A DNA stretch of 64,000 bases, taken from positions 310,001 through 374,000 of the forward strand of contig NZ_RAPQ01000010.1 of the NCBI RefSeq assembly GCF_003610555.1. The letters are read 5' to 3'. The stretch comes from Marinifilum flexuosum (lineage in GTDB: Bacteria; Bacteroidota; Bacteroidia; Bacteroidales; Marinifilaceae). This document shows, one piece after another, positions 1 through 64,000 of the stretch. Each line of letters begins with the position of its first letter. Within the stretch, counting starts at the first letter, position 1. The position numbers were made by a program, and so were the translations under genes. Under the pieces are notes generated by a model that saw only the letters and a program-made list of their open reading frames with translations, had not been told where the DNA came from and made no database searches.

Positions 1-56
1 GAATTAACACAAATAAATGCTATTAATATTCGTGTACATTTGTGTCAATTTGTGGA
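1..56. repeat. Phased TTTGTG intergenic repeat (left edge)
   Basis: An inverted pair, ACACAAAT at 7-14 and ATTTGTGT at 38-45, flanks an AT-rich centre. The right part repeats TTCGTGT, TTTGTGT and TTTGTGG at 10-base spacing (30, 40, 50). It lies past the 3' end of dnaB and is cut by the window edge. A partly similar palindrome with TTTGTGT sits at 22219-22261, so this may be a dispersed repeat family, which is inference. No terminator hairpin with a clean U-tract was seen for dnaB. Confidence 0.4.
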
Positions 57-92
57 TAAAAAAATATTGATATGTGGAAATCTATGGAAACT

Positions 93-1628
93 TTAAAATG
101 GTGCAGCATCTTCAAAATCACTACCGCCAACAAGTCCTGCATTAGGATCTTCTAATCCTCCTCCTGGATCCTGATTCATACTAGAACTAAAGGTTTTGAC
201 TTCTTCAGGACCTTCATCTCCAAATGGATTCAAACTCTCACCTTCCAAATCCATAAATCGAGCCAACTGATTACGGAATCTTAATTGAATTTCACCAACC
301 GCACCATTACGGTGTTTTGCGATAATGATATCAGCAATACCAATTAATGAATTTCCTTCCGCATCTTCTGTTATTCCGTAACGTTCTGGTCGGTGAATAA
401 ATAGTACCATATCGGCATCCTGCTCAATCGCACCAGATTCACGAAGATCGGAAAGCATAGGTTTTTTGGCATCTCCGGTACGCTGTTCAACACCACGGTT
501 CAACTGAGAAAGTGCAATTACCGGAATATTCAACTCTTTTGCAATGATCTTTAACTGACGTGAAATCAAAGATACCTCCTGCTCACGATTACCTCTCATG
601 TCGGAACCTGCTGTCATCAGCTGCAAGTAGTCAATAATCACACAACCAATATCGTATTTGGCTTTTAATCGACGACATTTTGAGCGCAATTCATAAATTG
701 ACAAACCAGGAGTATCGTCTACATAAATTGGTGCATCAACCAAATCCTTAATCTTTACGTGCAATTGCTCCCACTCAAAATCTTCCAGCTTACCATTTCT
801 CAACTTCTCTGAACCTAATTCTGTTTCACTGGAAATCATACGTTTTACCAACTGATCACCCCCCATCTCCAGCGAAAATATCGCAATTGGAGCTTTGTGT
901 TCAACCGCCATATTTCTAGTCATGGAAAGTACAAAAGCTGTTTTCCCCATAGAAGGACGAGCAGCAATAATTACCAAGTCAGATTTCTGCCATCCAGAAG
1001 TGATTCTATCCAAAGCCGTAAATCCGGAAGGTACCCCACTTAATCCATCAGGACGTTTTCCAGCTTCTACAATTTGGTTGATTACCTCATCGGCCAAGGG
1101 ACGAATATGTGCAGATTCCTTTTTGATATTCCCTTCAGCTATATCAAAAACTTCCTGCTGTGCTTTATCCAACAAATCGGCAACATCAATACTATCATCA
1201 AAAGCTTGATTTTGAATATCAGAAGAAACACGAATTAACTCACGTTGAATATGCTTTTGAGCAATAATTCGAGCATGAAACTCGATATGAGCGGCAGAAG
1301 CTACACGGTTTGTAAGCTGTGTAATATAGAAAGGCCCACCAACATCATCCAAGGTTCCCTCTCTTTTTAACTCTTCTGTTACTGTTAAAATATCAATAGG
1401 TTCCTCCTTGGTAGAAAGATTCATAATTGCCTTATAAATCTTCTGATGAGCATCTTTGTAAAACGAATCGGCTTTCAACAAGTCTCCAACCGAAATAATT
1501 GCATCTTTTTCCAACATTAAAGCACCAAGCACAGCTTCTTCAAGTTCTACCGCTTGTGGTGGTACTTTTCCGTATTCCAAATCAATTTTATTTTTCGATT
1601 GATTTTTATAATTGTTTGCTCCAGCCAT
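93..1628 (-). CDS. dnaB: Replicative DNA helicase DnaB
   Basis: Hexameric 5'-3' helicase that unwinds DNA at the replication fork and recruits primase. The 511 residues fit the family: an N-terminal primase-binding helical domain at about residues 22-125 (PQAVELEEAVLGALM), a linker, then a RecA-like ATPase with Walker A ARPSMGKT at 223-230 and Walker B VIIDYLQLM near 335. No intein interrupts the P-loop. The C-terminal tail is acidic and Gly-rich. A possible -7 element TATCTTTG on the - strand lies at 1716-1723, about 90 bases upstream of the ATG. It is divergent from ispE. Confidence 0.98.
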   Translation of the reverse strand: MAGANNYKNQSKNKIDLEYGKVPPQAVELEEAVLGALMLEKDAIISVGDLLKADSFYKDAHQKIYKAIMNLSTKEEPIDILTVTEELKREGTLDDVGGPFYITQLTNRVASAAHIEFHARIIAQKHIQRELIRVSSDIQNQAFDDSIDVADLLDKAQQEVFDIAEGNIKKESAHIRPLADEVINQIVEAGKRPDGLSGVPSGFTALDRITSGWQKSDLVIIAARPSMGKTAFVLSMTRNMAVEHKAPIAIFSLEMGGDQLVKRMISSETELGSEKLRNGKLEDFEWEQLHVKIKDLVDAPIYVDDTPGLSIYELRSKCRRLKAKYDIGCVIIDYLQLMTAGSDMRGNREQEVSLISRQLKIIAKELNIPVIALSQLNRGVEQRTGDAKKPMLSDLRESGAIEQDADMVLFIHRPERYGITEDAEGNSLIGIADIIIAKHRNGAVGEIQLRFRNQLARFMDLEGESLNPFGDEGPEEVKTFSSSMNQDPGGGLEDPNAGLVGGSDFEDAAPF

Positions 1629-1810
1629 ATACTCTTAAATAATTAATTCAACAGATTTCAACACTTTCCCTCTCTCACTTAATCATTCAAATTTGTGTCG
1701 AAAAATTTGAGAATGCAAAGATAAAGATAGAAAATTAAAATGCCATAATTTGATTTTTTTTGCTCTTTAAAACGAGTATTTTTAAACCAAATTTATCAAG
1801 AACACAAAAT

Positions 1811-2626
1811 ATGCTTTGCTTTCCAAATGCCAAAATAAATTTGGGTCTTAACATTATTGAAAAAAGGCCTGATGGATTTCACAATATTGAAACAGTTTTT
1901 TATCCAATTCCTATTTGCGATGCATTGGAAATAGCTAAAAATGATTCTTTGAAACAATATGAATTTACATCATCTGGAATTCCTATTGATATCGATCCTT
2001 CAGAAAATATCGTGATAAAAGCTTTTAATTTAATTGCTTCAGAATACGAGATCCCTCCAACAGCAATTCATTTACACAAGAACATCCCATTTGGTGCTGG
2101 ATTAGGTGGCGGTTCAGCTGATGCTGCATACATGATTAAAATGCTAAACGATTTTTACAAACTGAGAATGAACTTCCAACAAATGGAAGAGTATGCGGTT
2201 CAAATTGGTAGCGATTGCCCTGTATTCATTAAAAACCAACCAGTTTTCGCAGAAGGTAAAGGTGAAATTTTCTCGCCTATACAGCTCGATTTAAGCGGGT
2301 ATCATATCGTTTTAATAAAACCAGAAATACACATCAGCACTCCTGAAGCTTATTCTGGAGTTTCTCCTAAAAAAACAGCTGAATCATTAAGAGAAATTAT
2401 TAACCTTCCTCTTTCAGAATGGAAAGAAAATGTCTTTAATGATTTTGAAAAAAGCATATTCCCGAATCATCCAGAATTGAGAATTTTAAAAGAGGAGTTA
2501 TACGAAACTGGTGCCATTTACGCTGCAATGTCGGGAAGTGGTTCTAGTATGTTTGGCATCTTTGAAAAAGAGCCAACGATTTTGGAGAACTGGAAAAAGT
2601 ATTTTACCTGGAAAAGTAAACTATAA
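1811..2626 (+). CDS. ispE: 4-diphosphocytidyl-2-C-methyl-D-erythritol kinase
   Basis: GHMP kinase that phosphorylates CDP-methylerythritol in the non-mevalonate (MEP) isoprenoid pathway, in the cytoplasm. I chose the ATG at 1811 because the protein then begins MLCFPNAKINLGL, the usual IspE start with catalytic Lys8. The in-frame TTG at 1760 would add 17 unconserved residues. The ATP-binding loop PFGAGLGGGS is at 93-102, the SDCPVF segment with catalytic Asp near 135, and the C-terminal MSGSGSSMFG motif is present. 271 aa, normal length. It converges on the biotin-carrier gene and shares a terminator with it. Confidence 0.96.
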   Translation: MLCFPNAKINLGLNIIEKRPDGFHNIETVFYPIPICDALEIAKNDSLKQYEFTSSGIPIDIDPSENIVIKAFNLIASEYEIPPTAIHLHKNIPFGAGLGGGSADAAYMIKMLNDFYKLRMNFQQMEEYAVQIGSDCPVFIKNQPVFAEGKGEIFSPIQLDLSGYHIVLIKPEIHISTPEAYSGVSPKKTAESLREIINLPLSEWKENVFNDFEKSIFPNHPELRILKEELYETGAIYAAMSGSGSSMFGIFEKEPTILENWKKYFTWKSKL

Positions 2627-2635
2627 ACAAATAAA

Positions 2636-2668
2636 AAGGGATTGTCATTACAACAATCCCTTAATATT
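2636..2668. terminator. Bidirectional terminator ispE / biotin carrier
   Basis: Perfect 10-bp inverted repeat, AAGGGATTGT at 2636-2645 and ACAATCCCTT at 2653-2662, with a 7-base loop. It is flanked by an A-rich tract on the left and a T-rich stretch on the right. It sits between two convergent genes and could serve both. Confidence 0.8.
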
Positions 2669-2683
2669 TTCATATCAGAAAGA

Positions 2684-2992
2684 TTACTCAATCTCTACCA
2701 TTAACATTCTGTTAGGGACTTTTACTCCTTCTTCAACATGAATCTTTTTAATAACACCGTCGAAAGGCATTTCGATCAGATTCTTCATCTTCATCGCTTC
2801 AAGAATCATTAAGCTTTCTCCAGCCTTTACTTCCTGCCCTTCTTTTACGAAAATTTCAACAATTGTTCCTGGAATGAACGACAGAAGATTCTTAGGATTT
2901 GGTCTTTCCCAGGCTTTTCTGTTTTCAAACTTCTTGGTGGTTTGTGTTTTGTAAACCGTACCATCAACGTTGAATTCTTTTAAATTTTCCAT
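2684..2992 (-). CDS. Biotin carboxyl carrier protein (biotin/lipoyl attachment domain)
   Basis: Small 102-aa carrier that shuttles CO2 on biotin between partial reactions of an acyl-CoA carboxylase or decarboxylase. The C-terminal half is a biotinyl domain with the EAMKM motif at 65-69 and biotinylated Lys68. The N-terminal 30 residues are a short charged segment before a proline-containing linker. It starts 12 bases after the carboxyltransferase gene, so the two are almost surely co-transcribed and co-assembled. No biotin carboxylase gene lies beside them. Confidence 0.93.
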   Translation of the reverse strand: MENLKEFNVDGTVYKTQTTKKFENRKAWERPNPKNLLSFIPGTIVEIFVKEGQEVKAGESLMILEAMKMKNLIEMPFDGVIKKIHVEEGVKVPNRMLMVEIE

Positions 2993-3004
2993 AACGAATA
3001 ATTT

Positions 3005-4549
3005 TTAGAATGGAGGAATACCGTGTTTTTTCGCAGGTCTTCTATCAACCTTATTGTTCGAAACCTCAATTGAGTGTAACAACATGTTACGAGTCTCTTC
3101 TGGCTCGATAACAGTATCAATATAACCTTTAGCCGCTGCAACATAAGGATTAGCAAACTTCTCTTTATATTCAGCAACTTTTTCTTTACGCATTGCTTCA
3201 GGATCTTCAGCATTCATAATCTCCTTACGGAAAATAATATTTGCAGCTCCTTCAGGTCCCATTACCGCAATTTCAGCAGTTGGCCATGCAAACATGAAAT
3301 CTGCCTTCATATGGCGAGAGTTCATTGCAATATAACCTCCACCGTATGCTTTACGGATAATCACTGTAATCTTAGGCACTGTTGCTTCTGAGTACGCATA
3401 AAGAATTTTCGCACCATGACGAATAACACCCATGTGCTCCTGATCAACACCCGGTAAGTAACCTGGCATATCCTCAAGAGTTACAATTGGAATATTAAAT
3501 GAATCACAGTAACGGATAAAACGAGCAGCTTTATCAGATGAATCACAATCTAATACACCTGCCAATACCATAGGCTGATTTGCTACAAAACCTACAGTTT
3601 CACCATTCATCCTACCGAAACCAATAACGATATTCTTTGCAAAATTCTCCATGATTTCAAAGAAATCAGAATCATCAGAAATTGCTTTGATTACGTTACG
3701 GATATCATATGGCTGAGTTGGATCAGCTGGTACAATTTCCTCAATTTTGTATTCTGGCTTTGGTGGCTTTGGTGGGAAAGCTTTAGCTTTTTTACCGTTG
3801 TGCCATGGAATGAAGGTTAGGAGCTTCTTAATTTGTTCGAAGCATTCGTACTCGCTTTGAGCATAGAAATGAGCATTACCTGTAATTTCGCTATGTACTC
3901 TAGCTCCACCAAGTTCTTCCATACTAATTTCTTCACCCAAAACAGTTTTAATTACCTCTGGACCGGTAATGAACATCTTTGAGATGTTTTCAACCACAAA
4001 CACAAAGTCGGTAAGTGCAGGAGAATAAACAGCTCCACCAGCACAAGGACCAAGAATTACAGACAACTGAGGAATAACACCAGATGCTAAGGTGTTACGG
4101 AAGAAGATTTCTCCATATCCAGCAAGTGAATTAACACCCTCTTGAATACGAGCTCCCCCTGAGTCGTTAATACCAATCAATGGTACACGCATTTTTAACG
4201 CATGATCCATGATTTTAGTGATTTTTCTCGCATGCATAAGACCAAGAGAACCACCAGCTACAGTAAAATCCTGTGCAAAAATACAAACAGGCTCACCGTA
4301 AATAGTACCAGTTCCAATGATAACTCCATCACCATGAAGTTGTTTCTTCTCCATGCCAAAGTCGCGGGCTTCGTGCTCAACAAATAAATCGTATTCATGG
4401 AAAGAATCCTCATCCAAAATAGATGTTACCCTTTCTCTAGCAGTCAATTTCCCCATTGCAACTTGCTTCTGAATGGCTTTCTCACCACCACCTTGAAGCA
4501 CTTTTTCTTTTCTCTTTCTAAGATCAAGAATGTTTCGTTTCAATGACAT
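3005..4549 (-). CDS. Acyl-CoA carboxylase beta / methylmalonyl-CoA decarboxylase alpha (carboxyltransferase)
   Basis: Carboxyltransferase of the AccD/PccB/MmdA family (514 aa) that transfers a carboxyl group between biotin and propionyl-CoA/methylmalonyl-CoA. Two crotonase-type halves are visible. The first carries INDSGGARIQEGV and GPCAGGAVYSPAL; the second carries DMPGYLPGVDQE and RKAYGGGYIAM, the oxyanion-hole glycines. Substrate choice cannot be fixed from sequence alone; propionyl-/methylmalonyl-CoA is the usual assignment for this Bacteroidota form. It could belong to a carboxylase (partner biotin carboxylase elsewhere) or a Na+-pumping decarboxylase (membrane beta subunit elsewhere). 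Neither partner is in the window. Confidence 0.93.
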   Translation of the reverse strand: MSLKRNILDLRKRKEKVLQGGGEKAIQKQVAMGKLTARERVTSILDEDSFHEYDLFVEHEARDFGMEKKQLHGDGVIIGTGTIYGEPVCIFAQDFTVAGGSLGLMHARKITKIMDHALKMRVPLIGINDSGGARIQEGVNSLAGYGEIFFRNTLASGVIPQLSVILGPCAGGAVYSPALTDFVFVVENISKMFITGPEVIKTVLGEEISMEELGGARVHSEITGNAHFYAQSEYECFEQIKKLLTFIPWHNGKKAKAFPPKPPKPEYKIEEIVPADPTQPYDIRNVIKAISDDSDFFEIMENFAKNIVIGFGRMNGETVGFVANQPMVLAGVLDCDSSDKAARFIRYCDSFNIPIVTLEDMPGYLPGVDQEHMGVIRHGAKILYAYSEATVPKITVIIRKAYGGGYIAMNSRHMKADFMFAWPTAEIAVMGPEGAANIIFRKEIMNAEDPEAMRKEKVAEYKEKFANPYVAAAKGYIDTVIEPEETRNMLLHSIEVSNNKVDRRPAKKHGIPPF

Positions 4550-4749
4550 AATCTGTACATTTAGTTAGAAAATATATATTTCTATATATGTTGAATTCCG
4601 TGTAGCACACAAAATTCCAAGCTACAACGTTAGTAATTTTTACGCTAGAAAAAAATTCTGGCGTAAAATACCCATTCGCTCTAGCTATATAAAATAAACT
4701 CTTTACATTGATTATCAAAACTTTTCCTAAAAAACTATTTAGAATAGTT

Positions 4750-5826
4750 CTATTTAGGCGCAATTCGATATAAGTACAAAGCGACACATGTAAAAACAAT
4801 ATTTGGCAACCAAACGGCTAACATCGGGTTCATACTACCATTGGTAGCAAAAACAACCGAAATTTGTAAGAAAAGTATAAACGAGAAACTTAACAGCAAA
4901 CCAATTCCCAAATGAAGCCCCATTCCTCCTCGAATTTTACGAGATGCAAGTGACGCACCAATTAAAGTAAGTATGAAGGTTGAAAATGGATTAGCCATTC
5001 TTTTATATTTCTCGATCTTATAAGCATTAATATTACTGTCTCCTCTCATGGTCTGCTGGTCGATATAATCGTTCAGCTCTGTATAGTTCATTGCCTCAAC
5101 CAAATATTTTTTGCGCCCAAATTCCTTAGGACCAAAACTTAAGGTTGTATCTATTTTCTTACCGTGTTCAAAACTCTCTTTATCACCATCAATGTTCCTA
5201 ATAAAGTAATCATTAATAGTCCACTTATTTTTTTCCTTATTCCATTTAATATTTCTAGCCGTAAGTTTCGATTTCAACTCTTTCCCTTCGAAATTCTCTA
5301 ATGAAAATCGATAACCTGTATTACTTCCTGTATCCCAGTTATGCATATAAATAAATACACCTGGTTCTATCTGGCGATGAATATTTCTTTCCTTATTTCT
5401 ATACTTCTTCTTTATGTATGTTTCGTTAAATTCAATTCTTTTTGCATTTGCCGGCGGAATAATAAAATTACTTAAGGCAAACGAAAACACACCAATAATT
5501 AATGCTGCAATAAAATAAGGAAACATCATTCTCCTAAAACTAATTCCGCTACTTAGTATGGCAATAATTTCGGTATTATAAGCCATTTTTGAAGTAAAGA
5601 ATATTACTGCAATAAAGGTAAATAACGCACTAAATAAGTTAGCAAAGTAGGGTATGAAATTCAGGTAATAATCAAAAAGAATCGCTTTAAGCGGGGCCTC
5701 CTTGTCGATAAATTCATCGATATGCTCCGAAAAATCGAAAATAACTGAGATACTAATGATTAGAACAATCGCAAAAAAGAATGTACCCAAAAACTTTCGG
5801 ATAATATATAGATCTAATTTCTTCAA
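4750..5826 (-). CDS. LptF/LptG (YjgP/YjgQ) family permease
   Basis: Inner-membrane permease subunit of the LPS export ABC transporter. 358 aa with the family layout: an N-terminal helix at about 14-33, two to three helices to residue 122, a periplasmic beta-rich domain at about 125-280, then three C-terminal helices (about 285-353) with the conserved PFSTFILTLIGASLASRK segment. Bacteroidota often carry LptF and LptG apart, and I cannot tell which paralogue this is. It starts about 120 bases downstream of tgt in the same direction, a common pairing in this phylum. Confidence 0.9.
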   Translation of the reverse strand: MKKLDLYIIRKFLGTFFFAIVLIISISVIFDFSEHIDEFIDKEAPLKAILFDYYLNFIPYFANLFSALFTFIAVIFFTSKMAYNTEIIAILSSGISFRRMMFPYFIAALIIGVFSFALSNFIIPPANAKRIEFNETYIKKKYRNKERNIHRQIEPGVFIYMHNWDTGSNTGYRFSLENFEGKELKSKLTARNIKWNKEKNKWTINDYFIRNIDGDKESFEHGKKIDTTLSFGPKEFGRKKYLVEAMNYTELNDYIDQQTMRGDSNINAYKIEKYKRMANPFSTFILTLIGASLASRKIRGGMGLHLGIGLLLSFSFILFLQISVVFATNGSMNPMLAVWLPNIVFTCVALYLYRIAPK

Positions 5827-5945
5827 AACCTGATTTTTATTTTCTGATACTCTCGGAAAACCCGAATTTAAATTTGCCGAATTAAAAGTAAAACTTATTC
5901 TTCAAATATCAATTACAACTGACTTATTGTAAGATTTTTTAACAT

Positions 5946-7076
5946 TTATAAACGTGTAGCCAACTTTTTAACCATGATATCTTTCCATGCTGCAAAAGTT
6001 CCAGCATTAATTTGCTCTCTTGCCTCACGAACCAACCATAAGTAAAATGCTAAGTTGTGGATACTACAAATTTGAGATCCCAATAATTCGCCAGAATGTA
6101 TCAAATGGCGCACATATGCTTTGGAATAAGCTGAATCAACAAAAGAAGTTCCATTTGGGTCGATTGGAGAAAAATCATCAGCCCATTTCTTATTTTTAAT
6201 ATTGATGATACCTTCACTAGTAAAGATCATACCATTCCTACCATTTCTGGTTGGCATAACACAATCAAACATATCTACTCCTCGTGAAATAGCTTCCAAA
6301 ATATTTACAGGAGTTCCAACTCCCATTAAATATCGAGGCTTATCTTCTGGCAGAACATCATTCACCACTTCAATCATTGAATACATTTCCTCAACAGGCT
6401 CACCTACAGCCAAACCTCCAATGGCGTATCCTTCACGATTAAGCGAAGCAGCATGTTCAGCAGCTTTAATTCTTAAATCATCGTAAACACAACCTTGTAC
6501 AATAGGAAACAATGTTTGTGAGTAACCATATTTAGGATCAGTTTCATCGAAACGTTTTACACATCTCTCCAACCAACGCTGGGTAAGTTCCAGGGAGTTT
6601 TTAGCATATTCATAGGTTGATGTTCCTGGAGGACATTCATCAAATGCCATAATAATATCGGCACCAATGGTTCTTTGAATATCCATTACATTTTCCGGCG
6701 TAAAGAAATGTTTCGATCCATCAATATGTGAGCGGAACATTGCTCCCTCTTCTGTCAATTTTCTATTGTCAGCCAAAGAAAACACCTGAAATCCTCCACT
6801 ATCAGTCAATATAGGTCTTTCCCATCCATTAAACTTATGCAATCCTCCTGCTTTTTCAAGAATATCCAAACCAGGACGCAAATACAAGTGATAAGTATTT
6901 CCCAAAATAATTTCAGCATTGATATCATCACGAAGTTCACGCTGGTGTACTCCTTTTACCGAGCCAAGTGTTCCCACAGGCATAAATATCGGAGTTTGTA
7001 TTTTTCCATGATCTGTTGTTAACTCTCCTGTTCTTGCAGAAGACTTTGGATCGGTTTTGTGTAATTTAAAATCCAT
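5946..7076 (-). CDS. tgt: tRNA-guanine transglycosylase
   Basis: Exchanges guanine-34 for the queuosine precursor preQ1 in GUN-anticodon tRNAs. Start chosen at 7076 (MDFKLHKTDPKSSARTGEL), since the 19 residues upstream are unconserved. The substrate site TDSGGFQVFSL and the catalytic-Asp region DMFDCVMPTRNGRNGM are intact. The usual C-terminal zinc site (CxCx2C plus His) is replaced by DPNGTSFVDSAYSKAY, which has no cysteines. I believe this is a lineage trait of Bacteroidota rather than decay, as the rest is normal and length is typical (376 aa). Confidence 0.97.
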   Translation of the reverse strand: MDFKLHKTDPKSSARTGELTTDHGKIQTPIFMPVGTLGSVKGVHQRELRDDINAEIILGNTYHLYLRPGLDILEKAGGLHKFNGWERPILTDSGGFQVFSLADNRKLTEEGAMFRSHIDGSKHFFTPENVMDIQRTIGADIIMAFDECPPGTSTYEYAKNSLELTQRWLERCVKRFDETDPKYGYSQTLFPIVQGCVYDDLRIKAAEHAASLNREGYAIGGLAVGEPVEEMYSMIEVVNDVLPEDKPRYLMGVGTPVNILEAISRGVDMFDCVMPTRNGRNGMIFTSEGIINIKNKKWADDFSPIDPNGTSFVDSAYSKAYVRHLIHSGELLGSQICSIHNLAFYLWLVREAREQINAGTFAAWKDIMVKKLATRL

Positions 7077-7253
7077 ATTGACTGTTTTAAAACTGCAAAA
7101 TCCAAGAATCGGTTTTTGCAAAATCGGCAGCAAAGATACTAATAAATCTTAATCATGAATATAATAGGCGCTACAGACCAAAAACAACAATCTTTAAAAC
7201 AGTTTTTTTCAATAAAAAATGCCTTCATAGGCTCTATTTATCATAGATTCGTT

Positions 7254-7261
7254 TAAATTTG
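7254..7261 (+). promoter_or_regulatory. -7 element for glycosyltransferase/sigma pair
   Basis: TAAATTTG matches the Bacteroidota -7 consensus TAnnTTTG. Transcription would start near 7268, some 16 bases before the proposed TTG start at 7284. No clear -33 TTTG was seen. Confidence 0.4.
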
Positions 7262-7283
7262 GACTGCACAAAAAAATATAAAA

Positions 7284-8408
7284 TTGGAAACATATTTTTA
7301 TCACCCTCTCACACCAATTCAATGGTTTTTAATTATCGGATTGGTTCTTACATTTCTTATAGATTTAATCTATTCAATTTTCTATTGTAGAAAATTAAAA
7401 GTTAAGAACAATTCATACATTCATTCCGAAACAATTCCTGTTTCAATAATTATTTGTGCTAAAAATCAAGCACAATATTTAGAAAAGAATCTTCCCGGAT
7501 TATTAACACAAGACTATCCTGAATATGAAATAATAGTTGTTGATAATGGAAGTGTTGACGATACTGAAGATGTATTGATTAGGTTGAAAAATATATATCC
7601 ACACCTTAGATCAACACAAATTCCAATCGACGAAAAATTCAAACACAACAAAAAACTTGCTATAACAATTGGCGTAAAAGCAGCAAAATACGACCAAATT
7701 ATACATCTAAATCCAAATGGTTTTACCAATAGAAAAACATGGTTACGAACTACTGTTGCACATGCACAAGGAAAGCTATACAATGCCTATAGCAATTTCG
7801 AATATCGAAAAGGATTCTTCTACAACTTCTTTAGATATGATATTATCAAACAAACCATTAAGATAGCTGCTTTTACAAATATAAATAAGTTGTACGCAGG
7901 CAATTCTTTTAACATGAGTTTTTTGAAGTCTGATTTTCTCGCAAACAAAGGATATGCAGGAAATGCACATTTCGAAGCAGGCTACGATCACATTTTATGC
8001 ATGGATTTAGCTAAGAAGTCGGATTATACTTTCTCCACAAATCCTGATAGTAAAATCACTATTGATGCAAAAAACTACTGTAAAACCTGGAAAACAATTA
8101 ACAAGCATTACTTCAAGAGTAGGAAATACATTCCATTTAAAAGAAAACTATTGCTGGATTTAGAACCAATAGCACATTTTCTGTTCGTAACTCTTCTTAT
8201 TCTAGCTTTGATAAAAACACAACTATATTTTTCATTACTTGCAATATGCATAGTCAAAATTTTTATAAAAGGATACTGTTTTAAAATTTCCACAAGGCAT
8301 TTGAGAGAAGAGAATTTATTTTTATCTTCGTATGTATATGTCTTATTAAGACCTCTGTATAAATTGCTATTTTATATACAAAGTTACATATACAGTAAAC
8401 GATCATAA
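7284..8408 (+). CDS. Membrane-anchored family 2 glycosyltransferase
   Basis: GT2-type (GT-A fold) enzyme expected to transfer a sugar from a nucleotide donor to an envelope glycan or lipid; acceptor unknown. Helix at about 12-34, GT-A domain with VSIIICAKNQAQYLEKNL and IIVVDNGSVDDTEDVL, then two hydrophobic helices near residues 290-330. The usual DxD metal site is not obvious: the expected place reads IIHLNPNGF. The only start giving the full N-terminal helix is TTG at 7284, with no in-frame ATG before the domain. Its stop overlaps the ATG of the sigma-factor gene by one base (TAATG), so translation is probably coupled. Confidence 0.82.
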   Translation: METYFYHPLTPIQWFLIIGLVLTFLIDLIYSIFYCRKLKVKNNSYIHSETIPVSIIICAKNQAQYLEKNLPGLLTQDYPEYEIIVVDNGSVDDTEDVLIRLKNIYPHLRSTQIPIDEKFKHNKKLAITIGVKAAKYDQIIHLNPNGFTNRKTWLRTTVAHAQGKLYNAYSNFEYRKGFFYNFFRYDIIKQTIKIAAFTNINKLYAGNSFNMSFLKSDFLANKGYAGNAHFEAGYDHILCMDLAKKSDYTFSTNPDSKITIDAKNYCKTWKTINKHYFKSRKYIPFKRKLLLDLEPIAHFLFVTLLILALIKTQLYFSLLAICIVKIFIKGYCFKISTRHLREENLFLSSYVYVLLRPLYKLLFYIQSYIYSKRS

Positions 8409-9022
8409 TGGAAATAAATCCGAATCTCTCAGAAAAAGCCCAATACGACTATAGGCTGGTAAAAGCTTCAGTTAATGGCGATCAAAAAGCATATGAAGAG
8501 CTTTTTAAAAGATACAAGGACGCCATATTTTTCATGTTATTAAAAATGGTTAATAACAAAAACGACGCTGAAGATTTAACCTTTGAGGCTTTCGGTAAAG
8601 CTTTCCGTAATATCAAACAATACTCTCCCAAATATGCTTTCAGCACATGGTTATTCAAAATTGCGTCGAACAATTGTATTGATTTCCTAAGAAAAAAGAG
8701 AGGAAACACAATATCCATTGATGGAAAAGACGATGCTGAAAACGAAAGAACCATAACGCTTGAATCAAGTGGTCTTAATCCTGAACAAGAATTTGTTAAG
8801 AAACAGAAAGCAAAAATTATGCGGAATGAGGTTGGCAAGTTAAAAGAACGTTATCGCCGACTAATTGAACTTCGCTATTTTGAAGAATTTTCTTACGAAG
8901 AAATTGCTCAAGAGCTAAAGTTGCCAATAGGAACTGTAAAAGCTCAATTGTTTAGAGCTCGTGAATTGCTTTTCAACAACCTTAAAGATTCTGAAGTAAA
9001 AATCGAGAAGAAAAAGAAATAA
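8408..9022 (+). CDS. RNA polymerase sigma-70 factor, ECF-like
   Basis: Alternative sigma factor of 204 aa. Region 2 spans about 22-95 (GDQKAYEELFKRYKDAIFFM, DAEDLTFEAFGKAFRNI, FSTWLFKIASNNCIDFLR) and region 4 about 140-190 (ELRYFEEFSYEEIAQELKLP then GTVKAQLFRARELL, a helix-turn-helix). Unlike many ECF genes it has no adjacent anti-sigma gene; it is coupled to an upstream glycosyltransferase. A lysine-rich tail (KIEKKKK) ends the protein. Its regulon cannot be read from the window. Confidence 0.93.
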   Translation: MEINPNLSEKAQYDYRLVKASVNGDQKAYEELFKRYKDAIFFMLLKMVNNKNDAEDLTFEAFGKAFRNIKQYSPKYAFSTWLFKIASNNCIDFLRKKRGNTISIDGKDDAENERTITLESSGLNPEQEFVKKQKAKIMRNEVGKLKERYRRLIELRYFEEFSYEEIAQELKLPIGTVKAQLFRARELLFNNLKDSEVKIEKKKK

Positions 9023-9087
9023 TTTTTTTGTTGGAAAACGATGAATGCGAATTAGTTCTATCTTTGCCAACCTAAAATAAAATTGGC

Positions 9088-9708
9088 ATGGAAATCATCG
9101 AAAAATATTTTACAGATTTAACTGAGGAACAAAAAGATCGTTTTGCTCAGCTTAAAGATTTGTATACCCACTGGAACAATCAAATCAATGTCATTTCGCG
9201 TAAAGACATTGATTCTTTATACCTACATCATGTTTTGCATTCATTATCGATTGCCAAAGTAATGAAGTTTGAACCTGGAACAAAGATCATGGATGTTGGC
9301 TGCGGAGGAGGTTTTCCAGGAATTCCATTGGCTATTCTTTTTCCTGAATGCGATTTTTACATGGTAGATTCCATTGGAAAAAAGATAAAAGTAGTAAACG
9401 AAGTAGCTGCAGCCTTAAAATTAAAAAATGTAAAAGCAGAACACACTAGAGTTCAACAGGTAAAAGAAAAATTCGACTTTATTGTAAGTAGAGCCGTTAC
9501 TGCATTTCCTAAATTTGTGAACATGGTTCGCAAAAATTCTTCACCAAAAGATAAAAATAGTTTGGCCAATGGTATTCTTTATATCAAAGGTGGAGATTTT
9601 CAGGAAGAAATAGCTGGATACGGCGATAAAGTGCAGCTTTTCGACTGTACCAACTTCTTCGAAGAGGAGTTCTTTGAGACTAAAAAAGTTGTACATCTTG
9701 AGCTTTAG
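9088..9708 (+). CDS. rsmG: 16S rRNA (guanine-527-N7) methyltransferase
   Basis: Methylates G527 in the 530 loop of 16S rRNA using S-adenosylmethionine. 206 aa with the Rossmann SAM site MDVGCGGGFPGIPLA at 68-82 and the N-terminal LYTHWNNQINVISRKDIDSL signature. A possible -7 element TATCTTTG lies at 9059-9066. It is followed by its own intergenic space and the rpmH promoter rather than by a chromosome-partition operon. Confidence 0.96.
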   Translation: MEIIEKYFTDLTEEQKDRFAQLKDLYTHWNNQINVISRKDIDSLYLHHVLHSLSIAKVMKFEPGTKIMDVGCGGGFPGIPLAILFPECDFYMVDSIGKKIKVVNEVAAALKLKNVKAEHTRVQQVKEKFDFIVSRAVTAFPKFVNMVRKNSSPKDKNSLANGILYIKGGDFQEEIAGYGDKVQLFDCTNFFEEEFFETKKVVHLEL

Positions 9709-9730
9709 GAAAAATATTTTGCATCATCCT

Positions 9731-9760
9731 TTTGTTAGATTAAAAAAAAACTTATTTTTG
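9731..9760 (+). promoter_or_regulatory. rpmH promoter (Bacteroidota type)
   Basis: TTTG at 9731-9734 and TATTTTTG at 9753-9760 with an 18-base spacer match the TTTG/TAnnTTTG consensus. Predicted transcription start is near 9767, giving a leader of about 45 bases before rpmH. Confidence 0.75.
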
Positions 9761-9811
9761 CAGTCCAAAATCAACGCATATAATAACTTTATTCGATAAA
9801 AATTTTTCGCG

Positions 9812-9970
9812 ATGAAAAGAACATTTCAACCATCAAATAGAAAGAGAAGAAATAAGCACGGTTTCAGAGAGAGAATGTCTTCTGTAAGCGGAAGAGCAGT
9901 GCTATCTCGTAGAAGAGCTAAAGGCAGAAAGAAAGTTTCTGTTTCAAGCGAGCGCAGACACAAAGCTTAA
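9812..9970 (+). CDS. rpmH: 50S ribosomal protein L34
   Basis: 52-aa, very basic ribosomal protein of the large subunit. It begins [22 protein letters not shown] and continues with [20 protein letters not shown], the L34 signature, ending SERRHKA. It is too short for a length-filtered gene list. A consensus promoter lies upstream and a hairpin terminator downstream, so it is probably monocistronic. The usual rpmH-rnpA neighbourhood is not present. Confidence 0.97.
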
Positions 9971-9997
9971 TTTTACAATTAAGTAACCGATATACAG

Positions 9998-10029
9998 AAA
10001 GTAAAGAATTCAAATTCTTTACTTTTTTG
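9998..10029 (+). terminator. rpmH terminator
   Basis: AAAGTAAAGAATT at 9998-10010 pairs perfectly with AATTCTTTACTTT at 10013-10025, followed by TTTTGT. A GC-poor but long hairpin with a U-tract, 27 bases after the rpmH stop. Confidence 0.7.
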
Positions 10030-10258
10030 TATTTTAAGGTTTCAACCTTTCTAAAATTGATTGAGTTCCAAGGGAGCTCTTTTTTTTTGCCTTTTTTTGT
10101 AAGAATGAAGCTGCAATTCCAGTAGCTCATTTCTTAAATCTAAAAATCTCTGCTATTTTTGTAGAACGCAAAAACTACTGAAATAATAAGTATTTTTTGT
10201 CGTTAATGAACTATTGACTTTTAATGACGATAGCCAACCCAAAAGAAAACAGACTCGA

Positions 10259-11086
10259 ATGAAATCAACTAATTTTTTTAAAAGCAGATTCTTTTTAATT
10301 CAGTTAGGCATTGCTTTACTAATAACAATTGCTATTGTATGGATTACTCTTTCAGGATTAAAATGGTATACACATCATGGCGAAAAATTAACCGTTCCAA
10401 ATTTGTATGGAACAAGCCTCGAAGATGCTGCCAAAACAATAGATGAAGAAAATCTGCGACTCACTGTTTACGATTCAATTTACAATCCGAAATATGAGCC
10501 GGGAACTGTTTTGGATCAAAGACCTGTGGCCGGAGCTATTGTAAAACGAAATCGAAATCTGTTTTTAACCATTAATGCGCACCAACCAGAACAGGTACGT
10601 TTCCCAAATTTAGTTGACAATTCGTTCCGTCAGGCTTACGAGTTACTTATTACCAATGGATTTAAAATTGGTCGATTAGAATATGAAAAAAGTCAATTTT
10701 TCAACTTGGTACTTTACCCTAAATACAAAGGCGATTCAATTGGATCAGGAAGCATGATAGATAAAGGTGCAACCATTGATTTGGTATTGGGAAGAGGTAA
10801 TACATTCGGAGTTTTGGCTCCCAATTTAATGGGAAAAAACAATACCCAAGCCAAGGAGAAAATAATCATGTCAAATTTAAATGTTGGCAAGATACAATTC
10901 GATGAATCAGTTAAAAGTCAAATTGATTCTATACAAGCAAAAGTATTCAAACAATATCCAGCTTACAACGAAAATCGAAAAATTCGTCCAGGGAACAATA
11001 TTGATCTTTGGCTGACAAAAGATACTCTTAAGCTTCAACATGCAGATTCGCTGCTTCAACAAAGATTAGGCAAATTGCTTTATTAA
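10259..11086 (+). CDS. PASTA-domain membrane protein
   Basis: Single-pass membrane protein with periplasmic PASTA repeats, the fold that binds peptidoglycan stem peptides in PrkC-type kinases and PBP2x. No kinase or transpeptidase domain is present. I chose the ATG at 10259 (MKSTNFFKSRFFLIQLG); the upstream in-frame TTG at 10214 adds 15 polar residues. The helix is at about 16-38. PASTA units follow at about 45-110 (LTVPNLYGTSLEDAAKTI), 112-185 (VRFPNLVDNSFRQAYELL) and 190-260 (VLAPNLMGKNNTQAKEKI). A -7-like TATTTTTG lies at 10154-10161. It is 15 bases upstream of the pseudouridine synthase and part of a + strand run ending in ddl. Confidence 0.9.
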   Translation: MKSTNFFKSRFFLIQLGIALLITIAIVWITLSGLKWYTHHGEKLTVPNLYGTSLEDAAKTIDEENLRLTVYDSIYNPKYEPGTVLDQRPVAGAIVKRNRNLFLTINAHQPEQVRFPNLVDNSFRQAYELLITNGFKIGRLEYEKSQFFNLVLYPKYKGDSIGSGSMIDKGATIDLVLGRGNTFGVLAPNLMGKNNTQAKEKIIMSNLNVGKIQFDESVKSQIDSIQAKVFKQYPAYNENRKIRPGNNIDLWLTKDTLKLQHADSLLQQRLGKLLY

Positions 11087-11101
11087 AACACAGCAAAAGT
11101 A

Positions 11102-12157
11102 ATGAAACAAGAACCAAAAGATAATATCAACCCGGAAGAGGAATTAGATAATAATCAGGAAGTATTCGAACATTTTCGTTTTGAAGTTGATCCTGGACAA
11201 AGCATGCTTAGGATCGACAAATATTTGGTAGACCGAATGCAGAATGCTTCACGAAATAAAATTCAGGAAGCTGCTGATGCCGGATGTATCAATGTTAACG
11301 ACAAACCTGTTAAGCGTAACTACAAGGTAAAACCGAACGATGTTATCACCATTGTTTTGAGCTATCCTCCAAGAGAGATCGAAATCATACCTCAAGATAT
11401 CCCACTAAACATTGTTTATGAAGATGACGCCTTTCTAATTGTAAATAAAAATCCAGGCATGGTAGTTCATCCATCTTACGGGCATTATTCTGGAACTTTA
11501 GTAAATGCTCTTGCGCACCACCTAAAAGCTTTACCACTTTTCAATTCGAAGGATCCTAGACCAGGTTTGGTACATCGTATCGATAAAGACACATCTGGTA
11601 TTTTGGTAATTGCAAAAACCGAAGAAGCCAAAACCAAACTTGCATTACAATTCTTCAACAAAACCAGTGATAGAAAATATCGCGCTTTGGTTTGGGGAAA
11701 TTTGGAAAACGACGAAGGAACAATTACTGGTCATATTGGAAGAAATTTAAAAAACAGAAAAGTTATGGATGTTTTTCCTGATGGAGAATATGGAAAGCAT
11801 GCTGTAACTCACTATCGAGTACTGGAAAGATTGGGATATGTAAATTTAGTGGAGTGTATTTTGGAAACAGGACGAACTCACCAAATTCGCGCTCACTTCA
11901 AGCATATCGGCCATCCTCTTTTTAATGATTCTGATTATGGTGGAGATCAAATCTTAAAAGGAACTACCTTTACCAAGTACAAACAGTTTGTTCAAAATTG
12001 TTTTAAAATTTGTCCAAGACAAGCATTACACGCTAAAACTTTAGGTTTCGATCATCCTACAACTGGAGAATACATTTCTTTCAATTCGGAGATTCCTGAA
12101 GACATGAGCAGTGTAATTCAAAAATGGAGAGATTATACAGCTAGTCGAGAAGAATAA
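11102..12157 (+). CDS. RluA/RluD family pseudouridine synthase
   Basis: Isomerises uridine to pseudouridine, most likely in 23S rRNA. 351 aa: an N-terminal S4 RNA-binding domain (about 34-95, RIDKYLVDRMQNASRNKIQEA) and a catalytic domain with HRIDKDTSGILV at about 158-169, Asp161 being the expected nucleophile, followed by LETGRTHQIRAHF. RluD is the best guess from the S4 domain, but RluC-type specificity cannot be excluded. It lies between the PASTA gene and ddl with short gaps, so it is probably co-transcribed. Confidence 0.94.
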   Translation: MKQEPKDNINPEEELDNNQEVFEHFRFEVDPGQSMLRIDKYLVDRMQNASRNKIQEAADAGCINVNDKPVKRNYKVKPNDVITIVLSYPPREIEIIPQDIPLNIVYEDDAFLIVNKNPGMVVHPSYGHYSGTLVNALAHHLKALPLFNSKDPRPGLVHRIDKDTSGILVIAKTEEAKTKLALQFFNKTSDRKYRALVWGNLENDEGTITGHIGRNLKNRKVMDVFPDGEYGKHAVTHYRVLERLGYVNLVECILETGRTHQIRAHFKHIGHPLFNDSDYGGDQILKGTTFTKYKQFVQNCFKICPRQALHAKTLGFDHPTTGEYISFNSEIPEDMSSVIQKWRDYTASREE

Positions 12158-12175
12158 CAAAGCACTATACAACCC

Positions 12176-13147
12176 ATGAAAAGAAACATTGCAGTAATAG
12201 CAGGAGGAGACTCAGCCGAGATTGTAATTTCACTTCAAACGGCCGATCATATTTTCAATACTCTTGATAAAGATCTTTACAATCCATACTTAATTGAATT
12301 AAAAGAATTAGAATGGAATGTGAAAATTGAGAATGAATCCTACCCTATCGATAAAAATGATTTTAGTTTTACCAAGGATGGAATTAAAACAACATTCGAT
12401 TTTGCATACATTGCAATTCATGGAACTCCTGGTGAAAATGGAATTCTTCAGGGATATTTGCAGTTATTAAGAATTCCTCATTCAACTTGTGATGTTTTAA
12501 GTAGTGCCCTAAGTTTTAACAAACATGCGTGCAATTCATACTTAAAAAGCTTAGGTTTCAATTTTGCAAAATCGGTTCTCCTAAAGAAAGATGAAGAATA
12601 TTCTATTGAAGAAATTCATGCAAAATTAGGAATGCCTTGCTTTGTTAAACCAAATGCTGATGGTTCAAGCTTTGGAATTTCGAAGGTAAAACAAATTGAG
12701 GACTTAAATGAAGCCATTGAAAAAGCATTTAAGGAGGGAAAAGAGGTTATTATAGAAGAGTTTATTGATGGATTAGAATTCACTTGTGGTTTAGTAAAAA
12801 CCAAGAAAGAGAGTATAGTGTTTCCAGTTACAGAAGTACTCCCTAAGAAAGAATTTTTCGATTTTGAAGCCAAATACGATCCAAATATGGCTGAGGAAAT
12901 TACTCCTGCAAGGATTTCTAAAGAATTATCAGATAGAATTCAAAATATATCGTCCCAAGTTTACGATGCCCTAAAATGCAAAGGCATTGTTCGCGTAGAT
13001 TATATGATCAAAGAAGATGAAATTTTTATTCTGGAAGCCAATACTGTCCCAGGTATGACCGCCAACAGTTTTATCCCTAAACAGGTTACTGCAATGAATC
13101 GCGAATTAAAGGATATCTTAACTTTAGTTATCGAAAATGAATTCTAA
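12176..13147 (+). CDS. ddl: D-alanine--D-alanine ligase
   Basis: ATP-grasp ligase that makes D-Ala-D-Ala for peptidoglycan precursors. 323 aa: the N-terminal domain carries AVIAGGDSAE and the IHGTPGENGILQG loop (about 81-93); the ATP-grasp domain shows PCFVKPNADGSSFGISKV; the C-terminal metal-binding EANTVPGMT is near 291-299. The N-terminal motif reads GGDSAE where many Ddl have GGxSxE, a conservative match. It is the last gene of the + strand run. No terminator immediately follows; the nearest strong hairpin is about 285 bases downstream. Confidence 0.95.
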   Translation: MKRNIAVIAGGDSAEIVISLQTADHIFNTLDKDLYNPYLIELKELEWNVKIENESYPIDKNDFSFTKDGIKTTFDFAYIAIHGTPGENGILQGYLQLLRIPHSTCDVLSSALSFNKHACNSYLKSLGFNFAKSVLLKKDEEYSIEEIHAKLGMPCFVKPNADGSSFGISKVKQIEDLNEAIEKAFKEGKEVIIEEFIDGLEFTCGLVKTKKESIVFPVTEVLPKKEFFDFEAKYDPNMAEEITPARISKELSDRIQNISSQVYDALKCKGIVRVDYMIKEDEIFILEANTVPGMTANSFIPKQVTAMNRELKDILTLVIENEF

Positions 13148-13431
13148 AAAGCTTTTTAAAATAGCTTAAACCACTGATTAGGAAAGTTTTAAATATTCAT
13201 AGAAAAATAAAAAAAAATGTATTTTTTTTCATTTTTTTTTACTCTTACGAAAGGCCTTATTTTTAAGGATTCTTTCCATTCTTATGAAAATAACTACCTG
13301 AAAACTAAGCCAAAACTATTAAAACATCGCGAACTTTTTACAAACTTATACGTAATATGATATAGATTTTAATGGATTATTTTTCAATTCATTATTTCAT
13401 AGTTAAATTTTAGGGTTAGTAATAGAACATT
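13148..13431. other. Gene-free gap after ddl
   Basis: No convincing gene in 284 bases. There is a homopolymer-rich stretch (13203-13240) and a weak 47-codon frame at 13217-13360 beginning MYFFSFFFTLTK with no start context or homology I recognise. A strong + strand hairpin lies at the right end, so a 3' UTR or a small RNA ending there is possible. Confidence 0.4.
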
Positions 13432-13467
13432 AACAAGGAGGCAGGGGCAGCCTCCTTGTTTCTTTTT
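13432..13467 (+). terminator. Strong GC-rich terminator hairpin
   Basis: AACAAGGAGGC at 13432-13442 pairs perfectly with GCCTCCTTGTT at 13450-13460 across a 7-base loop, followed by TCTTTTT. It is the most stable simple hairpin in this part of the window, yet it stands about 285 bases past the ddl stop. It may end a long ddl 3' UTR or a separate short transcript. Confidence 0.75.
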
Positions 13468-13481
13468 ACCCTTTTTCGAAT

Positions 13482-13512
13482 AAAAAAATCCGATGAGAAA
13501 CTCACCGGATTT
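13482..13512 (-). terminator. gcvP terminator
   Basis: AAATCCGATGAG (13486-13497) and CTCACCGGATTT (13501-13512) form a 12-bp stem when read on the - strand, with one G-U pair and a 3-base loop, followed by a U-tract from the A run at 13482-13488. The mismatch is a wobble only in the - transcript, which supports its use by gcvP. Confidence 0.75.
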
Positions 13513-13538
13513 ATATCTAAATTTTTCTTATTGACTAA

Positions 13539-16427
13539 TTAGTCTGCATCAACGTACTCTTCGTTGTATACTTCTAATGGTGCACATGTACACATTAGGT
13601 TACGATCACCGAAAGCATCATCTACACGACCAACTGTTGGCCAGAATTTGTTGTCAGCAACCCACTTCAACGGATACACTGCCTTCTGACGAGTATAAGT
13701 GTGATTCCACTCATCTGCAGTTAGTACTTTGTGTGTGTGAGGAGCATTTTTTAATACATTATCAACAGTGTCAGCAACACCATCTTCAATTTCCTTCATC
13801 TCTTCATTGATCTTAGCCAATGCTTCAATGAAACGATCTAATTCTTCTAATGGTTCACTTTCAGTTGGCTCAACCATTAATGTTCCGTGCACTGGGAATG
13901 ACAAAGTTGGAGCATGGAATCCATAATCCATCAATCGCTTAGCGATATCAGTATCGGTAATTCCTACTGACTTGTTGAACTCACGACAATCGAAAATCAT
14001 TTCGTGACCAACACGTCCGTTTTCACCCTTATATAAAATTTTAAATCCTAATTTTTCGAACGACGAAGCCAAATAATTGGCATTTAAAATTGCCATTTTA
14101 GTAGATTCGGTTAAACCTTCTGTACCCAACATTGCAATGTAACCGTAAGTAATTGGCAATACACTTGCAGAACCAAACGGAGCAGCAGCTACAGCTGTAA
14201 TTGCATTTTCGCCACCAGTTTCCACACATTTATGAGATGGTAAGAATTGTACCAAATGTTCAGCAACACCAATTGGTCCAACACCAGGACCTCCACCACC
14301 GTGAGGAATTGAGAAGGTCTTATGTAAGTTCAAGTGACAAACATCAGCGCCAATCAATCCCGGGTTAGTTAAACCAACCTGAGCATTCATATTTGCACCA
14401 TCCATGTACACCTGACCACCATTCTCATGAATAAGATTCATCATTTCCTTAATTCCGGTTTCGAATACACCATGAGTAGATGGGTAAGTAATCATGTAAG
14501 CACATAAATCTTCAGCATGCTTTTCAGCTTTTGCTTTCAAATCATCAAACTCAACATTACCATTTTCATCACATTTTACAATAACAGGTTTCATTCCTGC
14601 AACTGTTACTGAAGCCGGATTAGTTCCATGGGCCGAAGAAGGGATCAAAACTACATTTCTGTGTCCTTCTCCACGAGAGATGTGGTATTCACGAATAACC
14701 ATCAAACCTGTGTACTCACCAGCAGCACCTGAGTTAGGCTGTAAAGTACATCCTGCAAAACCTGTAATTTCTGACAACCATTTTTCAAGTTCAGAAATCA
14801 TATCAGTATAACCTTCTACCTGATTCATTGGTACAAATGGGTGAATTCCACCAAATTCAGGCCAGCTAATTGGCAACATAGAAACTGCAGAATTTAATTT
14901 CATCGTACAAGATCCCAATGAAATCATAGAAGTATTCAAACCGATATCTTTCTTCTCAAGGTTTTTCATGTAACGCATCATTGCAGTTTCTGAACGATAG
15001 CGGTTGAAAACATCAAGAGTTAAGAAATCACTTGTTCTTGAGAATTTACCATCAAAGTAAACTTTCTCTTCTACTTCTTTTGCCTCAACTTCTTTACCAG
15101 CAGCTTTAGCAAAAATATTTATAATGGTATTGATCTCTTCTTTACTGATTTTTTCATCAGAAGAGATACCAACTGTTTTTTCATCAATATAACGGAAGTT
15201 CATTTCAGCCTCTAAAGCTGCATTTCTGATATCTTCCATTACTACTCCTTCAGGAAGCACAACCTCAATTGTATCAAAGAAGTTTTCTATATTTTGTGTG
15301 TATCCTAAAGCTTTTACTCCTTCAGATAACTCAGCTGCTCCTGCATGGATGTGCTTAGCAATTCTGGTTAAGCCTTCAGCTCCATGGTAAGCTCCGTAGA
15401 AACCTGCCATAGTTGCCAACAAAGCCTGAGCAGTACAAATATTAGATGTAGCTTTTTCACGCTTAATGTGTTGCTCGCGAGTTTGCAATGCCATACGAAC
15501 TGCATGATTTCCCTGAGCATCTTTGGTAACCCCAATAATACGACCTGGAACATTACGCTTGTACGCTTCGCGACATGCAAGGAAAGCAGCATGAGGTCCA
15601 CCGTATCCCATTGGAATACCGAAACGTTGAGTTGTACCAACAACGATATCAGCTCCCCATTCACCTGGAGGGGTTAACAATACCAAACTCATTAAATCTG
15701 CAGCAACCGAAACCAAAGCTTCAGCAGCGTGAGCTTTCTCTACAAAATCAGCATAATCTTCGATACTACCATTTGCAGCAGGATACTGTACGATAGCACC
15801 AAAAACAGTTTCATCAAACTCGAATGATTTATAATCACCGACAATTAACTCAATTCCAAGAGGGTTTGCACGTGTATTTAATACATCAAGAGTTTGAGTA
15901 TAGATGTTTTGATCTACAAAAACTTTATTGGCTCCGGCTTTTTTCTTAGCGCGAGAACGAAGTCCCATCATCATGTACATCGACTCACCAACAGCAGTAG
16001 CTTCATCCAAAAGAGAACAGTTAGCCAATTCCATTTTGGTCAAATCCAACACCATTGTCTGGAAGTTCAAAAGAGCTTCCAATCTACCTTGAGAAACCTC
16101 TGCCTGATATGGAGTATAAGGAGTATACCAACCTGGATTTTCTAAAATATTTCTTTGAATTACAGCAGGAGTAATTGTATCGTAGTAACCTTGTCCAATA
16201 AAAGTTCTGAACAATTTATTCTTAGCAGCAATTCCTTTAATCTTCGCAAAATATTCATACTCCGATAAAGCTTCTGGTAAATCCAGATCTTTTCCCAATC
16301 TAATATCCGAAGGGATAGTTTCTTCGATTAGGGCTTCCAATGATGGAGCACCTACAGTTTCCAACATGGTCTTAATATCGCCGTTGCGAGGACCAATGTG
16401 ACGAGAAACAAACTTTTCGCTTGCCAT
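13539..16427 (-). CDS. gcvP: Glycine dehydrogenase (decarboxylating), P protein
   Basis: PLP enzyme that decarboxylates glycine and passes the aminomethyl group to the H protein of the glycine cleavage system. 962 aa, the fused P1-P2 form: an N-terminal half ([14 protein letters not shown] start, [20 protein letters not shown]) and a C-terminal half carrying the PLP-binding lysine in [17 protein letters not shown] near residue 695. gcvT and gcvH are not adjacent, which is common in this phylum. It has its own terminator. About 300 bases upstream hold no gene. Confidence 0.98.
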
Positions 16428-16681
16428 ATTGTTGTTTATTTAGTTGTTGTTGTTTATAAATAAATTTGATTGTAAAAGTAGCAAAAGATTTAAATTTTCA
16501 AGTAGTAAAATAATCTTTTAAAACGCTGTTTTTTAACATTCCTTCGCAAGTAGAACTATCAACTTAACCTTTTGTTTTTTAGATTAATACAAAGATGACT
16601 TTTGTCATATTTTAACCTGGGTTTTTAATCTCGAACATGTTAATAATTTTGTTTAGTCTATCAACAATCATTAAAAAAGAA
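16428..16681. other. Intergenic region upstream of gcvP
   Basis: AT-rich, with GTTGTT repeats just before the gcvP start. I saw no exact TAnnTTTG on the - strand and no recognisable glycine riboswitch fold by eye. A loose inverted repeat around ACAAAGATGACTTTTGT at 16590-16606 is the only symmetrical element. Confidence 0.3.
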
Positions 16682-16708
16682 AAAGCCCCTTCAAAAAGAA
16701 GAGGCTTT
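16682..16708 (-). terminator. Terminator of MBL-fold hydrolase gene
   Basis: AAAGCCCCTT (16682-16691) and AAGAGGCTTT (16699-16708) form a 10-bp stem on the - strand with one G-U wobble, followed by a U-tract from the A-rich sequence to the left. It lies 18 bases past the stop codon. Confidence 0.7.
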
Positions 16709-16726
16709 ATATCTATGAAACTAAAA

Positions 16727-17374
16727 TTATAATCCTTTCAGAAACACATTGTTGTTGCGTTCGTGACCAATTGTTGTCGATGGACCATGACCAGGATAAA
16801 CCTCCACATCATCAGCAAGAACCAATAGTTTTTCCTTAATTCCTCCGATTAATTGTTCGTAATTTCCGTAAGGAAGATCTGTTCTACCAATACTTTCGCG
16901 AAATAAAACATCACCAGCAATCACAAATTTTTGTTCTTCGTTGTAAAACACAACATGTCCCGGCGAATGTCCTGGTACATGCAATACTTTTAATTCAGAA
17001 TTTCCAAATTTGATTACATCACCATCTTTAATCGCTTCACCCATTGCAGGTGGTTCAACAACGTTCTCAAGTCCTAAACGCACCGCATAATTAGGAGCTT
17101 CTGCCAACAAAAATTCATCATCTTTATGAGCACAGGTTAGTAAATTAAACGTGTCTTTCATAAACTGATTACCCAAAACATGATCGATATGCAGGTGAGT
17201 ATTTAATTGTTTTACCAACTTTAGCCCATTTTTTTCAACAAAATCGATTAATTTTTTTCCTTCGTCTTCGAAAAACACTCCGCAATCTATTAAAACTGCT
17301 TCTCCTGTTTCATCGTGTAATATGTATGTATTTTCTTGCCAGTGATTAAACACTAATGTTTCTATCGTAATCAT
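16727..17374 (-). CDS. Metallo-beta-lactamase-fold hydrolase (glyoxalase II-like)
   Basis: Binuclear metal hydrolase of the YcbL/glyoxalase II group, expected to hydrolyse a thioester; substrate unknown. Start chosen at 17374 (MITIETLVFNHWQENTYIL); the ORF begins upstream at a TTG with no conserved residues. Metal ligands are visible in THLHIDHVLGN (about 57-67), HVPGHSPGHVVFY, AGDVLFRESIGRTDLP and the C-terminal YPGHGPSTTIGHE. 215 aa, typical of the short form without the glutathione-binding helical domain. Confidence 0.92.
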   Translation of the reverse strand: MITIETLVFNHWQENTYILHDETGEAVLIDCGVFFEDEGKKLIDFVEKNGLKLVKQLNTHLHIDHVLGNQFMKDTFNLLTCAHKDDEFLLAEAPNYAVRLGLENVVEPPAMGEAIKDGDVIKFGNSELKVLHVPGHSPGHVVFYNEEQKFVIAGDVLFRESIGRTDLPYGNYEQLIGGIKEKLLVLADDVEVYPGHGPSTTIGHERNNNVFLKGL

Positions 17375-17443
17375 ATTTGTTATTTTTTTGTAGCCCAAAT
17401 TTACATTTATTTCAACGAACTAGAAACATGTTGTGATGAAAAT

Positions 17444-18022
17444 CTAATGAGGAGTAGATCCACTTAAAGCAAAGTGATCCATTACTTCATAAACTGGTCC
17501 CTGTTGAGTAAGTTTACTTTCCATTAAAACAAATTCTGAAATCAATAACTCATCATCTCTCCAACTTTCATGAGATTCCAGGATACATTTTACTTTATCA
17601 GGATTTTTAACACCATACTTTATTCTGCCAATGGTTAGATGTGGTGAAAATCTGGTATCAGGAAATTCAACTATATTTTGCAAATGCTTCAAAATTTCCT
17701 CGCGTAACTGATACATTAAATCATCAGTATTAACACCTATCCACAACACTCTTGCTCTGTTAATAGATGGGAATGCACCCAAAGAACTTAACTGTATTCG
17801 AAAAGGGGGAAATTTTGCTGCACAAATCCTCAATCGATTTTTTATCAATTCTATTTTTCTTACATCAGTTGCACCAATAAACCCAAGAGTAATATGTAAG
17901 CCTTTAAAATCAACCCACTTTATCCACTCATCCTTTAAATCTACCTGAACTTGTCGAAAAATCGCACGAATTTGATCGGTATTATTTATCTTTATTGCTA
18001 TGAAAATACGTGTGGTTTCCAC
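17444..18022 (-). CDS. thpR: RNA 2',3'-cyclic phosphodiesterase (2H family)
   Basis: 2H phosphoesterase, formerly 2'-5' RNA ligase, that opens 2',3'-cyclic phosphate at RNA ends. 192 aa with both HxTx motifs: HITLGF near residue 44 and HLTIGR near 128. It begins METTRIFIAIKINN, as LigT proteins do. The physiological RNA substrate is not known from context. It is divergent from elbB with an 86-base gap. Confidence 0.9.
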   Translation of the reverse strand: METTRIFIAIKINNTDQIRAIFRQVQVDLKDEWIKWVDFKGLHITLGFIGATDVRKIELIKNRLRICAAKFPPFRIQLSSLGAFPSINRARVLWIGVNTDDLMYQLREEILKHLQNIVEFPDTRFSPHLTIGRIKYGVKNPDKVKCILESHESWRDDELLISEFVLMESKLTQQGPVYEVMDHFALSGSTPH

Positions 18023-18108
18023 TTGAATCTATGAGTTTAATGATTTGTAGTTTCGAGTCCACAAATTATACAAAATAATCTGCATCTAAATATTTAAATC
18101 ATATCAAC

Positions 18109-18762
18109 ATGAACTCAAAGAAAAAATTTGCTGTCGTATTAGCTGGTTCGGGCGTTTACGATGGGTCTGAAATTCACGAAGCTACTTTAGCATTATATGC
18201 CATTTCGAAAAATGGTGGCGAATACGAAATCTTTGCTCCTAATATCGATCAATATCATGTTATCAACCACATTACTGGCGAGGAAATGGCTGAAAAAAGA
18301 AATGTATTGGTTGAAGCTGCTCGTATTGCAAGAGGTAAAATTAAAGATTTAAAGGAGTTCGATGCCAACAATTACGATGCAATTCTTTTCCCTGGCGGAT
18401 TTGGTGTTGCAAAAAACCTTTGCACATTTGCTTTTAAAGGTCCTGATTGTGATGTAAATCCAGATGTTGAGACTGCATTGAAAGCCATGCATGATGCAGG
18501 AAAACCAATTGGTGCATTGTGTATTGCTCCTGCTCTAATTGTAAAAGTACTTGGCAAAGTTGAAGTTACCATCGGACAAGATGCAGTAACTGCAGAGGCA
18601 ATTACATCTTTAGGTGCAACACATATGAATACAGGTCATGGTGAAATTGTTTTCGATAAAGAAAATAAAATTGTAACCACACCATGTTATATGCTTGATG
18701 CTACCATTGCTCAAATTGGTGAAGGAGCTGAAAATGTTGTAAAAACATTAATGGATCTGTAA
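18109..18762 (+). CDS. elbB: ElbB, DJ-1/PfpI-family glyoxalase-like protein
   Basis: Class I glutamine-amidotransferase-like fold protein named for isoprenoid biosynthesis; the E. coli homologue has weak glyoxalase activity. 217 aa. Starts FAVVLAGSGVYDGSEIHEA, with the ILFPGGFGVAKNL loop and the nucleophile-elbow cysteine in GALCIAPALI near residue 143. It is followed 33 bases later by a strong terminator, so it is probably a single-gene unit. Confidence 0.94.
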   Translation: MNSKKKFAVVLAGSGVYDGSEIHEATLALYAISKNGGEYEIFAPNIDQYHVINHITGEEMAEKRNVLVEAARIARGKIKDLKEFDANNYDAILFPGGFGVAKNLCTFAFKGPDCDVNPDVETALKAMHDAGKPIGALCIAPALIVKVLGKVEVTIGQDAVTAEAITSLGATHMNTGHGEIVFDKENKIVTTPCYMLDATIAQIGEGAENVVKTLMDL

Positions 18763-18795
18763 TAATTGACACTAAAAAACTCAGAATATTAAAAT

Positions 18796-18838
18796 GAAAG
18801 TACGCATAGTATAGAAATGCGTACTTTCTTTATTTATT
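18796..18838 (+). terminator. elbB terminator
   Basis: GAAAGTACGCAT (18796-18807) and ATGCGTACTTTC (18817-18828) form a perfect 12-bp stem with a 9-base loop, followed by TTTATTTATT. It ends just before the next start codon at 18845. Confidence 0.85.
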
Positions 18839-18844
18839 GAAACA

Positions 18845-19390
18845 ATGAAGAATAGAAACACCAAAGATCCCGGCGAAAACCATATTTACCCTTTTATTAT
18901 TTCCAACATTTTAGTGTTTGTAGGGATATTTTTTAGCTTAAATTCAGCTCCCGAAGTAGCTATTATTTTATACTCCATGTCGCTTAATCTGTTTATTCAC
19001 TGGCTTGGATTTTACAGTTCTACAAAAAAGAAAATTGCTCGTTTTTCTGAGTACTACAACAATTTAATGATTGGCATTTTCTGTGTTTCATCGGTAATTC
19101 CTGTTTTTATATTAATGGTATCACTGATATTGGAATTCCCCGTTTCTAATTGGACCTTTTTATTGGTTTCCCTACTATTGAGTTTTATTTTCAAGTTTGG
19201 CTTATACAAATACTTTGCATGGGAATCGGTAACCGAAAAACTGATGAATCAGTACAGAATGAGTATTGAACAAGAACGAGACGATAATTTTAAGATTGTA
19301 AAAGCACATTTTGATACCAATCCCGAAAAGTTTAAGGAATACATTGAGAAATCGCAGCTGTTCGATGATAAAATTGAAAAACTGTTCTGA
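18845..19390 (+). CDS. Hypothetical four-helix membrane protein
   Basis: 181 aa, family not recognised. Four hydrophobic segments at about 17-33, 38-56, 74-95 and 103-123, then a charged cytoplasmic C-terminal region (EKLMNQYRMSIEQERDDNFK, FDTNPEKFKEYIEKSQLF) with helical character. The ATG at 18845 follows a terminator by a few bases, so its promoter must overlap that hairpin. The stop is followed after 20 bases by the 21-bp repeat array. It converges on the DUF4294 gene. Confidence 0.75.
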   Translation: MKNRNTKDPGENHIYPFIISNILVFVGIFFSLNSAPEVAIILYSMSLNLFIHWLGFYSSTKKKIARFSEYYNNLMIGIFCVSSVIPVFILMVSLILEFPVSNWTFLLVSLLLSFIFKFGLYKYFAWESVTEKLMNQYRMSIEQERDDNFKIVKAHFDTNPEKFKEYIEKSQLFDDKIEKLF

Positions 19391-19410
19391 TTATTTCATA
19401 AAGTAAGCAT

Positions 19411-19544
19411 TGCGCACACATAAAAAGAATCTCCGAATCAATAAACAACCTGTCCGCAACAAAAATCAGAAGCTTCGAACACCATAATTCCAATTGCGCA
19501 CACTAAATTGATGGTTCTGCACGCGGATTGAGTATCTCCGAACT
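19411..19544. repeat. 21-bp degenerate tandem array, left block
   Basis: Units start at 19411, 19432, 19453, 19474, 19495, 19516 and 19537, exactly 21 bases apart. Cores on the + strand are TGCGCACAC, TCCGAATCA, TCCGCAACA, TTCGAACAC, TGCGCACAC, TCTGCACGC and TCCGAACTG; the 12 bases between cores are AT-rich and poorly conserved. The core reads like the - strand core (CTTCCGCAC) of the right block, so the two blocks look inverted relative to each other. The region is intergenic. Confidence 0.75.
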
Positions 19545-19800
19545 GTGCGGAATAAATTTCCCGGCGTGCGGAAGAATCACCTTACCGTTCGGAACAGATT
19601 TCTTCCCGTGCGGAAGGGTCACCTTGCCGTGCTGAACAAATAAAATTGCGTGCGGAAGCACTTCCCATATGTGCGGAAAGGGTACCTGAGCGTGCAAAAC
19701 AAATTTTTTAGTGTGCGGAAGCATTACCTTAACGTGCAGAGAAGATATTTATGTGTGCGGAAGCATTTCTTTTGTGCTCGGAAACTTCCTTTTGGTGCGA
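19545..19800. repeat. 21-bp degenerate tandem array, right block
   Basis: Cores begin at 19545, 19566, 19587, 19608, 19629, 19650, 19671, 19692, 19713, 19734 and 19755, each 21 bases apart, then drift near 19774-19795. GTGCGGAAG is exact at 19566, 19608, 19650, 19713 and 19755. The copies between are variants (GTTCGGAAC, GTGCTGAAC, GTGCAAAAC, GTGCAGAGA), suggesting a 42-bp higher-order unit. The array runs into the last codons of the DUF4294 gene. Period 21 equals seven codons or two helical turns. Confidence 0.85.
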
Positions 19801-20429
19801 AGTGGATAAGGCGGTGGCAACTCCCTGTTTTTAATCCGATCTAAAATTTCTTCTACCATCCAATCTTTTCCTAAAGGATCGTACTCTGCCTTTAACGAAG
19901 TACCAAACATTGCGGCAATTGATTGCCAAAACACGGCTGTTACCGATCCTTTTAACTCCTTCAAATGGTAATAACTACTATGCCCTGATTCTCGGTCAAT
20001 CAGTTTCATTAATAGTTTCCCCTGCGAGATCTTCAGTTTCATTAATGGCTTTTTGTACTCTTTCATCAAGCCTTTGTATTCTTTCCTGATTAATTTCCTG
20101 CGTTCCTTTTTACTATGAACATTTTTCAATTGTTCATTCAAACGAATAATAGTATTGTTTGCTTCCTCGGCATATGGATACACGATTCTTACATTACGAA
20201 CCGTACGCCAATATTTTCGGGTGCTGCGGTAATGTTTTCTTTTTCGTTTCTTGTATCTCTTAACATTGATTTCATCCAGATTTACATGCAAATTGGTATC
20301 TGCAAAAACCACAGTATCTAATAATAGATTGTATCGATCTTCAGCACGAGTTTTTGCATTTGATTCTGTACACAGCAAAATCAAGATACTTCCCATTATT
20401 AATATGCCTAATCCAACTAACCGCATCAC
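19749..20429 (-). CDS. DUF4294 domain-containing exported protein
   Basis: Bacteroidota-specific protein of unknown function, 226 aa. The N-terminus has a signal peptide (about 1-25, LVGLGILIMGSILILLC then SNA). The domain covers about 40-205: RKYWRTVRNVRIVYPYAEEA, LIDRESGHSSYYHLKELKG and VTAVFWQSIAAMFGTSLKAE are its recognisable blocks. The last 15-17 residues (from KRKFPSTKE to MLPHT) are encoded by the invading 21-bp array. Beyond the TAA the same frame continues in heptads for another 75 codons to 19503. Divergent from the gamma-glutamyltransferase gene. Confidence 0.85.
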   Translation of the reverse strand: MMRLVGLGILIMGSILILLCTESNAKTRAEDRYNLLLDTVVFADTNLHVNLDEINVKRYKKRKRKHYRSTRKYWRTVRNVRIVYPYAEEANNTIIRLNEQLKNVHSKKERRKLIRKEYKGLMKEYKKPLMKLKISQGKLLMKLIDRESGHSSYYHLKELKGSVTAVFWQSIAAMFGTSLKAEYDPLGKDWMVEEILDRIKNRELPPPYPLRTKRKFPSTKEMLPHT

Positions 20430-20480
20430 AATTCAAAGTTAATCTTTCTATCTTTAAAGAAATTATCAAAACATACCATC

Positions 20481-22169
20481 ATGCAAAAATTTATTCCCCT
20501 ATTTCTATTGCTGATTCTTTCGATAAATAGTTTTGCTCAAGATCGAATAACTGGATTCAATTTCGCAACTCGATCAGAGGTAATTGCTAAAAATGGAATG
20601 GCTTGTACCAGTCAACCATTGGCAACACAAGTAGCACTCGACATTCTCAAATCGGGAGGAAATGCTGTTGATGCAGCCATAGCCGCCAATGCAACTCTCG
20701 GATTAATGGAACCCACCGGATGTGGAATTGGTGGTGATATTTTCGTGATTCTTTGGGATGCAAAAACCAAGAAATTGTACGGATTAAATGGAAGTGGACG
20801 TTCTCCAAAATCGCTTACGCTAGATTATTTAAAGCAAAATACCAATGGAAAAATACCGGCTTATGGCCCGCTACCTGTTTCGGTTCCAGGTTGTGTTGAT
20901 GGCTGGTTTACCATTCACAAAAAGTTTGGTAAGTTGGATATGGAAAAAATTCTGCAACCTGCAATCACTTATGCAAAGGAAGGTTTTCCGGTAAGCGAAT
21001 TAATTGCTTATTATATGAATGGCTCAGCCAAGAGGTTAAAAAAATATCCAGGCTTTGCAGAAACCTATATGCCAAATGGTAAAATGCCTCAAAAAGGAGA
21101 AATTTTTAAGAATCCATATCTGGCAAACACCTATGAAAAAATAGCCAAAGGTGGTCGGGATGCATTTTACAAAGGCGATATTGCCAAAAGCATTGCAAAG
21201 TACATTAAAGAACAAGGCGGATTTCTTTCTTACGAAGATTTAGCTACACACAAATCGGAATGGGTTGATCCTATATCAGTAAATTATAGAGGATACACGG
21301 TATGGGAATTGCCGCCAAACGGACAGGGAACTGCCGCCCTTCAAATTCTCAATATCTTAAAGTATTACGATATTGCCAAGATGGGATTTGGCTCAACGGA
21401 TTACTTACACACTTTTATTGAAGCAAAAAAGTTGGCATTCGAAGATCGTGCAAAGTTTTACACCGACCCTGATTTTTCAGAAATACCAATAAAGGAATTG
21501 ATATCTAATGAATATGCATTGGAGCGAAAAGAATTAATCGATCCTAATAAAGCTGCTAGAGAATATCCTGCTGGAGAATTGGAACAAGGCAATACCATTT
21601 ATCTTACTGTTGCTGATAAAGAAGGCAATATGGTATCACTAATTCAAAGTAATTATCGAGGAATGGGATCGGGAATGACACCTGAAGGTCTTGGTTTTGT
21701 TCTTCAGGACAGAGGGGAACTTTTTAGTCTGGATGAAGGTCATGCGAACGTTTATGCTCCTGGGAAAAGACCATTTCATACCATCATTCCAGCCTTTATC
21801 ACAAAAGATGAAAAACCATTTATCAGTTTTGGTTTAATGGGCGGTGCCATGCAACCACAAGGACATGCTCAGATAGTAGTTAACCTAATTGATTTCGGAA
21901 TGAATCTGCAGGAAGCAGGTGATGCTCCTCGAATTCGTCACGAAGGTTCCTCGCAACCAACAGGCTCAAAAATGAAAGATGGTGGTTGGATAAACCTTGA
22001 ATCGGGTATTACATACCAAAGCATAAGAGAATTAATGCAAAAGGGCCATAAAATAAAATATAGCACTGGTGGATTTGGTGGATATCAAGCCATAATGTTC
22101 GACGAAAAAAACGGCGTGTATTATGGTGCTTCTGAATCAAGAAAAGATGGTCAGGCTGCTGGTTACTAA
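20481..22169 (+). CDS. ggt: Gamma-glutamyltransferase
   Basis: Ntn hydrolase that cleaves gamma-glutamyl bonds in glutathione and related peptides. 562 aa with a signal peptide (MQKFIPLFLLLILSINSFAQ), so periplasmic. The large-subunit start MACTSQPLATQVALDILKSG and GNAVDAAIAANATLGLMEP are typical. Autoprocessing would occur before the threonine of GNTIYLTVADKEGNMVS (about residue 373), the equivalent of the TTHxS nucleophile site, here divergent. The product could act on gamma-D-Glu peptides, but nothing nearby supports that. Confidence 0.93.
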   Translation: MQKFIPLFLLLILSINSFAQDRITGFNFATRSEVIAKNGMACTSQPLATQVALDILKSGGNAVDAAIAANATLGLMEPTGCGIGGDIFVILWDAKTKKLYGLNGSGRSPKSLTLDYLKQNTNGKIPAYGPLPVSVPGCVDGWFTIHKKFGKLDMEKILQPAITYAKEGFPVSELIAYYMNGSAKRLKKYPGFAETYMPNGKMPQKGEIFKNPYLANTYEKIAKGGRDAFYKGDIAKSIAKYIKEQGGFLSYEDLATHKSEWVDPISVNYRGYTVWELPPNGQGTAALQILNILKYYDIAKMGFGSTDYLHTFIEAKKLAFEDRAKFYTDPDFSEIPIKELISNEYALERKELIDPNKAAREYPAGELEQGNTIYLTVADKEGNMVSLIQSNYRGMGSGMTPEGLGFVLQDRGELFSLDEGHANVYAPGKRPFHTIIPAFITKDEKPFISFGLMGGAMQPQGHAQIVVNLIDFGMNLQEAGDAPRIRHEGSSQPTGSKMKDGGWINLESGITYQSIRELMQKGHKIKYSTGGFGGYQAIMFDEKNGVYYGASESRKDGQAAGY

Positions 22170-22218
22170 AGCTTGATTAATTAACAATTATTTACATAAG
22201 TGATGTTTTTAACTAAAT

Positions 22219-22261
22219 ACACATAAATCCCCTATTTATCTAGATTAATAGGTATTTGTGT
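22219..22261. promoter_or_regulatory. Imperfect palindrome between ggt and arcA
   Basis: Centred on ATCTAGAT at 22238-22245 with flanking CCTATT (22231-22236) and AATAGG (22247-22252), and outer arms ACATAAAT and ATTTGTGT. It may be the ggt terminator or an operator, but it lacks a U-tract. Its outer arm resembles the repeat at 1-56. Confidence 0.4.
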
Positions 22262-22298
22262 AGATTTTAAAAAACATGAAATTTACTTAAGACTATTT

Positions 22299-22329
22299 TT
22301 TGGGATGCACTTAATTTTTACTTCTTTTG
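22299..22329 (+). promoter_or_regulatory. arcA promoter
   Basis: TTTG at 22299-22302 and TTCTTTTG at 22322-22329 with a 19-base spacer; the -7 differs from TAnnTTTG at its second base. Predicted start is near 22336, leaving a leader of about 47 bases. Confidence 0.55.
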
Positions 22330-22382
22330 CAAATCACAATATAGTACAACAAACAAGTTAAATAAGACATAACAGATCGGGC

Positions 22383-23672
22383 ATGACTAAGTATGTAGAA
22401 TTAAATGTTAGATCGGAGATTGGTGAATTAGAGGGAGTGATCCTTCATACTCCGGGTGCAGAAGTCGAAAATATGACTCCTGAGAATGCTGAACGTGCAC
22501 TTTACAGTGATATTTTAAACCTTGACGTAGCAAGAGATGAATACAAACAGTTGAGCGGTGTACTGGGCAAAATAGCACAAACTTATCAGGTTAAAGATCT
22601 TTTGGCTAATGTCCTAAAGGATGAAAAAGCTAAAGAGGCTGTAATCGACAGAGTGTGTAAAATGGAACCTCACATTGCCATTAAAGGCAATACATATTGC
22701 ATCAAGGATTACTTGCTGGATCAAGCACCTACAGAATTGGCAAGACTTTTAATTGAAGGTGTACCTTTAAAAGCAGATAACCTTACCAAGTTCTTAAGTA
22801 AAGAACGTTATGCAATGCGTCCGCTTCACAATTTCTTCTTTACTCGCGATGCTTCAATGTCGGTATTGAACGAAGTTTTGATTGGTAAAATGGCTAATGG
22901 CGTTCGTGATCGCGAATCATTAATCATGCAATCAATTTTCGATTATACTCCAGGTTTTAATACAAAAACTGTAAATCCAATCGATAATCCATCCGTAGAT
23001 CCAAATTGTATGATCGAAGGTGGCGACGTTCTTATCGCTCGTGATGACATCTTAGTGATTGGTAATGGAACAAGAACAACAACTCAAGGTATTGATTTTA
23101 TTCTTGCTCAGTTATTATCGCAAAAAGAGGAAAAACAACGTCACATTTTGGTACAGGAATTACCAAGTCAACCAGAATCTTTCATTCACCTTGACATGGT
23201 ATTTACACTGTTAGATGTTGATAAATGTATGGTTTACGAACCATTAATCATGCGTCCAAACAAATATCAAACTGTACACATTACCATCCAAAATGGAAAA
23301 GTGCTTGATATTAGAAGAGAAAACAACCTTCTTGAAGCATTGAAAAAATTAGGTATGGATCTTAAGCCGATTTTCTGTGGTGGAAATGGTGATCCATGGA
23401 ATCAGGAAAGAGAACAATGGCACAGTGGTGCGAACTTCTTTGCTGTAGGTCCTGGTAAAGTTATTGGTTATGGTAGAAATATCCACACGATGGAAGCAAT
23501 GAACAAGAATGGATTTGAGATTCTTCGTGCGAAAGATATCATTCGCCATAAAGTTGAACTTTCAGATTACGAAAAATATGTAATTACCATTGAAGGTTCT
23601 GAACTACCTCGTGGTGGTGGTGGTGCACGATGCATGACAATGCCAGTTCGTCGTAAACCAGTTAATTGGTAA
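22383..23672 (+). CDS. arcA: Arginine deiminase
   Basis: Hydrolyses arginine to citrulline and ammonia. 429 aa of the amidinotransferase fold. Visible are the N-terminal GELEGVILHTPGAEVENMTP, HNFFFTRDASM, MIEGGDVLIA, the catalytic His in SFIHLDMVFTLLD and the nucleophile Cys417 in GGGGARCMTMPVRRKP. Carbamoyltransferase (arcB) and carbamate kinase (arcC) are not adjacent, so it stands alone here. It has its own promoter and terminator. Confidence 0.95.
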   Translation: MTKYVELNVRSEIGELEGVILHTPGAEVENMTPENAERALYSDILNLDVARDEYKQLSGVLGKIAQTYQVKDLLANVLKDEKAKEAVIDRVCKMEPHIAIKGNTYCIKDYLLDQAPTELARLLIEGVPLKADNLTKFLSKERYAMRPLHNFFFTRDASMSVLNEVLIGKMANGVRDRESLIMQSIFDYTPGFNTKTVNPIDNPSVDPNCMIEGGDVLIARDDILVIGNGTRTTTQGIDFILAQLLSQKEEKQRHILVQELPSQPESFIHLDMVFTLLDVDKCMVYEPLIMRPNKYQTVHITIQNGKVLDIRRENNLLEALKKLGMDLKPIFCGGNGDPWNQEREQWHSGANFFAVGPGKVIGYGRNIHTMEAMNKNGFEILRAKDIIRHKVELSDYEKYVITIEGSELPRGGGGARCMTMPVRRKPVNW

Positions 23673-23694
23673 GAAATTACACAAAATACCATAT

Positions 23695-23724
23695 AAAGGA
23701 ATCCCATTCGGATTCCTTTTTTTA
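23695..23724 (+). terminator. arcA terminator
   Basis: AAAGGAATCC (23695-23704) and GGATTCCTTT (23710-23719) form a perfect 10-bp stem with a 5-base loop, followed by a T run. The T run overlaps the -7 element TATTTTTG (23723-23730) of the next gene. Confidence 0.85.
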
Positions 23725-23730
23725 TTTTTG
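23723..23730 (+). promoter_or_regulatory. -7 element of TrmH-family gene
   Basis: TATTTTTG fits TAnnTTTG; start predicted near 23737, 23 bases before the ATG. No -33 TTTG is evident because the upstream space is taken by the arcA terminator. Confidence 0.4.
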
Positions 23731-23759
23731 TTCCGCAATAAAGAATACAGAACAATAGA

Positions 23760-24296
23760 ATGAGAAAATTAAAGAATAGCGAATTAGATCGCAAAAGCAT
23801 AGATGAATTTAAAGCATCAGATAAAACTCCAATTATTATTGTATTGGATAATGTAAGAAGCCTAAATAACATTGGTTCTGTATTTCGTACTTCGGATGCA
23901 CTTTTAATTGAAGCTGTTTATTTATGTGGCATTACCGCAACTCCTCCACACAGAGAATTGCACAAAACAGCATTGGGGGCAGAAGATTCGGTACAGTGGG
24001 AATATTTTAAGAACACCGAAGATGCTGTTGCAAAATTAAAGGAAAATGGATTTGATATTTACTCAGTTGAGCAAGCTGAGAATAGCGTGTCTCTGGAAAA
24101 TTTCGAAACCAATCCTAGTAAAAAATATGCTTTAATTTTCGGCAATGAAGTAAAAGGAGTACAACAAAAAATTGTTGATGCCTCTGACGGATGTATTGAA
24201 ATCCCTCAATTTGGAACCAAACACTCCTTCAATATTTCGGTAAGTTGTGGTATTGTTCTTTGGGATTTATTCTCTAAAATGAACTATCAGAAATAG
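23760..24296 (+). CDS. TrmH/SpoU-family RNA methyltransferase
   Basis: SPOUT-class 2'-O-ribose methyltransferase, 178 aa, acting on tRNA or rRNA with S-adenosylmethionine. All three SpoU motifs are present: NVRSLNNIGSVFRT, YALIFGNEVKGV, and IPQFGTKHSFNISVSCGI. There is no N-terminal extension, which favours a tRNA enzyme of TrmH/TrmL type, though the target nucleotide is unknown. It ends one base from the convergent regulator gene, with no room for a terminator between them. Confidence 0.9.
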   Translation: MRKLKNSELDRKSIDEFKASDKTPIIIVLDNVRSLNNIGSVFRTSDALLIEAVYLCGITATPPHRELHKTALGAEDSVQWEYFKNTEDAVAKLKENGFDIYSVEQAENSVSLENFETNPSKKYALIFGNEVKGVQQKIVDASDGCIEIPQFGTKHSFNISVSCGIVLWDLFSKMNYQK

Positions 24297-24297
24297 C

Positions 24298-25089
24298 CTA
24301 AAGATTAAATTCTAAAGTAATAATCGTTCCTGGAAAAGCCTTCTCATACTCTTTTGAGAAGGTTCGTTGTTTTACCTGTTTCCAAACTGCTGTTCCCGAC
24401 AAGATTTGAATCTTTCCTTGGTTTTGTTGAACAAATTGCCTGATGGTAAACAAACCAATTCCTTTGTGATTCCTCTTAAACGTTGTGGTTCCATTTTGCA
24501 CAGCCCATTCAACAGCTGCTATGGGATGATTACTTGAAGATATATCAACAAATGACTTTCCTTTGTTAACAATGGTAACAAACAACTTCTTGTTGTATAC
24601 CGAAAAATAATGCGATATAAAAACCTCACGACATTTACTATGAACAAAGGCATTTCTGAAAACCTCGGCAACACAAAGCTCAATTGCCATTTTCAAGTGT
24701 TGATTTAAGCTAATATCTGGTCTTTCAGGAAATATTTTGGTTTCCAGATATTCCGATAATGCCCCTTCGTCTGGACTTGTAAAATTCTGACATTTGATTA
24801 AATGCTTCCATAAATTTTTTTTGGCAGCACCATTTACCAATTTCTTGGTATTAAATAAATTGTCAATTGATTCCTGAATACCGACTAAGCGAGGCTTGTT
24901 TTTTTTCTTTTCTAAGCTAGAAATCAAACAGCCTAAAATAGAGAACAAGTTAGATTCTATGACTTTTGTTTCCTCAAAATTGAATACTATTTCTTCACCA
25001 TAGCATTTTTTTGTTTGATGATACAAATCGGTAAAAAATACTACACCCTGAAAGTTATTTGCAAGCTTCTGAGGAATTGTAATCTCCAT
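24298..25089 (-). CDS. STAS-like plus GHKL ATPase regulator
   Basis: 263 aa. The N-terminal ~90 residues resemble an anti-sigma-antagonist-like fold (VVFFTDLYHQTKKCYGEEIVFNFEETKVIESNLFS; weak). The C-terminal half is a GHKL ATPase: N-box ELCVAEVFRNAFVHS near 136-150 and G-box HKGIGLFTIRQFVQQNQGKI near 210-230. There is no histidine phosphoacceptor or transmembrane sensor, so it is more like an anti-sigma or switch kinase than a two-component sensor. No partner gene adjoins it. Confidence 0.65.
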   Translation of the reverse strand: MEITIPQKLANNFQGVVFFTDLYHQTKKCYGEEIVFNFEETKVIESNLFSILGCLISSLEKKKNKPRLVGIQESIDNLFNTKKLVNGAAKKNLWKHLIKCQNFTSPDEGALSEYLETKIFPERPDISLNQHLKMAIELCVAEVFRNAFVHSKCREVFISHYFSVYNKKLFVTIVNKGKSFVDISSSNHPIAAVEWAVQNGTTTFKRNHKGIGLFTIRQFVQQNQGKIQILSGTAVWKQVKQRTFSKEYEKAFPGTIITLEFNL

Positions 25090-25169
25090 CTTTTTATCCT
25101 TGTTTAATTCCTAAATAAGAATCGTCTAAGATAAAAAAATAGAATAAATATTTTAGGTATCTAAACAAA

Positions 25170-25197
25170 AAAAGCGATCCTAAAAAGGATCGCTTTT
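25170..25197 (-). terminator. TPR lipoprotein gene terminator
   Basis: AAAAGCGATCCT (25170-25181) and AGGATCGCTTTT (25186-25197) form a perfect 12-bp stem with a 4-base loop, with an A run to the left that gives U residues on the - strand. Confidence 0.85.
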
Positions 25198-25218
25198 CAT
25201 ATATCTTGTAATTTTTAA

Positions 25219-26943
25219 TTACTCAACGATAGCTTTGAATTTAGCATCTTCAAATACTTTAGCAAATTCCATATCAGACTTCGCTACTGATTTTAAAGAA
25301 GCATCTTTAGCTACTGCAGTTTCAAGGTTAGTGAAAACTAAGTTATTGTTATCAGTTCTCGCACCTACTACAGCTTTTAGGTAGTATACCATTGCAGCAT
25401 CGCTAGTGTTAGCGTTTAATTTTTCAAGAGCAACATTGTTTTTACCAGCTAAAATGTTAGCTAAAGCAGCGTTTACTGAAGGACAATCACCGAAGTGCTT
25501 CACAGCAGTATCGTAATCAGCCTTCATGATAGCAACAATACCTTGGTTGTAGTTAACTTCTTTACCAGCACCAGTTGCAGCACCAAAAAGAACTTCTGCT
25601 TCAGCAACATTACCGTTTACTAACTCAACAGCACCTAAGTTGTTTTTCACAACTGGGTTGTTTGCAGAAAGCTTATCAGCTTTTTCGAAGTTAGATTTAG
25701 CGTCAGCTACTTTACCCATACCGAATAAGATCATACCTGCATCGTTATAACCTCTCCAGTCTTTAGAGAATTGCTTCTTAGCTGATTCGTAAATTTTCAA
25801 TTTATCGTCAGCAGACTTCACTAAAGTAGCAGAATATAATAATTCTTCAACGTTTAGTTCAGATGGCTTGTTCATACCAAGATCTTTCAATTCAGCGTCA
25901 GATTTACCAATAAGATCAACGTTAACAGTGAATTTAGCTCTTCTTAATTTAGGAAGTACTTCTTTCTTAACATCGTCGAAAGCAGCAGAAATGTTTCTGA
26001 TTTCTTTTTCACGTACTTCAGGATCTGAGTACATAGAAAGAACACGTAGAATCAATTCTTTATCTTGGATGTTAGAAGCTTTCATTAATTTTTGGAAACC
26101 TTCCCAGTCTTCTGGAGTAACTTTAGATTTGAAGAAATCTTCAGCTGCATACTCAGCCATTTTACCTCTCTTCATTTCTTTCTTGATGTACTTAGAAGAA
26201 GAAACTTCACGCTTACCAGCTAATTTCTCGTTCCAATCTTGCTTACCATCTGGAGATGCATAAGCAGAAACTTCAACTCCTTTGTATTCTTTCTTTTCGT
26301 CAGCTTTAACAGCGTCTAAGTATGCTTTAAGAGCTTTAACGTCTTCAGCTTTCATTTCTGACCAACGAACTTGTGAGCTGTTGATTAGGTAGTGAAGATC
26401 TGCCTCTTGTGTTTCTGGAATAATTCTTTGGAATGCATCTTTACCAACAATGTTCATTGGGTTATTTTGCACCAAAGTAGCAGTAGCAACTACACCATCA
26501 GCAATTTTGTAAGGATCGAATTCAACTGATTGCTCACCTTTGCTAGCAGTCATTCTAACTTCTAAGTCAGAAATTCTCATTGCTTGCTCGTAAGGAACTT
26601 TACCAGTGTAGGTAATAGTTTTTCCAGTTTCAAAAGGAACTACAGTATTGTTTCCTTGAACTTTCTCGCCTTGTAAAGTTTTTGATGGGAAAGCTTTTTC
26701 TCCATTTTCGAACTTCAATACAGGAGTTGCAACAAGAACGGCTTTTTTATTAAAATATCCGCCAGGAATGTTAACAACAACTTTTACATCAACCATATCA
26801 GCATGTGCTTCCAAAACTTCAGGAGTCACCTGATACTTGATATCACTTGCTTCTTTCTTCATCTTATTAAGACCAGCACAGCTTGTAAGTACCAATCCTG
26901 CTAAAGCCAAAGAAGCTAAGGAAATAACCTTTGATCTTTTCAT
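25219..26943 (-). CDS. TPR-containing outer-membrane lipoprotein
   Basis: 574 aa of a Bacteroidota lipoprotein type of unknown role. Signal peptide with lipobox LTSC, lipidated Cys22. Residues about 35-180 are beta-rich, 185-330 carry an OmpA-like stretch (VEVSAYASPDGKQDWNEKLAGKREVSSSKYI resembles the OmpA peptidoglycan-binding segment), and about 365-570 are TPR-like helical repeats (WRGYNDAGMILFGMGKVADA, NPVVKNNLGAVELVNGNVAEA). Codon use looks highly biased and Lys-rich, suggesting strong expression. A possible -7 TAAATTTG on the - strand lies at 26994-27001. Confidence 0.8.
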   Translation of the reverse strand: MKRSKVISLASLALAGLVLTSCAGLNKMKKEASDIKYQVTPEVLEAHADMVDVKVVVNIPGGYFNKKAVLVATPVLKFENGEKAFPSKTLQGEKVQGNNTVVPFETGKTITYTGKVPYEQAMRISDLEVRMTASKGEQSVEFDPYKIADGVVATATLVQNNPMNIVGKDAFQRIIPETQEADLHYLINSSQVRWSEMKAEDVKALKAYLDAVKADEKKEYKGVEVSAYASPDGKQDWNEKLAGKREVSSSKYIKKEMKRGKMAEYAAEDFFKSKVTPEDWEGFQKLMKASNIQDKELILRVLSMYSDPEVREKEIRNISAAFDDVKKEVLPKLRRAKFTVNVDLIGKSDAELKDLGMNKPSELNVEELLYSATLVKSADDKLKIYESAKKQFSKDWRGYNDAGMILFGMGKVADAKSNFEKADKLSANNPVVKNNLGAVELVNGNVAEAEVLFGAATGAGKEVNYNQGIVAIMKADYDTAVKHFGDCPSVNAALANILAGKNNVALEKLNANTSDAAMVYYLKAVVGARTDNNNLVFTNLETAVAKDASLKSVAKSDMEFAKVFEDAKFKAIVE

Positions 26944-27058
26944 AACAACTACTTAATTATTTTAACTTTTAAAATTATATTCTAGTTCAAAAACAAATTT
27001 AAGAAAATTTTATGCAAATTAAATTTATTCCGTCTTTTTATTTGGATTTTCAGGGCTT

Positions 27059-27694
27059 TCAGAGAATTATCCTATTTAAACCTTGCTTACATTCAGTTTC
27101 GAAAATTGCCTTGGTAATTTTCTCATAATCATCCTCTTGGTTAACAAAGTCGATGTCATTGGTATCAATCACCAAAAACTTATGATCTTGTTGTTGTTTA
27201 AAGAACTCAAAATAACTGTCTTGTATCTTTAATAGATATTCAGCAGTAATCTCTTGTTCATATTCTCTTCCTCTCTTTTTAATATTCGATAATAATTTCT
27301 CTACATTGGAATGCAGATAGACATACAAATCGGGTTTAGGCAAGGAATTATAAATGATATGAAAAAACTGACGATACAAAGTATATTCATCATCCTGAAG
27401 AGTCTGTTTTGAGAATATCAAGGATTTCATAAAATAGTAATCCGAAATGGTAAAAGATTTAAACAAATCACGTTCGCTTAATTCTTTCTTCAGCTGATTG
27501 TATCTATCTGCCAGAAACGACATTTCCAATGGAAAGGAGTATTTATCAGGATCTTTATAAAATTTTGGCAAAAAAGGATTTTCAGCAAACTGCTCTAGTA
27601 TCAGTTTAGCATTCCGCTCCTCTGATATTTTATGTGAAAGAGTCGTTTTCCCGGCACCTATATTACCTTCAATTACGATAAAATTATAATCCAT
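27059..27694 (-). CDS. Deoxynucleoside kinase
   Basis: Phosphorylates a deoxynucleoside (dGK/dAK or dCK type) in salvage. Start chosen at 27694, giving MDYNFIVIEGNIGAGKTT with the P-loop at 10-18; the upstream frame to 27745 is unconserved. The ERNAKLILEQFAENPFLPKFY block and the DRYNQLKKEL region follow the family. The lid region carries RGREYEQEITAEYLLKI. 211 aa. Substrate cannot be set by eye. Confidence 0.92.
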   Translation of the reverse strand: MDYNFIVIEGNIGAGKTTLSHKISEERNAKLILEQFAENPFLPKFYKDPDKYSFPLEMSFLADRYNQLKKELSERDLFKSFTISDYYFMKSLIFSKQTLQDDEYTLYRQFFHIIYNSLPKPDLYVYLHSNVEKLLSNIKKRGREYEQEITAEYLLKIQDSYFEFFKQQQDHKFLVIDTNDIDFVNQEDDYEKITKAIFETECKQGLNRIIL

Positions 27695-27849
27695 TAAAAA
27701 TGTATTTGCGTTTTTGGAGTCATAAAAATAGAAAATGAAGGGCAAATATCAGGCTTTTTTAAAAAAAGAAAGAGCCAATTTTGATAAAAAAAATCAACAC
27801 CAACTCCTTAATTCTATAGTCTGTTATTTTTGAGCAAGTTAGAAATCTC

Positions 27850-28338
27850 TTATAATTGCTTTCCTTTTCGTTTGCATTCCCGATCTTTTCTATTGCCTAA
27901 AATGTTACCCACAATCATCCCAACACCAGCACATAAGAAAAATATAGTCGGATTAAAATGGTAAAACATTCCATAAGTTAATAACAAGCCAAAAACAACT
28001 CCTACCAATGCAAATATGGCTGAGTAGGTATAAGTGAAATGATGGATTTGATATACTCCATGCTGATCTTTCAAGTGTTTTAAAAGCTTTTCTACACGCT
28101 TTTCATATTCACTTCTATTTACTCCCGATTTGTTGATCAGACGATCCAAATCATCAATGATATTTTCCAGCTCTGCCTTTGCATATTTACAATCCAAGCA
28201 AGATGTTTGACTATCCAAAAGTTTGGCAATACGTTTCAATTTCTCAATCTGATAAAATCGAAAATCTTTTATCGAAATAAAATCTTGTACTTGTCCATCT
28301 ACTTTTTCAGATATCTGATCTACCCAATTGTTTTCCAT
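27850..28338 (-). CDS. Hypothetical two-helix membrane protein
   Basis: 162 aa, family not recognised. The N-terminal two thirds is soluble and helical, with a CLDCKYAKAELENIIDDLDR segment bearing a CxxC pair, a possible metal or disulfide site. Two transmembrane helices at about 107-127 and 131-150 are followed by a basic tail (GNRKDRECKRKGKQL). It lies between the kinase and pnp on the same strand. Confidence 0.7.
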   Translation of the reverse strand: MENNWVDQISEKVDGQVQDFISIKDFRFYQIEKLKRIAKLLDSQTSCLDCKYAKAELENIIDDLDRLINKSGVNRSEYEKRVEKLLKHLKDQHGVYQIHHFTYTYSAIFALVGVVFGLLLTYGMFYHFNPTIFFLCAGVGMIVGNILGNRKDRECKRKGKQL

Positions 28339-28389
28339 CTTTTCCTTTTCATTTACATTGCTAAAATAGACAAAGCATATACAAAAAAA

Positions 28390-28415
28390 AATCCCGGGAA
28401 TAATTTCCCGGGATT
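28390..28415 (-). terminator. pnp terminator
   Basis: AATCCCGGGAA (28390-28400) and TTCCCGGGATT (28405-28415) form a perfect 11-bp GC-rich stem, with an A run on the left giving a U-tract on the - strand. It sits 20 bases past the pnp stop. Confidence 0.88.
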
Positions 28416-28434
28416 AAGAATAAAAATATTTCGA

Positions 28435-30579
28435 TTATTTATTTTCTTCTTTTTTCTTTCTTTCAGGCTTTGGTAAAAGAACTTTTCTTGAAAGTTTTAA
28501 TTTTCCTGATTTCGCATCAATATCAATCAACTTCACTTCTATTTCCTGACCTTCTTTCAATACTTCATCTACAGTTTGTAGTCTTCTGTGTTCAATTTCT
28601 GAAATATGAAGTAGACCATCCTTACCTGGAAGAACTTCAACAAATGCTCCAAATGTAACAATTGATTTTACCTTTCCTTTGTAGATCTCTCCAACTTCAG
28701 GAACGGCAACAATACCTTTAATACGAGCTAATGCAGCATCAATTGATTCTTTGTTGTCAGCTGAAATATCAACTACACCTTTGCCATCAACTTCCTCAAT
28801 CACAATAACAGCTCCTGTTACTTCTTGAATCTCCTGAATGATTTTTCCACCAGGACCGATAACAGCACCAATCATATCCTTAGGAATATCTATAGAAACG
28901 ATGCGTGGAGCATGTGGTTTCAAGTCTTCTCTTGGTTCCTCAATAGTTTCACCAATCTTATCTAAAATATGAAGACGACCTTGACGAGCTTGTTCTAGGG
29001 CCTGTGCTAATACTTCATATGGAAGACCATCAACTTTAATATCCATCTGAGTAGCTGTAATACCATCTCTGGTACCAGTTACTTTAAAGTCCATATCACC
29101 CAAGTGATCTTCATCACCTAAGATATCAGAAAGAACTGCATATTTTTCTGCCCCTGCAGTTGAGATTAATCCCATTGCAATACCGGTTACTGGCTTCTTA
29201 ATCTGAATACCTGCATCCATCAAAGCCAATGTACCAGCACAAACTGTGGCCATAGATGATGAACCGTTTGATTCCAAGATATCAGAAACTACACGAATAG
29301 CATAAGGAGAATCAGCTGGAATCATACCTTTAAGAGCACGGAATGCAAGGTTACCATGACCAACTTCACGACGGCTAATACCACGTGTTGGACGAGCATC
29401 ACCAGTTGAGAATGGAGGGAAGTTATAATGTAGAACAAACTTCTCTTTTCCCTGGTACAATACATCATCAACAATCTTCTCATCAAGTTTAGTTCCTAAT
29501 GTTACAGAAGTTAATGATTGAGTTTCACCACGAGTAAATACTGCAGAACCATGAGCGCCAGGAAGGTAATCGATCTCAGACCAAATAGGACGAATCTCAT
29601 CAGTTTGACGACCATCTAAACGCAATCTATCTTCTAACACCATATTTCTTACCGCTTCTTTTTCCACATCGTGGTAGTAACGGCCAATAAGTGTCATATT
29701 TATTTCTTCTTCCTCTTTTCCTTCTGAATATTCAGCAACAAACTCTTCTTTAACCGCTGCAAAATCTTCAGCACGTTGGTGTTTGTTTGCATTCTTACGA
29801 CGAGCAACCTCTAATACTTTATCGTAAGTTTTGTCGATGATTAACTGACGTAATTCTTCGTCATTATTTTCATGACAATATTCTCTTTTTTCAGTTTTAC
29901 CAACTTCCTCAGTTAATTCAATCTGAGCCTGGCACTGAACTTTAATAGCTTCGTGAGCAATTTTGATAGCTTCAAGCATTTCAGCTTCTGAAACTTCATC
30001 CATCTCACCTTCCACCATCATAATATTTTCCATAGTAGCAGCAACGATCATATCAAGATCTGCAGCTTCTAATTCTGTACGAGTTGGGTTAATCTTATAT
30101 TCACCATCAACTCTTGCTACGCGTACTTCTGAAATTGGCTCCAAAAATGGGATATCAGAAACCGCAAGTGCAGCCGAAGCTGCTAAACCAGCCAAAGCAT
30201 CAGGCATGGTATCTGCATCTGCCGAAATCAAATTGATAGATACAAAAGTATCAGCATGATAATCTTCCGGGAATAGTGGACGAAGAGCACGGTCCACAAG
30301 GCGAGAAACTAGAATTTCATAATCTGAAGGTCTTCCTTCACGTTTCATGAATCCACCAGGGAAACGTCCTAATGCACTAAATTTTTCTTTGTAATCAACA
30401 GACAAAGGCATAAAGTCAACATCAGGTTTTGCATCTTTAGCGGATACTACTGTTGCCAACAACATGGTCTTACCCATTTTTACTACTACAGATCCATCAG
30501 CTTGTTTTGCTAATTTCCCTGTTTCAATTGTGATGGACCTTCCATCACCTAATTCAATTATTTTTTCGATCACTTTCAT
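28435..30579 (-). CDS. pnp: Polyribonucleotide nucleotidyltransferase
   Basis: Phosphorolytic 3'-5' exoribonuclease, trimeric, central to mRNA decay. 714 aa in the standard order: first RNase PH domain ([38 protein letters not shown]), helical linker, second RNase PH domain ([40 protein letters not shown]), KH domain ([16 protein letters not shown] near 555-580) and S1 domain ([20 protein letters not shown] near 625-690). It follows rpsO, the classical rpsO-pnp order, but a strong hairpin separates the two. Confidence 0.98.
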
Positions 30580-30639
30580 CTTTTGTAGTTTATTTCAAAC
30601 TTCTTTTTGGATAAGCAACAAGGTGTCGCCAATATATAA

Positions 30640-30669
30640 AAAGCAATCCCGATTGCTCGGGATTGCTTT
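30640..30669 (-). terminator. Hairpin between rpsO and pnp
   Basis: AAAGCAATCCCG (30640-30651) and CGGGATTGCTTT (30658-30669) form a perfect 12-bp stem with a 6-base loop. It looks like the rpsO terminator. In other bacteria the rpsO-pnp hairpin is a processing site, so partial read-through into pnp is possible. Confidence 0.8.
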
Positions 30670-30678
30670 AATATGATA

Positions 30679-30948
30679 TTATTTACGAATATTTAAAGCT
30701 TTAATAATAGCTCTGTATCTTTCAATATCTTTTGCTTTTAGGTAATCAAGAAGATTTCTTCTTTTACCTACTAGCAATTGCAGTGCACGTTGGGTACTGT
30801 AATCTTTTCTATTGTTTTTCAAGTGCTCAGTTAAGTGAGCGATACGGTAAGAAAACAAGGCAATCTGAGATTCTGCAGTCCCAGTGTCTTTGTTAGACTT
30901 CCCGTACTTTTCGAAAAGCTCTTGCTTTTTCTCTGCTGATAAATACAT
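30679..30948 (-). CDS. rpsO: 30S ribosomal protein S15
   Basis: 89-aa primary 16S rRNA-binding protein. Start chosen at 30948 (MYLSAEKKQELFEKYG), as in other Bacteroidota S15; the longer frame to 31032 is unconserved. The signature LTEHLKNNRKDYSTQRALQL and LVGKRRNLLDYLK are intact. A good promoter lies 50 bases upstream. Confidence 0.97.
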   Translation of the reverse strand: MYLSAEKKQELFEKYGKSNKDTGTAESQIALFSYRIAHLTEHLKNNRKDYSTQRALQLLVGKRRNLLDYLKAKDIERYRAIIKALNIRK

Positions 30949-31002
30949 AATTCTTTTTTTTAATTTATTTGTTACTAAAGATTGCTGTTCACAATCAATT
31001 TG

Positions 31003-31032
31003 CAAAATTAAGCAATATTTTCTACAAAGCAA
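31003..31032 (-). promoter_or_regulatory. rpsO promoter
   Basis: On the - strand TTG (31032-31030), a 19-base spacer, then TAATTTTG (31010-31003). Start predicted near 30996, giving a leader of about 48 bases. Confidence 0.6.
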
Positions 31033-31250
31033 TTTCTAAGGAAAAAAACATCCAATGAATTATTGGAATTTTATTGAAAGTTAGTGTGATAAGTACGCCT
31101 TATCATATTTCTATAAAGAATTAGTTTAATTCCTACACTATTAAAATCTTGTTTGGTATTCCTTCAATTCAAATATCAATATTTTGTCTGAAAAGTTAGC
31201 CCTCTTATTATAAAAATTTGGCATTGACTTGTTGAGTTTACAGCAAAAAA

Positions 31251-31285
31251 AAAGAGTCTCACTCCTTAATGGAATAAGACTCTTT
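31251..31285 (-). terminator. rRNA operon terminator
   Basis: AAAGAGTCT (31251-31259) and AGACTCTTT (31277-31285) pair perfectly around a 17-base loop, followed on the - strand by a U-tract from the A run at 31245-31253. It lies immediately after the 5S gene. Confidence 0.8.
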
Positions 31286-31288
31286 AAA

Positions 31289-31399
<111 letters not shown>

Positions 31400-31489
31400 A
31401 ATCGTTTGTTGATCTCTCAACTAAATATCATAGACACATTGAAAAGTAAAATAAAAGAACCAAATCACGTAAGATTCAGCGATTGACCT

Positions 31490-34365
<2,876 letters not shown>

Positions 34366-34484
34366 TGTGCCAATAAAAGTATAAACTTTCATCACGAAAT
34401 CAATCGTTGTTTCTTTACTTTTTGGTTACTTCTACTTTACTACTTTCAACATGTCAAAGAACTTTAATACACCATCGTATTATG

Positions 34485-34559
<75 letters not shown>

Positions 34560-34571
34560 TAAGCATTATTG

Positions 34572-34645
34572 TAGTCCTGCGCAGATTTGAACTGCGGACC
34601 CCTACATTATCAGTGTAGTGCTCTAACCAACTGAGCTACAGGACT
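34572..34645 (-). tRNA. tRNA-Ile (GAT)
   Basis: 74 bases. The acceptor stem AGTCCTG pairs with CAGGACT; the anticodon stem CTACA/TGTAG encloses loop CTGATAA, anticodon GAT. CCA is not encoded. It lies first after 16S, the usual Ile-Ala order. Confidence 0.97.
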
Positions 34646-34790
34646 AAATTAATAATCCATATGCTAGCGGTCTTAAACACCCTAACGCTATGGGTTATGG
34701 TATATTAAATGAAAACAAGTAAAAAGTTAGGCAAAACAGTAATGAAACCTGTCTGTTACCATAAACCTATTGTCGATATTCTAAATCTCT

Positions 34791-36316
<1,526 letters not shown>

Positions 36317-36493
36317 ATAAAAGTTTTTATAAATTCTGTCTCATTCAGATTATCAAAGTTTAATGGTAATTTTTAATTGACAAGGTTTTATTCTTGTATT
36401 TACCTAACTTCTTGTTTTCAATATTTTCAAAGAACGTATCGTTCTGTTTTTCCTTAGTTATTCACCCGAAAAAATCAGGCGGAAAAGCGAGTG

Positions 36494-36526
36494 CAAAGAT
36501 AAATAAAACTACATCCAAATTCCAAA
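36494..36526 (-). promoter_or_regulatory. rRNA operon promoter P1 (nearest 16S)
   Basis: On the - strand TTTG (36526-36523), a 21-base spacer and TATCTTTG (36501-36494), followed by CACTCGCTTTTCCGC in the early transcript. About 170 bases upstream of the 16S 5' end. Confidence 0.7.
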
Positions 36527-36633
36527 TAAAATTTGAAATATTTTTGAAGTTTTTTTTCAAGTCGTGATTTCCATCAAATCATCAACTACACTCCCAAAAC
36601 TCTTTCTAACTCCTCCCGTTGAAGAAGCGGCTG

Positions 36634-36666
36634 CAAAGATAAATACTTTTTATTTAATTTTGCAAA
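36634..36666 (-). promoter_or_regulatory. rRNA operon promoter P2
   Basis: TTTG (36666-36663), a 21-base spacer and TATCTTTG (36641-36634) on the - strand, followed by CAGCCGCTTCTTCAACGG. The -7 and early transcript nearly match P3. Confidence 0.72.
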
Positions 36667-36759
36667 TCATTTTTAAAACTTTTTTAAGATTTAAATCCTT
36701 TCGAAAGCCTCATAGATACTAGTGCTCCAAAGAATCGCTATCCCTGTCAAAAGCGGCTG

Positions 36760-36792
36760 CAAAGATAAATAAATTACTTCTACAATTCCAAA
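36760..36792 (-). promoter_or_regulatory. rRNA operon promoter P3
   Basis: TTTG (36792-36789), a 21-base spacer and TATCTTTG (36767-36760) on the - strand, followed by CAGCCGCTTTTGACAGGG. Confidence 0.72.
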
Positions 36793-36950
36793 TGCTTTTG
36801 AAAAAAAATTAAAAAATAAAAAATTAAAATTGGATGCTTAGTAGGTGTAAATAATCAATTAAAAAAAGATTCCTACGACCACCCTACCGCTGCCTATAAA
36901 ATACTACTAAACAACCATTTTATAAATCCACTCTCCGTTGAAAGTGGATG

Positions 36951-36983
36951 CAAATATAATAGACAGAAGTCCAAAGTTCCAAA
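36951..36983 (-). promoter_or_regulatory. rRNA operon promoter P4 (distal)
   Basis: TTTG (36983-36980), a 21-base spacer and TATATTTG (36958-36951) on the - strand. The early transcript CATCCACTTTCAACGGAGA can fold into a short hairpin (ATCCACT/AGTGGAT at 36927-36949). Confidence 0.68.
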
Positions 36984-37092
36984 CATTTTTAAAAGAAAAA
37001 GTAAAGAAAAATCACAAAGGCCTGATTTACAAATACAAAAAAATCACAATAAGATTGTGATTTTACAATAGGCTTATTCTATGATGTAATTT

Positions 37093-38127
37093 CTAAATTC
37101 CATTCAATAAAAGTTCCTTTAAACTATTTACCTGGTCTTTATTCCCAAGAACAAACAAATGATAGTTTTTCTCTAGCATCAATTCGGGAGATGGATTGTA
37201 AATATACCCCCCCTCTCCATCTTTCAATCCTATGATATTAGCACCTGATCTATTTCGTACATTTAATTCCTTTATTGATTTTCCGACAAAACAACCAGAC
37301 AAATCCTGACAACTTACCTCTTCCAGCTTTACACCTTTGGTAGATTGCAATAGGATATTATCCAAAAATTCAACCACATCAGGTTGGGCAACCAACTTTG
37401 CCATTTGCTGACCTCCCAAACGATCAGGCATTATTACATTATTAGCTCCAGCTCTTTTTAGCTTACTGTCAGATTGACTATTGGAAGAACGAGATATAAT
37501 TTTTAAACCAGGATTCATTTCACGAGCGGTTAAAACCACATAAACATTTTCTGCATCATTGGGAATTGCAGTAATCAATGCTTTAGCTTCAGAGATATTA
37601 GCCATATCAAGCACCTCTTCCATGGTAGCATCACCTTGGATAAAAAGAAGATCAGAAAAAGCTCGGACTCTCTCAATCGCAGATTCATTTGAATCTACAA
37701 CAACAACATCCTCACCATGCTCTATCAACTCCAAGCTTGCTTGCTTACCATTTCGGCCAAAACCACAAACAATTACATGACCATTTAATTTTTCAATTTT
37801 CCTCACAATCCTATAATCTTTTAAGTTTCTACGAAATACGCCATCTAAAATAAACCTGGTTATTGCAGAAGCCAAATAACCAAAAATTCCAAAGCTTATA
37901 AATATTAAAAATACGGTAAATATTTTTCCTGTTTCAGACAAAGGATGAACTTCTTGAAAACCAACAGTAGAAATGGTTATAACCGTCATATACAAGGCAT
38001 CAACAATGCTGTAAGCCTCATTTATATACATATAACCAGCTGTACCAACCAAAACAGTTAGTACAAGAAAAAACATGGCAATACTTAAAGTTCGGATATT
38101 CTCTTCCCAAATTTTTTGTCTATTCAT
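37093..38127 (-). CDS. Potassium channel family protein with TrkA/RCK domain
   Basis: Two-helix ion channel with cytoplasmic regulatory domains, 344 aa. Helices at about 12-33 and 67-90 flank a pore loop with selectivity filter T54-V-G-F-Q58 (ITISTVGFQEVHPLS), where canonical K+ channels have TVGYG or TVGFG. The RCK N domain starts GHVIVCGFGRNGKQASLELI with a Rossmann dinucleotide fold (about 113-230), then a TrkA-C domain (about 250-340). K+ conduction and NAD/ADP gating are family inferences. Confidence 0.9.
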   Translation of the reverse strand: MNRQKIWEENIRTLSIAMFFLVLTVLVGTAGYMYINEAYSIVDALYMTVITISTVGFQEVHPLSETGKIFTVFLIFISFGIFGYLASAITRFILDGVFRRNLKDYRIVRKIEKLNGHVIVCGFGRNGKQASLELIEHGEDVVVVDSNESAIERVRAFSDLLFIQGDATMEEVLDMANISEAKALITAIPNDAENVYVVLTAREMNPGLKIISRSSNSQSDSKLKRAGANNVIMPDRLGGQQMAKLVAQPDVVEFLDNILLQSTKGVKLEEVSCQDLSGCFVGKSIKELNVRNRSGANIIGLKDGEGGYIYNPSPELMLEKNYHLFVLGNKDQVNSLKELLLNGI

Positions 38128-38190
38128 AGGAGCAAGTCAATAATAATCTAAGATAATCAATATCCTTAAATAGAATGTAGCTGTGTAAAC

Positions 38191-39480
38191 TTATTTGGTA
38201 TGTGTCTGATAATTTTTTATTCGAATAATTCGATTACCGAATTCACACTGCAAACATCTGTGCTCATCGCAATAGTTCACCTTCAACTGCAATAAAGCTT
38301 GAGAATACCAAGATGATTTTACCTCTACTCCACATTCTTTCCACCTATCAATTATAGAATTCTTTTCTTCCGGGATTTCTTCCAAAAACTTTAAAGCTTT
38401 TTCTTTCATCAACTCATCACCATTAATATCACCATAGCAAAACAAGATGGGAACAATCGAATTGATTACAATTGAATTGATTGTCATTTTTCCAATTTGC
38501 TTGCTTTTGTTTTTTGATTCACCCCCAAATTGATAATGAGTCTCCCAATAGCTAGAAACCTGAATTTCGAACAAATGCTGAATATCTTTATAAGATCCAC
38601 AATCCAGAATTTTTGAAAATAAAGAGGAAGATTTATGAATAAGAGCTGCCAACTGTGCAATTCGGATTGTTGGAAAATTACCTGGCCTTAACCTCAACCA
38701 TTTCCATCGATGCAAAGGCAAAGGTTTTAACTCATATTTAATTGCAAGAAACAAGTATTCCTGCTGTAGGTTTTTATAATAAGCATCATCAATAGAATCA
38801 TTCAGCAATCCAGCCTGACCAAACAATAAAGCTTCCAATTGTAATAGTGAATTCTTTTGTCGAGCCAAAATCTTTAATGGCAACACTTGCGCCAACTGCT
38901 GAAAAGGATCAGCGTTGACCTTCATCCCAAAATATCTAGCAATAATCTGATAAAATGTTTCTTCCCATGAATTCTTATTCAGTTTCAGCATTTTCTTCAC
39001 ATCAGCAGATTTTCTCTCCAAGCGCTCCAATATCATTCTATCCAACCAGTTTCGCACAAAGAATTTTTCAACCGAACTGATTTCATCATAACAAGGAATC
39101 CACTGAGTGGAATACATAAGTTGATTGTAATTCTGCAGCAAACCTGAATCGAATTTTAGAATCAAACAAGGCAATTTTCTAGTTTCATCTATAAATACAT
39201 CTGCATCATCTTCATAAACTACATGCAAAATCACATTATTATAGGCTGAATCTTGTTGATGCTTGTGCTGATACCAGAATGATGATTTGATATGAACCTC
39301 TATATTTCCAGCCCACATCACATCATTAATCTTAACCCGAGCATCAAAAAAGTCCGGACCAGCATCTTTATTTTGCTTCCCAATATTTATAACTTCTATT
39401 TTATCTCCTCCAGTAGAGAACAGGTTTTGACCATCAAAAAGCTTGTGCTTCCAAATAAACTGCAGAAATTCCTCATTCAT
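38191..39480 (-). CDS. DUF2851 family protein
   Basis: 429-aa Bacteroidota protein of unknown function. Begins NEEFLQFIWKHKLFDGQNLFS and contains the family block AGPDFFDARVKINDVMWAGNIEVHIKSS, where Asp, Glu and the IEVHIKSS strand resemble a nuclease-like core (inference only). The C-terminus has a CxxC-like CDEHRCLQCEFG pattern. No signal peptide, so cytoplasmic. Confidence 0.85.
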   Translation of the reverse strand: MNEEFLQFIWKHKLFDGQNLFSTGGDKIEVINIGKQNKDAGPDFFDARVKINDVMWAGNIEVHIKSSFWYQHKHQQDSAYNNVILHVVYEDDADVFIDETRKLPCLILKFDSGLLQNYNQLMYSTQWIPCYDEISSVEKFFVRNWLDRMILERLERKSADVKKMLKLNKNSWEETFYQIIARYFGMKVNADPFQQLAQVLPLKILARQKNSLLQLEALLFGQAGLLNDSIDDAYYKNLQQEYLFLAIKYELKPLPLHRWKWLRLRPGNFPTIRIAQLAALIHKSSSLFSKILDCGSYKDIQHLFEIQVSSYWETHYQFGGESKNKSKQIGKMTINSIVINSIVPILFCYGDINGDELMKEKALKFLEEIPEEKNSIIDRWKECGVEVKSSWYSQALLQLKVNYCDEHRCLQCEFGNRIIRIKNYQTHTK

Positions 39481-39543
39481 ACCATAATATTTTTACAGTA
39501 AGTATTCGAAATTTAATAATTCGCTCAGTAAAAGACAATAAAA

Positions 39544-39569
39544 AAGCGACGTTTAATCAAACGTCGCTT
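39544..39569 (-). terminator. pyrF terminator
   Basis: AAGCGACGTTT (39544-39554) and AAACGTCGCTT (39559-39569) form a perfect 11-bp stem with a 4-base loop; the A run to the left gives a U-tract on the - strand. Confidence 0.88.
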
Positions 39570-39591
39570 CAATATCTTTAAGGAGTGCTTA

Positions 39592-40419
39592 CTACAATAC
39601 CGATTTCTCCTTCAATAGATCTTCCATTTCCAATTGTAACTCTTTAGCTTTTTCACCAGCTACTTTTGCAAAATTCTCAGAAGCATCAGCAAAAATAACT
39701 CCTCTCGAAGAGTTTACAAGCAAGCCACATGATTGGTTCATTCCATACTTTGCAACTTCCTGAAGGCTTCCTCCTTGAGCACCAACCCCTGGAACCAACA
39801 AGAAATGATCAGGAGCAATCTTGCGAATATCACCCAACATTTCAGCTTTTGTAGCTCCAACAACATACATCATGTTTTCTTTAGTTCCCCAATCTTGAGA
39901 TTTTTCAAGGACTTTCTCGAACAACTTTTGTTCTCCTTCCTGGAAAAACTGAAGATCGAAAGCTCCTTTATTCGAAGTTAACGCCAATAGAATAACCCAT
40001 TTGTTTTTATACTCCAAAAATGGAGTTACAGAATCCTCTCCCATGTATGGTGCAACTGTAATTGAATCGAATGGCATATTTTCCAAAAATGCACTTGCAT
40101 ACATTTTCGATGTATTTCCAATATCTCCTCTTTTCGCATCAGCAATCAAGAAAATCTCTGGATATTTTTCTTTGATATAGTTTACTGTTTTTTCAAGACT
40201 ATTCCATCCTTGAGCTCCTCGGCACTCATAAAAAGCAATGTTTGGCTTGTAAGCAACGGTAAATTCTGCAGTTGCATCAACAATTTCTTTGTTAAACTCA
40301 AATACAGGATCCTCAGAATCTAATAGGTGAGAAGGAATTTTTTTGATATCGCTATCTAAACCTACACATAGGAAACTTTTTTTCTTTTTGATTTGCTCAA
40401 ATAATGCCTGATAATTCAT
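39592..40419 (-). CDS. pyrF: Orotidine 5'-phosphate decarboxylase
   Basis: Converts OMP to UMP, the last step of UMP synthesis. 275 aa of the type 2 form: [13 protein letters not shown] start, the catalytic [14 protein letters not shown] motif near 91-104 and [27 protein letters not shown] toward the C-terminus. It lies downstream of prfA, but a strong terminator in between argues for separate transcription. Confidence 0.96.
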
Positions 40420-40454
40420 ATTGAATAAAATTGGTTGTTTAGTAATATTTTAAC

Positions 40455-40483
40455 AAAAAAAAGGCAGTGGAAAAACCACTGCC
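40455..40483 (-). terminator. prfA terminator
   Basis: GGCAGTGG (40463-40470) and CCACTGCC (40476-40483) with a 5-base A loop; the A run at 40455-40462 becomes the U-tract on the - strand. Confidence 0.87.
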
Positions 40484-40490
40484 AATATCT

Positions 40491-41576
40491 TTATAAACCA
40501 CTTTCTTTAAGTCGCTCTGCGTTTTCTTCAATTTGAAGTTTGTCGATAATTTCCTGAACATCGCCATCCATAACTGCCGACAAATTATATAACGTAAGGT
40601 TGATACGGTGATCAGTAACACGTCCTTGCGGATAGTTGTAAGTTCTAATCTTAGCCGAACGGTCACCTGTAGAAACCATAGTTTTACGTTTCGATGAAAT
40701 TTCATCCAAGTATTTTTGATGCTCCATTGCATAAATACGCGAACGAAGCTCTACCATTGCCTTTGCCAAGTTCTTCAACTGCGATTTCTGATCCTGACAA
40801 GTTACTACAATATTTGTAGGAATGTGAGTCAATCGGATTGCAGAATAGGTAGTATTTACCGACTGTCCACCAGGACCAGAAGAACAGTAAGTATCTTTAC
40901 GGATATCGCTTTCTTTGATATCAACATCAAACTCTTCAGCTTCTGGCAATACTGCTACTGAAGCAGCACTGGTATGAACTCGTCCTTGAGTTTCTGTTTG
41001 TGGAACACGCTGCACACGGTGAACTCCCGACTCATACTTCAATACTCCATAAACTCCATCACCATTTACATTCATTACAATTTCCTTGTAACCACCAGAT
41101 GTACCTTCACTAAAGCTTGAAATGGAAACCTTCCAACCTTTAGATTCACAATATTTGGTATACATTCTCGCCAAGTCACCAGCAAAAATACTTGCCTCAT
41201 CACCTCCAGTACCAGCTCTGATCTCAAGAATTGCATTTTTAGAATCCTCTGGATCGGCTGGAACCAGCAACAACTTAATGTTTTGCTCCATATCCGGAAG
41301 TTTCACTTCTAAATCTTCCAATTCCATCTTTGCCATTTCTCTCAATTCCTCATCTGATTCATTTGCAATGATATCTTTCGACTCAGCAATTGTATCAACG
41401 GCATTCTTATATTGCTTAGCAGCCTCGGTAACTGCTTCCAATTCTTTATATTCCTTGCTAAGCTTTACAAAGCGCTTCATGTCTCCCATCACTTCTGGAT
41501 CGGTGATCAACTGACCAACCTCCTTAAATCTGATAAAGACACCTTCTAATTTATCTAGGATCAAATTATTGCTCAT
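40491..41576 (-). CDS. prfA: Peptide chain release factor 1
   Basis: Recognises UAA and UAG and triggers peptide release. 361 aa from the start chosen at 41576 ([17 protein letters not shown]); an upstream GTG at 41600 adds eight unconserved residues. The GGQ motif is at 236-238 in [14 protein letters not shown]. The codon-recognition region carries [21 protein letters not shown] -7-like TAATTTTG on the - strand lies at 41600-41607. Confidence 0.97.
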
Positions 41577-41607
41577 GCTACAATATTCTAAATTTTGCAC
41601 AAAATTA

Positions 41608-41988
41608 GAAAAATAAAACGACTTTAATACTGAAGTATGAAATTATAGTTCATCAGCTGTTTAATTTAGATAAAAGCAGAGCAAAATACGGCAAACAAAA
41701 AGCTTACCAAAATCAACCTATTTTAAACAAGAGTGCTTAAATTATCATGATTTTAAATTGAAAAAAAAATCATGCTACCTATTTACTTTTTAATCGTCAA
41801 AAACTATTTTTATTTAAAGAGAAGAAGCACAAATTCAATAAACCTGTTTACAAAACCAAATACCCTTTAACCAGAATGGTTTTATTGAATTTAAATTTGC
41901 AAAAACAGCAAATTGCAACTTCTAATTTTACCTGTAACAACAAATTTTTGGATTGTATTAATTAGATTAATTATCACCGCCTAATCCG
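41608..41988. other. AT-rich intergenic region upstream of prfA
   Basis: About 380 bases without a supported gene. It holds a TAAATTTG -7-like element on + at 41892-41899 that could serve the small gene at 41989. No RNA structure or repeat was noticed. Confidence 0.3.
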
Positions 41989-42321
41989 ATGCTTATGGTT
42001 AAAGTTAGAATACCCCGAAACGAAGATCAATTATTGGGATTGTTAGGAAAAATCAACAAAAGACACGAATGCAATAAGAAAAAAAGTCTTTTGAACGGAG
42101 CTGTCAATATGGATCGCCTAGTTGAAAAATCTAAAAAAATTAGAAATTTTAAGGATCTAGAGTCAGAACCAAGTGCAAAAAAACAATCTTTTGATCACTC
42201 AAAGAGCAATGATTTAAAGTTTATCTCAAGCGAAATTCGCAGCATCAAAAATTTATTGCTTGCTGTTTATCCTGATGAGCCCAAAGTGATTAAAGAATGG
42301 GGCTTCGAAATAAATGATTAA
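41989..42321 (+). CDS. Hypothetical small basic protein
   Basis: 110 aa, family not recognised. No signal peptide or membrane segment; Lys-rich centre (KKKSLLNGAVNMDRLVEKSKKIR) and a helical C-terminus ending YPDEPKVIKEWGFEIND. An alternative start is the second Met at 41995. It is followed by a hairpin terminator and the second 21-bp array, and it converges on purM. Confidence 0.6.
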   Translation: MLMVKVRIPRNEDQLLGLLGKINKRHECNKKKSLLNGAVNMDRLVEKSKKIRNFKDLESEPSAKKQSFDHSKSNDLKFISSEIRSIKNLLLAVYPDEPKVIKEWGFEIND

Positions 42322-42353
42322 GTCTGCAATCAAATTACAGACACCAATAAGAA

Positions 42354-42386
42354 AATGCCATTCAACTCTTTGAGTGGTATTTTTTA
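42354..42386 (+). terminator. Terminator of the small basic protein gene
   Basis: AATGCCATTCAA (42354-42365) and TTGAGTGGTATT (42370-42381) form a 12-bp stem on + with two G-U pairs, followed by TTTTTATTTG. The wobbles fit + strand RNA. Confidence 0.75.
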
Positions 42387-42416
42387 TTTGAATATCAGAA
42401 GGTCAACCTCTTCTAA

Positions 42417-42786
42417 TTTATATATTGAAAACTGAACATTCACTCTTAAAACCTGAAGTTTTAATATCAAAAACTCAATAATTAATATTAAAAGTAGACC
42501 TTTTAACATTGAAGAGTGATGTTTCAATATTAAAACATGGCGTTTCAACGTTGAAGATTGAAGTCGCAACATTAAAAGTTAATGCGTCAACTTTTCTTAC
42601 TCTCTTTTTAGCCCTACTGGACATCATTTTTCATTAAAAGTTGAAGTTTCAACGTTAAAACTTTATGTAACCACATTGACACCACAATTGTCAACGTTGA
42701 AAGCTGAGCTATTAATGTTAAAACCTGAACTTTTAACATGGAAAGTTCAGGTTTTAATATGTATTTATGAGATCACAAGTTTGAAA
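42417..42786. repeat. 21-bp palindromic tandem array
   Basis: Units start at 42417, 42438, 42459, 42480, 42501, 42522, 42543, 42564 and 42585 (spacing 21). After a weaker stretch and a one-base slip they resume at 42647, 42668, 42689, 42710, 42731, 42752 and 42773 (again 21). The core is close to the 14-bp palindrome TTTCAACGTTGAAA; examples are TTTCAACGTTGAAG at 42543, TTTCAACGTTAAAA at 42647 and TGTCAACGTTGAAA at 42689. Seven less conserved bases separate cores. A perfect palindrome GATCTTTAAAGATC at 42791-42804 follows. Lies between convergent genes. Confidence 0.85.
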
Positions 42787-42808
42787 CTTGGATCTTTAAA
42801 GATCATCT

Positions 42809-43978
42809 TTAGTAAACGAATTCTCCAAATTCGCTTTTGATCGTTAATTTCTTGCCTTCATAAGCCTCACATCTACCAACAATCTGAGCATCTACATTAA
42901 ACTCTTTTGAGATTGCGATGATATCTTCAGCAATTTCTTGTGGAACATACAATTCAAATCTATGTCCCATATTAAAGACTTTGTACATTTCGACCCAAGC
43001 GGTTCCACTTTGCTCATGAATTAATTTGAACAATGGTGGCACATCAAACATGTTGTCTTTTACCACATGAATATTATCCACAAAGTTCATAACTTTGGTT
43101 TGAGCTCCGCCCGAACAGTGAATCATTCCATGAATTTGAGAACGATATTTATCCAAGATTTTTTTGATAATTGGAGCGTAGGTTCTGGTTGCTGACAATA
43201 CCAATTTACCTGCATCAATATCTACCCCTTCAACCGAATCGGTTAATTTGCAATTGCCTGAATAAACCAAATCTTCAGGAACAGCATTATCGAAGCTTTC
43301 AGGATATTTTTCCGCCAAATATTTCGAGAATACATCGTGACGAGCAGAAGTTAATCCATTTGAACCCATACCTCCATTGTACTCCGATTCGTAAGTTGCC
43401 TTACCCGATGATGAAAGACCAACAATTACATCACCATCCTGAATTTTCTCATTGGTGATTACATCTTCACGTTTCATACGGCAAGTAACGGTAGAATCAA
43501 CAATAATGGTTCTTACCAAATCACCAACATCAGCAGTTTCACCACCAGTTGAGTGAATATTTACGCCAAGCTTGGCATACTCGGCAAGCAACTCTTCGGT
43601 TCCATTAATAATTGCAGAAATTACTTCTCCCGGAATTAAATTCTTGTTTCTTCCAATTGTAGACGACAAAAGAATATTATCAACTGCACCTACACAAAGC
43701 AAATCATCAATATTCATGATTAAGGCATCCTGAGCAATACCTTTCCAAACGGAAATATCACCAGTCTCCTTCCAATACATATATGCCAAAGATGATTTTG
43801 TTCCAGCCCCATCGGCATGCATAATATTGCAATATTCATCATCACCAGTTAAATAATCGGGAACCACCTTACAAAAGGCATTCGGAAATAGGCCTTTATC
43901 AAGGTCTTTAATCGCACTATGTACATCTTCCTTCGAAGCCGAAACGCCTCTAAGATTGTATCTTTCGTCTTTTCTCAT
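42809..43978 (-). CDS. purM: Phosphoribosylformylglycinamidine cyclo-ligase
   Basis: AIR synthase of purine synthesis, ATP-dependent. 389 aa, the longer Bacteroidota form. Begins MRKDERYNLRGVSASKEDVH; the ATP-site segment MHADGAGTKSSLAYMYW, MNIDDLLCVGA, IHSTGGETADVGDLVRTI and VIVGLSSSGKATYESEYNGG mark the fold. The C-terminus ends IKSEFGEFVY, about 20 bases from the repeat array. It stands alone, away from other pur genes. Confidence 0.94.
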   Translation of the reverse strand: MRKDERYNLRGVSASKEDVHSAIKDLDKGLFPNAFCKVVPDYLTGDDEYCNIMHADGAGTKSSLAYMYWKETGDISVWKGIAQDALIMNIDDLLCVGAVDNILLSSTIGRNKNLIPGEVISAIINGTEELLAEYAKLGVNIHSTGGETADVGDLVRTIIVDSTVTCRMKREDVITNEKIQDGDVIVGLSSSGKATYESEYNGGMGSNGLTSARHDVFSKYLAEKYPESFDNAVPEDLVYSGNCKLTDSVEGVDIDAGKLVLSATRTYAPIIKKILDKYRSQIHGMIHCSGGAQTKVMNFVDNIHVVKDNMFDVPPLFKLIHEQSGTAWVEMYKVFNMGHRFELYVPQEIAEDIIAISKEFNVDAQIVGRCEAYEGKKLTIKSEFGEFVY

Positions 43979-43991
43979 GGTTGTTTAGAAT

Positions 43992-44024
43992 AAAAGGTAA
44001 AAGTAAAAAGGTAAAAGCAAAAAG
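43992..44024. repeat. Short 14-bp direct repeat upstream of purM
   Basis: AAAAGGTAAAAG at 43992-44003 recurs at 44006-44017, followed by a third partial copy (CAAAAAG). A purine-rich A/G tract between purM and the next gene; role unknown. Confidence 0.45.
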
Positions 44025-44078
44025 TCATTTTTGTCCCAAACGAAACATTCACAATCATTTGCCGATCTTAAACCAAGA

Positions 44079-46436
44079 TTACTCCTTCAATTTTTTAGCT
44101 TCGGCAAAGGTAATCTTTTTCCCTTTATAGTATGCGATTACAAATGCTTTAATTCCTTTCTTATTGATCTTTTGCGATTCCAATTTAGCTTCTTTGTAGC
44201 TATCGTAAATTCCCGTGGTATATCGAACGGCCGATTGATTAACCGGAGCTTTAAAAACCACTTTGAAATTTTGAATTACTCCGGGAACCGTTTTCTTCCC
44301 AAAAGCACCAATCTGAATGGTATAAAACACACCTTTTACTTTATTTAAATCTTTAATTTGAGTATTTCCAATCTGATTAGGATCACTTCCTGGTTTCACT
44401 TTGGAGTTGGGGCCAGGTACATAATCGGTTGATAGAACTTTAAACTCTGTTCTCCTGTTCAACTGATTGGCAATTTCTTTTTGCTTAGAGGTAAACTGCC
44501 AAATATTTTTCTCGGTAAGCACTGTTTCTTCCAACAAGAAATCATATTCATCAGCAATTTCTTTGCTCACCACCCTAGGTTGTGACTCTCCATATCCGTG
44601 TGCAACCAAACGATCCCAATATATTCCATTTTCAATTAAATAATCAACAACCGACTGTGCTCTTTTCTGAGAAAGGTCCTTATTGGTGGATTCACTCCCA
44701 ACAAAATCGGTATGTGAACCCAATTCAATTGTAATTTTCGGATTATCATTTAAGGTTTCAACCAAAGCATCAAGAGCTTCTTTCGATTCTTCGCGAAGAC
44801 TCCACTTTCCAAAATCGTAGAAAATATTTGGCAACTCAATTGGTTTTTCTATTGCCTTCAAGCCTATCATCGATTTAAAATTTCGACTCACTTGAATTCC
44901 CACTGTACTTACCTGCTCTTTGCCATTCAAATAACCATCTTTCGAAACCATAGCTATATATTCCAAGTCAGGTTTCAATTCAAATCGAAAGTTTCCTTTG
45001 TCATCTGTTTTCACATCCAATTGTTCTCCATCAGATGAAACCAAATTAATACTAGCTCGTTCAACAGGAGCTTTAGACTCCGAATCAACAACTTGCCCTA
45101 TAAATGCAAATTGCAAAGGCACATAATCAAATCGGTAGATGTTATCATTCCCTTTTTTTCGCGAAGACGAAAACATTCCTTTCTCTTTATTGGGCTGAAA
45201 ATGAATTGCAAAATCATCGGCAGTAGAATTGATCGGATATTTCATATTCTCTACTTCCCACAAACCAGACTCAGCTCTTTGTGCCATATAGATATCCAAT
45301 CCACCTATTCCTCCTTTACGATCTGAGGCAAAATAAAGCTTACCGTTGTCGCGGATATGTGGAAACAATTCATCTTCTTCAGAATTGATTGGCTTACCTA
45401 AATTTTGTGGCTCTGTCCATCCACTTCCACTTTTTTTACTCATCCAAATGTCATTTCCTCCATAACCACCTGGCATATCCGAAACAAAATATAAAATTGT
45501 ACCATCTGCAGAAATGGATGGGTGTGCAACAGACAAAGAATCGGGAACCAATTCCTGAAGAGCTACCCTGCCCCACTCTCCATTCTGCCTTTGTACAGCA
45601 AAAATTTTCGTTCCTTGATTGTCCTTATTTATTTTTCGTGAAGAAGTGAAGTAAAAAATATCTCCACTTGAATTAAAACAAGCTGCACCTTCGTTCCAAT
45701 CTGAATTGATCGTATCGCCAATCGTAGAAGGCTTACTCCACTGATAAGTATCAGTAATTACAGTTCGAGTTGTGGCCTTTCTTCCTTTTTTCTTTCGTGA
45801 TTTTCGAACCACCTCATTTGAATAGTGCGACTCTAATAAATTTGTAAAGTACTCACCAGTAACACCATCTTTTTTTACCTTATCTTTTAATTTTCGATTT
45901 GATGTAAAGAAAATCACATTGGTATCTTGTCCCATATATATTGGAGCAAAATCACTAGATGCAGAATTAAATTCTTTCAAAACTTCCACTTTATACCTTC
46001 CTGGAAATTCCTCCCAATAAGAAACTCTTTTCAGAATTTTAGCTGCATCATCGGTTTGTTCGGCCTCAGGTTTTAAATCCAAATATTCCCAGAAATTCTC
46101 TTCCGCCTCCTCAAGTCTGTAGTTTTTAAGCTCGGCATAGCCCAAGCCTTTTACTGCATCCACGAAAGTATCCCTATTCATAATAGCCTTTCGATACCAT
46201 GATGATGCTTTTCGCGGTCTATTAATCTCATCAAAACAATTTGCATTCATAAATGCAATTTCTGCTTTTCGCTCCCTGTCTTTCTCTTTTTTATATGCCT
46301 TTTCATACATTTCCTGCGCATGAAAATACCTGCCGGATTTTAGCATTTTATTTCCACGATTAACGTAAGATTGCGATGAACAAGATATTAACAAGCCTAT
46401 TATACAGAGTAATCCTGCGAAAGAAAGAATTTTCAT
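44079..46436 (-). CDS. OmpA-family lipoprotein with TPR, PD40 and SPOR-like domains
   Basis: 785-aa outer-membrane lipoprotein anchored to peptidoglycan. Lipobox LISC with Cys19; TPR-like helices at about 25-135; PD40/beta-propeller repeats at about 150-430 (GTILYFVSDMPGGYGGNDIW, GKLYFASDRKGGIGGLDIYM); a carboxypeptidase-regulatory-like beta domain at about 440-520; an OmpA domain at about 540-670 (ITIELGSHTDFVGSESTN, LSQKRAQSVVDYLI); and a SPOR-like end (GVFYTIQIGAFGKKT). Relatives occur with type 9 secretion and gliding proteins, but no such partner is nearby. Confidence 0.9.
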   Translation of the reverse strand: MKILSFAGLLCIIGLLISCSSQSYVNRGNKMLKSGRYFHAQEMYEKAYKKEKDRERKAEIAFMNANCFDEINRPRKASSWYRKAIMNRDTFVDAVKGLGYAELKNYRLEEAEENFWEYLDLKPEAEQTDDAAKILKRVSYWEEFPGRYKVEVLKEFNSASSDFAPIYMGQDTNVIFFTSNRKLKDKVKKDGVTGEYFTNLLESHYSNEVVRKSRKKKGRKATTRTVITDTYQWSKPSTIGDTINSDWNEGAACFNSSGDIFYFTSSRKINKDNQGTKIFAVQRQNGEWGRVALQELVPDSLSVAHPSISADGTILYFVSDMPGGYGGNDIWMSKKSGSGWTEPQNLGKPINSEEDELFPHIRDNGKLYFASDRKGGIGGLDIYMAQRAESGLWEVENMKYPINSTADDFAIHFQPNKEKGMFSSSRKKGNDNIYRFDYVPLQFAFIGQVVDSESKAPVERASINLVSSDGEQLDVKTDDKGNFRFELKPDLEYIAMVSKDGYLNGKEQVSTVGIQVSRNFKSMIGLKAIEKPIELPNIFYDFGKWSLREESKEALDALVETLNDNPKITIELGSHTDFVGSESTNKDLSQKRAQSVVDYLIENGIYWDRLVAHGYGESQPRVVSKEIADEYDFLLEETVLTEKNIWQFTSKQKEIANQLNRRTEFKVLSTDYVPGPNSKVKPGSDPNQIGNTQIKDLNKVKGVFYTIQIGAFGKKTVPGVIQNFKVVFKAPVNQSAVRYTTGIYDSYKEAKLESQKINKKGIKAFVIAYYKGKKITFAEAKKLKE

Positions 46437-46505
46437 TATGTGATATGTTCGATTATAAAGTATAAAAATAAATATTTTATTCTATTGTCAACCTATCAAA
46501 ACAGA

Positions 46506-46538
46506 AAAGGATGTCCATTATATATGAACATCCTTTTT
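46506..46538 (-). terminator. glnN terminator
   Basis: AAAGGATGTCCA (46506-46517) and TGAACATCCTTT (46525-46536) form a 12-bp stem with one wobble and a 7-base loop. The flanks are A-rich on the left and T-rich on the right, so it could work in both directions. Confidence 0.7.
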
Positions 46539-46559
46539 CTAAAAATATTATAGATCGAA

Positions 46560-48749
46560 CTAGTTATTGAATAACAATTCGCGATATTTTGGCAATGGCC
46601 ACATTTCATTATCTACAACAAGCTCTAACTTATCAATATGGTAACGAATATCTTCCAAATACGGACGCACTTTCTGATCATATGCAAATGCCATTTTGTG
46701 TCCATCCTCGATAACATTACATTCTTTACGAGCTTCAACCATTCCTTTCACTTTTGCTTTAATAGAAGAAATGTGACCTGAAATTTCTCGAATTAGCTCT
46801 TTTCTTGCTCCTGCTAAATTTTCAAACTCTTCAGCTGAGAAGATATCTCTTAAACCTTGAACATTCTGAATCAATTTGGTTTGATAAGCAACAGCTGTAG
46901 GAACAATGTGGTTGATTGCCAAATCACCTAATACACGTGCTTCAATCTGAATCTTCATGGTGAATTTTTCCATTTCAACCTCAACACGAGCTTCCAATTC
47001 TTTCTCTGTCATTACTCCACTCTCAATCAATGATCTTTTAGCAGGTGCTTCAAGATATTTAGAAAGAGATTCCGGCACACTTGTGATATTAGTTAGTCCT
47101 CGTTTTTTCGCCTCAATCACCCAAGCTCCTGAATAACCGTCACCGTTAAAACGGATTGGTTTAGATTCAATAATTAATTTTTTAAGAACCTGGAAAATCG
47201 CTTCATCCTTTTTAATTCCTTCATTGATTAATCTATCAACAGCAGCTTTAAAATCTTTCAACTGAACAGCCATTGCTGCATTCAAAGCTGTCATTGCTGC
47301 AGCATTATTTGCAGAAGAACCAACAGCACGGAACTCAAAACGATTACCAGTAAAGGCAAATGGAGAAGTACGGTTACGATCGGTATTATCCAAAATAATT
47401 TCAGGAATACGACCAATACCTAATTTCAATGCTGTTTTTTCGTCTGGAGTCATTTTCTTCTCACCAACTTCCTCAACAATTTTTTTCAACATCTTAGAAA
47501 CCTCATCACCTAAGAATACAGAAACAATTGATGGCGGTGCTTCATTAGCTCCCAATCTATGACTATTAGATGCTGTAAGAATGGATGCGCGAAGAAGATC
47601 CTGATTCTTATATACAGCCATTAATGTATTCACAACAAAGGTAAGAAACTGCATATTTCCTTTAGGATTCTTACCTGGAGCCATTAACACAACACCAGTA
47701 TCGGTACTCAACGACCAGTTATTGTGCTTACCTGATCCGTTAACACCAGCGTATGGTTTTTCGTGGAACAATACACGGAACTTGTGGTTTCGAGCAACTC
47801 TCTTCATTACATCCATCACCAACTGATTGTGGTCATTTGCCAAGTTAGCCTCTTCGAAAATTGGAGCCAACTCAAACTGAGAAGGAGCAACCTCGTTGTG
47901 ACGAGTCTTCACAGGAACACCTAATTTGTGACACTCTACCTCCAAATCCATCATAAATTTAGTCACACGCTCAGGAATAGATCCAAAATAGTGATCATCT
48001 AACTGCTGATCTTTAGACGAAGAGTGTCCCATTAATGTACGACCTGTTAATGCAAGATCAGGACGAGCTTGATACAATGCCTCATCAATAAGGAAGTATT
48101 CCTGCTCCCAACCTAGGTTAGCATGAACTTTAGTAACATTTTTATCGAAATATTGACAAACATCAACAGCAGCCTCATCAACAGCAGCCAATGCCTTCAA
48201 CAAAGGAGTTTTATAATCAAGAGCTTCACCTGTATATGAAATAAATACTGTTGGAATACAAAGTGTTGTTCCAATAATAAATGCTGGTGAAGAAACATCC
48301 CAAGCAGTATATCCACGAGCTTCAAAAGTCTGACGAATACCTCCCGAAGGGAATGAAGAAGCATCAGGCTCTTGCTGAGCCAGTAACTTCCCTGAAAAAT
48401 TTTCTATCATGTTACCACCATCACCATAATCAATAAAGCCATCGTGTTTTTCTGCAGTACCATCGGTTAAAGGTTGAAACCAGTGAGTATAGTGAGTAGC
48501 TCCTTTTTCAATTGCCCAGGTTTTCATTCCTAAAGCAATACCATCGGACATTTTTCGATCGATAGATCCTCCCTTTTGGTTCGCAGCCTTAACAGCTTTA
48601 AAAGCATCTTTTGACAGATACTTTCTCATGGATTCTACATTAAAAACTAAATCGGCATAATAATCAGTCGCCTTATTAGAAGGTAACGTCACCGATTTTG
48701 GCTGTCTTGAAAGCAATTCACTTAACGCTTGAAATCTAATGGTGGCCAT
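46560..48749 (-). CDS. glnN: Glutamine synthetase type III
   Basis: Makes glutamine from glutamate and ammonia; the large type III enzyme typical of Bacteroidota. 729 aa with NLGWEQEYFLIDEALY, the substrate region RHNEVAPSQFELAPIFEEAN, KPYAGVNGSGKHNNWSLSTD and RTSPFAFTGNRFEFRAVGSS. The C-terminal helical extension (about 560-729) sets it apart from types I and II. About 250 bases upstream hold no gene and no clear -7 element. Confidence 0.97.
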   Translation of the reverse strand: MATIRFQALSELLSRQPKSVTLPSNKATDYYADLVFNVESMRKYLSKDAFKAVKAANQKGGSIDRKMSDGIALGMKTWAIEKGATHYTHWFQPLTDGTAEKHDGFIDYGDGGNMIENFSGKLLAQQEPDASSFPSGGIRQTFEARGYTAWDVSSPAFIIGTTLCIPTVFISYTGEALDYKTPLLKALAAVDEAAVDVCQYFDKNVTKVHANLGWEQEYFLIDEALYQARPDLALTGRTLMGHSSSKDQQLDDHYFGSIPERVTKFMMDLEVECHKLGVPVKTRHNEVAPSQFELAPIFEEANLANDHNQLVMDVMKRVARNHKFRVLFHEKPYAGVNGSGKHNNWSLSTDTGVVLMAPGKNPKGNMQFLTFVVNTLMAVYKNQDLLRASILTASNSHRLGANEAPPSIVSVFLGDEVSKMLKKIVEEVGEKKMTPDEKTALKLGIGRIPEIILDNTDRNRTSPFAFTGNRFEFRAVGSSANNAAAMTALNAAMAVQLKDFKAAVDRLINEGIKKDEAIFQVLKKLIIESKPIRFNGDGYSGAWVIEAKKRGLTNITSVPESLSKYLEAPAKRSLIESGVMTEKELEARVEVEMEKFTMKIQIEARVLGDLAINHIVPTAVAYQTKLIQNVQGLRDIFSAEEFENLAGARKELIREISGHISSIKAKVKGMVEARKECNVIEDGHKMAFAYDQKVRPYLEDIRYHIDKLELVVDNEMWPLPKYRELLFNN

Positions 48750-49005
48750 AAACTTAAAAATTTTAGTTAATAGTTAATGTTATATGCAATATTACAGGGG
48801 CTCTTTAAAAAATTAGTTGTTTTTTTCACCAAACACCCCCCTCAACTGCACAGTACAAAAATGAAGAAAAAAAACTATTTCTGCAACACTACCCATGGAT
48901 TACAACAGGTATGTCACAAAAAAATCGATAAAAATCCAGGTTAAACCCTAGATTTTTATCGATTGCGCAAATATTTTAAAGTTTTTTTCGGTAGAAGTGT
49001 ATTTT

Positions 49006-50100
49006 TTATTTCGCCTTAGGGATTTTTGGTGCTTTTTTCTCAATTACCTCTTTCACATCCTTCCTGGAATTGATTAAATGGTAAAATTCTTCGATATATC
49101 CGATGAGTTTATATCGATTTGTTTCTTTCAGGTGTTCACATTGATTCAGCAATTCTAAAAATAAAGGTTTAAGCTCATTAAAATTTGTAAAAGCCTGTTG
49201 TAACTCTTCTGAACTCCACCTCATCCCTTTGTACAATCTTTTGTATTTGGCATCTGATTCTATTTTGGGAGATAAGGTAAAGTAAGAATGGTTAATAATA
49301 CCCGACCAGTCAAAATCATAGGGAACCACAACAGGAATACTGTATTCGCTAACCGACATTATATCTATATTATGCAATCTACCAACATCCCAATCGGCAT
49401 TACCTATCATTAATTGAAACAAAGAGAGCATCACCATATTTTCTCTCAAAATCTCATATTGCTTCATGTTCTTGAAGTTTAAAATGTGCTTTCCGTTTCT
49501 TACGGCCACATCTTCCTTATCTTCAAGAAAAAACCCAAACTTTGTCAAGGTATCCGAAGAGTTAATATCTATAAATGATACTTGAGACAATCGAACTCGA
49601 TAGCTGTGATTCGAAATCAAATTATACATTTTATAAATAAGATATTCCTCAATGGTATGCTGCTCATAATCATCCACAAAAGATTGACAATGACTCACAT
49701 ACTTTAATTTTGACTGCCCTTCAAACTCCGTTCCCACAGCTTCTTTTACGGTAATTTTAAAACGCAATGGTGGAAAATTGCAATTTTGCTTTCTGCGACG
49801 AAAATTACCTCTGGTTTTTACTTTCACCTCCATCACATCAGCCTTACCATTCTCTGAAAACACCTTTAATTCACTTTTATGGTATTTCCTTTTTTCTGCA
49901 ATATCATTAATTAATAATGCCAAGTCTGTTTTTAACTCTATTTTTAACAGATCCTCATTTTTAAACAATGGTAAGTTTAACAAACTATCTCGGTCTTTCG
50001 CCGTTATTGGATTTGCACTTAAAATATTCCCCGTACAAACTAACAATAGTAATAATAAAGCAAGATTTTGTCCTTTTCTTATTACGCTCCCATTCTCCAT
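49006..50100 (-). CDS. Exported CotH-like hypothetical protein
   Basis: 364 aa from the start chosen at 50100, where MENGSVIRKGQNLALLLLLL gives a signal peptide cleaved near NILSA; starting at 50172 would overlap the upstream gene by 59 bases. Conserved-looking blocks are KTRGNFRRRKQNCNFPPLRF, YEQHTIEEYLIYKMYNLIS, MIGNADWDVGRLHNIDI and VVPYDFDWSGIIN. The NxDW...HN...PYDFDW pattern recalls spore-coat CotH atypical kinases, but this is a weak resemblance. It lies 13 bases behind the phosphatase gene. Confidence 0.65.
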   Translation of the reverse strand: MENGSVIRKGQNLALLLLLLVCTGNILSANPITAKDRDSLLNLPLFKNEDLLKIELKTDLALLINDIAEKRKYHKSELKVFSENGKADVMEVKVKTRGNFRRRKQNCNFPPLRFKITVKEAVGTEFEGQSKLKYVSHCQSFVDDYEQHTIEEYLIYKMYNLISNHSYRVRLSQVSFIDINSSDTLTKFGFFLEDKEDVAVRNGKHILNFKNMKQYEILRENMVMLSLFQLMIGNADWDVGRLHNIDIMSVSEYSIPVVVPYDFDWSGIINHSYFTLSPKIESDAKYKRLYKGMRWSSEELQQAFTNFNELKPLFLELLNQCEHLKETNRYKLIGYIEEFYHLINSRKDVKEVIEKKAPKIPKAK

Positions 50101-50113
50101 TTTGCAATTATAT

Positions 50114-51301
50114 TTATTCAATACTTTCTTTCTTCCCATCAATAAATATGCGATAATAATTATCATTTTCAATAAACAACACCTGTGGCTTTATTTCATC
50201 ATATCCCATAGGAACATTCATTGCAACCAACCTTCCTTCTTTTAACAATCTAATTGCTTCCACCTCAGTATGTCCAAAAAATATCCTTTTTACCTTATAG
50301 TAATTTAACACCTTATCCAATTCTTCATCAGTAATTATTGAATAGTTACGTGTTTTCATTAAATATCCCCTGTACCAAAGTGGGTTGCCTGGAAAATAAA
50401 CTTCTTTCATTAATTCGGCCTGCGTCTTTCCATGGTCAGGCTTTAAACTCATCCTTATTTCTTTATTAATCTGATTCAAAGTCATATCTTTCTCAATCAT
50501 CTCAGGAGAAATTCCTCCATGAACAAAAAGAAGGTCATTAATTTTCACAACTGAATTAAGCGATCTTAACCATTTTCCTAACTCAGTATCCTCCTTAAAA
50601 AAACGCGGATAATTTATCATTAAACGTTTGCTCATTTTTTTATATTTAGGAGCTATATATCGGGCATCATTCATCAGTACCATAATTTCATGATTACCCA
50701 ATAAGAAATGCAATCTACCTTTGTATGCTTTTGCCTGTCGCTGCAGTTTTTTAATCAAATAAAGGCTTTCCGTAACCTTATCTCCTCTATCGAAAATATC
50801 ACCAATAAAAACCACATGTCCATCACCCCACAACCAATTTAATTCTTCATCAATAACTTTTGCTCCCCTTAATAGTTTAATCAAAGCATCATATTCCCCA
50901 TGAACATCTCCAACTACCAATATTTTTTTAACATTTTCAAACTCAGCCCCCTGTACAGGGTAATCTCCTTTTCTGAGCCAATATCTATTTTTATCACCCT
51001 TAAGACCTTTTACCTGAACTGAATCAGACTTTATTTTTAATCTTTTCTCTCTGATACTAATACTATTTTCTTCATGCGAATGATCCACATACCACATCCT
51101 AACCTCTTTTGAATCAATCCAGGAAAAATGAGGGCCATCAGAGTAATCTGGCAAGTTTATGTCATCAATATTTCCTCTAAAAACTTTATCGTATTTAGAA
51201 AAAGCACCTGAACTTAATTTCTTTTTTTGTGCACTAAGTGGAAACAAAACACAAATGCATAATAAGAACAATACACATTTTACATACCGATATGAAATCA
51301 T
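50114..51301 (-). CDS. Exported metallophosphoesterase (PPP-like)
   Basis: Periplasmic calcineurin-like phosphatase, 395 aa, close to Shewanella-like protein phosphatases. Signal peptide (LFLLCICVLFPLSAQ). Metal and catalytic motifs in order: VVGDVHGEYDALIKLL, VFIGDIFDRGDKV, FLLGNHEIMVL, FVHGGISPEM and FFGHTEVEAI. The substrate could be a phosphoprotein. Its close pairing with the downstream CotH-like gene, a possible atypical kinase, would make a kinase-phosphatase pair, which is inference. Confidence 0.87.
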   Translation of the reverse strand: MISYRYVKCVLFLLCICVLFPLSAQKKKLSSGAFSKYDKVFRGNIDDINLPDYSDGPHFSWIDSKEVRMWYVDHSHEENSISIREKRLKIKSDSVQVKGLKGDKNRYWLRKGDYPVQGAEFENVKKILVVGDVHGEYDALIKLLRGAKVIDEELNWLWGDGHVVFIGDIFDRGDKVTESLYLIKKLQRQAKAYKGRLHFLLGNHEIMVLMNDARYIAPKYKKMSKRLMINYPRFFKEDTELGKWLRSLNSVVKINDLLFVHGGISPEMIEKDMTLNQINKEIRMSLKPDHGKTQAELMKEVYFPGNPLWYRGYLMKTRNYSIITDEELDKVLNYYKVKRIFFGHTEVEAIRLLKEGRLVAMNVPMGYDEIKPQVLFIENDNYYRIFIDGKKESIE

Positions 51302-51491
51302 AAAATATATCTTTTAGTATCAAACCAAATACCATTTTCTTCAGCTTGCTTTAAATCAAAAACTAAACCAAAATTTTATAGAAAATAGTACATCCATAAT
51401 GTTCGAAAGCAAAACACAGGCTGCCCGAAATCGAACAAGCAATGAACTTGCATGAAGTTAGTAAAAATTATTAAGAGCTAATCATACAAAA

Positions 51492-51519
51492 AAACAGGAG
51501 CCCTTTCGAACCCCTGTTT
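51492..51519 (-). terminator. susD-like gene terminator
   Basis: AAACAGGAG (51492-51500) and CCCCTGTTT (51511-51519) form a 9-bp stem on the - strand with one G-U pair and a 10-base loop, then a U-tract from the A run to the left. It closes the NlpC-epimerase-SusC-SusD unit. Confidence 0.7.
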
Positions 51520-51543
51520 CACTACTACTACAATGTACCTGAT

Positions 51544-53091
51544 TTAGTATCCAGGATTTTGATCTATTTCACCTGTTGTTTTATCAATTTCTGCTTGAGG
51601 TACAGGCCAATATTTTTTTGCTTCAGTCCAATACGGAAGGATATTTGCACGATTTGTACGAACAAGATCGTGATAACGATCATTCTCACCAGCTAATTCT
51701 AAACGACGTTCTGCATAAATCGCATCAATTAGCGCAGAACCAGAAGTCGTAATATCTCCCAGACCTACTCGATTACGAACTTCATTCAATGCTGTTCTTG
51801 CACTTCCTTCGTCAGAAGTTTTAGCACAAGCTTCAGCATACATTAACAACACCTCTGCATAACGCATAATTCTAGTATTATTAGCATTATTACGAATAGC
51901 AGCTGAACGATCTTCAGGAGCTACATAAATTTTCTCCTGATAGTACCCGGTTCTGTTAAATGTTAACTTTGCTTTCCACTGATCCAATGAATCATTTGCA
52001 ACTGTCATATCAGTCTGATCATTATACCAATCCCATACTCCTTGAGGAATTTCTTTTTCATATACCTCATCAGTAGTTAGTAGAGTGGCAGCTTTTCTAA
52101 CAACATCACCGGCTGCATCAAAAGCATCAGCTAAATTTTGTGTTGGTTGATTGATACCGTAACCATATGTAATATTTCTTGGTAACTGGAACAATGTCTG
52201 GAAGTTTCCATTATTACGGAATGCCGATGTTTCCGTATCCGAATTAATAAAATCAATTTCAAAAATTGATTCTATACCATTTTCTCCATCAAAAGAAAAA
52301 ACATGTGCATAGTCAGGATCTAATTCGTACTCTTTTGAATCTATTACTTTTTTCGCCCAAGATTTTGCTGCATCAAAATTTTCTGCATACAAATTCACTT
52401 TTGCCAAGAATCCTTGTGTAAAACCTTTGGTTATGCGTCCTAAATCACTTGTTGAGTAAGCACTTTTTAAAGGAAGATTAGGTTCAGCTAATTCCAATTC
52501 TTTGATAATAAAAGCATACACCTCAGCAATTTCGGATTGGCTGATTTTTTCATCTGCAGTTCTTATTACGTGATCTAATACAGGAATTCTACCGAAAGCT
52601 CTAACTAACTCGAAATGATAAAAAGCTCTTAAAACTCTTGCTTCAGCAATAATTCTTGCTTTCATACCAGTCTCAAATAGCTCATCATCCATTTGTTCAG
52701 TTCCTTCAATAGTCTGACTAGACTTATTTATACCTCTGTAACAAAGTTGCCACTTGTAACGCACCTGAAAAGCATCAGCTGTTCCGTTAAACGTTTTTAA
52801 TGGTTCAAAACCTGCATTATCACCATCACTACCACTATATACAGCATTATCACTTAATGTTTCACCAAATGCCCAAAAGAACCATCCAAAACGGTAATCT
52901 TTTAAATCCGAATATGCTGCAGTTAAGGATGCTAATGCTTTTTCTTGACTATTAAAATATACATCAGAAGTTTCTTCTCCCAATTTGTCCTGATCAAGAA
53001 AATCATCACTACAATTGGTCAGCAACAAACCTGCACTTACAACCAATAGTAATCTGCTTATTGATTTTATATTTATTTTCATACTATTCAT
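51544..53091 (-). CDS. SusD/RagB family outer-membrane lipoprotein
   Basis: Surface lipoprotein lid of a SusCD importer, 515 aa. Lipobox LTNC with Cys27. The N-terminal SusD-like domain has DKLGEETSDVYFNSQEKALA and a TPR-like core; the C-terminus shows the family pattern RIMRYAEVLLMYAEACAKTS, ALNEVRNRVGL, AIYAERRLELAGENDRYHDL and YWPVPQAEIDKTTG. It starts 9 bases after susC ends. By context it should bind muropeptides or their peptides, not starch. Confidence 0.93.
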   Translation of the reverse strand: MNSMKINIKSISRLLLVVSAGLLLTNCSDDFLDQDKLGEETSDVYFNSQEKALASLTAAYSDLKDYRFGWFFWAFGETLSDNAVYSGSDGDNAGFEPLKTFNGTADAFQVRYKWQLCYRGINKSSQTIEGTEQMDDELFETGMKARIIAEARVLRAFYHFELVRAFGRIPVLDHVIRTADEKISQSEIAEVYAFIIKELELAEPNLPLKSAYSTSDLGRITKGFTQGFLAKVNLYAENFDAAKSWAKKVIDSKEYELDPDYAHVFSFDGENGIESIFEIDFINSDTETSAFRNNGNFQTLFQLPRNITYGYGINQPTQNLADAFDAAGDVVRKAATLLTTDEVYEKEIPQGVWDWYNDQTDMTVANDSLDQWKAKLTFNRTGYYQEKIYVAPEDRSAAIRNNANNTRIMRYAEVLLMYAEACAKTSDEGSARTALNEVRNRVGLGDITTSGSALIDAIYAERRLELAGENDRYHDLVRTNRANILPYWTEAKKYWPVPQAEIDKTTGEIDQNPGY

Positions 53092-53100
53092 TTTTACAGC

Positions 53101-56100
53101 TTAGAAGCTTAATTTAACACCAATAACATAAGTTTTTGCCTGTGGATAAGTACCAATATCAACACCGCGACTTAAATAATTACTTGATGAAACCATTCCA
53201 ATTTCAGGATCAGCTCCTGAGTAGTCTGTTATAGTCCATAAGTTTTGACCAGAGAAATACAACTTAGCCGAAGTTAACTTCACCTTATCTAACCAACGTT
53301 TTGGGAAATTATAAGCTACCATTAAATTCTTTAGTCTCATATAAGAACCGTCTTCAACAAATCTATCTGACGTTCTATTTGTATTGTTCTTATCGTTACC
53401 ATTTAATCTTGGCATGTTAGTGTTGGTATTAGATGGAGTCCAAGAGTTCAACATATCCTTGTGTTTATTCGTCTCATCAAACTTGTACAAGTGAGTTTTC
53501 ATTGCATTAAAGATTTCATTTCCTTTTGATCCCTGGAAAAATGCACTGAATTCCCAATTCTTATACTCTGCTCCAATATTAAATCCATAAGTATAGTCTG
53601 GATCAGGGCTACCAATTTTGGTTCTATCATCTCCATTTACCACACCATCTCCATTTACATCCACAAATCTCATATCACCGGGTTGTAAATCTGAATTGTC
53701 ACCTAATTGATCAGCATGGGCATCAATTTCTGCTTGATTTTGGAATACTCCATCAGTTTTATAACCATAAAAATAACCTATAGATTCTCCAACTTCCGTT
53801 CTGGTAGCAGATCCTCCATAATAAGAACCTCCACTAATAGGTTCTCCTGATCCAAGGCTCTTCATCTCGTTTTTATATGTAGAGATATTGAATCCAAGGT
53901 TATATGAAAAATCGGAACCGATTTGATCTCTCCAATTCAAAGAGAATTCCACACCTCTATTATTAGCCTCACCAACATTTACTACCGGACCACTTTCATA
54001 TCCGTAATAATAAGGAATTGGAATACTTAACAACATATCTTTGGTGTCTTTATCGAACCAATCAAAAGAAACTTCCATTCTTGCATCAAATAATGCAGCA
54101 TCTATACCAAAGTTAATAGACTCAACAGTTTCCCACTGAATGTTCTTATCTTTCATTGCATTCACAACGTATCCCTGATATATATCCTCATTTTCGCCGA
54201 AAATATAGCGGTACTGAGAATTACCACTCATTGTTGTTTGATACAGGTAATAGCTACCAACATTTTCATTACCTATTTGACCCCAACCTCCACGAAGTTT
54301 TAAAATAGAAAGCCAATCAACATCTTGTAAAAAGTCCTCTTCAGAAATTTTCCATCCCAATGCCACAGAAGGAAAATACCCCCATCTATTACCATCTGCA
54401 AACCTCGAAGATCCATCTGCCCTAAAGTTAGCAGTAAACAAATACTTATTATCATAAGCATAGTTGATACGCCCTAAGTAAGACATCATTGTTAATTCAG
54501 AAGCTCCTCCTGATGTATAATATCCATCAGCACCTGAACCAACAAATCGCATTGCCTCATCTTCATTTGGAATATTTGTAGCACTTCCAAACAAATCTTC
54601 ATATCTGGTTTTTTCTTTTGTAAAACCTGCTAAAACCGTAAAATCGTGCTTATCAATCGATTTGTGATAAGTCAAGGTGTTTTCCCAGGTTTGCTTAACT
54701 GTCTTATAGTATCCTCTTGAAACTTTGTTAATCAAATTTCTCTGATTAGCATTAACAGTAAATACAGGATCAAAATCATAAGTATCTGTAACAGTTCTAT
54801 TCAAACCATAACTTGTCTTAAACTTTAAGTCTTTAATTGGTTCTAATTCTGCATAAACATTTGCAAACAACCTGAAACTTTCACGCTTCGCATTATCGTA
54901 ATTAATTTGGGCAACTGGATTTGGATAATCTGTGAAGTATGAATATCCATAATTTCCTGCTTCTTCGTTAAACCAAACTGGAGTTACCGGCTCTAACTTA
55001 ATAGCGGTATTGATTGTACCTGTATGATAACTTCCTTCAACTACAGATTTTTTCTCATTACTTTGGATGTTCACATTGGTACCAATCTTCAAGTAATCCT
55101 TTACCTGATAATCAGACTTAATTCTTGCAGTTAATCTTTCGTATTCAGAACCAATAACCGTTCCCTCTTCATTGTAATATCCTCCAGACATAGAATAGGT
55201 TAACTTATCTGTTCCCCCATTAATATTGATATTATAATCCTGAACAGTTGCAGTTTGAGTTAACTCATCAAACCAATCAGTATCAACATCTTTATCCACC
55301 TGATCAAGATTTAAAGGAGCAGTTCTTGTTTTATTCAATTCATTTTGAACAGACAACCATTCACTAGCATTTGTTGTTTCCCAATTATTAATTACGCTCT
55401 TCGCTCCATAGTAAGCATCTACACTAACTTTTGTTGGCGTATTTTTCTTACCACTTTTAGTTGTAACCAACACAACTCCATGCGCACCTCTAGAGCCATA
55501 AATAGCTGATGCTGAAGCATCCTTTAAAATATCAAATGAAGCAATATCATTTGGATTTAAAAAAGTAATATCAGTTGTTGGAACACCATCAACAACATAC
55601 AATGGATCAGATCCATTCACACTACCAACGCCTCGTACTCTAATTGAGATTGAACCTCCTGGAGCACCACTGTTAGAAACTACCTGAACACCTGCAATAC
55701 GACCTTTTAATCCATCAACAGCCGAATTGACTGGCATCGCTTCCAAATCTTCATAACTAACAGTAGCTACAGAACCAGTTACATCACTTTTTTTCTGAAC
55801 ACCATAACCAACAACTACAACCTCATCCATGGCAACATTGTCAGCCTCAAGTTTCACATTTATTTCTGTTTGAGTGCCAACAGCTATCTCAAACGTTTTC
55901 ATTCCAATATAACTGAATACTAATGTAGCATCAGTTCCAACATTGATTTGATAATTTCCATCAAAATCAGTTGTTGTTCCATTGGTTGTACCTTTTTCTA
56001 CAACCGAAACACCTGGGATTGTCAGCCCATCTTCTGCACCGGTAACTATACCTTTTACCAACACATCCTGTGCCCAGGATACCTGCCAGCCAAGAAGCAT

Positions 56101-56130
56101 AATTAACGCAAAGCATGCAATTTTTCTCAT
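53101..56130 (-). CDS. SusC/RagA family TonB-linked outer-membrane transporter
   Basis: TonB-dependent transporter of 1009 aa that imports its ligand across the outer membrane. Signal peptide 1-20 (ending VSWAQ), carboxypeptidase-regulatory-like domain at about 23-95 (GLTIPGVSVVEKGTTNGTTT), plug at about 105-225 with the SusC motif PLYVVDGVPTTDITFLNPND and SASAIYGSRGAHGVVLVTTK, then a 22-strand barrel ending in an aromatic (VKLSF). No N-terminal STN domain, so no dedicated anti-sigma signalling is expected. Its neighbours suggest a peptidoglycan-derived ligand. Confidence 0.94.
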   Translation of the reverse strand: MRKIACFALIMLLGWQVSWAQDVLVKGIVTGAEDGLTIPGVSVVEKGTTNGTTTDFDGNYQINVGTDATLVFSYIGMKTFEIAVGTQTEINVKLEADNVAMDEVVVVGYGVQKKSDVTGSVATVSYEDLEAMPVNSAVDGLKGRIAGVQVVSNSGAPGGSISIRVRGVGSVNGSDPLYVVDGVPTTDITFLNPNDIASFDILKDASASAIYGSRGAHGVVLVTTKSGKKNTPTKVSVDAYYGAKSVINNWETTNASEWLSVQNELNKTRTAPLNLDQVDKDVDTDWFDELTQTATVQDYNININGGTDKLTYSMSGGYYNEEGTVIGSEYERLTARIKSDYQVKDYLKIGTNVNIQSNEKKSVVEGSYHTGTINTAIKLEPVTPVWFNEEAGNYGYSYFTDYPNPVAQINYDNAKRESFRLFANVYAELEPIKDLKFKTSYGLNRTVTDTYDFDPVFTVNANQRNLINKVSRGYYKTVKQTWENTLTYHKSIDKHDFTVLAGFTKEKTRYEDLFGSATNIPNEDEAMRFVGSGADGYYTSGGASELTMMSYLGRINYAYDNKYLFTANFRADGSSRFADGNRWGYFPSVALGWKISEEDFLQDVDWLSILKLRGGWGQIGNENVGSYYLYQTTMSGNSQYRYIFGENEDIYQGYVVNAMKDKNIQWETVESINFGIDAALFDARMEVSFDWFDKDTKDMLLSIPIPYYYGYESGPVVNVGEANNRGVEFSLNWRDQIGSDFSYNLGFNISTYKNEMKSLGSGEPISGGSYYGGSATRTEVGESIGYFYGYKTDGVFQNQAEIDAHADQLGDNSDLQPGDMRFVDVNGDGVVNGDDRTKIGSPDPDYTYGFNIGAEYKNWEFSAFFQGSKGNEIFNAMKTHLYKFDETNKHKDMLNSWTPSNTNTNMPRLNGNDKNNTNRTSDRFVEDGSYMRLKNLMVAYNFPKRWLDKVKLTSAKLYFSGQNLWTITDYSGADPEIGMVSSSNYLSRGVDIGTYPQAKTYVIGVKLSF

Positions 56131-56169
56131 TGTGTTAAATTTAGATTAGCAAAATTATCTTAATTAGAT

Positions 56170-57306
56170 TTAATTTATTCCAATACCAGAACGCTTAGGA
56201 AGTATCACCTTACCATTCTGAACCGTTACTCCTTTATATGGGTCATTCGAAATCAAAAGATTTCCATCCAAATCGGCCCAATCGACCATTGGTGAAAGTT
56301 GAGCTGCAGCACTTACTCCACAAGAAGTTTCTGTCATACAGCCTATCATTACTTTCATATCTAGAGCTTTGGCCAAATTCATCATTTTATGAGCTTCTCT
56401 CATTCCGGTACATTTCATCAACTTGATATTAATTCCTGAATAAGCTCCTTTTAATTTTGGAACATCAACCAAACGTTGAACTCCTTCATCGGCAATTGTT
56501 GGAAGCGGACTATGCTGAGTTAACCAAGCCATGGTATCCAAATCATACTTATCCATTGGTTGTTCAACAAAAACAACTCCTTGTTCTTTCAACCAATGAA
56601 TCTTATCCAATGCTTCACGCTTGTCTTTCCATCCCTGATTTACATCTACACACAAAGGAATGTCGGTAACTTTTCTGATAGTATTAATCATTTCCTCATC
56701 AGTACCACGACCAATTTTTACCTTAAGTATTTTATATCGAGCAGCTTCTTTAACTTTCTCAGTTACTACTTCCGGTTTATCAATTCCAATAGTAAACGTG
56801 GTTAAGGGAGTATCCTCCTGATTGTATCCCCAGATCTGAAACCAAGGCTTATCTACAATCTTGCCAATCAAATCATGCAAAGCAATATCTACCGATGCTT
56901 TTGCGGCACAATTTCCTTCTGCAACACCATCAACGTAAGATAAAATCTCGTTCAAACGAAACGGGTCGGTAAATTGATCAAGCTTTAAACTGCTTAAAAA
57001 CTTTGTAGCGGTCTTATGAGATTCACCCAAATATGGAGGCATAGAAGCTTCACCATATCCAACAAACCCTTCCCACTCAATCTTCACCAACATTACTGGC
57101 GTTGTAGTTCTGGAAAATGATGCTATGGTAAAAACATGTTTTAATTGTAAGTCGTATGGCTCAAAACTCAACTTAAGACCAGAACCGGAATAATTGGCTT
57201 TAACTCCTTCCTTTCCACTATTACATGCACTAAACAAAGGAAGCAAACACGCTCCTCCTGCAAGTAATCCACCACTACCTATAAATTTCCTTCTATCTAA
57301 CTTCAT
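56170..57306 (-). CDS. Exported L-Ala-D/L-Glu (dipeptide) epimerase
   Basis: Enolase-superfamily enzyme expected to epimerise L-Ala-D-Glu to L-Ala-L-Glu after murein peptide cleavage. 378 aa. Catalytic residues are in place: the KVK motif in ILKVKIGRG, metal ligands in CVDVNQGW, FVEQPMDK and TIADEGVQ, and the second base in INIKLMKCTG. The N-terminus, MKLDRRKFIGSGGLLAGG, is a twin-arginine signal with a possible lipobox SAC at Cys28. Known YcjG/YkfB relatives are cytoplasmic, so periplasmic export is unusual. It sits between NlpC/P60 and SusC with short gaps. Confidence 0.88.
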   Translation of the reverse strand: MKLDRRKFIGSGGLLAGGACLLPLFSACNSGKEGVKANYSGSGLKLSFEPYDLQLKHVFTIASFSRTTTPVMLVKIEWEGFVGYGEASMPPYLGESHKTATKFLSSLKLDQFTDPFRLNEILSYVDGVAEGNCAAKASVDIALHDLIGKIVDKPWFQIWGYNQEDTPLTTFTIGIDKPEVVTEKVKEAARYKILKVKIGRGTDEEMINTIRKVTDIPLCVDVNQGWKDKREALDKIHWLKEQGVVFVEQPMDKYDLDTMAWLTQHSPLPTIADEGVQRLVDVPKLKGAYSGINIKLMKCTGMREAHKMMNLAKALDMKVMIGCMTETSCGVSAAAQLSPMVDWADLDGNLLISNDPYKGVTVQNGKVILPKRSGIGIN

Positions 57307-57319
57307 TTCTATTTAAATC

Positions 57320-58495
57320 TTAATACCAAGGATGTTCAGAAACTTTAATAATTCCTTCTTCCCCTATTCTATTTAAAACTCTGCGACCACCCAACCATGA
57401 AACTGTTCTGTAGTTGCTGAAATTTTTTGCTTCAGGATCAAAACTGTTTATTTTTACTCTACCCGAGGAATGAATAAACTCTCCATCCCTAATATACATT
57501 CCTACATGAGTAACTTTTTGCTTGTGGTTTTCTGTAGCTTTTCTACCAAAAAACACCAAATCTCCTTCTGCTAAATTTTCAAACCCTTGTTCAGGAGATA
57601 TGGTGTCTCCATGAAGAAACTGCAATGAAGCATCACGAGCCAATATTATTCCGTTCATGAAATACACGGATTTTACAAAACCACTACAATCAACACCTTT
57701 CGATGATGTTCCTCCCCACAAATAGGGTCTCCCCATAAATTCCTTGGCTAATTGAGTAAGCATTGACGGCTCTTTGATTTCTTTTGACTTCCATAAATCA
57801 AAATCGATACAATCTGTCTTATTTAACCTGATCTCTCTTTTATCTGGTAGGTTTAACAACAAATACTTTGAATTTTCACTCTGAACTTCCAGAATTGATC
57901 CTGCTACAATATCTGTTATTATTTCCTTGCCTTGTTCATCTTTTGCTATCTGAAAATGTGACTGAAAAATCACTCTTCTAGCATTTCTCCAATTCGTCAT
58001 TTCTTCCTTGGTTCGTAGATTCAATGCAGCTTCATCCACCCAAGCTATATACTTATCAGGGGTTTGAATTTGATACCAGGAATTCTTTTTATTTAGGATC
58101 TTAACCGGAGCTCCCATAATTGCTTGCGAAACAAGCTCTGCCGAATGCTTTGGTTGAGACCTAAGATTTACAACACTTAAGTTTATCAATCCCCAAATCT
58201 TATTTCCCATTTTATCCTTTGGAAGTAAAACCAAACTATCTACCAAATGAACATTTAAGCCCTCCAAAGAAGAAAACAATGCTAACTTAGCTTCCGGCAA
58301 AGATGTTTCTCCACTAACCACCAGACTACCATTGCTGCTCATAGAAAAACTTGTAGTATAAATTGCTTCTCTACGATCTGGCGCAAAACATTTACCAATT
58401 TCCTGCGATAACTTATTTGCTTTTTGAATAGCATCATCTTTACTACCACAAGCAAATAGCATCAATATCATCAAAATATAATAGGTGTATTTCAT
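57320..58495 (-). CDS. NlpC/P60 gamma-D-Glu-diamino acid endopeptidase lipoprotein
   Basis: Cleaves the gamma-D-Glu-Dap bond of free murein peptides, as in YkfC. 391 aa; lipobox LFAC with Cys16. Two bacterial SH3-like domains (one around SQAIMGAPVKILNKKNSWYQIQ, residues about 120-165) are followed by the NlpC/P60 domain at about 245-375, with catalytic Cys in GVDCSGFVKSVYF and His in VTHVGMYIRDGEFIHSSG. It begins a probable operon with the epimerase (13-base gap), susC and susD. Confidence 0.93.
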   Translation of the reverse strand: MKYTYYILMILMLFACGSKDDAIQKANKLSQEIGKCFAPDRREAIYTTSFSMSSNGSLVVSGETSLPEAKLALFSSLEGLNVHLVDSLVLLPKDKMGNKIWGLINLSVVNLRSQPKHSAELVSQAIMGAPVKILNKKNSWYQIQTPDKYIAWVDEAALNLRTKEEMTNWRNARRVIFQSHFQIAKDEQGKEIITDIVAGSILEVQSENSKYLLLNLPDKREIRLNKTDCIDFDLWKSKEIKEPSMLTQLAKEFMGRPYLWGGTSSKGVDCSGFVKSVYFMNGIILARDASLQFLHGDTISPEQGFENLAEGDLVFFGRKATENHKQKVTHVGMYIRDGEFIHSSGRVKINSFDPEAKNFSNYRTVSWLGGRRVLNRIGEEGIIKVSEHPWY

Positions 58496-58536
58496 TTTTT
58501 ACTCTTAAATAATTGGTATTACATATTACATGAATC

Positions 58537-58544
58537 CAAATTTA
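58537..58544 (-). promoter_or_regulatory. -7 element of the NlpC-epimerase-SusCD unit
   Basis: TAAATTTG on the - strand (58544-58537) lies in the 149-base gap between the glycosidase and the NlpC gene, 42 bases before the start codon. No clear -33 element, so confidence is moderate. Confidence 0.4.
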
Positions 58545-58644
58545 AAAATGATCAGTTAATTTATTGGTTAACACACACATGTTTAAAAACACATATTTGT
58601 AATACAAGTAAACACATTGTAAGCAATCAAATTAAGAAAAGGAG

Positions 58645-60117
58645 CTATTCTATTACTATTTTATTACTTTCCGAACTCTCCGAATGCCCTCTATTCACTG
58701 CCACTACAGAATAATCACCCACACTTTGCGCCGCTTCCAAATTCAACTCACATAAACTTGTAATACAAAATATTTTCTTATTTGATTTTTTCTCTTTTTT
58801 ATACACAACATAGTAAGCAGCATTTTGCTGTTTTGTCCATTCAAGCTTCATGTTCTCTCTTTTTAACTTGGGACGATTGGGAACCTCTCCTTCAAACAGT
58901 GGGTTCTTCATGTGCATAGCCGGATCTTTATACATTTCTTTTACCAGCGCTTCATTTATCCCCAATTTGTTTTCTAAAAAGCTTTTTGCAGAGAAAAACA
59001 TACTTCCATCAACATTTTTAAGTTTTCGGTTCAATTTAACCTGACGAATAATTTCATTTGCACTATGCCATGACTTGATACTTGATTCAGAATTTAATCT
59101 ATATGCTCCTTGACCTATATAGCATGGTTTACCATATGAATTTTTGTTCCACCACTTTGCTATTACTCTATAATTGGCCACTCTTTTACCAATATGCCAG
59201 TAGATTTGTGGTGCCACATAATCGATCCAATCATTCTTTAACCACAACAACACATCAGCATACAAATCATCGTAATTGGTTTGACCAGCTTGAGTTCTTG
59301 ATCCAGACTTGTCAACACTTTTGTTTCGCCAAACTCCAAATGGAGAAATACCAAAAGGCATCCATGGCTTTATTGATTTAATCGTGTCGTTTATTTGTTT
59401 GATTACAAGATTTACATTCTCTCTTCTCCAATCATCAATTCGATCTGGATAAAATTTCCCACCATGATTTGTGAAACTTTCTGAATCAGGGAAAGCCTCA
59501 TCTTTTATTTTGTATGGGTAGAAATAATCATCGAAATGAATGGCATCAACATCATACCTACGAACCACGTCACCAACAATTTTCGACACGTAATCTCTGG
59601 TTTCCGGCAATCCGGGGTTAAAATATTTGTGCTTTCCATAGGTCAGAAACAATTCTGGTCGAGTATTGGTAATGTGATTTGGATCTGTTTTGGCATCCTT
59701 ATAAAGAAATACAGCTCTGTATGGATTCATCCATGCATGCAATTCCATAGCTCTTTTGTGACACTCTTCAATTGCAAATTGTAAAGGATCATACAATGGA
59801 TCCGGAGCTTTTCCTTGCTCACCACTTAGCCATTGTGACCATGGTTCGTATGGCGAATTGTAAAAAGCATCAGCAGCTGGTCGAACCTGAAATATCACCG
59901 TATTCATTCCATATTTCTTGTGTTGATCCAAATGAGCAATCAATTCCTTTTTCTGTTCTTCCACACTTAAGCCAGGTTTCGATGGCCAATCGATATTATC
60001 AACCGTTGCGATCCAAACTGCACGCATTTCTCTTTTAGGAGATTTCTTCTTGGCAAAAACTCCACAACTCATAGAAATAAGCAATACCAATGCTATAACT
60101 TTCTTCATATTATTCAT
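58645..60117 (-). CDS. GHL10-family glycoside hydrolase (DigH-like)
   Basis: 490-aa exported glycosidase. E. coli DigH (YddW) of this family cleaves denuded peptidoglycan glycan strands, which fits the neighbours. Signal peptide 1-22 (LVLLISMSCGVFA). The TIM-barrel domain spans about 30-390: REMRAVWIATVDNIDWPSKP, TVIFQVRPAADAFYNSPYEP, LHAWMNPYRA, AIHFDDYFYPY (likely catalytic acids) and DYVAPQIYWHIG. The C-terminal ~80 residues form a fibronectin III-like beta domain. The start overlaps the stop of the transglutaminase gene by 8 bases. Confidence 0.9.
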   Translation of the reverse strand: MNNMKKVIALVLLISMSCGVFAKKKSPKREMRAVWIATVDNIDWPSKPGLSVEEQKKELIAHLDQHKKYGMNTVIFQVRPAADAFYNSPYEPWSQWLSGEQGKAPDPLYDPLQFAIEECHKRAMELHAWMNPYRAVFLYKDAKTDPNHITNTRPELFLTYGKHKYFNPGLPETRDYVSKIVGDVVRRYDVDAIHFDDYFYPYKIKDEAFPDSESFTNHGGKFYPDRIDDWRRENVNLVIKQINDTIKSIKPWMPFGISPFGVWRNKSVDKSGSRTQAGQTNYDDLYADVLLWLKNDWIDYVAPQIYWHIGKRVANYRVIAKWWNKNSYGKPCYIGQGAYRLNSESSIKSWHSANEIIRQVKLNRKLKNVDGSMFFSAKSFLENKLGINEALVKEMYKDPAMHMKNPLFEGEVPNRPKLKRENMKLEWTKQQNAAYYVVYKKEKKSNKKIFCITSLCELNLEAAQSVGDYSVVAVNRGHSESSESNKIVIE

Positions 60118-61543
60118 AGCTAACTTTCATTTTGTAAGACCAATCACTGAAATACAGGTTTCCACCATTCCACTCTAATTCTCCTCTCTGAAAATCGATA
60201 GGTTCACTTCTTGGCCAATTTTTCTTTGGGTAAAATTCTCTAGAGAAATCATCGTTAACAATTAACCGATGTGCATCAATACCCGTTTTATAGAAATGAC
60301 GCACGCAATGATCCTCACTTTTTTGCATCTCAAATGATTGATCAAGTGGCACCCAACCAATTCCCTCATAATACACCTCGCACCAATCATGAAGATTCAC
60401 CAATCCAGGATGCAACATATAGCCTGATTGCCATTTGGCAGGAATCCCTCTGTATCGTGCCATACTTATAAACAGTAAGGTTTGCATCCCACAATCTCCA
60501 TGCATATTATCCAAAACGTAACCTGGAATATGAGACATGATTCCATACTCTAATGCACTTGCCCATGGAATATTGATATCAATCCAATTGTACAATAAAT
60601 CAACTTGTTTTAAAGGATCAGTTTCATCACCACAAATCTCGTCAGTCAACTTTTTAATTCTGTCTGTAAATACAATTTGAGGAGCTCGTTCCTTCGTATT
60701 CTCAATATAAATTTTGGAAGTTTTATCGTACTCTTTCAATTTCATTTTTTCAGGAAAGAATACCTGTGCATAAGATGTAGTTTTAAACTTTACATTGAAT
60801 CTGGTTTCTTTGCCAGCTTCTGCTATTTTTTCACAGTAAATACTTCTTTGTGGCAATGAATCTGGAGCAATCATGTAATACTCCGAATTAATCGAAATGA
60901 ATTCTACATTTTGCTGTCTTGTATGATTTTCTTTAGGATATGGCATCCAACAGCGAATGATTTCACCTGCTGGCACAGCATCAGCTTTTAACTTTATGGC
61001 GTAGTCGAATATATTCTTAACCGGATTAATTAACTCTCCTTCTCCGTTTGTTTTTTTAACCAGTTCAGTTGTATGATCCAAACAATAGGCATCCAAAGGA
61101 TCAACACTCTTTCCTTTTAGCTTTTCTTTTCTGGCTTTGGCAAACTCATTTACTCTAAAAAGATTCCAAACACCATTCTTAAAATACTTCTTCTGATCAT
61201 TAATTAGCCTAAACTCTAAAGATTTATCTGCTTCCCATTTGAGCATATAAAGAGTCGTTGAATCTCCAAAATATTCACTCAAGCGATCAATCACATATTC
61301 CTCGGATAAAGAGAACTCTCTTTCTATTCTGCGCATCATATCCAGCTGATGCAAAAACTCTCTTCTCTGTGTTTCTGTGAGAAATTTGTCTTCTAACTTA
61401 TCATTGATCATGTTAGAAGCAACGCTATAGTCACCTCTTTCAATTAAAAGACTTAACTTGCCATTTTGCTGATCCTTTGAGTTACAAGAGAAACAAAGTA
61501 ACACAATGACAATAATTAAATAGCGGGGTATGGGCTTTGTCAC
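60110..61543 (-). CDS. Transglutaminase-like lipoprotein
   Basis: 477 aa; lipobox FSC with Cys20. N-terminal helical region to about 165, a beta-rich middle, and a transglutaminase-like cysteine protease fold at about 290-420 with the full triad: Cys in MHGDCGMQTLLFISMARYRG, His in NLHDWCEVYYEG and Asp in WVPLDQSFEMQ. Enzymes of this fold in such loci often act as peptidases or amidases on stem peptides; the exact bond is unknown. First gene of its transcript, upstream of the GHL10 gene. Confidence 0.88.
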   Translation of the reverse strand: MTKPIPRYLIIVIVLLCFSCNSKDQQNGKLSLLIERGDYSVASNMINDKLEDKFLTETQRREFLHQLDMMRRIEREFSLSEEYVIDRLSEYFGDSTTLYMLKWEADKSLEFRLINDQKKYFKNGVWNLFRVNEFAKARKEKLKGKSVDPLDAYCLDHTTELVKKTNGEGELINPVKNIFDYAIKLKADAVPAGEIIRCWMPYPKENHTRQQNVEFISINSEYYMIAPDSLPQRSIYCEKIAEAGKETRFNVKFKTTSYAQVFFPEKMKLKEYDKTSKIYIENTKERAPQIVFTDRIKKLTDEICGDETDPLKQVDLLYNWIDINIPWASALEYGIMSHIPGYVLDNMHGDCGMQTLLFISMARYRGIPAKWQSGYMLHPGLVNLHDWCEVYYEGIGWVPLDQSFEMQKSEDHCVRHFYKTGIDAHRLIVNDDFSREFYPKKNWPRSEPIDFQRGELEWNGGNLYFSDWSYKMKVSYE

Positions 61544-61575
61544 TCTAATATCCTATTAATATGTCATACATGTTA

Positions 61576-61604
61576 CAAAAGTAAAAATTTTATTAGTTTT
61601 GCAA
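61576..61604 (-). promoter_or_regulatory. Promoter of transglutaminase/GHL10 unit
   Basis: On the - strand TTG (61604-61602), an 18-base spacer and TACTTTTG (61583-61576); start predicted near 61569, a 26-base leader. It overlaps the divergent -7 element of the DUF1343 gene. Confidence 0.6.
61594..61601 (+). promoter_or_regulatory. -7 element of DUF1343 gene
   Basis: TAGTTTTG fits TAnnTTTG on +; start predicted near 61608, about 49 bases before the ATG. It abuts the -33 TTG of the divergent promoter, so the two cannot easily be bound at once. Confidence 0.5.
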
Positions 61605-61656
61605 TGAAAAAATGTAAAAAACAACATTCTAAATTGTTAAAACCGTTATCTACACT

Positions 61657-62931
61657 ATGAAACTGAACAACAAAAAGATGCAAACACAGAGCATACCTCT
61701 ACGAGGACTTGTAATATTAATGCTGATTTTTGGACTACCCCAAGAGCATTTAAATGCTCAAAGAGTAGAAACTGGAATAGATGTACTACAAAAATCCAAC
61801 TTTAGAATTTTATCTGGAAAAAGGATTGGTATTATCACAAATCCCACAGGAGTGAATAAAAATATCGTTTCAACTATCGATTTGCTTCATGAGGCTACAA
61901 ATGTTGAGGTAAAAGCTTTGTACAGTCCCGAACACGGAATTAGAGGAGATCATGCTGCAGGTGCTAAAGTTGGAACATATACTGATAATAAAACTGGCCT
62001 AACCGTCTATTCTCTTTATGGCAAAAACAAAAAGCCAAATTCTGAAATGCTAAAGGAACTAGATGCCTTAGTTTACGATATTCAAGACATTGGAGTAAGA
62101 TCGTACACCTATATAAGTACGATGGGGCTAGCAATGGAAGCCTGCCAAGAAAACGATATTGAATTAATTATTTTGGATCGTCCTAACCCAATTGGCGGTT
62201 TAAAAGTTGAAGGCGGTTTGGTTGAACCTGACTATATTTCCTTTGTAAGTCAGTTTCCCGTTCCTTATGTTTATGGCCTAACTTGTGGAGAGCTTGCCAA
62301 TTATTTAAACGAAGAAGGCTTATTAAAAGATGGCAAAAAATGCAAGCTAACCGTTGTAGAAATGGATGGCTGGAAACGAGATATAATTTTTGCTGAAACA
62401 GGTTTACCATGGGTCCCAACATCACCTCATATCCCAAATTCGAATACTGCAATTTACTATGCAATTTCAGGAATTTTAGGAGAACTTTACACAGTATCAA
62501 TTGGAGTTGGATACACGCAACCTTTTGAACTATTTGCTGCCGAATGGATCAATGCCGACAAATTAGCATCTAATTTAAATAAACTATCTCTACCTGGAGT
62601 AATATTCCGTCCGGTACATTACAAACCATACTATTCAGTTAGCAAGGGAGAAATGATTCATGGTGTACAGTTACATTTTACCGATGTGACAAAAGCGCCA
62701 CTTTCTTTAATTCAATTCTACGTTCTGCAAGAACTACACAAATTAAATCCAGACAAAAATGTATTTGAAATGTGCGATAAAGCTCGTCTGAACATGTTTG
62801 ATAAAGTTTGCGGAGACAAGAAAATCAGAGATGAGTTTTCGAAAAACTTCCTTGTGAAAGACATTGAGGATTTATGGAATATTCCTGCTGAAGATTTTAA
62901 AGAAAAATCGAAAAAATATTGGTTGTACTAA
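61657..62931 (+). CDS. DUF1343 / NamZ-type exo-beta-N-acetylmuramidase
   Basis: Family of Bacillus NamZ (YbbC), which removes N-acetylmuramic acid from the ends of murein glycan fragments. 424 aa; signal peptide to about 35 (LVILMLIFGLPQEHLNAQ). Conserved blocks: GKRIGIITNPTGVNKNIVST, LYSPEHGIRGDHAAGAKVG, YDIQDIGVRSYTYISTMGLA, LDRPNPIGG and GLPWVPTSPHIPN. Tannerella, which cannot make MurNAc, uses a homologue for scavenging. Divergent from the transglutaminase/GHL10 genes and sharing their control region. A strong terminator follows. Confidence 0.92.
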   Translation: MKLNNKKMQTQSIPLRGLVILMLIFGLPQEHLNAQRVETGIDVLQKSNFRILSGKRIGIITNPTGVNKNIVSTIDLLHEATNVEVKALYSPEHGIRGDHAAGAKVGTYTDNKTGLTVYSLYGKNKKPNSEMLKELDALVYDIQDIGVRSYTYISTMGLAMEACQENDIELIILDRPNPIGGLKVEGGLVEPDYISFVSQFPVPYVYGLTCGELANYLNEEGLLKDGKKCKLTVVEMDGWKRDIIFAETGLPWVPTSPHIPNSNTAIYYAISGILGELYTVSIGVGYTQPFELFAAEWINADKLASNLNKLSLPGVIFRPVHYKPYYSVSKGEMIHGVQLHFTDVTKAPLSLIQFYVLQELHKLNPDKNVFEMCDKARLNMFDKVCGDKKIRDEFSKNFLVKDIEDLWNIPAEDFKEKSKKYWLY

Positions 62932-62940
62932 TGCATTTAT

Positions 62941-62970
62941 ATGGTCGCTAAAAAGCGACCATTTTTTTTA
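62941..62970 (+). terminator. DUF1343 gene terminator
   Basis: ATGGTCGCT (62941-62949) and AGCGACCAT (62954-62962) form a perfect 9-bp stem with a 4-base A loop, followed by a run of T. Textbook intrinsic terminator. Confidence 0.9.
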
Positions 62971-63110
62971 CGCTTCCGCAAAAACTTGCGCACCGTTGTG
63001 CAAAAAATTGTGCAAACTTCCGCAACTTTTTGCGAAAGGTACATTTTAATAAGAGGGAAATTTGCTTTGGGTTTTGCAAACAGTTTGCAGATACAATTTC
63101 GTGCTTTAGC
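62971..63110. repeat. Phased GC-motif tract (10-12 bp spacing)
   Basis: TTCCGCA (62974), TTGCGCA (62986), TTGTGCAAA (62996 and 63008), TTCCGCA (63018), TTTGCGAAA (63029), TTTGCTTT (63061), TTTGCAAA (63073) and TTTGCAGA (63084). The GC steps fall at 62978, 62988, 63000, 63012, 63022, 63032, 63064, 63076 and 63087, mostly 10-12 bases apart, about 21-23 per pair. The core TTCCGCA is the one in the array at 19545-19800. Intergenic, between convergent genes. Confidence 0.6.
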
Positions 63111-63160
63111 TCACTTCAACATTAAGCCTTAAACGAACTTCTCATTAACTATAAGCAAAA

Positions 63161-63190
63161 AAGAAAGCTTCGGAATTCCGAAGCTTTCTT
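63161..63190. terminator. Bidirectional terminator at acetyltransferase 3' end
   Basis: AAGAAAGCTTCGG (63161-63173) and CCGAAGCTTTCTT (63178-63190) form a perfect 13-bp stem with loop AATT, with A-rich flank on the left and T-rich on the right. Confidence 0.85.
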
Positions 63191-63191
63191 T

Positions 63192-64000
63192 TTATATCTT
63201 AATAAAAATGCGTTTTCGATACAGGTACAACACAATTAACCAGTATACTATGATATGAGAAAGTGCAAAAAACAAAGATCCATTTAATGGTCCTGCCCAG
63301 GATACAAATGCATTTTGATACAGCCAGGCATATCCCGTTATCGATTTTCCCGAGACATCAGAAAAGTGAACCAAATAGATAATCACCTTTACCCAAACTA
63401 CAGATAGTACAAAAATGAAAAGTGGATTCATTCCGAAAACCAAAAATGGATGAGCCCATTTTTTATAATCCAGTATATCGATAAAGAAAATCATTACGGC
63501 CATTACCAATTGAGCCAATCCTGCTGTATAAAACACATAGGAACTTGACCAAATTGGTTTATTAATAGGAAATCCAATATTCCAAATCAAACCTGCAATC
63601 ACTCCCAACACACCAAAAATTAGTAATCCAGGAACAATCATTTTTCTATCTGAAGAAGAAATTAAACTACCGGTAAGGTATCCTAACAAAACGGTTACAA
63701 TTGCAGGCAGTGTACTAAACAGTCCTTCCGGGTCGAAAGGAATTCCAAATCCTTTAAACAAATGACTTTCGCCTAAAATTGCAGTATCGAAAGCAATTGT
63801 TGAATTTCCTTCCAGACTATAAGGCTGATCACCACCAAGGAAATAAACCAATCCCCAATAGGCAAAAAGCATTGCGCCTGAAACAATCAACAACCTGGTT
63901 TTACTTAGAGCAAGACACAACAAACTACCCAAGCCATAGGCAAGTGCAATACGTTGCAGAACTCCCATTATTCTAAGATTCTCTAACTTTAAATGATAAA
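63192..64000 (-). CDS. NagX/HGSNAT-like membrane acyltransferase, 5' end outside window
   Basis: Multi-pass inner-membrane protein related to heparan-alpha-glucosaminide N-acetyltransferase and bacterial NagX (DUF5009). Reading on the - strand the frame stays open to the window edge: residues YHLKLENLRI precede the internal ATG at 63968, and NLRIMGVLQRIALAYG matches the family, so that ATG is not the real start. At least six hydrophobic helices are visible, with FGIPFDPEGLFSTLPAIVTV and VFGMNPLFIFVLSVVW. NagX genes accompany amino-sugar uptake in other bacteria, which fits a role in GlcNAc handling here. Confidence 0.85.
   Translation of the reverse strand, partial: YHLKLENLRIMGVLQRIALAYGLGSLLCLALSKTRLLIVSGAMLFAYWGLVYFLGGDQPYSLEGNSTIAFDTAILGESHLFKGFGIPFDPEGLFSTLPAIVTVLLGYLTGSLISSSDRKMIVPGLLIFGVLGVIAGLIWNIGFPINKPIWSSSYVFYTAGLAQLVMAVMIFFIDILDYKKWAHPFLVFGMNPLFIFVLSVVWVKVIIYLVHFSDVSGKSITGYAWLYQNAFVSWAGPLNGSLFFALSHIIVYWLIVLYLYRKRIFIKI

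Follow-up and report, generated by a model that had tools for sequence, protein, structure and literature searches.

At positions 19411-19800 of the window (the whole 64,000-nt stretch of Marinifilum flexuosum DNA that was analysed), a tandem array is located between two convergent genes. The features of this locus, in order of position, are the following:

18845..19390, + strand: left flanking gene, 181 aa, uncharacterised, no Pfam hit; its 3' end and the first core are about 20 bp apart
19410..19543, + strand: left arm, seven 21-bp units with TTCCGNAC-type cores on +, from TTGCGCAC at 19410 to CTCCGAAC at 19536
19536..19552, no strand: inversion centre, CTCCGAAC-T-GTGCGGAA
19545..19796, + strand: right arm, twelve 21-bp units with GTGCGGAA as core (CTTCCGCAC on -), unit types weakly alternating (42 bp)
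19749..20429, - strand: right flanking gene, DUF4294; last codons and stop within the right arm

The periodicity of the array was determined by autocorrelation. The match fraction at lags 21, 42 and 63 was 0.504, 0.543 and 0.495, respectively, compared to 0.25 ± 0.024 in 500 dinucleotide shuffles (z = 10.8, 12.3 and 10.4), and the best value of any shuffle at lag 21, 42 or 63 was 0.341. The left and right blocks, when taken separately, each peaked at 21/42/63. Since the units alternate, 42 bp fits better than 21 bp as the period.

Left cores (TTGCGCAC / CTCCGAAC type) start at 19410, 19431, 19452, 19473, 19494, 19515 and 19536. The first right core (GTGCGGAA and variants) starts at 19545, and the others follow every 21 bp up to 19776, with no indel within the window copy. 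A sequence-only reading of the locus had described a 21-bp period, about 18 units at constant steps and two blocks inverted about roughly 19541; all three were confirmed, with 7 left and 12 right units in exact spacing around the centre. The inversion centre is identical in M. breve and slightly altered in D714, M. fragile and D737.

The same reading had the array filling a convergent gap. It does lie between convergent genes, but its right arm runs into the 3' end of the DUF4294 gene, and as the stop of that gene (19749) falls inside the array, the array is more than a filler of the gap. An exact search of the genome for the core pair revealed three further strong arrays of the same family (family 1), at C1:1934k, C3:433k and C8:74.7k, each having both arms and a centre. 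These sister arrays lie between tandem genes, so that the convergence at the window array is mostly coincidental.

Two other arrays were located in the window:

42418..42760, no strand: window array 2, of another family, with dyads TTYAAYRTTRAA every 21 bp and a non-repeat centre at 42592-42633
62973..63025, no strand: small array of 22-bp period, its cores similar to TTCCGCAA / TTGCGCAC

Window array 2 sits between a bidirectional terminator, common to relatives, and the stop of a convergent gene. The genes adjoining the array at 19411-19800 and window array 2 encode an uncharacterised protein, a DUF4294 protein, a 108-aa protein without Pfam hit and an AIRS protein; neither a rep/par gene nor any other cognate gene was found beside the two arrays. 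The window also contains a complete rRNA operon (31289-36316), whose 16S-23S spacer holds two tRNA genes.

A scan for periods of 12-60 bp was applied to the window and 54 stretches over contigs 1-3, amounting to 1.14 Mb, or about 22% of the 5.17-Mb genome. It returned 30 periodic regions, 25 of which were intergenic arrays with periods of 21, 23, 40, 41, 42 or 44 bp, while the remaining five had periods of 12-18 bp. Such a concentration in 20-23 or 40-44 bp differs from a uniform spread over 12-60 (binomial p = 2e-14). No arrays were detected in randomised sequence or in 50 kb of E. coli, the latter being a small control. By extrapolation from this sample, about 110 arrays are expected per genome, and the window array, which had been taken for a singular feature, is one among many.

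The motifs vary by array and include TTCCGNAC, TTYAAYRTTRAA, TTCCCCANNTTGGGGAA, TTCGCGCG, TTAGCCA, TCCACAC and others, with the same family found at several loci of the genome. Inverted organisation was modest across arrays, 18 of 27 exceeding the mirror control. A coding repeat of 7- or 14-aa units was ruled out by the arrays of 23, 40, 41 and 44 bp; 23, 41 and 44 are not divisible by three, and arrays with such periods are therefore non-coding.

At L017:16000-16287, the units of a 41-bp array resemble the terminator hairpin of the preceding gene, as though the terminator had been amplified. At L023:14568-14640, a tandem heptamer ATCAGTT (TAACTGA on the opposite strand) was observed; a repeat of this heptamer is reported to be abundant in intergenic regions of Beggiatoaceae (PMC4679880).

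Among gaps of at least 250 bp, arrays occupied 6 of 26 convergent, 18 of 130 tandem and 5 of 60 divergent ones, counts that are approximate because genes were called with a custom simple hexamer model. A function tied to convergent genes was rejected, convergent gaps being just mildly enriched. For 13 of 18 arrays in tandem gaps, the closer of the two gene ends was a 3' end (one in-ORF case left out). No linked gene common to the arrays was found.

The main rival of a protein-binding reading is that of a neutral or selfish minisatellite, spread in a MITE-like manner between loci and expanded by slippage or unequal crossing over, without host function. We consider it a substantial possibility, though not a probable one. 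Uniform neutral divergence was simulated for the four family-1 right arms, L011 and L010. In the four right arms, column identity was 0.84-0.90 in the 8-bp core vs 0.36-0.39 elsewhere in the unit, a contrast that none of the neutral simulations attained (1000 each on star and on coalescent trees). The arms of L011 displayed a similar contrast, reached by 0-4 of 1000 simulations, and uniform neutral divergence was thus rejected for both. For L010, the contrast was within neutrality, with 46 of 1000 star and 263 of 1000 coalescent simulations reaching it.

Between species, the family-1 right arms changed by 7.1% in cores, 20.4% in spacers and 14.5% in flanks. The slower change of cores than of flanks also speaks against a purely neutral repeat. 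The p-value for cores vs spacers (8e-15) is optimistic, as the alignments are partly anchored on the cores and sites were pooled over several comparisons. For left-arm cores, the contrast between species was not significant (6.4% vs 9.0%, p = 0.34).

The window locus was compared with those of relatives; in M. breve JC075, the flanking protein is 99% identical to that of the window genome. Units numbered 7+12 in M. breve, 7+5 in D714, at least 2+11 in M. fragile (contig end) and approximately 2+3 in D737, and no array was present at this locus in M. caeruleilacunae, N1E240, Labilibaculum or Ancylomarina. M. fragile and D714 also have arrays at the orthologues of the other three family-1 loci. 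Length differences within arrays were mostly whole units (21, 42, 105, 126, 147 and about 189 bp); apart from these, there were a few single-base indels, short gaps close to the array ends and, where M. fragile L008 was aligned, some ragged gaps. The earlier claim that spacing is kept while sequence diverges was borne out by this check for indels in sister species, where gaps were mostly multiples of 21 bp.

The M. breve copy matches that of the window in its left arm and flanks, and seven of its right-arm units diverge strongly in their spacers. The middle of this right arm is 82% identical to an M. fragile array at another locus vs 76% to the window copy at the same locus. Being nearer to an array elsewhere while its flanks match those of the window, the M. 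breve right arm suggests exchange between arrays of one family, which from the alignments would be the simplest account.

The place of window array 2 is empty in four Marinifilum relatives, in which the convergent genes lie about 52 bp apart around the common terminator. A copy elsewhere in M. fragile has the same non-repeat centre, GGACATCATTTTTCATTAAAA, as window array 2. At L081, D714 and M. fragile carry the 41-bp array, D737 has a collapsed form of it, and M. caeruleilacunae lacks it. In D737 (L088, L153/L155), a collapsed array was found at both common loci examined, as if arrays were being lost there.

Array density per 100 kb was 2 in M. fragile, 3 in D714 and 2.2 in the window genome. 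No arrays were found in an 81-kb sample of M. caeruleilacunae, nor in 100 kb each of G111 (same taxonomic family), G069, G011, G148 and G150, an empty 100-kb sample being no proof of absence. Four arrays were found in 200 kb of G034, which belongs to a different family of the same order; in L112 and L115, two palindromes alternate per 41-42 bp. At L115:7186-7530, the units are 42 bp long and palindromes TTCGTCCCGGGACGAA and TGTGCAAGCTTGCACA alternate. The arrays are patchily distributed among the sampled genomes. In part of the genus Marinifilum, intergenic arrays of this kind form a large class, to which the window array belongs.

Presence and absence between species, patchy distribution, the dispersal of same-family copies through one genome and the GGACATCATTTTTCATTAAAA centre common to window array 2 and M. 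fragile are all features expected of a neutral or selfish minisatellite. Matches to Y1 transposases were also found in six of six Marinifilum genomes, with 7 in the window genome and 2 in M. caeruleilacunae. A RAYT/REPIN system was considered and set aside, these transposases being few relative to the number of array families. Against this rival, inspection by eye of array ends and of two empty sites (window array 2 and L081) showed no obvious terminal inverted repeat or target duplication, and slippage alone leaves the period clusters at 20-23 and 40-44 unexplained.

A precedent for this rival exists in another member of the Bacteroidales, Porphyromonas gingivalis, whose intergenic regions carry tandem repeats with units of 22, 23 and 41 nt, described as minisatellites in MITE-like elements (PMC4596501). 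By analogy, its BrickBuilt (23-nt) and 464/PgRS (41-nt) repeats are the closest precedent, with a near-identical set of periods: 22, 23 and 41 nt compared to 21, 23, 40-42 and 44 (22 x 2) in Marinifilum. Both are dispersed intergenic tandem repeats with varying unit number and with conserved and variable positions in each unit (PMC4596501). In contrast, by comparison with the published description, no MITE leader or tail and no terminal inverted repeat was seen in Marinifilum arrays, their units are far more diverged at constant spacing, many motif families occur per genome, and family 1 has two inverted arms. The literature search for phased repeats in Bacteroidetes yielded nothing except P. 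gingivalis, and neither the period as a helical ruler nor many motif families in one genome appeared in the literature searched, mostly outside subscription journals.

Covariation across the dyads was analyzed in two palindromic families, some units of which are common to neighbouring species and thus not fully independent. In the TTYAAYRTTRAA family (family 2), pair 3-10 was T-A in 18 units, C-A in 15, C-G in 12 and T-G in 21; Watson-Crick combinations amounted to 30 of 72, with 32.9 expected. No pair with a significant covariation excess was found in the TTCCCC...GGGGAA family. As facing positions vary independently, protein-type dyads, with half-sites read by a dimer, are favoured over hairpins. 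The family-1 unit is not palindromic, so for this family the protein-site reading is carried over from other arrays of the same genome. A fixed-register hairpin within family-1 units was also considered and rejected, as column-pair analysis gave only scattered, weak signals.

An RNA-level or cruciform element, in which tandem hairpins end or stabilise transcripts, is in our judgement improbable. Folding energies were below those of shuffled sequence on both strands in all 12 arrays tested (z -0.8 to -10.8), which is not diagnostic, since a low folding energy is expected of any inverted repeat. Several arrays adjoin intrinsic-terminator-like hairpins, as judged by eye, and the units of L017 resemble the flanking one. 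Several arrays are situated past a terminator, and this location, together with the missing mirror-position covariation in the two palindromic families, argues against an RNA-level or cruciform element. Moreover, hairpins do not require a strict period, and neither window array matched an Rfam family.

The array had alternatively been proposed to be a phased structural element. The predicted curvature of the window array was inside the shuffled range (z 0.6), and as a common property intrinsic curvature was rejected, 3 of 14 arrays being above shuffles and 11 ordinary. A bent element was therefore not supported as a general feature of the arrays.

Several known systems resemble the arrays in part. 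BIME/REP clusters of enterobacteria are intergenic, often near gene 3' ends, and composed of palindromic or inverted units that have been proposed as protein platforms. Marinifilum arrays have the same placement and the same kinds of unit; unlike BIME/REP, with one sequence family per genome, they comprise many families, with another unit and spacing and a strict two-turn phase. In plasmid iteron and partition arrays (F sopC, R6K), one protein binds in phase to direct repeats of 20-22 bp, or to repeats of about 43 bp each with a dyad. The direct repeats of Marinifilum are of similar length, and its longer units likewise hold dyads, whereas its arrays are chromosomal, occur at many loci and, in the two window cases, have no rep/par gene beside them.

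LytTR regulators bind 9-bp direct repeats 12 bp apart, which corresponds to a 21-bp period (PMC6193735). A promoter-type regulatory array for LytTR-like regulators would fit this geometry, as family 1 has an 8-bp core and a 13-bp spacer compared to 9+12 (PMC6193735), and yet such an array is very unlikely. LytTR sites are pairs upstream of -35 elements, whereas Marinifilum arrays consist of 5 to about 20 units, lie mostly off promoters and nearer gene 3' ends, and include palindromic arrays of 41-44 bp that do not fit. Nor does gene number track the arrays, as M. caeruleilacunae, whose sample was free of arrays, has just as many LytTR genes.

Direct DNA-DNA pairing, in which arrays of one family would act as a zipper, with short homology every second turn aligning duplexes without recombination, was regarded as extremely unlikely. 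The unlinked family-1 loci do share interspersed homology in helical register. We know of no bacterial precedent, and a protein explains the contrast between core and spacer more simply. Outside bacteria, homology sensing at the duplex level, with a periodicity of 11-12 bp, has been reported for repeat-induced point mutation (RIP) in Neurospora (PMC4858203).

The explanation that we tentatively prefer, at somewhat short of an even chance, is that the arrays are rows of putative cooperative protein-binding sites which grow and shrink by in-register recombination. The sequence-only reading thus gains partial support, its binding platform being the interpretation that the evidence favours most, through core conservation in family 1, periods that cluster at about two or four helical turns and dyads that appear protein-like in two families. 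Each array would be a row of short recognition sites of one of two kinds, palindromic dyads or asymmetric 8-bp cores arranged as two inverted arms. With sites recurring at steps of two turns, or a single dyad per four turns, all of them would face the same side of the DNA.

Several different DNA-binding proteins, one per array family, would occupy the arrays, with neighbouring sites probably bound cooperatively. Lying between transcription units, the coated strips may help to organise the nucleoid or act as insulators. Core and phase would be maintained by selection while spacers drift, and in-register recombination would add, remove and exchange units, also between arrays of the same family. 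Against this binding reading, the dozens of different motifs would call either for as many proteins or for a single one of very loose specificity. A hybrid may also apply, in which a mobile repeat recruits a protein encoded by the host or by the element.

A wider form of the binding reading is a chromosome-wide architecture, with about a hundred phased strips per genome in sequence families, each with its own cooperative DNA-binding protein, under selection for core and phase and limited to certain lineages by the trans-acting factors. We regard this as rather unlikely. Bacterial minisatellites are usually viewed as neutral, or used as typing markers. The Marinifilum arrays, of differing sequence, have one physical ruler in common, two helical turns, and the most closely tested family keeps its core and loses all else, which makes dedicated protein strips on the chromosome a testable proposition. 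If true, it would also provide a frame for the unexplained 22-, 23- and 41-nt repeats of the periodontal pathogen P. gingivalis.
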